Shown here: one piece after another, positions 1-25,244 of the stretch
Position numbering within the stretch: position 1 is the stretch's first letter
How the letters are laid out: each line of letters opens with the position of its first letter
IMG/VR virus record: IMGVR_UViG_3300010299_000058
Span: 1 to 25,244 of that record
Direction: 5' to 3' (one strand)
DNA length: 25,244 bases
From: a virus
Translations under genes and position numbers: made by a program
The notes under the pieces: generated by a model
Databases searched by the model: none
Seen by the model: the letters and a program-made list of their open reading frames with translations, nothing else
Told to the model about the DNA's origin: nothing

Positions 1-24
1 AAAGGTAGAATTAAAAAGAAGACT

Positions 25-465
25 ATGAATGAGGTAGAAAAATTTAGGAAGAGTCTAGATAGATACTGGAATTATCTTGATAGTGTATTAAGAGGGGAAA
101 GGTATAGGCCCTTTACTAGAGACCTAAGAAAAGGCTACATGAAGAGGAACGGAGTCTATCTTATAAGTGAAACACCTTGCGACCACGGGATTAGATATAT
201 AGGAAAGTCAAGTATGGATTTATTGAAGCAGGGTTGCAATGGACTTTACGGAAGACTGGGAAGCCACTGGACAAACATAGATAAAGGATTTCATCATCGA
301 AAAGAGTCGACAAGACAATTATTCAGGGAAGGAAAAGGGGCTGAAAGATTTTGGGTCAAGGTCATGACTAACAGTATGGGACTTCTTGAAGGAATGGAAG
401 AGGGATACGAAAAACATTTAATAGGGAGATATAAAGGATGCAACCTAATAAACAAAAATCAGTAG
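25..465 (+). CDS. GIY-YIG nuclease-family protein
   Basis: This 146-residue protein carries the GIY-YIG endonuclease signature. The first motif is GVY (Tyr45), the second is RYIGKS (Tyr58), Arg77 sits in LYGRLGSH, and a late Glu129 precedes LIGRYKGCN with Asn140. These match the Tyr, Tyr, Arg, Glu and Asn positions of the family, so it is probably active in DNA cleavage. No second DNA-binding domain is seen, and the length is close to small phage GIY-YIG enzymes such as T4 endonuclease II (136 aa); whether it degrades host DNA, works in repair or is a homing enzyme cannot be told. The ATG at 25 overlaps a TGA at 26-28 that closes an upstream frame (tail ...KVELKRRL), consistent with translational coupling. 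It overlaps the next gene by 28 nt. Confidence 0.8.
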   Translation: MNEVEKFRKSLDRYWNYLDSVLRGERYRPFTRDLRKGYMKRNGVYLISETPCDHGIRYIGKSSMDLLKQGCNGLYGRLGSHWTNIDKGFHHRKESTRQLFREGKGAERFWVKVMTNSMGLLEGMEEGYEKHLIGRYKGCNLINKNQ

Positions 466-629
466 ATAAAACAAAAGGGATTATCGTTAACTGTTTAAGG
501 GAAAGCCTAGATAACGTTAGTTCGATAATGAATCTTGAACTAGACGAGGATTGCCTTGAGGCACTCGGTCAATGGAAGGAAGGATTGCTTCGCGCAATGC
601 CACATGTTAAGGAGGACTGGAATGACTAG
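438..629 (+). CDS. small hypothetical protein upstream of denV
   Basis: A 63-residue acidic protein of unknown function. It starts inside the end of the GIY-YIG gene, with a purine-rich AAAGG just before the ATG, and its TAG stop at 627-629 overlaps the denV start at 622. The strong AAGGAGGA ribosome-binding site of denV lies inside its last codons. The C-terminal half (EALGQWKEGLLRAMPHV) looks helical. No domain is recognised. The tight overlap on both sides supports a real gene translated as part of the GIY-YIG to denV unit, but only its position argues for it. Confidence 0.55.
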   Translation: MQPNKQKSVDKTKGIIVNCLRESLDNVSSIMNLELDEDCLEALGQWKEGLLRAMPHVKEDWND

Positions 630-1041
630 AATAAATGGGGCCATACCGCCTAGTAGTCTCTGCGATGTTCATCTTCAAACCGAGCATCGAGAAATCAAGC
701 GTATTCCTAACATGATTAGCAAAGGCCGTTATAGTCTTGAGGGAATTCCCGACCAGTTTTGTCTTGGTCCGGGTCACGTTAAGTTTTTCTACAACAAAAT
801 GCTTTTTCTTCTTAATCGTTACCACCAGCTTCGCAATGAATGTCTTCGCCGAGGACTTAAGGCAGACGGCTACAGCGATGCATGGAAAGGTGTACCCGAT
901 AGTCTTATGTTGGACTGGGACCCAAAGGAATGGCCCCAGGCTAATAAAATTGTAGAGGAAAGGCTTAGGGAAAAGCTTAAAGGGATGAAGATTCACAATT
1001 TTACTGGGATAACTGGAAGACCAAAATATGAAAATTTTTAA
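622..1041 (+). CDS. denV: pyrimidine dimer DNA glycosylase/AP lyase, T4 endonuclease V type
   Basis: A 139-residue homologue of T4 endonuclease V, which removes UV-induced cyclobutane pyrimidine dimers by glycosylase and AP-lyase action. The N-terminus MTRIN is the same as in T4, placing the catalytic Thr2 (whose alpha-amino group is the nucleophile after Met removal) correctly. HLQTEHREIKR aligns with T4 HLMAEYRELPR and supplies the catalytic glutamate (Glu24 here, Glu23 in T4). LGPGHVKFFYNKMLFL matches LGAGHVTFFYDKLEFL. The frame is open back to 556, but the ATG at 622 is preferred: it gives the conserved N-terminus, which the chemistry requires, and has a strong AAGGAGGA site at 608-615. 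It overlaps both neighbours and belongs to the leading repair/nuclease unit. Confidence 0.96.
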   Translation: MTRINGAIPPSSLCDVHLQTEHREIKRIPNMISKGRYSLEGIPDQFCLGPGHVKFFYNKMLFLLNRYHQLRNECLRRGLKADGYSDAWKGVPDSLMLDWDPKEWPQANKIVEERLREKLKGMKIHNFTGITGRPKYENF

Positions 1042-1561
1042 AAAGATAGAGGAGTTAGGCATAAAGTTTCGTAAGGAAATTGAAAGCTTTAGGGAAGTTT
1101 TTAGTCTTGGTGAAGATAAGGACTATAAGGCTGGGTATCTCGATGGCCAGATCGACATGACCGAACAGGTCGTGGCAGAGCTGCGCCCCCTATGGTATAC
1201 CGCGAAGAAGGAGTGGGACGAGTATGATAGGGAAAACAGGAGGGAAAAAGATGAACTTAGGATTAGTCTAGATGAGGCTAATAATGAAATAATGGTCTAT
1301 ACCGAAAAGGCAGCAAGGGCAGAGAATAGACTGAAGTCATTGGAGGATGACTATAGATTGGCAAAGGAAGAGGTTGAGAAGTTAAAAGGTAATGACAAAA
1401 CAACTCATGACTATGAGAAGATTCTTGTTCAGGAAAAGAATAATGCCTGGCAGGAGGCCAAACAATACTATTCAGTTGAGGTCGAATATCTTAAAAGAGT
1501 TATGAGGGACAATGGACTGGACCCAGACAATATTACAGATACAGGTTCGAGTCATGATTAA
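1028..1561 (+). CDS. coiled-coil hypothetical protein
   Basis: A 177-residue charged protein that overlaps the end of denV by 14 nt. Residues 60 to 125 form a long heptad-like stretch rich in Glu, Lys and Arg, typical of a coiled coil. A second helical part follows, and the tail is acidic. No catalytic domain is recognised. Bases 1141-1200 reach 36 G+C of 60, far above the rest of the window, encoding a segment around DMTEQVVAELRPLWYTAKKE. It is the last gene of the higher-G+C leading block, and a class A promoter-like element starts 17 nt after its stop. Confidence 0.7.
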   Translation: MKIFKKIEELGIKFRKEIESFREVFSLGEDKDYKAGYLDGQIDMTEQVVAELRPLWYTAKKEWDEYDRENRREKDELRISLDEANNEIMVYTEKAARAENRLKSLEDDYRLAKEEVEKLKGNDKTTHDYEKILVQEKNNAWQEAKQYYSVEVEYLKRVMRDNGLDPDNITDTGSSHD

Positions 1562-1577
1562 TTTTTTTTGAAAATAC

Positions 1578-1627
1578 TTGTCTAAAAATTTTTTTATGTC
1601 AAAAGAATTTAGTATATTAGCTATATA
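1578..1627 (+). promoter_or_regulatory. class A phage promoter-like element, copy 1
   Basis: Repeated element with TTG at 1578-1580, an A-tract then T-tract, TATGTCAAAAGAATTTAG, and TATATTAG at 1613-1620. The TTG to TATATTAG offset is 35 nt, as in six other copies. TATATTAG differs from the Bacteroidota -7 box TAnnTTTG at one fixed base. The leader runs 25 nt to the ATG at 1646 and has no Shine-Dalgarno sequence. Promoter function is inferred from repetition before genes. Confidence 0.75.
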
Positions 1628-1645
1628 AATTAAAACAACAACGTT

Positions 1646-1960
1646 ATGGCAAAGTTATCAGAAAAAGACAGCAATATGACAAGTTATTGGGGTGACCAAA
1701 TTACGGCAACTCCAAATCAATTAATCGAAGCACTAGGTGAACCTCAATGGGGTTACAATGACGGCACTGACAAGACCAATATGGATTGGGTATGTGAAAC
1801 AGAAGGTGGTAAGGTTTTTACAATCTATGATTGGAAAGAATACAAGCCTTTAAATATGGATTCATACTATGGATTTCATATAGGTGCTCATTCTAAAGAA
1901 ATCAGCAATCAGGCTTGGATGGAATTAAAAACAATGTTTATCACTCAAAAAATACAATAA
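1646..1960 (+). CDS. hypothetical protein, first gene of a class A unit
   Basis: A 104-residue protein of unknown function, rich in Trp and Tyr, with a compact pattern (LGEPQWGYNDGTDKTNMDWV, then GGKVFTIYDWKEYKP) that suggests a small alpha/beta domain. I recognise no named family. The start is set by the class A element 25 nt upstream and the ACGTT-ATG leader shared with the genes at 6596 and 9373. A short gene follows 2 nt after its stop, so it heads a small operon reaching 2745. Confidence 0.75.
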   Translation: MAKLSEKDSNMTSYWGDQITATPNQLIEALGEPQWGYNDGTDKTNMDWVCETEGGKVFTIYDWKEYKPLNMDSYYGFHIGAHSKEISNQAWMELKTMFITQKIQ

Positions 1961-1962
1961 CA

Positions 1963-2151
1963 ATGGTTGAAGATTTATTAAAAGCAATGATAGAAAACAA
2001 TCCTAACTACTATGATTTAGGTAGGGTTGTCCACGAAGTATATAATCAATTAAGTTCAAGAGAAAAAACACCACATCCTGAATTCGATAGAATTGATGAA
2101 AGGATTATGGTTACTGATATTACTCACGATTTACGTACAAAAAATTTATAA
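1963..2151 (+). CDS. small hypothetical protein
   Basis: A 62-residue protein starting MVEDLLKAMIENNP. The frame is open further upstream, but the ATG at 1963, just after the preceding stop at 1960, avoids a 46-nt overlap and gives a sensible helical N-terminus. The next gene begins 1 nt after its TAA. No domain is recognised. It lies between the class A leader gene and a SWIM zinc-finger gene and is probably co-transcribed with both. Confidence 0.6.
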   Translation: MVEDLLKAMIENNPNYYDLGRVVHEVYNQLSSREKTPHPEFDRIDERIMVTDITHDLRTKNL

Positions 2152-2152
2152 C

Positions 2153-2515
2153 ATGTTATACACAAAGGAAAACATAAATACATTTAAAAAGGTTGAAAGT
2201 CTTCTACCTCCTTCCATCGTTAACCTAGGTGACAAAAAATGGATGGTATTCACTGGTGAATCTGGAGGTTGGCATAGCATCGACAATACTGTTACACTGG
2301 AAATGGTTCAGTCAAGATGGACAAAGTGGGAATCAAAAAAATCTGGAAAGGTAGATTCCAAAATAAAATCTATTGAAGTCAAAGGTAGCAAAGGTAACAT
2401 GTATACAGTTTCTAATATCAATGGAAGTCTTTCATGTAGCTGTGCAGGATTTGGATTCCGAAGAAGATGTAAACATGTTGAACAGGCCAAAACTCAATTA
2501 GGAGTTGCGGCATGA
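2153..2515 (+). CDS. SWIM-type zinc-finger protein
   Basis: A 120-residue protein whose C-terminus has the SWIM zinc-finger pattern CxC...CxH: Cys95, Cys97, Cys106 and His108 in CSCAGFGFRRRCKHVEQ. SWIM domains bind DNA or protein partners in helicases, transposases and other nuclear or phage proteins. The first 60 residues (GDKKWMVFTGESGGWHSID) look like a separate small beta-rich module. The ATG at 2153 is preferred to earlier in-frame codons because it follows the preceding stop by 1 nt. It overlaps the next gene at ATGA (2512-2515), which suggests coupled translation. The partner or substrate is unknown. Confidence 0.75.
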   Translation: MLYTKENINTFKKVESLLPPSIVNLGDKKWMVFTGESGGWHSIDNTVTLEMVQSRWTKWESKKSGKVDSKIKSIEVKGSKGNMYTVSNINGSLSCSCAGFGFRRRCKHVEQAKTQLGVAA

Positions 2516-2745
2516 TGAACAGAGATGATGTGCTAAGGTCAATGCAGAATGGTGGTGATATGCAAGGTATGTTATATTTTCTACAGAAATATATTATGTA
2601 CAGAAAAAAGATACTTTGGACTCCTAAAAGAATTGACCCAATGCAAATATATGAGGCACATCAATATGCTATTGAATGGTCGATGAGAGAATTCAATATA
2701 TGTATTTTGAGAAATAAACAGGGACAGGCTGTAAAAATTTTTTAA
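2512..2745 (+). CDS. small hypothetical protein
   Basis: A 77-residue protein, start at 2512 or the adjacent ATG at 2515, overlapping the stop of the SWIM gene. It is basic and helical in outline (LYFLQKYIMYRKKILW; YEAHQYAIEWSMREFNI). No family is recognised. It ends 17 nt before the glycosylase gene, with an A/T-rich gap and no class A element, so the glycosylase is likely read from the same transcript that began near 1630. Confidence 0.65.
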   Translation: MMNRDDVLRSMQNGGDMQGMLYFLQKYIMYRKKILWTPKRIDPMQIYEAHQYAIEWSMREFNICILRNKQGQAVKIF

Positions 2746-2762
2746 TTTTTAAAAAAACAAAT

Positions 2763-3581
2763 ATGCCAGAATTACCAGAGGTTGCATTAACAGCAATAAA
2801 ACTAAATGAAAGAATTGGTGGTACAAAATTACACCAGATAAATATAAAAGGTGGGCGTTACCTTAAGCACGGAAAGCCTGAAGGGCTGATTGAGTTGGAA
2901 CGTAGATTCCCTTGTACAATTGAAGAGGTAGATTTTCACGGTAAGTTATTAACAATGAAACTTAAAGACTCAGCTGGTAAAAATTGGTGGATGTGGAATA
3001 CATTTGGAATGAGTGGTGGATGGAAGTCCAAACAGTCTAAACATGGTCATGTTGAATTTGTAACAGACGCTGGAAATTTTTATTATACAGATGCCAGAAA
3101 TTTTGGAACAATCAAATTTACAGACAGTCTTCAAAAAACAGAAGATAAAATAGCCACCAAAGGTCCTAACCATATAAAGGAAGAAATATCTGATGATTTA
3201 TTCAAACAAAGAATTCAGATGGCTGGTGATAAAAACATCTGTAAAGTTTTAATGGACCAGCGATATATTTCAGGTATTGGTAATTATATCAAGGCTGAGG
3301 TTTTATATAGATGCAGGATATCTCCTCACAGGACAACCGGCTCATTAACAGACGAGGAATTTAGTCTATTAAATAAATACACCAATGAGGTAATATGGGG
3401 CTCCTTTTATAAAGGTGGTGCTACGCTACGTTCCTATTTAGGTTTAGATTTTGACAAGGGAAACTATGTATTTCATTTTAAAGTATACGGCAGGTCCAAA
3501 TGCGACAATGGTTATAAGGTAATTAGAGAGGAAACGCCAGATGGTAGAACCACACATTGGGTAAAAGAAATTCAAAAATAA
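2763..3581 (+). CDS. mutM: Fpg/Nei-family DNA glycosylase lacking the usual zinc finger
   Basis: A 272-residue base-excision enzyme of the formamidopyrimidine-DNA glycosylase (Fpg/MutM, Nei) family, which removes oxidised bases and cuts the abasic site. It begins MPELPEV with the catalytic Pro2 and Glu3. Lys61 in FHGKLLTM fits the conserved lysine of the N-terminal domain. MDQRYISGIGNYIKAE (residues 165-180) is the helix-two-turn-helix DNA-binding motif, including Asn174. The C-terminus VYGRSKCDNGYKV...PDGRTTHWVKEIQK aligns with the zinc-finger hairpin and keeps the Arg (262), but only one Cys (247) of the expected four remains. This resembles the zincless fingers known in NEIL1 and some viral and plant relatives. 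Substrate preference (8-oxoguanine versus oxidised pyrimidines) cannot be settled. Confidence 0.93.
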   Translation: MPELPEVALTAIKLNERIGGTKLHQINIKGGRYLKHGKPEGLIELERRFPCTIEEVDFHGKLLTMKLKDSAGKNWWMWNTFGMSGGWKSKQSKHGHVEFVTDAGNFYYTDARNFGTIKFTDSLQKTEDKIATKGPNHIKEEISDDLFKQRIQMAGDKNICKVLMDQRYISGIGNYIKAEVLYRCRISPHRTTGSLTDEEFSLLNKYTNEVIWGSFYKGGATLRSYLGLDFDKGNYVFHFKVYGRSKCDNGYKVIREETPDGRTTHWVKEIQK

Positions 3582-3630
3582 ACCTCTAAAAATTTCTCTA
3601 TGTCGTAAATATTTTGTATATTAGCTATAT
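3582..3630 (+). promoter_or_regulatory. class A phage promoter-like element, copy 2 (divergent)
   Basis: TATATTAG at 3617-3624 followed by CTATATAAATTAAAACAA, as in copy 1. The upstream block is altered: no TTG lies 35 nt before the core (the bases there are ACC), and TGTCAAAAG becomes TGTCGTAAA. It precedes uvsE, with 24 nt from the core to its ATG. Confidence 0.65.
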
Positions 3631-3648
3631 AAATTAAAACAAATCACT

Positions 3649-4563
3649 ATGGTACAATTAGGTTACGCTTGCATCAATTTGTCATTACCTGCATCACCAA
3701 ACAGGTCAATGATAAAACGTACATTCGATGCAAAAGGTATTGCATACGCCAGCGAATTGGCAATCACAAATGTACGTACCTTAATCGAGGTTATTAAATG
3801 GAATTACAAAAACGATATCAATGTTTACCGCATGTCATCAGACATGGTACCTTGGATGTCACATTACGAACTTACAGATTTACCTGACTACGAACTTTTC
3901 AAAAATCTTCTGCATGGTGCTGGTACATTGGCTAAAAAATATGGTCAACGTATTTCATTTCACCCTGGTCAATTTTGTCAACTAGGTTCTGTCAATCCAG
4001 ACACTGTTATAAAATCAATCAAGGAATTACGGCAACATGCAGAAATCATGGACCTTATGGGGTTGCCTCAATCCAATATGGCCAAAATCAATATTCATGT
4101 TGGTAATGCGGCAGGTGGTAAACTTGCTGCAACTGAAAGGTTTGTTAAAAACTTTTCTCTTCTACCTGACAATGTCAAATCAAGGTTGGTTGTGGAAAAC
4201 GACGACAAACCAGGTTTGTATACAGTACAGGAATTATACGAATTGGTGCACAAACCTCTAGGCATTCCTATTACATTCGATTATCTACATCACCATTGCA
4301 ATCCTGGTGACCTACAGGAACAGCAGGCACTGGAACTCGCAATATCAACATGGCCTTGCAAACCTTGCACGCATTATTCGTCTTCCAAAAAACTATATGA
4401 GGACGAATCAGCTAAGTTATTACAACACGCCGATTATATCTACGAGGAAATTAAAACCTACGGTCACGACATCGACATTGTGTGTGAGGTAAAGGCTAAG
4501 GACCTTGCAATTCTTAAATACCGTGAAAAAATTCCAGATAGGAAAATGTTATTAACTCATTAA
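3649..4563 (+). CDS. uvsE: UV-damage endonuclease UvsE/UVDE
   Basis: A 304-residue TIM-barrel UV-damage endonuclease of the UVDE family, which nicks DNA immediately 5' of UV photoproducts and some other lesions using metal ions. Family signatures are clear: LGYACIN at the start, ISFHPGQF with His105, INIHVG with His150, RLVVENDDK with Glu183, and TFDYLHHHCNPG with Asp211 and His214/215. A late CEVKAKD supplies a further acidic residue. The length fits a complete enzyme. It is preceded by its own class A element and followed after 12 nt by a sigma-factor gene. Together with denV and the glycosylase it gives this phage two independent routes for UV-damage repair. Confidence 0.95.
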   Translation: MVQLGYACINLSLPASPNRSMIKRTFDAKGIAYASELAITNVRTLIEVIKWNYKNDINVYRMSSDMVPWMSHYELTDLPDYELFKNLLHGAGTLAKKYGQRISFHPGQFCQLGSVNPDTVIKSIKELRQHAEIMDLMGLPQSNMAKINIHVGNAAGGKLAATERFVKNFSLLPDNVKSRLVVENDDKPGLYTVQELYELVHKPLGIPITFDYLHHHCNPGDLQEQQALELAISTWPCKPCTHYSSSKKLYEDESAKLLQHADYIYEEIKTYGHDIDIVCEVKAKDLAILKYREKIPDRKMLLTH

Positions 4564-4575
4564 TGGTTTATTAAA

Positions 4576-5187
4576 ATGAGAAAGTCAAAAAGAAATTATA
4601 GTTATACAACAAATAAGGAAGACAAGGAGTTGGTAAAAAAATATTTGGAGGGTGATACAAGTGCATTTACTCCTTTATTCCATAAATACAAAAACATATT
4701 TTTTCACAATGCAGTAAGGTGGTTTAGCTATAAGGAGATAGAAATCGAAGATATGGCAATGGAGTTTCTTGGTAGAATTTCATCTAAAATTCATATGTAT
4801 GACCCAGAAAAATCTTTGTTCTCAACGTGGATTACAAACAGCATGAAAAACTTTATGATAGAATATCACGGTCGTAAAAAGAACAAACCTCATAAAGGAC
4901 TTTCAATTGAGGATTTAGGCTATACCGATAAGGATGGCAATAAGGTATTGGATTCAATAAGAGATGAACATACTCTGAACGAAGTTGAAAGGCTTTCATA
5001 TAGAAAATTAATCAAGGAAATGATTAACTCATTGAGTAAAGAGGACGCCAAAATATTTCAGGAACATTTCATCAATGGAAATTCCCAATATGATACTGCA
5101 GATATATTAGGCCTTCCTAGAAATACAATGTGGTACAGAGTCAAAAAGATTAAAAAGCATCTACAGAAATATAAAAATTTATTGTAA
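4576..5187 (+). CDS. sigma-70 family (ECF-like) sigma factor
   Basis: A 203-residue protein with the two-domain layout of small sigma factors. Residues 17-103 resemble region 2: KKYLEGDTSAFTPLFHKYKN, then EDMAMEFLGRI, then FSTWITNSMKNFMIEYHGRK, which fits the -10 recognition helix. Residues 145-200 resemble region 4, with a helix-turn-helix in YDTADILGLPRNTMWYRVKK. It should bind host core RNA polymerase and direct it to phage promoters. Which promoter class it reads is not shown by sequence. It follows uvsE by 12 nt and its stop lies just before class A copy 3, so feedback on class A promoters is possible. A second sigma-like gene lies at 19638. Confidence 0.85.
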   Translation: MRKSKRNYSYTTNKEDKELVKKYLEGDTSAFTPLFHKYKNIFFHNAVRWFSYKEIEIEDMAMEFLGRISSKIHMYDPEKSLFSTWITNSMKNFMIEYHGRKKNKPHKGLSIEDLGYTDKDGNKVLDSIRDEHTLNEVERLSYRKLIKEMINSLSKEDAKIFQEHFINGNSQYDTADILGLPRNTMWYRVKKIKKHLQKYKNLL

Positions 5188-5192
5188 AAAAC

Positions 5193-5240
5193 TTGCCTAA
5201 AAATTTTTTTATTTCAAATATTTTTAGTATATTAGCTATA
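5193..5240 (+). promoter_or_regulatory. class A phage promoter-like element, copy 3
   Basis: TTG at 5193-5195 and TATATTAG at 5228-5235, offset 35 nt. The leader is the long form (GGAAATTAAAGGATAACACA) and runs 42 nt from core to ATG at 5278. Confidence 0.75.
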
Positions 5241-5266
5241 GGAAATTAAAGGATAACACAACTAAA
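5198..5266 (+). repeat. 69-bp direct repeat of promoter plus leader, copy 1
   Basis: These 69 bases are identical to 9293-9361. The identity covers the A/T tracts, the TATATTAG core and the leader up to ACTAAA, then stops before the start codon. The genes that follow are unrelated. Confidence 0.85.
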
Positions 5267-5277
5267 TTTTTAACATT

Positions 5278-5688
5278 ATGGCAACTTTAAAATACAAAAA
5301 AGACGAGAAAGGTAGAACTATATTAGGTGAGCAATTTGGAATCACAGTTACAAGACCTTGGAGTCAGGAAATGTACAACCACAATGATGATGTGGCAGCT
5401 ACTATGAAAAACAATATCTTCGAGGCTCTTACTGAAATTTATGATACATTTGAAATTAATACTGAAGGTACATTAACTGGAGACGAAGATAGCTTAAGAG
5501 AACTTTCTAAATTTATCTGCTACTATGGTTTTGGTGATGGTTATGACACTACCGATATATACGAAAGAACCTGCGAGGAACTTGAAAGAATGCAAAACTA
5601 CCAACTCCACGAACAGTACTCAAACATGGTAAAGGCTGGATTTGTTAGACCTGAAGAGATTGGATTTGTTGGATATGATAAATTATAA
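5278..5688 (+). CDS. hypothetical protein
   Basis: A 136-residue acidic protein starting MATLKYKKDEKGRTILGEQF. It has a central acidic block (NTEGTLTGDEDSLRELSKFI) and aromatic-rich loops (YYGFGDGYDTTDIYERT). No named domain is recognised. The start is set by class A copy 3 and its long leader. It heads a run of four genes (to 6529) spaced by 0 to 3 nt, which suggests one transcript of early or accessory functions. Confidence 0.7.
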   Translation: MATLKYKKDEKGRTILGEQFGITVTRPWSQEMYNHNDDVAATMKNNIFEALTEIYDTFEINTEGTLTGDEDSLRELSKFICYYGFGDGYDTTDIYERTCEELERMQNYQLHEQYSNMVKAGFVRPEEIGFVGYDKL

Positions 5689-5691
5689 GAT

Positions 5692-5892
5692 ATGAAATTT
5701 GCAAACTATATTAAACACGTATTTTTGGCATTGGCAAATAAAAGGGAGTTAGATGCTCCCCTATTTGTTGACTTTACAAATGCAGAAAAAGATATTGAAA
5801 CATTGGATTTCATGAAACAACTTATTGATAGTAGAATCGAAAAGGTTACAGGCAATCCAGTCAGAACAGTCATAAAAGGTTTTAGAAAATAA
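5692..5892 (+). CDS. small hypothetical protein
   Basis: A 66-residue protein starting MKFANYIKHVFLALANKREL. The N-terminus is mildly hydrophobic but too short and polar to call a membrane segment with confidence. The rest is helical (NAEKDIETLDFMKQLIDSRI) and ends in a basic tail. It starts 3 nt after the previous stop and abuts the next gene with no gap, so it is translated from the same operon. No family is recognised. Confidence 0.6.
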   Translation: MKFANYIKHVFLALANKRELDAPLFVDFTNAEKDIETLDFMKQLIDSRIEKVTGNPVRTVIKGFRK

Positions 5893-6339
5893 ATGGAAAC
5901 AGGTTTATATAAAATAAGAAATTCAATTACTGGTGATTACATTAAAGATTCCCAAGGTAATATTTGGTGGGATTCAATCGATAAGGTTACAGCCAAAATT
6001 GAAAAGCTTACACTTGATGGTAAAAAATACGAGCCTGCAAATTTTATAGTTGAGGAATATTCACATGAATTTTCTAGAACAATAAATATTGGAGATTTCA
6101 TAAGACGTAGAAGGTTAAAGAAAGAGCTCAAGGAGTTTACAAGGTTAACATTGGCCAAAGAAATTTCCAAAAAGAAAAGTGAACTATATGGTTTTGGTTT
6201 TGGAAATCTTTCAATACAAGAAATCAAAGACCTTATCTCAGATGAAAGTATGGACAAAGGAATTGCTGAGATTATTTCGGACATTATCATAGACCTTACA
6301 ATGCTAACAGACCAATTCACAAAACTTAGTAAAAAATGA
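5893..6339 (+). CDS. hypothetical protein, basic middle and helical C-terminus
   Basis: A 148-residue protein whose ATG directly follows the preceding TAA. Residues 1-60 look like a small beta-rich module (GLYKIRNSITGDYIKDSQGN). A basic stretch RRRRLKKELKEF follows at about residue 72, then amphipathic helices (DESMDKGIAEIISDIIIDLT). The basic stretch could bind nucleic acid, but that is inference only. No family is recognised. It lies in the 5278-6529 operon. Confidence 0.65.
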   Translation: METGLYKIRNSITGDYIKDSQGNIWWDSIDKVTAKIEKLTLDGKKYEPANFIVEEYSHEFSRTINIGDFIRRRRLKKELKEFTRLTLAKEISKKKSELYGFGFGNLSIQEIKDLISDESMDKGIAEIISDIIIDLTMLTDQFTKLSKK

Positions 6340-6340
6340 T

Positions 6341-6529
6341 ATGAAAAAACTGATTGTAAAATACAAAATTTTCAAAAGAAAAATTGTTAGAAATTTTATG
6401 CAACATGCAGCTGATGTTATTATAAGTCAGATTGAAAAAACGAACGATGTTTCGAAAATAAACTACCTATACAGTTTAGGTATGGAGTTAGACATGTGGG
6501 CAAATTTTTACAAAATAAAATTAAAATAA
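6341..6529 (+). CDS. small basic hypothetical protein
   Basis: A 62-residue protein starting MKKLIVKYKIFKRKIVRNFM, strongly basic at the N-terminus and more acidic later (KTNDVSKINYLYSLGMELDM). It begins 1 nt after the previous stop and ends exactly where class A copy 4 begins, so it closes this operon. No domain is recognised. Confidence 0.6.
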   Translation: MKKLIVKYKIFKRKIVRNFMQHAADVIISQIEKTNDVSKINYLYSLGMELDMWANFYKIKLK

Positions 6530-6579
6530 TTGCCTAAATATTTCTCTATGTCAAAAGAATTTAGTATATTAGCTATATA
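6530..6579 (+). promoter_or_regulatory. class A phage promoter-like element, copy 4
   Basis: TTG at 6530-6532, TATATTAG at 6565-6572, offset 35 nt, then CTATATAATTAAAAAACAACGTT leading to the ATG at 6596. It begins on the base after the previous gene's stop codon. Confidence 0.75.
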
Positions 6580-6595
6580 ATTAAAAAACAACGTT

Positions 6596-6814
6596 ATGAC
6601 AAAGTTAAGAAAATACACTAAAAACCCAGCCTTTATTTTAGGTACAATGTTTATACTACTTTTATTAACAGAAGGTGGACGAGAAGGATTTATAGAATTT
6701 CTAGGTTTTGTTGCATTGATGGCTATGGCTGGACTACTTGTTCTTTTTACTGGAGCCTTTGCAATATTTGTAAGGGAGGTTATCAAAAGGATAAAGAATA
6801 AAAAAATGGATTAA
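6596..6814 (+). CDS. small membrane protein, two predicted transmembrane segments
   Basis: A 72-residue protein with two hydrophobic helices, around residues 12-26 (AFILGTMFILLLL) and 35-60 (FLGFVALMAMAGLLVLFTGAF), separated by a charged loop (TEGGREG). The C-terminus is basic (KRIKNKKMD), which suggests a cytoplasmic tail. Its ATG follows class A copy 4 by 23 nt. Another small membrane protein begins 1 nt after its stop, so the pair may act together at the inner membrane. The role is unknown; small early phage membrane proteins often alter host envelope or exclude other phages, but nothing here shows that. Confidence 0.7.
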   Translation: MTKLRKYTKNPAFILGTMFILLLLTEGGREGFIEFLGFVALMAMAGLLVLFTGAFAIFVREVIKRIKNKKMD

Positions 6815-6815
6815 T

Positions 6816-6992
6816 ATGAAAGAAAAAATTGTTAGTACACTATTGCTTTTTGCAATGATTCTTGTCATTTATTATATGGCAGCATTTGTTAGTTGGTCAT
6901 TCCAGATTGGTGAATGGCACCCAATTGTTAGATTTTGTTACATGGTTTTAGTAATAACAGCTGGATATAGAACATATATAAGTAAGGGCTAG
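6816..6992 (+). CDS. small membrane protein, two predicted transmembrane segments
   Basis: A 58-residue frame starting MKEKIVSTLLLFAMILVIYY. Hydrophobic helices span about residues 5-25 and 38-50 (IVRFCYMVLVITAG), with a short loop containing FQIGEWHP between them and a basic C-terminus. It starts 1 nt after the previous stop, the same spacing used by neighbouring gene pairs. The short length makes it easy to miss, but the position and clear membrane profile support it. It ends in TAG inside a small inverted repeat (GCTAG-TT-CTAGC, 6988-6999). Confidence 0.6.
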   Translation: MKEKIVSTLLLFAMILVIYYMAAFVSWSFQIGEWHPIVRFCYMVLVITAGYRTYISKG

Positions 6993-7012
6993 TTCTAGCG
7001 CCGATACGCGCT
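6988..7012 (+). other. two overlapping alternative hairpins after a stop codon
   Basis: GCTAG (6988-6992) can pair with CTAGC (6995-6999). AGCGC (6997-7001) can pair with GCGCT (7008-7012). They share bases 6997-6999, so only one can form at a time. No T-run follows, so a classic terminator is unlikely. Confidence 0.3.
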
Positions 7013-7073
7013 GTTTAAGAGCACTTTATTATTGCAATATATGTTACAAAACATAGATTAATTTTAATAAGTT

Positions 7074-7466
7074 ATGAGTAAAGAAAAAGACGTAAAACAG
7101 AGAAGAAAAGCAATCGACTGTAAGCTGATTGAACCTAGCAAAACAAGTCCTGGTTATTTCAAATATGCAATAACAATCAGGGAATTGGATGGAACCATAC
7201 ATACCGTACCTGCATACGGAGTCGACATGCAGGATGCAATTAGAAGACTTCTTAAAACTGAAAGGGACGCTAAAATCAACAAGGTGTATATTAGGAAAAT
7301 TGAACCAATTACATTAATAGTAATATTTACATGCTGGGTGGTTTCAGTTATTTTATCTCTTGCTTTGGATAATTACCAATATGCATACTTGGGTGTGATA
7401 TCATTATTCACAGTTGTGTTTTCTGTTGCTGTATTTAGATTTATAAGAGGAATACAGGATAATTAA
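7074..7466 (+). CDS. hypothetical protein with C-terminal membrane hairpin
   Basis: A 130-residue protein with a soluble N-terminal 80 residues (IEPSKTSPGYFKYAITIREL, DGTIHTVPAYGVDMQDAIRR), which looks like a compact alpha/beta domain. Two transmembrane helices follow at about 80-97 (ITLIVIFTCWVVSVILSLAL) and 103-122 (YAYLGVISLFTVVFSVAVF). The tail is short and basic. No class A element precedes it; an 81-nt gap with the hairpins at 6988-7012 separates it from the previous gene. It is the last protein gene before the 636-bp structured RNA region. Confidence 0.7.
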   Translation: MSKEKDVKQRRKAIDCKLIEPSKTSPGYFKYAITIRELDGTIHTVPAYGVDMQDAIRRLLKTERDAKINKVYIRKIEPITLIVIFTCWVVSVILSLALDNYQYAYLGVISLFTVVFSVAVFRFIRGIQDN

Positions 7467-7480
7467 GACAAAAGCTTGTG

Positions 7481-7490
7481 ATATTTATTT
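7481..7490 (+). promoter_or_regulatory. class B motif (ATATTTATTT) before the structured RNA region
   Basis: ATATTTATTT, shared with sites before phoH and several late or structural genes. Here it stands 15 nt after a stop codon at the start of the gene-free region, where a transcript for the RNAs below would begin. Confidence 0.45.
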
Positions 7491-7494
7491 AAGC

Positions 7495-7830
7495 TAAAAT
7501 TAAAACGATCTTTGAAAAATTAAAGGACACTCAAACAATCGACGGATTAAGTAGAGTGAGTTGTGTGACCGAATAAACTGTTAACAGGAGCAGTTAAGGT
7601 ACTCGAACAGAACGATGGTTCACTAAGGCCTCAAATGAGGAACAGCATCGGAATAACTACCGGGTTCGAGGTTTTTGTCAAAAACAGAAAATTGGATTCT
7701 GTAAAGACATTTAGGTAAGCGAGAGCGAAATCCTAATTTATGACTGAACAACGCAAAGAGTATGTGGCGTAAGGTACACTTGATAGTTGTGGTAACTATA
7801 TACAATGCAAAAGGCTCGGCCGTTTTTTGT
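7495..7830 (+). ncRNA. candidate structured non-coding RNA of unknown class
   Basis: This gene-free stretch has many exact inverted repeats. CTCGAAC (7602-7608) pairs with GTTCGAG (7664-7670). Inside, CGATGGTTC (7613-7621) pairs with GAAC (7640-7643) and CATCG (7646-7650), and inside that CCTC pairs with GAGG (7629-7640). Further stems are CACTC/GAGTG (7528-7558), AACTG/CAGTT (7576-7595), ACAGAA/TTCTGT (7684-7702), TTAGG/CCTAA (7711-7736) and ATAGTT/AACTAT (7783-7799). GGC-TCG-GCC with six T (7813-7828) could end it. I looked for RNase P and group I/II intron signatures and saw none. A class B motif lies just upstream and a tmRNA-like RNA follows. Boundaries are approximate. A ROOL- or GOLLD-type large phage RNA is possible but not recognised. 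Confidence 0.6.
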
Positions 7831-7939
7831 GAGTATATGAAAGGCATTTCAAGATAGTGGTTGTCTAACTTAAAGCAGCTCGACGATTTGAAGGTATTCC
7901 ATAATCCTTCCACAGCGTTCCTTTTTATTTTTACATCTT

Positions 7940-8053
7940 GGGGTTGACTCGGATTTGACAGGGATAACGAAGGCATTAAACGACCAAGTGATTCGCCACC
8001 CTCCACAAGGAGGAGTTTTCAACTGGACGAGGGTTCGAAACCCTCCAACTCCA
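7940..8053 (+). ncRNA. short tmRNA-like RNA: tRNA-like domain without a tag-coding region
   Basis: The ends of this 114-nt stretch match the tRNA-like domain of tmRNA. GGGGTTG (7940-7946) pairs with CAACTCC (8046-8052), giving a 7-bp acceptor stem with a G3-U70 wobble, the alanine identity pair, followed by discriminator A8053. GGAC precedes a perfect T arm: GAGGG (8029-8033), loop TTCGAAA, CCCTC (8041-8045), joined directly to the acceptor strand as in tmRNA. GGATTTGACAGGG (7951-7963) matches the tmRNA D-region consensus GGATTCGAC. Bacterial tmRNAs are about 300-400 nt and carry a tag frame plus pseudoknots; here only about 65 nt lie between the D and T regions, with hairpin CCTCC-ACAA-GGAGG (8000-8013) and no plausible tag frame with a stop. 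The CCA end is not encoded. Function is unknown: it could be a decoy, a reduced tmRNA, or one part of a larger RNA. Confidence 0.72.
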
Positions 8054-8090
8054 CAATTTAAAATAATTCCCCATTCTTTTATCTATACTG

Positions 8091-8100
8091 ATATTTATTT
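8091..8100 (+). promoter_or_regulatory. class B motif (ATATTTATTT) next to phoH
   Basis: The same ATATTTATTT as at 7481. It ends 2 nt before the first possible phoH ATG at 8103, so if it is a promoter the transcript would start inside the first codons, favouring the later ATG at 8181. Confidence 0.4.
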
Positions 8101-8102
8101 GT

Positions 8103-8843
8103 ATGGAAAACATTAATCATGAAGGCCACGTTTCTGGCCATAAGGTTTCAAAACCTAGAAATGTTGTAGGTACAAATAAAATGAAAAAACCTCCTAAAAA
8201 TCCAATTAAATTTAACATACAGTTAAATGAAGAACAGAAGGAGGCCAAATCAATAATCATGGCAAATGCCGTAACAATCCTAACAGGAAAGGCAGGTTCA
8301 GGTAAAACATTATTAGCATGTCAAACTGCACTTGACCAATTCTTTACAAGACAAATCGAAAGAATATACATAGTCAGGTCAACTGTTTCAAAAGAAGACA
8401 TTGGGTATTTACCTGGTGACCTTTATGAAAAAATGGAACCTTGGATGCAGCCGATTATAGGCAATATGCATTTATTATATAACAAGGAAAAGATTGACCA
8501 ATTACTTGCTGAAGGTATTTTGTCTATTGTTCCTATTGCTTTTATGAGAGGAAGAACATTTACAGATTCCTGCATTATAGTTGACGAGGCACAGAACATT
8601 ACCGATGAACAGTTGGAAATGATATTATCACGTTTAGGTATTGGAAGTAAAATGATTCTTTGTGGAGATGCTGCTCAAAACGATTTTAAAAGAAAATCAG
8701 ATTCAGGTTTCGAGGAGCTTTTAAAAATGTCTAACAATGTTGATGATTTAGGTTTATATCAACTACAGAAAAATCATAGACATAGTGTTGTTGACAAAAT
8801 CCTAAATGAATATTCAAAAATAAGAGAAGAAAAAAGAAAATAA
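8103..8843 (+). CDS. phoH: PhoH-like ATPase
   Basis: A 246-residue PhoH-family P-loop ATPase, common in large phages. The Walker A motif is GKAGSGKT (residues 62-69) and Walker B is IIVDEAQN (158-165), followed by LILCGDAAQND-like sequence (MILCGDAAQND) and NHRHS near the end, as in the superfamily-1 helicase-like PhoH core. The role in phages is not established; the family links to nucleotide or RNA metabolism. The first ATG (8103) lies immediately after the class B motif and has no ribosome-binding site. The ATG at 8181 (MKKPPKNPIKFNIQL), in the context AAATAAAATG, gives a protein 26 residues shorter and may be the true start. It is the first gene after the structured RNA region. Confidence 0.92.
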   Translation: MENINHEGHVSGHKVSKPRNVVGTNKMKKPPKNPIKFNIQLNEEQKEAKSIIMANAVTILTGKAGSGKTLLACQTALDQFFTRQIERIYIVRSTVSKEDIGYLPGDLYEKMEPWMQPIIGNMHLLYNKEKIDQLLAEGILSIVPIAFMRGRTFTDSCIIVDEAQNITDEQLEMILSRLGIGSKMILCGDAAQNDFKRKSDSGFEELLKMSNNVDDLGLYQLQKNHRHSVVDKILNEYSKIREEKRK

Positions 8844-8857
8844 TTAACATAGTAAAT

Positions 8858-8870
8858 AATATTTATTTTA
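8858..8870 (+). promoter_or_regulatory. class B motif (AATATTTATTTTA)
   Basis: AATATTTATTTTAAATAAA, almost the same as the site at 13714, located 31 nt before the ATG at 8902 and 14 nt after the phoH stop. AAAGGATATATA precedes the ATG. Confidence 0.5.
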
Positions 8871-8901
8871 AATAAATTCCACTTAACATAAAGGATATAT
8901 A

Positions 8902-9264
8902 ATGAAAAAAAATTTACAAGAAAATTGGATGATGGAAATTGACAAATTGATGGAATTTGGAGTTGCCGGACCAATTGGCACACAAAAACCGAAATCAACA
9001 TTAAGATCTAAGAAAGATTATCAATTAGACATCACTACACTAAAACCAGGTGACACTATAGAAGCATATACCGATAAGCCGGACAAGCCAATTGGTAGAG
9101 GTCGAGTAGTTAAAGTTGGTCGCAACTTTGTTGAACTTACAGACATTGAATTTATACGACCTTACTTTAAAGGCCGTGGCTCAAGACAAGGTGTACCTGA
9201 AGGCAACAGACGATACGGAGTTGGACCTAATGGAAAGTTAAACGGCTTTAAAAAGATTAATTAA
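8902..9264 (+). CDS. hypothetical protein with small beta-barrel-like core
   Basis: A 120-residue basic protein. The middle (LKPGDTIEAYTDKPDKPIGRGRVVKVGRNFVEL) reads like a short SH3- or Tudor-like beta-barrel with alternating strands and turns. The C-terminus is rich in Gly and Arg (FKGRGSRQGVPEGNRRYG), which could bind nucleic acid. No family is recognised. It sits alone between a class B motif and class A copy 5, so it may be read as a single-gene unit. The A/T hairpin AAAAAT-CATA-ATTTTT follows its stop. Confidence 0.65.
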   Translation: MKKNLQENWMMEIDKLMEFGVAGPIGTQKPKSTLRSKKDYQLDITTLKPGDTIEAYTDKPDKPIGRGRVVKVGRNFVELTDIEFIRPYFKGRGSRQGVPEGNRRYGVGPNGKLNGFKKIN

Positions 9265-9287
9265 AAATCATAATTTTTGTAAAATAG

Positions 9288-9335
9288 TTGTTTAAAAATT
9301 TTTTTATTTCAAATATTTTTAGTATATTAGCTATA
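9288..9335 (+). promoter_or_regulatory. class A phage promoter-like element, copy 5
   Basis: TTG at 9288-9290 and TATATTAG at 9323-9330, offset 35 nt, with the long leader reaching the ATG at 9373 after 42 nt. Confidence 0.75.
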
Positions 9336-9361
9336 GGAAATTAAAGGATAACACAACTAAA
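9293..9361 (+). repeat. 69-bp direct repeat of promoter plus leader, copy 2
   Basis: Identical over 69 bases to 5198-5266, ending just before the bases that contact the start codon. Confidence 0.85.
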
Positions 9362-9372
9362 AAACAAACGTT

Positions 9373-9669
9373 ATGAAAACTCCAAAATTACAAAAAGAAA
9401 ATCTTAACGCTGCAATGGAAGTCGTTAAATTTTTAACCAATGGACCTGCCAATATTACTAGATGTCAGGAAATCATGTGGGATAATAAACATCACATAAA
9501 TGGAACTCAAAGAAGGTGGCCAATGTTTTACATGAGCTATGGTGTACCAAGAGGTAGAGGTCTTGCTAAGAATTACGAAAATATCTGGAAATATTTATTA
9601 GGCAAAGGTTTAATAAAAATCGAAGATAATCCTCGAGATCGTAGAGAAAAATTAGTTACATTAATCTAA
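9373..9669 (+). CDS. hypothetical protein, possible winged-helix
   Basis: A 98-residue basic protein. The order of helices followed by a short strand at the end (YENIWKYLLGKGLIKIEDNP, then REKLVTLI) fits a winged helix-turn-helix outline, and ITRCQEIMWDNKHHINGTQR could be the preceding helices. That is only a fold guess from pattern; no named family is recognised. The start is set by class A copy 5 and its ACGTT-ATG leader. It heads the run of small genes that continues to 11282. Confidence 0.65.
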   Translation: MKTPKLQKENLNAAMEVVKFLTNGPANITRCQEIMWDNKHHINGTQRRWPMFYMSYGVPRGRGLAKNYENIWKYLLGKGLIKIEDNPRDRREKLVTLI

Positions 9670-9682
9670 AACATTAAAGGCT

Positions 9683-9919
9683 GTGGAAATCAAGTTATAC
9701 GAAGGAATCATTGTAGACAATGATACAATAGAATTGGAATTCAATTTAAGCACTAAAAAAGATAATCTCATTTTTGAAAATCTTAAGGTCAAAAAGGCTA
9801 AGGATATTAATGGAAATGATTTATATGCTGATGAGTTAGCTGAGATAGAAGCCTTTTATAAGAATGAAATTCAGGATTTGGCAACTGAGAAAATAATCAA
9901 GAAATATTGCAACCAATAA
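9683..9919 (+). CDS. small hypothetical protein, GTG start
   Basis: A 78-residue acidic protein beginning at GTG (9683) with AAAGG five bases upstream; no ATG lies near the start of the frame. The first half looks like beta strands (KLYEGIIVDNDTIELEFNL), the second half is helical (DELAEIEAFYKNEIQDLATE). It ends 1 nt before the next small gene. No family is recognised. Confidence 0.6.
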   Translation: MEIKLYEGIIVDNDTIELEFNLSTKKDNLIFENLKVKKAKDINGNDLYADELAEIEAFYKNEIQDLATEKIIKKYCNQ

Positions 9920-9920
9920 T

Positions 9921-10058
9921 ATGAAAACAATTTTACCAAAGGAACCTATATTTGACTACAATGAATGGATAGGTTTTATTCACAAGGAAGTTATAAAAAA
10001 TAAAAACATAAAAAGTTATGGCAATAAAATCAATAAAGGAAAAGGAAAAGCCAAATAA
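9921..10058 (+). CDS. very small hypothetical protein overlapping the next gene
   Basis: A 45-residue frame starting MKTILPKEPIFDYNEWIGFI, placed 1 nt after the preceding stop, the same spacing used by the neighbours. The first 30 residues look like a genuine protein; the last 14 (GNKINKGKGKAK) are read in a second frame through the start of the gene at 10018, over a 41-nt overlap. It could be a real small gene whose tail has extended into its neighbour, or a leader peptide for it. Evidence is position and N-terminal composition only. Confidence 0.4.
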   Translation: MKTILPKEPIFDYNEWIGFIHKEVIKNKNIKSYGNKINKGKGKAK

Positions 10059-10254
10059 AATTGAAATAGATTTAACAGGTCCAGATGGAAATGCATTTGT
10101 GTTAATAGGTATAGCACAGAAACTTGCAAAGCAATTGGGTTATCAACCAGATTCAAGAGGTGAACTTACGGCAGAAATGATGTCAGGTGATTATGAAAAT
10201 TTGCTTAAGGTTATGGAAATGCATTTTGGGGAATACATTATAATGTGGAGATAA
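10018..10254 (+). CDS. small conserved-looking phage protein
   Basis: A 78-residue protein whose centre, EIDLTGPDGNAFVLIGIAQK, followed by LAKQLG, resembles a short protein seen in many tailed phages with no assigned function; this resemblance is from memory. The remainder (SGDYENLLKVMEMHFGEYI) is helical. The ATG follows the leader CATAAAAAGTT, similar to other genes here. It overlaps the tiny upstream gene by 41 nt and precedes the next gene by 1 nt. Confidence 0.75.
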   Translation: MAIKSIKEKEKPNKIEIDLTGPDGNAFVLIGIAQKLAKQLGYQPDSRGELTAEMMSGDYENLLKVMEMHFGEYIIMWR

Positions 10255-10255
10255 A

Positions 10256-10447
10256 ATGAAAATAAAGATTTACGTTGAACATTCTCATCTGGAAAATTTA
10301 TACAAATTTTTAAAGGATGGTGGAAATAAACACTTTATAGATTATTTAAACCATAGACCTCTAGACTTTTTTGAAAACAAATATTGGGAGGTAGAAATAG
10401 ATTATAATGATTTTGTTATTTTGGAAGATAAAAAAAATATTTATTAA
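10256..10447 (+). CDS. small hypothetical protein
   Basis: A 63-residue protein starting MKIKIYVEHSHLENLYKFLK, followed by an aromatic, acidic second half (FFENKYWEVEIDYNDFVILE). The pattern strand, helix, strand, strand suggests a small alpha/beta fold. It begins 1 nt after the previous stop. No family is recognised. Its last codons contain AATATTTATT, a chance or real match to the class B motif. Confidence 0.6.
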   Translation: MKIKIYVEHSHLENLYKFLKDGGNKHFIDYLNHRPLDFFENKYWEVEIDYNDFVILEDKKNIY

Positions 10448-10472
10448 TAAGGCAAATAAAAATAGGAGAGTT

Positions 10473-10685
10473 ATGTCAAAATTTGCACAATTTGTCAATA
10501 TCGACAACAAGCCAGTTTATGTAAAAAAGGAAAACGTTGAAACATTCGGTCCCGAACCTTATGGCGATACCTTAGCTATTGCAATTCATACAAAAGGTGG
10601 TAACACTGTATTTGTTAAGGATTCATTAGAAACTGTTTTACATGAATTGAATACTGTTGAGGTAGCGACTTTGTTAAATGATTAA
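10473..10685 (+). CDS. small hypothetical protein
   Basis: A 70-residue protein starting MSKFAQFVNIDNKPVYVKKE. The frame is open further upstream, but the ATG at 10473 has a good AGGAGAG site just before it and avoids overlapping the previous gene. The sequence alternates strands and turns (VYVKKENVETFGPEPYGDTL; HTKGGNTVFVKDSLETVL), typical of a small beta-rich domain. No family is recognised. It overlaps the next gene by 8 nt. Confidence 0.65.
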   Translation: MSKFAQFVNIDNKPVYVKKENVETFGPEPYGDTLAIAIHTKGGNTVFVKDSLETVLHELNTVEVATLLND

Positions 10686-10869
10686 AATTCATCAAGATAG
10701 CGACGAGATATTTGAGAAATTATATCAGTACGGTATAGAATCAGATTTCTCGTCGTTTAATGTTGGTTTAATGGAACAGATGATAGAGCATTTTGTAAAA
10801 CAAGAAAAATACGAATATTGTAAAATTTTAAAAGACTTTATAGATGGAAAATCGAAAAATATCACATGA
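10678..10869 (+). CDS. small hypothetical protein
   Basis: A 63-residue acidic, helical protein (DEIFEKLYQYGIESDF; MEQMIEHFVKQEKYEYCKIL). It overlaps the previous gene by 8 nt and the next by 26 nt, so translation is probably coupled. No family is recognised. Confidence 0.6.
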   Translation: MIKIHQDSDEIFEKLYQYGIESDFSSFNVGLMEQMIEHFVKQEKYEYCKILKDFIDGKSKNIT

Positions 10870-11056
10870 AATAGTTAATGAACTACAGCAAGATTTTGGA
10901 CTGAATAATCAGGTTACAGAGGAACTGGATATATTTCTTTGTAATGCCGATATGACTAAGGAACAAAAGGAAAAATTAGTTTCATTGGTTAGAAAAATTT
11001 CAACAGACCATATAGCTGGTTTGTTATTTTTTGAGGAGGAGTTAGGTGAAGAATAA
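10844..11056 (+). CDS. small acidic hypothetical protein
   Basis: A 70-residue acidic helical protein starting MENRKISHEIVNELQQDFGL and ending FFEEELGEE. It overlaps the preceding gene by 26 nt and the ClpS-like gene by 11 nt. Its final codons contain the GAGGAGG site that should serve the ClpS-like GTG start at 11046. No family is recognised; co-translation with the adaptor may hint at a shared role. Confidence 0.6.
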   Translation: MENRKISHEIVNELQQDFGLNNQVTEELDIFLCNADMTKEQKEKLVSLVRKISTDHIAGLLFFEEELGEE

Positions 11057-11282
11057 AATATTCAAGCTTTGTCTTTACGACGATGATTCTGTAACATTTG
11101 AAAATGTTATAACTGGACTTACAACTGCATTGGGGTGGTCAGTATATCAATCTGAACAAATAGCACTTATTGTTCATTACAATGGCAAGGCACTTGTAAA
11201 AAAAGATACACTTGAAGAGTTACAACCAATAGAAAAAGAATTGATGAGTTATGGATTAACTGTAAAAATAATTGAAAAATAA
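11046..11282 (+). CDS. clpS: ClpS-like N-degron adaptor
   Basis: A 78-residue protein matching the ClpS core. LCLYDDDSVTFENVITGLTT aligns with the family segment of the form LLNDDYTPMEFVVEVLQ, and IALIVHYNGKALVKKDTLEE with IMLTVHEEGKAVVGVYPLEE. The ligand residues are Asp12, Asp13, Asp14 and His44; the 30-residue Asp14 to His44 spacing equals that in ClpS. The Asn that normally begins the NDD triplet is Asp here. ClpS brings proteins with destabilising N-termini to ClpAP. Only about 11 residues precede the core, so the flexible N-terminal extension needed for handover to ClpA is largely missing. The GTG start has a GAGGAGG site. It closes the operon before the ligase promoter. Confidence 0.82.
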   Translation: MKNKIFKLCLYDDDSVTFENVITGLTTALGWSVYQSEQIALIVHYNGKALVKKDTLEELQPIEKELMSYGLTVKIIEK

Positions 11283-11330
11283 TTGCTCAAAAATTTTTTT
11301 ATGTCAAAAGAATTTTGTATATTAGCTATA
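11283..11330 (+). promoter_or_regulatory. class A phage promoter-like element, copy 6
   Basis: TTG at 11283-11285 and TATATTAG at 11318-11325, offset 35 nt, starting on the base after the ClpS-like stop. The leader is the long GGAAATTAAAGG form; the ligase ATG is 39 nt after the core. Confidence 0.75.
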
Positions 11331-11364
11331 GGAAATTAAAGGAAACAACTAAAATATACGGAGT

Positions 11365-12666
11365 ATGAATTCAAATGAAATTTATAAATTAGACACACTA
11401 ATCAAAGAATTAGCAAACACATCTTCTTCTAATAATAAGAAACAAATTCTCAAGGCAGCCTTAGAAGGCGAAAACGCCGAGTTTCTTAAAAAGGTATTTT
11501 TCTATACCTATAATCCATATTTCAAATATTACGTATCTTCAGCAAACTGCAAAAAGCATAAAGACTTAATCGTTGATACACATGGTGATAATTTATTCGC
11601 GTTGTTAGATGCTCTCAGAGGGCGCTTAATCACAGGGAATGAAGCCATTGCTGCAGTCAATTCAATGAAGTTATATTATCCTGGTTATAGTCACATTATT
11701 GATTATATTATTGATGGAGATTTAAAATGTAGAGTTGCTGGAAGTTTAATAAACAAAGTTGCTCCTGGTACAATACCTACATTTGATGTTGCATTGGCAC
11801 AGAAATACGAGCCTAAATATTGTGACTTTGAATGTGAAACTTGGTATGCGTCTAGAAAATTAGATGGTGTACGTTGCATTATTTATATAGACGAAAATGG
11901 AGAAGCTAAAGCTTATTCTAGACAAGGCAAGGAATTTGAAACATTAGGAAATGTGTTGTCAGATGCTGAATCTTTAGGATTTACCAATACCGTTTTTGAT
12001 GGTGAGTTATGTATAGTTGATGAAAATGGAAATGAAGATTTTCAATCTGTGATGAAAGAGATTCGTAGAAAAAATCACACTATCAAAAATCCAAAATTCA
12101 TTATGTTCGATATGATATCAGCAAATGAATTTAACACGCAATCTTCTACTAGAACTTTAAGTCAACGAATTGAGAAGATGAAAGAATTAGAACCTTATTT
12201 ATTTGATTCATTTGAGTTGCTAGATATGCAAATTGTAGAAAGTGATTCTGATTTTGCTCTTTGGCAAAAGATGGCAAAAGACGGTAACTGGGAAGGGTTC
12301 ATGATCCGTAAAGATTGTGAATACGAAGGTAAACGTTCTAATAACTTACTTAAAGTTAAAACATTTTTCGATGCTGAATATAAAGTTATTGATGTTGAGA
12401 TGGGGCAATTTAGAATGGTTGAAAATGGTAAGGAAGTTACACACGAAGTATTGTCAAATGTTTTTATTGAACACAAAGGTTTTAAGGTTCGTGTAGGTTC
12501 TGGATTTTCAATAGACCAAAGAAAAAAATATTATGACAACCCAAATGAAATTTTAGGTAAAACAATTACTGTGGCTTATTTCGAGGAAACAAAAAACCAA
12601 GAAGGTGGTGTTTCATTGAGATTCCCAACGGTTAAACATGTTTACGATAATGGTAGAGATTGTTAA
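11365..12666 (+). CDS. ATP-dependent DNA ligase
   Basis: A 433-residue ATP-dependent DNA ligase, which seals nicks during replication and repair. Nucleotidyltransferase motifs are in order: motif I KLDGVR with the adenylated Lys165, motif III FDGELC (211-216), IIIa around KFIMFDM (244-250), motif IV EGFMIRK (310-316) and motif V LLKVKTF (328-334). An OB-fold domain follows (VIDVEMGQFRMV to the end). The N-terminal 150 residues form a helical DNA-binding region. The length is close to T4 ligase (487 aa) but shorter. It is read from class A copy 6 and followed by copy 7, so it is a single-gene unit. It would complete excision repair begun by denV, the glycosylase or UvsE. Confidence 0.94.
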   Translation: MNSNEIYKLDTLIKELANTSSSNNKKQILKAALEGENAEFLKKVFFYTYNPYFKYYVSSANCKKHKDLIVDTHGDNLFALLDALRGRLITGNEAIAAVNSMKLYYPGYSHIIDYIIDGDLKCRVAGSLINKVAPGTIPTFDVALAQKYEPKYCDFECETWYASRKLDGVRCIIYIDENGEAKAYSRQGKEFETLGNVLSDAESLGFTNTVFDGELCIVDENGNEDFQSVMKEIRRKNHTIKNPKFIMFDMISANEFNTQSSTRTLSQRIEKMKELEPYLFDSFELLDMQIVESDSDFALWQKMAKDGNWEGFMIRKDCEYEGKRSNNLLKVKTFFDAEYKVIDVEMGQFRMVENGKEVTHEVLSNVFIEHKGFKVRVGSGFSIDQRKKYYDNPNEILGKTITVAYFEETKNQEGGVSLRFPTVKHVYDNGRDC

Positions 12667-12683
12667 TTTTTTTTTGAAAAAAG

Positions 12684-12731
12684 TTGCTCAAAAATTTCTC
12701 TATGTCAAAAGAATTTAGTATATTAGTAGTA
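12684..12731 (+). promoter_or_regulatory. class A phage promoter-like element, copy 7
   Basis: TTG at 12684-12686 and TATATTAG at 12719-12726, offset 35 nt. The downstream CTATAT becomes TAGTAT. A T9 run followed by GAAAA lies just upstream after the ligase stop, as before copies 1 and 8. Confidence 0.75.
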
Positions 12732-12752
12732 TAAATTAAAACAGTTATAAAA

Positions 12753-13160
12753 ATGAAAAAAGCAAAACACAAATATTCGTTAGGTGACATTGTCACAATC
12801 GAATGGATGGCTGGTGGTAAATACACTGGTGAAATAACTGAGCTCACCTATATGGGTGAAAGGATTAATTCTCCAAACTATAATTTACCCCAATATCTTG
12901 TTTCTGTTAAAAACCCAAAAGGTTCAAGGGCTGAATATACACATTACCCTGTATCAGATGAAAGGATAATATCAGTAAATGGTAAAACAACTGATTTACT
13001 TTCTGAAAAGTTAAACAAGAAAAGAGGTACTTCAGTAAAAACTCCAGATTTAAAATCCAAACCGACCTCAAAGAAAAGGAATAAAAAATCTGAATTAGAT
13101 GAGGCGATAGAAAATCAAAAAGATTTTATCAGGGGTACAATTAAAAAGGATTCAATTTAA
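12753..13160 (+). CDS. hypothetical protein with SH3/Tudor-like N-terminus and basic tail
   Basis: A 135-residue protein. The first 70 residues (YSLGDIVTIEWMAGGKYTGE, ITELTYMGERINSPNYNLPQ, YLVSVKN) look like a small beta-barrel of the SH3/Tudor kind. The rest is a low-complexity basic stretch rich in Lys, Ser and Thr (KKRGTSVKTPDLKSKPTSKK), ending in an acidic then mixed helix. Binding to nucleic acid is plausible. No named family is recognised. It starts 26 nt after the core of class A copy 7. Confidence 0.65.
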   Translation: MKKAKHKYSLGDIVTIEWMAGGKYTGEITELTYMGERINSPNYNLPQYLVSVKNPKGSRAEYTHYPVSDERIISVNGKTTDLLSEKLNKKRGTSVKTPDLKSKPTSKKRNKKSELDEAIENQKDFIRGTIKKDSI

Positions 13161-13189
13161 TAATTATATAAAACAAAAATCAAAAAGTT

Positions 13190-13474
13190 ATGGCAAAAGG
13201 AATTAACGACATGTACCACTATGGTACTTCAGAAAGCGAAGCAGAAAAAATGACTAAAAAATTCGGTAAGAATTATATGTCAATTAACTTCGAAATCAAC
13301 GAATCTTATAGACTAGGTCAAAAAGAGGCACAGCCTATAGGCAATTTAGTTATTGGTAATAAAACAATCCCATTGACAATTTCTGAAATTAATAAACTTC
13401 AGGAAACTTTATCTGATTCAAAACACATTTTTAACAACATGTTGAGAATGGGAATGTTGCAAGGTAGAAATTAA
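13190..13474 (+). CDS. hypothetical protein
   Basis: A 94-residue protein starting MAKGINDMYHYGTSESEAEK. The middle contains a beta stretch (PIGNLVIGNKTIPLTISEIN) and the C-terminus is helical and Met-rich (NNMLRMGMLQGRN). The leader CAAAAAGTT-ATG resembles that at 10018. No family is recognised. It is followed by a 269-bp spacer full of inverted repeats. Confidence 0.65.
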   Translation: MAKGINDMYHYGTSESEAEKMTKKFGKNYMSINFEINESYRLGQKEAQPIGNLVIGNKTIPLTISEINKLQETLSDSKHIFNNMLRMGMLQGRN

Positions 13475-13503
13475 TAATTGAAAATTAGCAATTAGAACAT
13501 ACA

Positions 13504-13691
13504 TGGAATTATGCCGGCTTCCGGGGTCGGCTTCTTCCATTTCTTAGCACCGCAAGGAGCATTGAGCATCAAGAGTTACAAATTTAATTTGTGACATTGG
13601 ATTGGTGTGAATAATAAAAAATGATAATTGAAAATTAAAAAATACTCTATTCTATTACTGCCTACGGCAGTACTATTAGCTTTAGCTAATA
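13504..13691 (+). other. cluster of four hairpins in a gene-free spacer
   Basis: Four clear inverted repeats lie close together. TGGAA (13504-13508) pairs with TTCCA (13535-13539) and encloses GCCGGC/GTCGGC (13513-13531). GTTACAAAT (13575-13583) pairs with ATTTGTGAC (13587-13595), 9 bp around a 3-nt loop. TACTGCC/GGCAGTA (13656-13672) is a perfect 7-bp stem. TATTAGC/GCTAATA (13674-13691) is another. No protein frame or T-run terminator is seen. It could be a small RNA, a processing region or an mRNA-end structure. Confidence 0.5.
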
Positions 13692-13713
13692 GCTAATTAT
13701 ACTATTAGTTTCT

Positions 13714-13726
13714 AATATTTATTTTA
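13714..13726 (+). promoter_or_regulatory. class B motif (AATATTTATTTTA)
   Basis: AATATTTATTTTAAATAAA is nearly identical to the site at 8858 and ends about 17 nt before the ATG at 13744. It directly follows the hairpin cluster. Confidence 0.5.
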
Positions 13727-13743
13727 AATAAACCTTGTATATT

Positions 13744-13953
13744 ATGTCAATAAAAACTAACATATATTTAGACGATGAGGCATTTGATACGATTGCCAAA
13801 ATAAATTCTCAATTCGAAGGTGAAGAGAGACTATCTGAAATTAAAAAATATTTTACTTCTAGAGCCAATTACATTTCAAGGACTACAGGGTGGGATTTTT
13901 CCAGATTGGCTTGGGCGGTATATACAGACAAGGTGGTGGTGCATGGGAACTAA
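13744..13953 (+). CDS. small hypothetical protein
   Basis: A 69-residue protein starting MSIKTNIYLDDEAFDTIAKI. A TTG three codons upstream also opens the frame, but ATG at 13744 is the natural start. The sequence is helical with a C-terminal aromatic strand region (WDFSRLAWAVYTDKVVVHGN). No family is recognised. The next gene overlaps it by 11 nt, so the two are probably translated together. Confidence 0.6.
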   Translation: MSIKTNIYLDDEAFDTIAKINSQFEGEERLSEIKKYFTSRANYISRTTGWDFSRLAWAVYTDKVVVHGN

Positions 13954-14545
13954 TGATGTTGTAAGAATTTCTTTAAAGAATGCTGATAATATATTTAGTG
14001 AAAAATATTGGAAAACTGTATTCGATGATATTATTACCTATGAGGTTGAAAATTCTATACCAGACCCAGACTATATGAGTGAAACTGAGGTTTCTATTTA
14101 TGACGAAATATGGCGAGACCTTTTATCTGAAAATGATAAAACAATTCTTTTTGAAAATAATAAATCTGAATATTATTTTTGGATTCATAATTTAACTGAT
14201 GAATACTTTGAAAAATATTTAGATTTAATGGAATCCGGCAAAGAACTTACTAAAATTATTCAGGAAGAGTTAGAAGAAACTGAAATAGAACAATTGGAAA
14301 AACTTAAGACTGATGAAATGTATAAGAGACATTTAGAAAATGATGGCTTAATTACTTTTGTAAATACTCAGAAACATACAATAATATCTAGTACTGATTT
14401 AGACAAATTAAATTCAGCTAAAAATGAACTATTATTATCAGGTTATTTAATATATGATTCTAGAATTAAAAGAATTAAATCTAAAACTTTATATTCATAT
14501 GTTTATGACATAAGTTCTTTAACTCAACCTTTCTGTCCAAATTAA
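13943..14545 (+). CDS. acidic hypothetical protein
   Basis: A 200-residue acidic protein. The frame is open further upstream, but ATG 13943 (MGTNDVVRISLKNADNIF) is chosen because the upstream part lies wholly over the previous gene and would be a long overlap. The middle is helical and Glu-rich (MESGKELTKIIQEELEETEI). No family is recognised. An 8-bp inverted repeat begins on the last base of its stop codon. Confidence 0.6.
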   Translation: MGTNDVVRISLKNADNIFSEKYWKTVFDDIITYEVENSIPDPDYMSETEVSIYDEIWRDLLSENDKTILFENNKSEYYFWIHNLTDEYFEKYLDLMESGKELTKIIQEELEETEIEQLEKLKTDEMYKRHLENDGLITFVNTQKHTIISSTDLDKLNSAKNELLLSGYLIYDSRIKRIKSKTLYSYVYDISSLTQPFCPN

Positions 14546-14563
14546 TATGACACTATGTCATAT
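14545..14563 (+). other. perfect 8-bp inverted repeat at the stop codon
   Basis: ATATGACA-CTA-TGTCATAT: 8 bp with a 3-nt loop, starting on the final A of the stop codon. There is no T-run after it, so it is more likely an mRNA-end or protein-binding site than an intrinsic terminator. Confidence 0.4.
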
Positions 14564-14621
14564 AAATCTTATTGGCACGATTATTAATCTATAGAATATA
14601 AAATAAAAAAAGGAGTTATAT

Positions 14622-15056
14622 ATGTACGATATTTTTAATTTAACTGATTATCTTTTCGGTAAAAATACTACAACTACGTTACCATTTCTAAAAAAGAAAA
14701 ACATTAAAAATGAAAATGGTAAATTAGACGATGGTTCTACATGGACAAGAGATTCATACATGTCTGATGATGGAACCTATTACATTTCTTATTATACAAG
14801 AAATATGCCGGCTGACAAAAAATTAAAAGACAGTTCAAGTATTGAGGAAAAAATTGTTAATATCAAAAACGAATTGAGAAATGCAATTGAGGCTGAGGAC
14901 TGGGACACTGCAGCTAAATTTAGAGATAAACTAAAAGATTTAGAAAAGAACTATGAAAAAATAAAAAATCTTTTAGAGGCAAAGAGAAAAGCAATTGACA
15001 ATATGGAGTTTGAGGAAGTTAAAAAGATTGTTTCTGAAATAAAGAAATACGAATAA
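14622..15056 (+). CDS. UVR-domain protein
   Basis: A 144-residue protein with a UVR (UvrB/UvrC) motif at about residues 74-110: LRNAIEAEDWDTAAKFRDKL, then KDLEK, which fits the consensus L..A...EDFE.AA..RD.I..L. This motif mediates the UvrB-UvrC contact in nucleotide-excision repair and also occurs in Clp-linked proteins such as McsA and ClpC. A weaker second copy may follow (LEAKRKAIDNMEFEEVKKIV). The first 70 residues have no recognised domain. A good AAAGGAG site precedes the ATG. Its unit ends at the intrinsic terminator at 15083. Either a repair or a Clp-related role would fit its neighbours. Confidence 0.72.
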   Translation: MYDIFNLTDYLFGKNTTTTLPFLKKKNIKNENGKLDDGSTWTRDSYMSDDGTYYISYYTRNMPADKKLKDSSSIEEKIVNIKNELRNAIEAEDWDTAAKFRDKLKDLEKNYEKIKNLLEAKRKAIDNMEFEEVKKIVSEIKKYE

Positions 15057-15082
15057 AGGTTACTTAATACATGTCAGTGAAG

Positions 15083-15120
15083 AGGGGATTTATATCAATT
15101 TAGATATGGTCCCCTTTTTT
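15083..15120 (+). terminator. intrinsic (rho-independent) terminator
   Basis: AGGGGA (15083-15088) pairs with TCCCCT (15110-15115). Within it TTATATC pairs with GATATGG (two G-U pairs, one bulged T) around a 6-nt loop. A run of six T follows (15115-15120). It is the clearest terminator here and stands 10 nt before a class B motif. Confidence 0.88.
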
Positions 15121-15130
15121 AGAGCATAAT

Positions 15131-15140
15131 ATATTTATAT
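15131..15140 (+). promoter_or_regulatory. class B motif (ATATTTATAT)
   Basis: ATATTTATAT starts 10 nt after the terminator and ends 20 nt before the ATG at 15161. Since upstream transcription should stop, a promoter is needed here, which gives the best contextual support for class B sites being promoters. Confidence 0.6.
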
Positions 15141-15160
15141 TAGAATAAAAAGGCAAGATA

Positions 15161-16162
15161 ATGAAAAAATATTTTTTACCTATTCTAGTTGCAATCTTTG
15201 CTCTAGGTTTATCAGCATCGGCTGCATATTTTTCTGTTTTAGGTTTAACAAAACTTTTTGCTGGAGCTGTTGTTGGGACTGCAATTGTGTGTTCTTTTAT
15301 TGAAGGTGCCAAATTAATAATCGCAAGTGTATTACATCAATATAGCAAAAAAATTGGTATACTTACAAATGTTTTTTTGGTAATTGCCTTATTGGTGGCA
15401 ATGTCAATAACATCTATGGGAGTTTATGGATATCTTACAAATGCCTATCAATCAACTGCAAACAAACTGGAAATAATAGACGGCAAAGTTAATGTTTTGA
15501 ATCTTAAAAGAGAAAGATTTAAATCGTCACTAACATCACATGAAAATGAAAAAGCTGAGATAAACATAGTTATTTCAGAATTGACAAAAGGTTTATCAAA
15601 TAATACAATTCAATATAAAGATAGAGAAACTGGACAAATTATTACAACAACATCTAGTTCGACCAGAAAAATACTTAAGGCGCAGTTGGATGATGCCAAG
15701 ATACAGAGAGAAAAGTTAACTAAAAATATTGAAAGTTTAACTGATAGTATTACAAAGTTAGATATTAAAATATTAGATATAAATAGTAATAATGAGATTG
15801 CGTCTGAAATAGGACCTTTGAAATTTATACAAAAACTTACAAATGTACCTATGGAAAAGATAATTAATATATTGACTTTAGTAATAGTATTAGTTGTCGA
15901 TCCACTCGCAATTGTTTTGGTAATTGTATTTAATAAAATTACAGAGCGAGAAAAGAAAGAAAATAAAAATATTATTCAGAAAAATAATATTGAAAAAGAA
16001 AAACCTGTTATATTAGAAATAGAAAATCTTGAAAATGACATTGAACCAGAGTCAGAAAAAGAACCAGATATCGAAATCCAAGACGACACTGAAATTGGCC
16101 AAAAAACAATTAATAAGGATTTGTATGGTGATGGTCAAAAAGGTAGAAAACCTACAGAATAA
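15161..16162 (+). CDS. membrane protein with four transmembrane segments and coiled coil
   Basis: A 333-residue membrane protein. Three hydrophobic helices lie at about residues 5-27, 30-52 and 66-92 (PILVAIFALGLSASAAYF; FAGAVVGTAIVCSFIEGAKL; VFLVIALLVAMSITSMGVYG). A charged helical, probably coiled-coil part spans about 100-215. A fourth helix follows at about 236-258 (ILTLVIVLVVDPLAIVLVIV), then a very acidic tail. Similar multi-pass proteins with an internal coiled coil occur in other large myoviruses without known function (recollection, not checked). It is the first gene after the terminator and class B motif. Confidence 0.75.
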   Translation: MKKYFLPILVAIFALGLSASAAYFSVLGLTKLFAGAVVGTAIVCSFIEGAKLIIASVLHQYSKKIGILTNVFLVIALLVAMSITSMGVYGYLTNAYQSTANKLEIIDGKVNVLNLKRERFKSSLTSHENEKAEINIVISELTKGLSNNTIQYKDRETGQIITTTSSSTRKILKAQLDDAKIQREKLTKNIESLTDSITKLDIKILDINSNNEIASEIGPLKFIQKLTNVPMEKIINILTLVIVLVVDPLAIVLVIVFNKITEREKKENKNIIQKNNIEKEKPVILEIENLENDIEPESEKEPDIEIQDDTEIGQKTINKDLYGDGQKGRKPTE

Positions 16163-16178
16163 TTTTTTTTGAAAATAA

Positions 16179-16226
16179 TTGCTAAAAAATTTCTCTATGT
16201 CAAAAATTTTTGTTATATTAGTATAA
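16179..16226 (+). promoter_or_regulatory. class A phage promoter-like element, copy 8
   Basis: TTG at 16179-16181 and TATATTAG at 16214-16221, offset 35 nt. The region between is partly changed (CAAAAATTTTTGT) and the leader is short, 19 nt to the ATG at 16241. It is the only class A copy in the late-looking half. Confidence 0.7.
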
Positions 16227-16240
16227 AATAAGAAATTAAT

Positions 16241-16771
16241 ATGGCTAAACATGGTAAATTAAGTGTAGCTGATATAAAAGAGTTACACAAAAAATATAAC
16301 AGGACCAAAAAGGTTTTGGATACGTGGAATCAAAAAGGAGAATGGTGGCATCTTGACTGTAAGATTTGCGGTGTTTCTACACCCTGCTCTGAAGGTGCAA
16401 CAAGTATTGTATGTTATAGATGTACCAATGCTATGGTACCGTGGGAAGATACTTTACCTCCTAGTTTCTTTTCTAGACCTAGACATTCCGGTCCTAAAAG
16501 ACCAGCCGGTTGGCATTTCATGTCGGTCTTTGTAGATAAGGATGGTACAGTTTTTCATAAAGGAGTTGAGCAGCCAGATTTAAAAGGTACACTTGAACCT
16601 ACAAAGATTGAGGAAAAAAAGAAGATGTCAAAATCTGAGAAGGCTGAACATAATCGAGAGATTAATTCCAAAATTTTTAAACTTAAAAAGAAATTACCAA
16701 CTCTTAAATTGAAAAAAGATATAAGAGCTACTGAGGTTGAAATAAGAAAGTTACAAAGGCAGATAAAATGA
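16241..16771 (+). CDS. zinc-ribbon-like protein with basic coiled tail
   Basis: A 176-residue basic protein. Residues 40-61 hold paired cysteines: Cys40-x2-Cys43, Cys49, and Cys58-x2-Cys61 (LDCKICG...VCYRC), consistent with a zinc ribbon or similar metal site. A Pro/Arg-rich middle (SRPRHSGPKRPAGWHF) follows, then a Lys-rich helical C-terminus (SKIFKLKKKLPTLKLKKDIR) that could bind nucleic acid. No named family is recognised. Its stop overlaps the start of the deformylase-like gene as ATGA (16768-16771), which suggests coupled translation. Confidence 0.7.
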   Translation: MAKHGKLSVADIKELHKKYNRTKKVLDTWNQKGEWWHLDCKICGVSTPCSEGATSIVCYRCTNAMVPWEDTLPPSFFSRPRHSGPKRPAGWHFMSVFVDKDGTVFHKGVEQPDLKGTLEPTKIEEKKKMSKSEKAEHNREINSKIFKLKKKLPTLKLKKDIRATEVEIRKLQRQIK

Positions 16772-17391
16772 TTAAAGAATTAGTAGAATTAGTTCCTGGC
16801 CAAATAGCTGAGGATTTGGATATCAAGGATAAAGAATATACAAATGAGCTATTCAAGGATATGAGTAAAAGATTACTTAATGAACCTTCAGCTTATTTTA
16901 TAACAGCTCCACAAATAGGTGTAAACAAAAGAGCTGGAATTGTTTTAATACCAGGATTAAATCCAATATTGTTAGTTAATCCTAAAATAGTTAATAAAAA
17001 TTGGGAAATACCTTTTATTGAAAGTAATATATCGTTTCCCAATCAGTTGTTTGAAACATTTAGATATGCCAGTATAACAGTTAAATCTGATAATTTTCCA
17101 AATGGTAATATAAGGTTTGGTGTTAAAGAGGATATGGCAAAAATAATTTTAAAGGATATAGAAAATTATGCTCACCCAAATATACATCAGGCAGTCGCAA
17201 TCCAACAAGTGATTGATATATTAGATGGTAAAAATTCAGATGATAAAAAAAATCCACAAAGTTTTGATTTTAAAAAACATGGTAGAAACGAGGTTGTGGA
17301 AATAGAAAAAGATGGTGAATCTAAAAAAATAAAATATAAAAAAGCAATTCCATTTCTACAACAAGGATGGACAATAAAAAAGATAGATTAA
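16768..17391 (+). CDS. peptide deformylase-like protein without catalytic residues
   Basis: A 207-residue relative of peptide deformylase, the metalloenzyme that removes the formyl group from new proteins. Motif 1 (GxGLAAxQIG) appears as FITAPQIGV (44-52). Motif 2 (EGCLSFPG) appears as ESNISFPN (85-92), with the metal-binding Cys replaced by Asn87. Motif 3 (QHExDHLxG) appears as QQVIDILDG (146-154), where both His and the catalytic Glu are replaced (Gln147, Val148, Ile151). All three metal ligands and the general base are gone, so deformylation is very unlikely. A C-terminal extension of about 50 residues, lysine-rich, follows. The protein may have been reused as a binding or structural protein. 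It lies directly before the ClpP-type protease. Confidence 0.75.
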   Translation: MIKELVELVPGQIAEDLDIKDKEYTNELFKDMSKRLLNEPSAYFITAPQIGVNKRAGIVLIPGLNPILLVNPKIVNKNWEIPFIESNISFPNQLFETFRYASITVKSDNFPNGNIRFGVKEDMAKIILKDIENYAHPNIHQAVAIQQVIDILDGKNSDDKKNPQSFDFKKHGRNEVVEIEKDGESKKIKYKKAIPFLQQGWTIKKID

Positions 17392-17392
17392 T

Positions 17393-18025
17393 ATGATTAG
17401 AAAAGGTTTATACGACGAGCAGGATATGGAAACGCCGGAAGACAGAAAAGTTGAAAATAATTCCAGTGTAAAAAAGGATAATTCCGAGGAATTAAAATTA
17501 ACAAGAGAAATAGACTATCAATTTAATATTGATGATAGTATTATTTATTTTTTCGATGAGGTTAATGAATTCACTGTTTTCGATTTTATATCTAGAGTAA
17601 GAACAATATTAAAAAATAATCCAGATAATCCAATTAATATGTTGTTGAATTCTCCAGGTGGTTCTGTTTATGATATGAATGCACTCATTGATTATATTGA
17701 ATCATTACCTGTTCCTGTTAATATAATTGTTAGAGGTAAAGCTATGAGCGCAGCTGCTGTAGTTTTGGCCGCAGCAACTGGAAAAAGATATGCTAGTAAA
17801 AGATCGACAATAATGTTTCATGAGGCCAGTTCATTTAGTGTAGGTAAACAATCTGATTTGAAAGCCAATGTTAAACACATAGATGATTTGGAAAAGGAAA
17901 CAAACATTTTGCTAGGTAATGTTACCAAAAAATCAGCTGAATGGTGGGAAAACTCTCAAAAAACTGATTTATATCTTACAGCCCAACAGGCTTTAGAATT
18001 AGGTGTGATAGACGAAATAATATGA
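17393..18025 (+). CDS. clpP: ClpP-family serine protease
   Basis: A 210-residue ClpP/S14-type protease. Residues 85-92 (LNSPGGSV) form the oxyanion-hole loop. The catalytic Ser119 lies in GKAMSAAA, His143 in MFHEAS, and Asp192 in KTDLYLTAQQALELG, so the triad is complete. The first 45 residues are a charged extension without a signal peptide. In phages such proteins serve as head-maturation proteases or as Clp-like proteases; no capsid or scaffold gene is visible nearby, so the role is open. It starts 1 nt after the deformylase-like gene and overlaps the lysin gene as ATGA. A ClpS-like adaptor is encoded at 11046. Confidence 0.9.
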   Translation: MIRKGLYDEQDMETPEDRKVENNSSVKKDNSEELKLTREIDYQFNIDDSIIYFFDEVNEFTVFDFISRVRTILKNNPDNPINMLLNSPGGSVYDMNALIDYIESLPVPVNIIVRGKAMSAAAVVLAAATGKRYASKRSTIMFHEASSFSVGKQSDLKANVKHIDDLEKETNILLGNVTKKSAEWWENSQKTDLYLTAQQALELGVIDEII

Positions 18026-18597
18026 ACAACGTAATTACGACATTGAGCTTAGCTTTAATTAGCTGTTATATGCCTTCGACCAGTGACATTCATGAAATCT
18101 ATATTGAAAAAAGAAATATTGAATGTGTTGAATCGAATGGAGATATGGAAACTTATTTTTTGGAATATAAAAACAAATGTAATTTATATCTAAAAAGAAG
18201 ATGTTTTAAAGGTACACCTTTGACAGGTAAGATTTTATCAGAATGTGCAAAAAATACATATGATAAATATGGAATGATTGTACCTTTTGAATTGGCACTT
18301 TCACAAGCACAAATGGAATCTCATATGGGCACTAAAGGCAAATCATGTAAAAATAATCCTTATAATGTTGGAGAATATGACAATAGAACAGCTATAGTTT
18401 TTTCATCTACAGAAAAAGGTGTGCAGGCATATTTTGATTTAATTGCATCTGATTATTTATCTGAAAAAGATATAGATGAACTTTTAAAAAATTTTACAAA
18501 CTGTAGAAATCAGAGATATGCCAGTTCAAAATCATATGAAAGAAAAATATCAAGACAATTAAAATTTATAAAAAAATACATTAAAAAAAGATGTTAA
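18022..18597 (+). CDS. lipoprotein-like peptidoglycan hydrolase
   Basis: A 191-residue protein with a glucosaminidase/lysozyme-like domain. VPFELALSQAQMESHMGTKG holds the probable catalytic Glu99, and NPYNVGEYDN follows, as in bacterial N-acetylglucosaminidase and Bax-like proteins. FSSTEKGVQAYFDLI fits the later conserved part. The N-terminus MNNVITTLSLALISCYMPS looks like a short lipoprotein signal with lipobox LISC and Cys15, so it may be exported and anchored to a membrane, an unusual form for an endolysin. Five more cysteines follow before the domain. It overlaps clpP at its start. It may act in lysis, or in cell-wall opening as a virion-associated enzyme. Confidence 0.75.
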   Translation: MNNVITTLSLALISCYMPSTSDIHEIYIEKRNIECVESNGDMETYFLEYKNKCNLYLKRRCFKGTPLTGKILSECAKNTYDKYGMIVPFELALSQAQMESHMGTKGKSCKNNPYNVGEYDNRTAIVFSSTEKGVQAYFDLIASDYLSEKDIDELLKNFTNCRNQRYASSKSYERKISRQLKFIKKYIKKRC

Positions 18598-18599
18598 AT

Positions 18600-19358
18600 A
18601 TGGAAGCAGAAAAATTAGCAGAAAATTGGTCTAAATTAACAGACTTAATCGAACAAAACTTTTCAGGTGAAAGAAAAGAAAATTTAAAAAAGTTATATGA
18701 ATTCCTTGAGGATAGAATGGTATATGCTCCAGCCAGTGGATTGGAACATTATCATAATGCATTTCCAGGAGGTTATGTTGACCACATTTTAAGAGTTTGT
18801 GAATGTGCAAAAAGAGTAAAGCAAAACTGGGAAGAGATGGGGGCAACAATTAATTTTACTGACGAGGAATTAATTTTTTCTGCCTTAAATCATGACTTAG
18901 GTAAAATTGGGGACCTGACTGAAGATTATTATGTTCCAAATGAATCAGAATGGCATAGAAAAAATCAAGGTAAAATATACGAAGGTAATAAAAACATAAT
19001 TCACATGCCAATACCTCATCGTTCACTTTGGATGCTACAGGAATTTGGAGTTAAGGTTTCTCAAAATGAATACATTTCGATTATGACTCACGACGGTGTA
19101 TATGATTCAGGTAACGAAACATATCTAAAAACATATTTGCCTGAAAGAAATTTGAAAACAAATCTACCTATCATTTTGCATCACGCTGACCACATGGCAA
19201 GTAGAATAGAGTATGATATGTGGAAATCAGAACAGCCTACTCAGACAAAAAGTACATTTAAGAAAAAATCTCCATCTAATAAAACAACAACATCTGTTAA
19301 CACATCGAATAAAAATATAAATGCTGCAAAGCTATTTGATGATTTATTTAAGGAGTAA
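18600..19358 (+). CDS. HD-domain phosphohydrolase
   Basis: A 252-residue metal-dependent HD-superfamily protein. The metal-binding pattern is His62 in GYVDHILRV, His98-Asp99 in SALNHDLGKIGD, further histidines in HMPIPHRS and ISIMTHDG, and a late Asp198 in LHHADHMASR. HD enzymes of phages commonly hydrolyse nucleotides or cyclic nucleotides; the substrate cannot be read here. A Lys/Ser/Thr-rich linker (STFKKKSPSNKTTTSVNTSN) precedes a short C-terminal helix, KLFDDLFKE. The ATG at 18591 would overlap the previous stop; ATG 18600 is preferred. Confidence 0.85.
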   Translation: MEAEKLAENWSKLTDLIEQNFSGERKENLKKLYEFLEDRMVYAPASGLEHYHNAFPGGYVDHILRVCECAKRVKQNWEEMGATINFTDEELIFSALNHDLGKIGDLTEDYYVPNESEWHRKNQGKIYEGNKNIIHMPIPHRSLWMLQEFGVKVSQNEYISIMTHDGVYDSGNETYLKTYLPERNLKTNLPIILHHADHMASRIEYDMWKSEQPTQTKSTFKKKSPSNKTTTSVNTSNKNINAAKLFDDLFKE

Positions 19359-19360
19359 AA

Positions 19361-19651
19361 ATGGAAATATTAGCTATAATTTTATTTTTGATTTCGGCAG
19401 TTTTAGGATATGGCTGCTGGAATCTTTTAAAGAAATATGAGAGATTAGAAGAAAACTACGAGGCTATGGGAACATGGTTTGTTTCTTTTAGAAAAGGTGT
19501 TATTGGAATGGATAACAAATTGAAAGAAATAGATAATAAAGGACACTTCAAATCAGACGATGAGGTAGGTTTCTTTTTTAAAGAATTAAAAAAAATGCAA
19601 GGGTTATTGAATGAATACTTTGACTATGGAAAAAACGATGAGCAAAAATAA
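19361..19651 (+). CDS. small membrane-anchored protein
   Basis: A 96-residue protein with one N-terminal transmembrane helix (MEILAIILFLISAVLGYGCW) followed by a charged helical segment (LKKYERLEENYEAMGTWF) and an acidic, lysine-mixed C-terminus. It has a good AAGGAG site 2 nt after the HD gene. Its end overlaps the start of the sigma factor. Single-pass proteins of this form are common in large phages; no function is assigned. Confidence 0.65.
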   Translation: MEILAIILFLISAVLGYGCWNLLKKYERLEENYEAMGTWFVSFRKGVIGMDNKLKEIDNKGHFKSDDEVGFFFKELKKMQGLLNEYFDYGKNDEQK

Positions 19652-20471
19652 AGAAAATGCAGAAGAGAATTTAACACCAATGGAGCTACCTGAAATGGAA
19701 GGTACCTCATATTCTGAATTTAAGGAGTGGATTGTTAAACATAGAGAAGCAGAAGAATATAACCACAATTTAGGCAGAAAAAGAAGAGGTAGAAAAAGAA
19801 AAAGCAAAATGTATTTTACTATTGAAACTGAAAATGCTATTGTTGTTTATAACCATACAGACCCAGAAGATACTTATATAAGAAATGAAATTTATAATGA
19901 ACATATAAAATATGCCTTTGATAAATTGGCTGAAAATATGATTCATACTTTTAAATTTTATTATTTTAAGGATTCTACAATAGATGTTCAGCATGCTGTA
20001 ATTACCCACCTTCTTGAAAGATTACCTAAATTCACAAAAGGTAAAGGTAAGGCTTTTTCATATTTTAGTATTGTTGCAAAAAATTATTTAATATTCAATA
20101 ATAACAATAACTATAAAATGAGTAAAAAGGTTCAAAGCTTGACTGATTTTAATAGTAATACACCTGATGATTTTGATCGGAGCGATGCTCAACAAACAAA
20201 ATCTGAATTCTTAGACTTGTTCTGTGATTATTGTTATGATAGATTGGAAAACATTTTTCCTAATAAAAGAGACCAGAGAATTGCAGATGCAATATTAATA
20301 TTGTTTAAACAAAGAGAAAATATTGAGGAATACAATAAAAAGGCTTTATATGTTATGATTAGAGAAATGACTGATGCCAAAACTCAACAGATTACAAAAG
20401 TTGTTAATCAGATACAAGAGTTATATGTACCTCTATATTCTAAATTTGAAAAAACAGGTATGGTTCAATAA
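19638..20471 (+). CDS. 55: gp55-like sigma factor for late transcription
   Basis: A 277-residue protein resembling the T4 gp55-type late sigma factors of large myoviruses. The core runs from IKYAFDKLAENMIHTFKFYY through DVQHAVITHLLERLPKF to KGKAFSYFSIVAKNYLIFNN, which fits sigma region 2, where the last helix recognises the -10 element. A very basic block (GRKRRGRKRKSK) precedes the core at about residues 45-57. In T4, gp55 works with the sliding clamp and co-activator to read late promoters. Starts at 19611, 19626 and 19638 are all possible; 19638 is chosen because the earlier part lies fully inside the preceding gene. A class B motif and virion genes follow, which fits a late-gene role. Confidence 0.8.
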   Translation: MSKNKENAEENLTPMELPEMEGTSYSEFKEWIVKHREAEEYNHNLGRKRRGRKRKSKMYFTIETENAIVVYNHTDPEDTYIRNEIYNEHIKYAFDKLAENMIHTFKFYYFKDSTIDVQHAVITHLLERLPKFTKGKGKAFSYFSIVAKNYLIFNNNNNYKMSKKVQSLTDFNSNTPDDFDRSDAQQTKSEFLDLFCDYCYDRLENIFPNKRDQRIADAILILFKQRENIEEYNKKALYVMIREMTDAKTQQITKVVNQIQELYVPLYSKFEKTGMVQ

Positions 20472-20484
20472 TTTATGGAAATAA

Positions 20485-20496
20485 CATATTTATATC
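20485..20496 (+). promoter_or_regulatory. class B motif (CATATTTATATC)
   Basis: CATATTTATATCTATAAAGGAG leads into the ATG at 20514 with a strong AAAGGAG site. It directly precedes the virion gene block. Confidence 0.6.
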
Positions 20497-20513
20497 TATA
20501 AAGGAGTACTAAA

Positions 20514-20921
20514 ATGTCTGAATTTGACCATATCGAAATATTCAAAGGTAAAAGTTTTTCTGGACTCTTTAAGGATATATACGAAAATTCCAAAGATAAA
20601 GAAAAACAAATAAAAATATTGATAGCAGAATTACGTCCCCTTGTCAAAACAATAGGGGATGCTACTATCATTGTTCCTTTAATTAAGGAATACCTAGATA
20701 TAGGTGTTAAAAATGATGAACAGTTGGTTAAATTGGCTGCCATAGTTCAGAGAGCTACAAAAACCACTGGTGATGATTCAAGTGGTGGTTTTGCATTAAC
20801 ACCTGAGGAGAAGGAACAGCTCCTTAAAAAAGCAGATGAGGTTGCAGATGAATTCGGCAAAAGCGATGAAAAATTTGTTGACCTTTTAGAAAAAACTGAC
20901 TCCTTAAAGAAGGAGGATTAA
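20514..20921 (+). CDS. helical hypothetical protein heading the virion block
   Basis: A 135-residue acidic, helical protein (IYENSKDKEKQIKILIAELR; LLKKADEVADEFGKSDEKFV). A Gly/Ser-rich hinge (TTGDDSSGGFALTPEE) separates two helical halves. No family is recognised. It is the first gene after the class B motif and has a strong ribosome-binding site. The next gene begins directly after its stop, so it is likely a virion or assembly protein made with the central spike. Confidence 0.65.
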   Translation: MSEFDHIEIFKGKSFSGLFKDIYENSKDKEKQIKILIAELRPLVKTIGDATIIVPLIKEYLDIGVKNDEQLVKLAAIVQRATKTTGDDSSGGFALTPEEKEQLLKKADEVADEFGKSDEKFVDLLEKTDSLKKED

Positions 20922-22166
20922 ATGTCTGGTTTTGACAATCAACCTTTTTTTTCAAAAAAATCTAAAAACAATTCAATGGAAAAACTTTGGCCGGCTGTTC
21001 AAGCTGCTGAGGTTTTAGATATAATCTTAGATTCCAATCACCCAAGATATACAGACGTCAATGATATTGGCAAAATAAAATATAGAGCAATTAACAGTGA
21101 CTATGGTAAACCCTTAGATTCAGATGATGATGGTGGTGGAGCTTGGGCAAAACCTCTTGAATTGGCATTTAAACAATTACCATTAATACATGAAACTGTG
21201 ATATTGATAAAATCTATGAATAGCAAAACTGGCGAAACTCCAGGAGGTACTTCATATTCATATTTACCAATGTCTGCAGCTCCTCATGCAAATCTAAATT
21301 ATAATCCTGTTCCAGGTGCTGGTTCTCAAAAAGGTTCTAATGCCAAAGTTAATCAAGGTAAAGATTTTACAGGCAACAAATCCAAATCAGATACTGAAAG
21401 ACAAGATTTAAAATGGGGTGAATATTTCAAGGAAAAACCTTCAATAGAAAGACTTAGACCTTTTGAAGGTGATTCGATAATTGAAAGTAGATGGGGTACA
21501 TCTATAAGAATGGGTAGTACCATAAATGACAGCGACATAAAAAATGGTGGTACAAAAACAACTTGGTCAGCAAGAGGTGATAATGGTGACCCAATTTTAA
21601 TTATTAGAAATGGTATATCGGAAGAGTCCGAATCGACTGAAGCATATATTGAAAATGTAGATAATGAAAAAACATCGATATGGTTAACATCGACTCAACT
21701 TGTCAATATTACACTTGCATCCAAAAGATTTGGCACCTATGGAATAAGTCCACAGAGAACCAATGGTTGGCCTTCTGACTATGTGCCAACTTTAACACCT
21801 GAATATGAAGGTAGGCAGGTAATAATAAATTCAGGTAGAATAATACTGAATGCAGGTGATGATTCTATTTTTATGTCTTCAAAAAATTCAATTGGTATTA
21901 TGTCTGAAGGTTCAATACATATTGATTCTAAAAAACCTGTTGTTATTGAAGGTGAATCTGTAAGAATAGGTATGGGTGCTAGACAACCTGCACTTTTAGG
22001 TCAATCGACAGTTGATTTTTTAAGAGAGCTTTTAATATATTTACAAGCACTAGACATTGCAACAACTGTTGGTCCGGGATTATGTGGTCCAGGAGGAAAT
22101 GCTAATTTTAGCACACTTTTAAATAAGCTAGAGGATTTAAAATGTACTGTGGCTAAGGTGGAGTAA
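20922..22166 (+). CDS. 5: baseplate central spike protein, gp5-like without lysozyme domain
   Basis: A 414-residue protein resembling the T4 gp5 / GpV spike at the tip of the tail tube. An OB-fold-like N-terminal part (DVNDIGKIKYRAINSDYG, AKPLELAFKQLPLIHETVIL) is followed by a Gly/Ser/Asn-rich linker and a second domain. Residues about 305-365 show short repeating strands (IINSGRIILNAGDDSIFMSS, IHIDSKKPVVIEGESVRIG) typical of the trimeric beta-helix needle. The T4 lysozyme domain is absent. A C-terminal segment with LRELLIYLQAL follows. The ATG has an AAGGAGG site and follows the previous gene with no gap. Confidence 0.8.
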   Translation: MSGFDNQPFFSKKSKNNSMEKLWPAVQAAEVLDIILDSNHPRYTDVNDIGKIKYRAINSDYGKPLDSDDDGGGAWAKPLELAFKQLPLIHETVILIKSMNSKTGETPGGTSYSYLPMSAAPHANLNYNPVPGAGSQKGSNAKVNQGKDFTGNKSKSDTERQDLKWGEYFKEKPSIERLRPFEGDSIIESRWGTSIRMGSTINDSDIKNGGTKTTWSARGDNGDPILIIRNGISEESESTEAYIENVDNEKTSIWLTSTQLVNITLASKRFGTYGISPQRTNGWPSDYVPTLTPEYEGRQVIINSGRIILNAGDDSIFMSSKNSIGIMSEGSIHIDSKKPVVIEGESVRIGMGARQPALLGQSTVDFLRELLIYLQALDIATTVGPGLCGPGGNANFSTLLNKLEDLKCTVAKVE

Positions 22167-22168
22167 TT

Positions 22169-23947
22169 ATGCCAATAGTTTGGAAAACACAATTCACATT
22201 TCCTTTTATTGCCAAGTTATTATCAGGTAGTGTAAAAGACCCAATAAGCTTTGCTGGTGCAATTGCCAGTACATACGACTCCTGCATAAAAACAGGTTTT
22301 CCATTACCTCCAGCACCTCCTGTTCCTTTCACAACTGGTAAAACACCTCTCTTAAAATCAGCTATTGCTATTGGTTTTGGTCTTAAATTGTTGCAAATAA
22401 TATTGAAGATTCTTAAAGGAAACCAAAAATCTTTTAATTTATATTTTGGAAAAATAAATAAACAGTTGTCACAAGAGGCTAATGAACTTAGCTCTCAATT
22501 GAACCAGGCACTGAAATCATATGATAATGATGTGAAGGAAACTTTAAAAGGTATTGATGATTCAACTGCACAATTAACATTTAATTATAATACACCACCT
22601 CCAGGAGCTCCTGTTTCTGCTGGACAATATGTTGTTGTTGATATCGGTGACCCATGTATTAAAAAATATGTAATACCTCTTCAAAATATTGACCAGGCAA
22701 CATTTAATAATTGGGTAAATGGTCAAGTTGACCAAGATGCAAAGGATGCAATAAAAAAATCAATCTTGGAAACATACAATCAAAATTCGAATATGATTAG
22801 TAGTTTAGGTAAAAACATTTTAGACTCTGCATCTGAAGCAAATGACGAATTAAATGATAGGAGAAAATTATATATTCAATTTGCAAATTTGTTTCCACTT
22901 CTTTTTAAAATTTTATTCACAACAAAGCCGAATATTATAAAGGTTATTGCTGGCTTACCTTTATTGCTTAGAGGTATTATAAAAAATCTTAATATACCTG
23001 TTAAGGAGAAAATAAAAACAATAAAAGAACTCAATTCCAAATTAAATTCATTAGGTCCTGAGGCTGCAGCTCAAGCCAAAACAATTTTAGAATCAATCCA
23101 GATTGAAACAGAAGAGTTAAAAAAATACACATCAATTCTTTCTTCAATACCTAAATCCATTGCAAAAATATTTCTTATCAATCCTTTAAAACTTATTAAT
23201 TTTCCTGAATTGGATTTTAAATCGAGGATACGAGAAGTTAATCAATACATAAGTAAACAAATGGATGTAGCTGCAAATGAAATAAACGAGCTGAATAAAA
23301 ATAAATCCAATTTATATAAAGATATGTCTTCAATAAACGATGCCAAAAATGCAATCGCAAAGGCAATATCAGAAGCCCAAAATGTTTTAGGTTCAAATGT
23401 AAATTCAACAAATCTAGACAATGAAGTTAGAAATCAGTTAGCAACAATATTACCTTGTACATGTTTGTCAGATGAAGATAAAAATAATATTCTTTCTCTT
23501 TCTGCATACAATGATGGTTCATTAGGTGTAAAGGCAAAATCTCTTGTTGGTTCAATAGACTCCAAAGGTAAAAATAGAATGGCATCGATAGATGCTGATA
23601 TTGATGATGTACAGAAAAGATTAGAGAATTTAAGAAACATAAAAAGAAGGAATGGAGATATTGATAAGAATTTTGATTTTAGAACACCTGAAAATTTATT
23701 TGATATAGCATTAGGTGTTGGATTACTTGCATATTGGTTAGGTGGTGTTATTCCAAGTGCAGGAATTGCAACTGTTATATTGCCAGGACTACCTCCAGTA
23801 GCATTAGGTTTAAAAACCAATTTTAAAGGTCCATTGAAATTCTTTACCAGTCTTGAATTGATATTTCAAGTACATGCTTTTACAGTGGCAGGTATTTATA
23901 CACCACCACCTCCAGCCCCACCACTTCCTTGGGTTGGATATTTCTAA
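22169..23947 (+). CDS. large probable virion/baseplate protein with proline-rich ends
   Basis: A 592-residue protein between the spike and gp25 genes, so probably part of the tail or baseplate. Two similar Pro-rich stretches sit near its ends: GFPLPPAPPVPF at about residues 43-54 and TPPPPAPPLPWVGYF at the C-terminus. Between them are long helical and coiled-coil parts (KINKQLSQEANELSSQLNQA; KSRIREVNQYISKQMDVAAN) and hydrophobic stretches (LLKSAIAIGFGLKLLQIILK; IALGVGLLAYWLGGVIPSAG) that might insert in a membrane. No named family is recognised. It could be a hub or tape-like component. Confidence 0.65.
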   Translation: MPIVWKTQFTFPFIAKLLSGSVKDPISFAGAIASTYDSCIKTGFPLPPAPPVPFTTGKTPLLKSAIAIGFGLKLLQIILKILKGNQKSFNLYFGKINKQLSQEANELSSQLNQALKSYDNDVKETLKGIDDSTAQLTFNYNTPPPGAPVSAGQYVVVDIGDPCIKKYVIPLQNIDQATFNNWVNGQVDQDAKDAIKKSILETYNQNSNMISSLGKNILDSASEANDELNDRRKLYIQFANLFPLLFKILFTTKPNIIKVIAGLPLLLRGIIKNLNIPVKEKIKTIKELNSKLNSLGPEAAAQAKTILESIQIETEELKKYTSILSSIPKSIAKIFLINPLKLINFPELDFKSRIREVNQYISKQMDVAANEINELNKNKSNLYKDMSSINDAKNAIAKAISEAQNVLGSNVNSTNLDNEVRNQLATILPCTCLSDEDKNNILSLSAYNDGSLGVKAKSLVGSIDSKGKNRMASIDADIDDVQKRLENLRNIKRRNGDIDKNFDFRTPENLFDIALGVGLLAYWLGGVIPSAGIATVILPGLPPVALGLKTNFKGPLKFFTSLELIFQVHAFTVAGIYTPPPPAPPLPWVGYF

Positions 23948-23960
23948 AAAACAATTTACT

Positions 23961-23972
23961 AAATATTTATAT
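23961..23972 (+). promoter_or_regulatory. class B motif (AAATATTTATAT)
   Basis: AAATATTTATATCTAAACAAAGGA precedes the ATG at 23989; ATATTTATATCTA is shared with the site at 20485. It would start a separate transcript for the wedge genes. Confidence 0.6.
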
Positions 23973-23988
23973 CTAAACAAAGGATTGA

Positions 23989-24549
23989 ATGATGAAATCT
24001 TCAGATTTTATAAAAAAAATTAAGGAAATTATTGCAGAAGAGGTACGAGTTGCAGTTAGAACTGAAATGCGTGGAATTAGAGAAGAGGTTAAATCTGCAT
24101 TAAATGAATTAATTAATGAGAATAAAAAGGTTGACCACAAAAAGGTAATGGAAGTAGGCATGCAAAACTACAAACAAAAACCTAGTAATAAATCTAAAAA
24201 GGTTTACCATAAAGACCCATTAATGCAAAGCATACTTGAGGAAACAGCCAATAGTATGGTTAATGAAAACATTGAAGAGGAATGGCCAACAATGGGTGGT
24301 AGAGATTTTACATCGGCTGATTCACATTTAGGTGTTGGTGGTGATTTTAAATCTAACCTAAATTCAATGATTAACCCTCGGGCAAATACAGCAGTTTCTC
24401 CGGAGGTTAAATTGAATAGAATGATGCCTAAAGATTCAAAACATTTAGCTGATAAAATTGATGATAAAACTAAGGAAGTTTTAACTAGAGATTACAGTTC
24501 TTTAATGAAAAAAATGGCTGAAAAAGACAAAGAAAAAGGTAGAGTATAA
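23989..24549 (+). CDS. hypothetical virion-block protein
   Basis: A 186-residue mixed-charge protein. The N-terminal 45 residues form an amphipathic helix or coiled coil (DFIKKIKEIIAEEVRVAVRT, EMRGIREEVKSALNELI). A Lys-rich linker follows, then a Gly/Asn-rich middle (GGRDFTSADSHLGVGGDFKS) and a charged helical end. Starts at 23989 and 23992 are equally possible; the later one has better spacing from AAAGGA. It overlaps the gp25 start by 1 nt. The place before gp25 suggests a role in baseplate assembly, but no family is recognised. Confidence 0.65.
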   Translation: MMKSSDFIKKIKEIIAEEVRVAVRTEMRGIREEVKSALNELINENKKVDHKKVMEVGMQNYKQKPSNKSKKVYHKDPLMQSILEETANSMVNENIEEEWPTMGGRDFTSADSHLGVGGDFKSNLNSMINPRANTAVSPEVKLNRMMPKDSKHLADKIDDKTKEVLTRDYSSLMKKMAEKDKEKGRV

Positions 24550-24965
24550 TGTCAAACGTTAGAATAGACCCACTTGATTTTGAAAAGGATGTTGCCATTG
24601 GTTTCTCCTTTCCACTTTCCAACAAAACAGGTGGAGGGTTTGCTCTTAATTATGATACTCTAAGTCAGGCCAGGGATAATATAAAGAATCTTCTTTTGAC
24701 TGAAAAAGGTGAAAGGTATATGCAACCTGATTTTGGAACCAGTCTTAGAAAATTTATATTTGAAATGAATAACGAAGACATAGAGGAAGGAATAGAAATG
24801 GAGATAAAAAAATCTGTTTCGTTTTGGCTTCCTTATGTAACAATAGATGAAATAAAATTTAACAGATATGAAAATATTGTTCATCTATATATAAGATTTT
24901 TTCTCAATGGTAATGATTTTGATAAGGAGTCTTTAACACTTTCACTTAACGCTAAACAAATTTAA
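24549..24965 (+). CDS. 25: baseplate wedge protein gp25 (GPW/gp25 family)
   Basis: A 138-residue protein of the gp25/GpW-like baseplate family, a lysozyme-fold-related core wedge subunit of contractile tails. The hallmark segment is NIKNLLLTEKGERYMQPDFG, followed by TSLRKFIFE, which fits the family pattern in which an LLLT-GER-P-G-L block precedes an acidic helix. The N-terminus (DPLDFEKDVAIGFSFPLSN) and the terminal strands (VHLYIRFFLNGND) also fit. The length is close to T4 gp25 (132 aa). It precedes gp6 by 19 nt, the order common to T4-like and related contractile systems. Confidence 0.93.
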   Translation: MSNVRIDPLDFEKDVAIGFSFPLSNKTGGGFALNYDTLSQARDNIKNLLLTEKGERYMQPDFGTSLRKFIFEMNNEDIEEGIEMEIKKSVSFWLPYVTIDEIKFNRYENIVHLYIRFFLNGNDFDKESLTLSLNAKQI

Positions 24966-24984
24966 TAAGGATTAAGGATATTAA

Positions 24985-25244
24985 ATGTCACATAACAAGG
25001 AATCTAAAAGAGCCAGGAAAGAGATTAGATATCTAAATAAGAATTTTGAACAGTTTAGGAAATCAATGGTAGACTTTGCAAAGGTTTACTTTCCTAACAC
25101 ATTCAACGATTTTAATGAATCTGACCCTGGAATGATGTTTGTGGAGATGGCATCCTATGTTGGTGATGTTTTATCTTACTATATAGATTCTCAACTTAAA
25201 GAATCCATTCTTACAACAGCTGAGGAAAGAGAAAATGTTGTCCA
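24985..25244 (+). CDS. 6: baseplate wedge protein gp6 (partial, runs off the window)
   Basis: The first 86 codons of a gene cut by the window end. The N-terminus MSHNKESKRARKEIRYLNKN is followed by FEQFRKSMVDFAKVYFPNTF, then NDFNESDPGMMFVEMASYVG and DVLSYYIDSQLKES. That SDPG-M-E-AYVGD-L-YYID pattern is typical of gp6/baseplate-J-like wedge proteins. AAGGAT precedes the ATG. It follows gp25 in the expected order. Full-length gp6 is several hundred residues; the rest lies beyond the window. Confidence 0.9.
   Translation, partial: MSHNKESKRARKEIRYLNKNFEQFRKSMVDFAKVYFPNTFNDFNESDPGMMFVEMASYVGDVLSYYIDSQLKESILTTAEERENVV

Follow-up and report, generated by a model that had tools for sequence, protein, structure and literature searches.

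Two divergent manA modules enclosed by a single P1 helix in a structured phage RNA

Introduction

Tandem glycine riboswitches are two-aptamer riboswitches, in which two similar modules lie side by side. The manA motif (Rfam RF01745), a candidate riboswitch described in 2010, is still an orphan, and the Rfam family model gives each copy a P1 of its own. In the part of the original report drawn on here, Weinberg et al. proposed manA as a riboswitch in 5' UTRs and marked its pseudoknot as uncertain (PMC2864571), and in the relevant section of the CaCoFold paper manA figures among the families with database structures without covarying pairs (PMC7657543). A manA within a tRNA array of the Bifidobacterium megaplasmid pMP7017 was reported from transcriptome analysis, and manA can adjoin tRNAs according to the authors of that work (PMC10832533). 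GOLLD and ROOL are structured phage RNAs described as often lying near tRNA islands, with GOLLD members often longer than 800 nt (PMC12286853).

The RNA described here lies in a viral record (IMG/VR IMGVR_UViG_3300010299_000058), of which the whole stretch of 25,244 nucleotides analysed is called the window. It is close to certain that this region encodes a real structured RNA, made up of two tandem divergent manA modules within one P1. The manA motif itself is known; the two-module form under one P1 in phages is the new part, no such tandem having been found in the literature searched, which covered Weinberg et al. (2010) without its supplementary files. The likeness to the two-aptamer riboswitches is one of arrangement, as both have two similar adjacent modules; unlike the tandem glycine riboswitches, the window RNA has one P1 around both modules and no known ligand.

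Two manA modules in the window

The spacer at 7467–8102 lies between two protein genes and holds no convincing reading frame, in agreement with a preliminary description that had proposed at 7495–7830 a highly structured phage RNA of unknown class and no protein gene. An Rfam scan of this spacer at the gathering threshold gave a sole match, a tmRNA at 7940–8056 (+ strand, 54.9 bits), which is the next gene downstream and confirms that the RNA lies beside a tmRNA-like RNA. The relaxed Rfam scan of 7440–8110 revealed manA at 7548–7713 (27.0 bits, E 5.7e-5) and a second manA at 7741–7910 (29.0 bits, E 1.5e-5), both missing the manA gathering cut-off of 55.2 bits. The class is therefore not unknown: the Rfam comparison that had been suggested identified a known motif, and what it did not account for is the two-copy form under one P1, of which the papers searched gave no description.

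Module 1 (7566–7740, + strand) contains the core UGACCGAAUAA..UAAGGU, a four-way part at 7602–7670, a hairpin at 7684–7702 and a GGUA/AAUCC hairpin at 7711–7736. Module 2 (7741–7910, + strand) repeats this plan, with the core UGACUGAACAA..UAAGGU, helices at 7777–7859 and a GGUA/AAUCC hairpin at 7890–7910. The window RNA thus shares with RF01745 the P2 with its UGACYGAAYAA/UAAGGU core, the multi-branched part and the final GGUA/AAUCC hairpin, together with the 5' GACG hairpin, a possible pseudoknot and the occurrence in phages. It differs in its two modules within one P1, in the 27–29 bits reached per copy and in being followed by a tmRNA-like RNA and not by a protein gene. The pattern TGACYGAAYAA-N10..30-TAAGGTA occurs at two sites in the window, both of them manA cores, with 0 expected in shuffles; as the pattern was fitted to both window sites, its uniqueness shows a shared core only.

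Further evidence came from R1, a covariance model built from 47 second copies (alignment A3), all from a gp32-linked group of tandems (see below), with the window and its close relatives left out of the training set. Applied to the whole window with filters off, R1 matched 7566–7711 (43.0 bits, E 6.2e-9) and 7741–7913 (29.2 bits, E 1.1e-5); the third-best match has an E of 0.19, so that the two manA copies are the only significant ones, all these E-values being rough because the calibration was shortened. R1 recovers L008, L012, L019 and L057, which scored highest for manA among 16 loci checked with Rfam (see below; L-numbers denote loci from scanned contigs), and is narrow, the manA of pMP7017 not being found by it. 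Since the well-supported window copies reach only about half the cut-off, a divergent manA branch escapes the Rfam model.

A large ornate RNA of GOLLD or ROOL type, as suggested in the preliminary description, or a wholly new class is very improbable at this locus. The RNA does resemble GOLLD and ROOL in being a phage RNA near tRNA-type genes, the setting reported for both in the section cited (PMC12286853), but the Rfam scan of 7440–8110 matched neither of them up to E 5, other known families gave no match either, the domain spans about 400 nt against the often more than 800 nt of GOLLD, with no sequence or structure match, and the manA and R1 matches explain the whole of it.

Comparative evidence for the structure

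A search with the exact copy-2 core yielded 19 close relatives, and both copies are present in every one whose locus extends far enough. Alignment A2 comprises 10 distinct sequences, window included, and was scored against a structure of 81 pairs derived from the window. In A2, 88.6% of the cells are paired (82.7% in shuffles), 28 of the 81 pairs are changed on both sides (10.2 ± 1.8 in shuffles) and 50 cells show a both-side change (14.8 ± 2.7 in shuffles), and slid controls gave 4 compensatory pairs at most; the shuffle counts are not probabilities, given the kinship of the aligned sequences. Many of the compensatory changes come from the window, the most divergent of the rows. The joint alignment of both tandem groups (A1), in which copy 2 was shifted, was excluded from counting.

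The nested set of stems noted earlier at 7602–7670, with CTCGAAC/GTTCGAG around GAAC/GTTC, CCTC/GAGG and a third hairpin, is borne out, as it covaries in the relatives. In module 2, the helix 7808–7815/7822–7829 (7808–7829, + strand) has 100% of its A2 cells paired and four of its eight pairs compensatory. Weakly paired in A2 are P0 (35%), the third hairpin of copy 1 (60%), the hairpin at 7684–7702 (55%) and 7783–7799 (70%); by eye these hairpins form in the relatives, where MAFFT offsets them by at least one column.

Single-sequence folding of 7467–7940 is ordinary (z –0.53; of 100 shuffles, 32 equalled or exceeded its stability), and folding energy gives no support for structure over 7467–7940 or 7467–8060. 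Inverted repeats of at least 6 nt amount to 53 pairs in 611 bases and are thus common in this region. The proof of structure therefore comes from the comparative evidence alone, and the earlier description of a highly structured RNA holds as regards covariation in the relatives, while the folding of the single sequence stays at chance level. The ordinary folding energy is what would be expected if there were no RNA here and the inverted repeats had arisen by chance in an AT-rich spacer; given that the compensatory changes greatly exceed those in both controls and that the RNA has homologues in an established family, such a reading is next to impossible.

A shared P1 and a possible pseudoknot

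The limits first proposed, 7495–7830, are too narrow, the RNA domain starting at about 7515–7528 and ending at about 7916–7931. At its 5' side stands P0 (7528–7558, + strand), a hairpin formed by CACTC/GAGTG and then AATC/GATT, whose position and GACG loop match the manA consensus and which aligns poorly with the close relatives (35% of cells). The closing P1 of each module is absent in the window tandem, and one P1 encloses both modules, GUUGUG at 7560–7565 pairing with CACAGC at 7911–7916 (both + strand). The domain of about 7528–7916 is thus a single unit, in which two manA modules are closed by a shared P1. In the close relatives the same helix reads GAUGCG/CGCAUC or GAUGCG/CGUAUC, and in A2 60 of 60 cells are paired, two pairs showing both-side change. 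Among the 39 full tandems of the gp32-linked group (alignment A4) it is GGGAU/AUCCC or GGAAU/AUUCC, with 195 of 195 cells paired. A4 holds one compensatory pair (GC 31, AU 8), and 440 of 500 shuffles contain at least one such pair; the case for P1 therefore draws its strength from two groups that form it with different sequences.

Outside P0 and P1, the strand AAAGGA (7522–7527, + strand) is complementary to 7919–7924. This possible outer closing helix is suggestive in single sequences, and a swap test in other tandems gave it no support (17.7 against 17.0 ± 0.46).

In module 2 a possible pseudoknot joins the P2 loop (7758–7765, + strand) to 7875–7881 through 7 pairs with one bulge. In the window group it is paired in 70 of 70 cells over 10 rows and is nearly invariant, the variation being G-C/G-U only. 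In the second copy of the gp32-linked group the P2 loop forms a pseudoknot with a strand further downstream (CUCAGA/UCUGAG), and this one covaries, one pair being AU in 30, GC in 11 and UA in 6 sequences.

Tandem manA in other phages

Tandem manA is widespread in phage contigs. A first scan of viral contigs with the core pattern returned at least 120 stretches, chance matches among them, of which 82 of 120 pass the tail filter; 10 of 16 loci chosen from these stretches carry Rfam manA above the cut-off, and in many scanned loci two manA cores lie about 175–190 nt apart. A junction-pattern scan likewise returned at least 120 stretches, partly from the same loci, and 115 of the 120 listed are tandems by their core; the other five were dropped as chance matches. 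Where the close relatives of the window show an Rfam manA match it stays below the cut-off, at 25–32 bits, and in the gp32-linked group a copy exceeds it in L003, L009, L016, L038, L041, L047, L052, L058 and L267. The contig L204, which already carries a tandem, gave two weak extra R1 matches, at 551–721 (15.1 bits, E 0.34) and 13731–13895 (14.3 bits, E 0.52), both on the – strand.

In cellular genomes the junction pattern gave 51 stretches, one of which passed a loose filter without the rest of the module, and no true tandem. A DNA search for named phage relatives returned none for either tandem group, and the 17 records matching the window stretch do so over about 30–40 nt of the tmRNA-like part. 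R1 had no match in Flavobacterium phage immuto and Microcystis phage Mel-JY01, the nearest isolates by gp32 or PhoH, nor in Synechococcus phage ACG-2014f; 80 loci of PhoH relatives were used in the pattern scan only.

Gene neighbourhood and transcription signals

The order in the window is tandem manA, tmRNA-like RNA and then phoH (8103–8843, PHROG match). The window has 7 copies of the class B motif ATATTTATWT, where 1.36 would be expected, and all are on the + strand. As the preliminary description had it, one copy (ATATTTATTT, 7481–7490, + strand) lies upstream of the RNA. This copy is a putative promoter; another (8091–8100, + strand) ends 2 nt before the phoH start codon. With a motif of its own before phoH, the manA-tmRNA stretch can be a separate unit, and the co-transcription of both RNAs put forward earlier is plausible. 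The promoter-like class B sites lie upstream of genes at 7481, 8091, 8859, 13715, 15131, 20486 and 23963, and a class A promoter-like motif, T(A/T)GTATATTAG, does so at 1610, 3614, 5225, 6562, 9320, 11315 and 12716, all on the + strand. Other genes of this phage include those for a UV-endonuclease UvdE and a peptide deformylase (3649–4563 and 16768–17391).

A terminator hairpin once placed at 7813–7828 was rejected, as these positions are the end of the covarying helix 7808–7815/7822–7829 inside copy 2, and a terminator scan of 7400–8150 called none, the T-rich tract at 7919–7931 (+ strand) included. This tract, read from the sequence, follows the RNA domain as a possible 3' end, and a T-run stands at the equivalent position in the close relatives.

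Elsewhere the tandem has clearer flanks. In 44 of 57 non-redundant listed loci the 175 nt that follow the tandem contain a hairpin with a T-run after it (background, 10 of 1752 windows), the stem varying by locus (GAACCTT, TGGCCAT or CACCACCT, for example), and the promoter-like block ATATATAT precedes the tandem in 27 of 31 listed loci (background, 52 of 990). With a promoter-like block upstream and a terminator downstream, the tandem has the look of a gene whose start and stop are its own. In L003, L024, L058 and others the loop of the terminator hairpin, about 20–80 nt after the tandem, bears a conserved CGATTTTTAGTTTCCAC, which exceeds what a terminator needs.

With the window row left out, the first downstream feature is a same-strand ORF in 101 of the 115 listed tandem loci of the gp32-linked group. 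This ORF encodes a gp32-like single-strand DNA-binding protein in 89 of the 101, at a distance of mostly about 150–260 nt. Among the 19 close relatives two are cut off, and all 17 loci with a downstream ORF have one of an unnamed family about 25–29 nt after the tandem; none of these 17 has a tmRNA-like RNA directly after it.

These neighbours bear on whether the tandem is a cis-acting leader, that is, a pair of riboswitch-like 5' UTR sensors in which the closing of P1 would gate transcription into the tmRNA-like RNA and phoH in the window and into the next ORF in the relatives, as in a two-aptamer riboswitch. The proposal of manA as a 5' UTR riboswitch in the section of the original report cited above (PMC2864571), the short distance to the ORF in all 17 close-relative loci, single modules that often stand shortly before a start codon (L007, L088 and L100, for example) and the prevalence of gp32 downstream agree with such a leader, and the switch itself could consist in the terminator that follows the tandem. 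On the other hand, the next gene in the window is noncoding, phoH has its own promoter-like motif, the downstream genes vary among tandems, and some modules have a tRNA on either side or immediately follow a tRNA or tmRNA. A cis-acting leader thus keeps a substantial minority share of the probability, mainly because of the close relatives.

A free-standing noncoding RNA is the reading we consider somewhat the better founded, because tandems elsewhere are flanked by a promoter-like block and a terminator, because phoH has its own motif and because manA adjoins tRNA and tmRNA above chance (see below), the transcriptome-based report of manA in the pMP7017 tRNA array (PMC10832533) pointing the same way. 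Against it stand the close-relative tandems, placed before an ORF as a leader would be, the lack of a called terminator in the window and the minority share of tRNA/tmRNA adjacency. Such an RNA would have its promoter in the class B motif at 7481 and its 3' end near 7931; it would be made singly or as part of a joint transcript with the tmRNA-like RNA, and would not serve as a phoH leader. Its modules may present one binding site twice over, to a metabolite, a protein or a ribosomal partner, with P1 keeping the two sites adjacent. The RNA might accumulate during infection and act with the tRNA/tmRNA set of the phage, the translation machinery being its most likely target; a link to translation is advanced tentatively. 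It is nearly an even prospect that, more generally, the double manA is a widespread phage noncoding RNA gene with its own promoter and terminator, set beside gp32, tmRNA or tRNA genes, and that manA is mainly trans-acting. If so, manA would work chiefly in trans and not as a cis-acting riboswitch, its target during infection being perhaps the ribosome or tRNA/tmRNA. The tandem form in phages, with its promoter-like and terminator-like flanks, offers a direct test of cis against trans action for manA.

manA modules beside tRNAs and tmRNAs

The first scan supplied 53 non-redundant modules, of which 8 have a same-strand tRNA or tmRNA no more than 20 nt away; random placement in the same loci put a mean of 1.3 that close and reached 8 in none of 2000 trials. 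The adjacency is a minority pattern (8/53). In an Rfam check of 17 loci manA exceeded the cut-off in 8. In L029 the distances from Rfam-level manA to tRNAs are 6 nt on its upstream side and 1 nt on its downstream side; elsewhere such manA follows a tRNA by 1 nt in L102 and by 10 nt in L074, and follows a permuted tmRNA by 10 nt in L078 and by 13 nt in L028. In these last two loci (L078:1273–1446, + strand; L028:3108–3284, – strand) the tmRNA directly before manA is of the permuted alphaproteobacteria type. The adjacency of manA to tRNAs is not new, having been noted by the pMP7017 authors in the passage cited (PMC10832533); what is added here is the count and the tmRNA cases.

The tmRNA-like RNA of the window (7940–8056) has 43 nt where the Rfam tmRNA model has 302 positions. 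ARAGORN called no tmRNA there, no tag frame with a stop was seen by eye inside 7940–8056, and a pattern scan for relatives of this RNA gave 0. On its own it folds well (z –2.03).

The manA of pMP7017 scores 41.5 bits, short of the cut-off, and is flanked by tRNA-Phe and tRNA-Arg. Like the window RNA it is found near tmRNA, the pMP7017 copy sitting inside a tRNA array; unlike the window RNA, it is one module, on a plasmid and not in a phage. After this manA (L370:4657–4870) a hairpin-like stretch with a T-run can be seen by eye.

Follow-up and report, generated by a model that had tools for sequence, protein, structure and literature searches.

The closest described counterpart of the RNA reported here is the tmRNA of mycobacteriophage DS6A, which is listed as 'TLD only', TLD being the tRNA-like domain (PMC4131195). 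That source, citing Mao et al. 2009, states that tmRNA in E. coli is strongly inhibited by a DS6A-like TLD molecule, chargeable or otherwise, perhaps by SmpB titration. A passage of PMC11915505 citing the same work likewise has the DS6A-like form inhibiting endogenous tmRNA in E. coli. Molecules classed as 'standard, no CDS' number 9 among 97,179 tmRNA sequences (PMC11915505), and one of them is named from a phage (PMC11915505, PMC4131195). In vitro, the TLD and SmpB suffice for ribosome binding, alanine transfer and polyalanine synthesis, with the chain passing from TLD to TLD (PMC2481249). There are also mitochondrial tmRNAs that have no tag frame and yet are retained together with SmpB (PMC11915505). 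A search of the open literature, with subscription papers outside its coverage, turned up no phage-wide survey of RNAs like these.

A tag-less tmRNA in the window

The window, meaning the whole 25,244-base virus record that was analysed, encodes a tag-less phage tmRNA at 7940..8053 on the plus strand, which is also the strand of phoH and of all the RNA features below. It is a tRNA-like domain closed on itself, without the mRNA-like part. This mini-tmRNA, consisting of the tRNA-like domain and a short helix-2 arm with no tag, runs from the 5' G1 to the discriminator A73. It is a larger new example of the already described, rarely reported TLD-only phage tmRNA. An earlier note on this sequence had stated that no phage RNA was known in this form, which is incorrect in view of the prior listing of DS6A (PMC4131195).

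The 5' acceptor strand GGGGTTG (7940..7946) and the 3' strand CAACTCC (8046-8052), the latter followed by the discriminator A at 8053 (together 8046..8053), form 7/7 pairs, the third being the G-U pair of G3 with U70 (T8050). The bases after the discriminator are CAA (ACAA) instead of an encoded CCA, so CCA addition is needed. Inside the acceptor are a tmRNA-type GGAUUUGAC D region (GGATTTGAC, 7951..7959), also placed there by the Rfam alignment; the conserved GGAC preceding the T stem (8025..8028), its first G closing helix 2; and the T arm GAGGG-TTCGAAA-CCCTC (8029..8045). The window thus has everything by which a tmRNA tRNA-like domain is recognized: a GG(A/U)UUYGAC D region, GGAC, a UUCRA T loop, and a 7-bp acceptor with G3-U70 and A73. 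The acceptor stem with G3-U70, the D region, GGAC and the T arm had been described in the earlier note, and all lie where it placed them within 7940-8053. G3-U70 and A73 are the identity elements by which AlaRS charges tmRNA, and the D/T elbow is intact. The DS6A type is matched as well, in that a complete one-piece tRNA-like domain without a coding part occurs in a virus record.

The remainder of a standard tmRNA is missing. Reading the three frames of 7960-8024 revealed no resume codon and no tag frame with its stop; two frames are open throughout, whereas in the third, stops follow after 1 and 3 further codons. Pseudoknots PK1-PK4 are absent as well, with 302 positions of the Rfam tmRNA model deleted and just 65 nt from the D region to GGAC. 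The earlier note had likewise described one strong hairpin and no plausible tag frame between the D and T parts. ARAGORN, which requires a tag, calls neither a tmRNA nor a tRNA in the window. There is no canonical tRNA anticodon arm, as judged by the lack of an ARAGORN tRNA and of a reported Rfam tRNA match. Nor is the order that of a permuted two-piece tmRNA, since the 5' acceptor strand at 7940 stands before the 3' strand at 8046.

The Rfam models had been proposed in the earlier note as a check. Over the whole window, cmscan scores the tmRNA model RF00023 at 54.9 bits (E 3.3e-19) against a curated cut-off of 47, and its alignment to 7940-8053 matches both model ends, 1 and 374, across the deletion of 302 of the 374 positions. 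That note's reading, a tmRNA of alanine type pared down to the exclusion of the tag domain, is right. We also built a covariance model, R1, from 18 other viral RNAs, leaving out the window and two relatives (L092 and L121). Searched over the whole window record, R1 matches exactly 7940-8053 (51.4 bits, E 3.9e-11), and it scores 67.6 and 57.0 bits on the whole records of L092 and L121, respectively. A single-window search with R1 and filters off wrongly put the 5' end at 7951 (7951-8053, 28.6 bits); in our opinion, the alignment shifted because helix 2 is irregular in the window.

That helix was located by folding the arm. Its 5' strand (CAG-G-GA-T-AAC, 7959..7968) and 3' strand (GTT-T-TC-AA-CTG, 8015..8025) form 8 bp interrupted by 1x2 and 1x1 internal loops. 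The outer pairs are C7959-G8025, A7960-U8024 and G7961-C8023, and the inner ones are G7963-C8020 and A7964-U8019, then A7966-U8017, A7967-U8016 and C7968-G8015. Within the arm are a weak inner stem, GGC/GCC around CCAAGTG (7972..7997), recognized from the fold and inspection of relatives, and the strong hairpin CCTCC-ACAA-GGAGG (8000..8013). The CCAAGTG resembles CC(a)AAGTG, which forms the cap in relatives of 74-81 nt. A continuous helix 2 closed by a short cap hairpin characterizes the viral set, and the window's helix 2, with its 8 pairs and two internal loops, may be a variant of it. Most relatives have a shorter arm, and whole-arm statistics are weak for the window alone, the 72-nt arm folding slightly better than shuffles (z -1.7). 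Since no close relative of the window copy was found, the covariation described below is demonstrated for the family and not for the arm of this copy.

Neighbourhood in the window

Directly downstream of the mini-tmRNA lies a phoH-like gene (8103..8843; Pfam PhoH 2e-58), whose nearest isolate relatives are in Flavobacterium phages (53% identity). From this match, we would guess at a Bacteroidota host. Other window genes encode DNA ligase, ClpP, peptide deformylase and a baseplate wedge subunit. Among 80 loci of PhoH relatives at about 60% identity, nothing like the mini-tmRNA occupies that place, and a Blast search of 50,697 phage records with the complete intergenic stretch gave no match.

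Immediately upstream is a noncoding stretch of about 470 nt that matches structured RNAs. Two manA-like RNAs stand there in tandem, copy 1 at 7548..7741 (RF01745 32.9 bits, E 9e-9; 27 bits over 7548-7713) and copy 2 at 7710..7915 (29.8 bits, E 7.6e-8; 29 bits over 7741-7910), the latter ending 25 nt before the mini-tmRNA; both matches are below the curated cut-off of 55.2 for that family. A general association of mini-tmRNAs with manA RNA was considered and dropped, manA being seen in 0/45 other mini-tmRNA records. A terminator scan found no terminator-like site between the manA-like RNAs with the mini-tmRNA and phoH.

An 83-nt AT-rich repeat with the common core TAAAAATTT...GTATATTAGCTATA also occurs eight times in the window, almost always between genes. 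Copies 1-4 are at 1555-1637, 3559-3641, 5170-5252 and 6507-6589, and copies 5-8 at 9265-9347, 11260-11342, 12661-12743 and 16156-16238. The set looks like the phage's own promoters. A perfect 12-nt direct repeat, TGATATTTATTT, is found just before the RNA cassette (7479-7490) and again just before phoH (8089-8100); the two exact copies are possibly due to chance.

Relatives in viruses and their covariation

Our first IMG/VR scan used a pattern made of the D motif and, after a gap of about 20-81 nt, GGAC and the T loop; an acceptor stem was not required. A perfect 7-bp acceptor was found in 40 viral contigs, and all other matches had <=5 pairs, which separates two populations. Further scans, one for GGYTTYGAC with GGGG...CTCC imposed and another with longer gaps, added 94 viral contigs. 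The total of 134 contigs contains 97 distinct RNAs of mini-tmRNA layout, 74-136 nt long. The majority measure 74-86 nt. The window copy, with 113 nt to C72, falls into a medium class of 103-136 nt (L121, L207, L197, L092, L195, L234 and L153). Three ambiguous contigs (L086, L090 and L124) enter the 97 as one sequence. In these, ARAGORN reads a 343-nt full tmRNA (L086:2976-3318) with an unlikely 30-aa glycine-rich tag, ending at the same 3' end as the 81-nt mini-tmRNA candidate.

Since the acceptor and T stems were used in selecting the sequences, their pairing does not count as independent evidence. Helix 2 was not among the selection criteria. Covariation in relatives had been proposed in the earlier note as a check on the first two stems; it is helix 2 that supplies it, strongly. 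In a first set of 29 distinct RNAs, with the window excluded and one member (L134) taken from the cellular-genome scan described below, the six helix-2 pairs are formed in 161/174 cells, compared with 84.2 +- 5.6 after shuffling. A second set of 69 distinct RNAs gives 397/414 against 200.7 +- 8.9. In an alignment of 18 sequences, 98% of the helix-2 cells are standard pairs and 111 cells are changed on both sides; sliding the partner by 1-3 columns lowers pairing to 37-52%. The closing pair of helix 2 is C-G in 30/30. G3-U70, which the viral scan did not demand, occurs in 29/29 RNAs of the first set, and A73 in 98/98 relatives. CCA is encoded in about half of them. Compensatory changes across the 97 sequences imply selection on the RNA, and selection for base pairing has preserved the same mini-tmRNA design in many phages.

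With a typical sequence as query, Blast recovered full-length copies from the culturable Streptomyces phages LuckySocke (L251:796-873), pSt2308 (L252:801-878), Shaeky (L253:791-869) and BRock (L254:792-869), which R1 scores at 61.7-69.8 bits. All four are unannotated and lie between annotated tRNA genes in tRNA arrays. Phages EGole (L146:1456-1532) and Tomas (L147:1476-1553) have divergent versions with an altered D region (43 bits, E 2e-8). These lack GGAUUCGAC and GGAC but retain the GGG/UCC acceptor with its G-U, helix 2 and the cap, and they possibly constitute a further mini-tmRNA class.

As a control, 257 Gb of bacterial and archaeal genomes were scanned with a similar pattern, which differs slightly from that of the viral scan and has the U70CC end imposed. 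Of 12 matches, 11 gave no full acceptor pairing, and the five of those run through ARAGORN are all ordinary full-length tmRNAs. The sole mini-tmRNA in the 257 Gb (L134) is on a contig with a nearby phage terminase gene. On this evidence, with 134 contigs on the one side and one on the other, the form is viral and not cellular. It has thereby passed from a curiosity to a common phage gene, with 97 distinct viral copies and its occurrence in Streptomyces phages. It has been missed by annotation tools because they look for a tag.

The neighbours of the viral copies include terminase (L109), capsid and head protease (L003), tail (L113) and Cpn10 (L099) genes. In two contigs (L118:315-1529 and L128:3298-4512), the mini-tmRNA is inside the 3' end of a C5-cytosine methylase frame. 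Others are within tRNA arrays (L002, L004, L005, L106, L121, L122 and LuckySocke). No SmpB gene was found in the 41 mini-tmRNA contigs searched, most viral contigs being fragments; this is consistent with use or titration of host SmpB.

Possible functions

From its anatomy and family, we consider it probable that the window RNA blocks host trans-translation as a tag-less tmRNA. The RNA would be cut from a longer phage transcript like a tRNA, after which CCA would be added. It would bind SmpB and, when alanylated, also EF-Tu and ribosomes with an empty A site, where it would have no resume codon and no stop to offer. With SmpB held or the A site blocked, host trans-translation would be shut down during infection, and where cleavage or stalling interrupts phage mRNAs and proteins, these would escape tagging and destruction. 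The invariance of G3-U70 suggests that charging matters, and this conservation favours a molecule that enters ribosomes over a mere sink for SmpB. The earlier note had offered a decoy for SmpB, AlaRS or EF-Tu; a decoy of this kind is the mechanism we would put first.

A minor possibility is tag-less rescue to the benefit of the phage. The alanyl-mini-tmRNA with SmpB would relieve ribosomes that have stalled with no stop codon of their nascent chain and free the mRNA, and the peptide would be released by a hydrolase or extended by further alanines. The polyalanine made by TLD and SmpB in a purified system (PMC2481249) and the mitochondrial tmRNAs kept along with SmpB despite having no tag frame (PMC11915505) speak for it, as does the invariance of the alanine identity elements, which goes beyond the need of pure SmpB titration. 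The effect reported in E. coli for a similar molecule is nevertheless inhibition, chargeable or not (PMC4131195). By analogy with the purified system, phage mini-tmRNAs might even constitute a widespread system for adding untemplated alanine to nascent chains on stalled ribosomes, although we regard this as a long shot. If so, each RNA would accept the chain via SmpB, donate one alanine and pass the chain on, and phages would be taking over ribosome rescue without tagging for host proteases. The survey makes a clear question testable: are phages switching off trans-translation, or taking it over?

We think it rather improbable that the RNA acts instead as a decoy, whether for AlaRS or for a host defence directed against tRNAs: an uncleavable alanine acceptor that has no anticodon loop. 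Invariant G3-U70 and A73, the absent anticodon arm, and the placement of several copies inside large phage tRNA arrays (L004, L005, L122 and LuckySocke) would suit such a role. AlaRS alone does not require the tmRNA-specific D region and GGAC, however, and these are conserved; full phage tRNA-Ala genes also coexist with the mini-tmRNA in the arrays of L005, L122 and Shaeky.

The earlier note also entertained half of a larger split RNA. The tag part would then be elsewhere, for example in the roughly 470 nt of noncoding, structured-RNA-matching sequence just upstream. That stretch, however, matches manA RNAs; the two acceptor strands belong to a single short RNA that its own arm closes, with no second tRNA-like half nearby; and full-length permuted phage tmRNAs such as that of MA9V-3 have the 3' piece before the 5' piece. 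We consider this very unlikely. An origin as attachment-site debris, in which an integrating phage would have carried off part of a host tmRNA gene, is hardly conceivable. Integration often takes place in tmRNA genes (PMC11915505), and the idea was entertained since some copies touch or overlap the ends of genes. Such sites, however, carry the 3' end only while the window RNA is compact with both acceptor strands and the D region, the flanking genes tested (terminase, capsid, tail, methylase and Cpn10) include no integrase, and the compensatory changes across 97 sequences refute such an origin for the family.

Comparison with known systems

The window RNA shares with the standard one-piece tmRNA (RF00023) the acceptor, D region, GGAC and T arm, and scores above the curated cut-off for that family, but the tag frame and pseudoknots are among the 302 of 374 model positions that it lacks. 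The permuted full-length tmRNAs of the crAss-like phages cr50_1 and cr114_1 and of Chryseobacterium phage MA9V-3 are phage-borne like the window RNA, but they keep the coding part. The T arm of these Bacteroidota-phage molecules is nearly identical to that of the window. In crAss-like and Chryseobacterium phages (L143, L145 and L148), ARAGORN reads permuted full-length tmRNAs whose tags do not end in the usual ALAA. Streptomyces phage Annadreamy, by comparison, has an annotated standard-form full tmRNA of 297 nt, also phage-borne and with its coding part. The jakobid and oomycete mitochondrial tmRNA (RF02544) and the ~65-bp Mallomonadaceae plastid forms likewise have no tag reading frame, but they are organellar and mostly permuted, unlike the window RNA, for which RF02544 was not reported. 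That leaves the 'TLD only' tmRNA of DS6A (tmRNA Website tmID 11587), like the window RNA a phage gene for a tRNA-like domain without tag or pseudoknots. Compared by its description, DS6A has little more than the TLD, whereas the window RNA carries a 65-nt arm with two stems.
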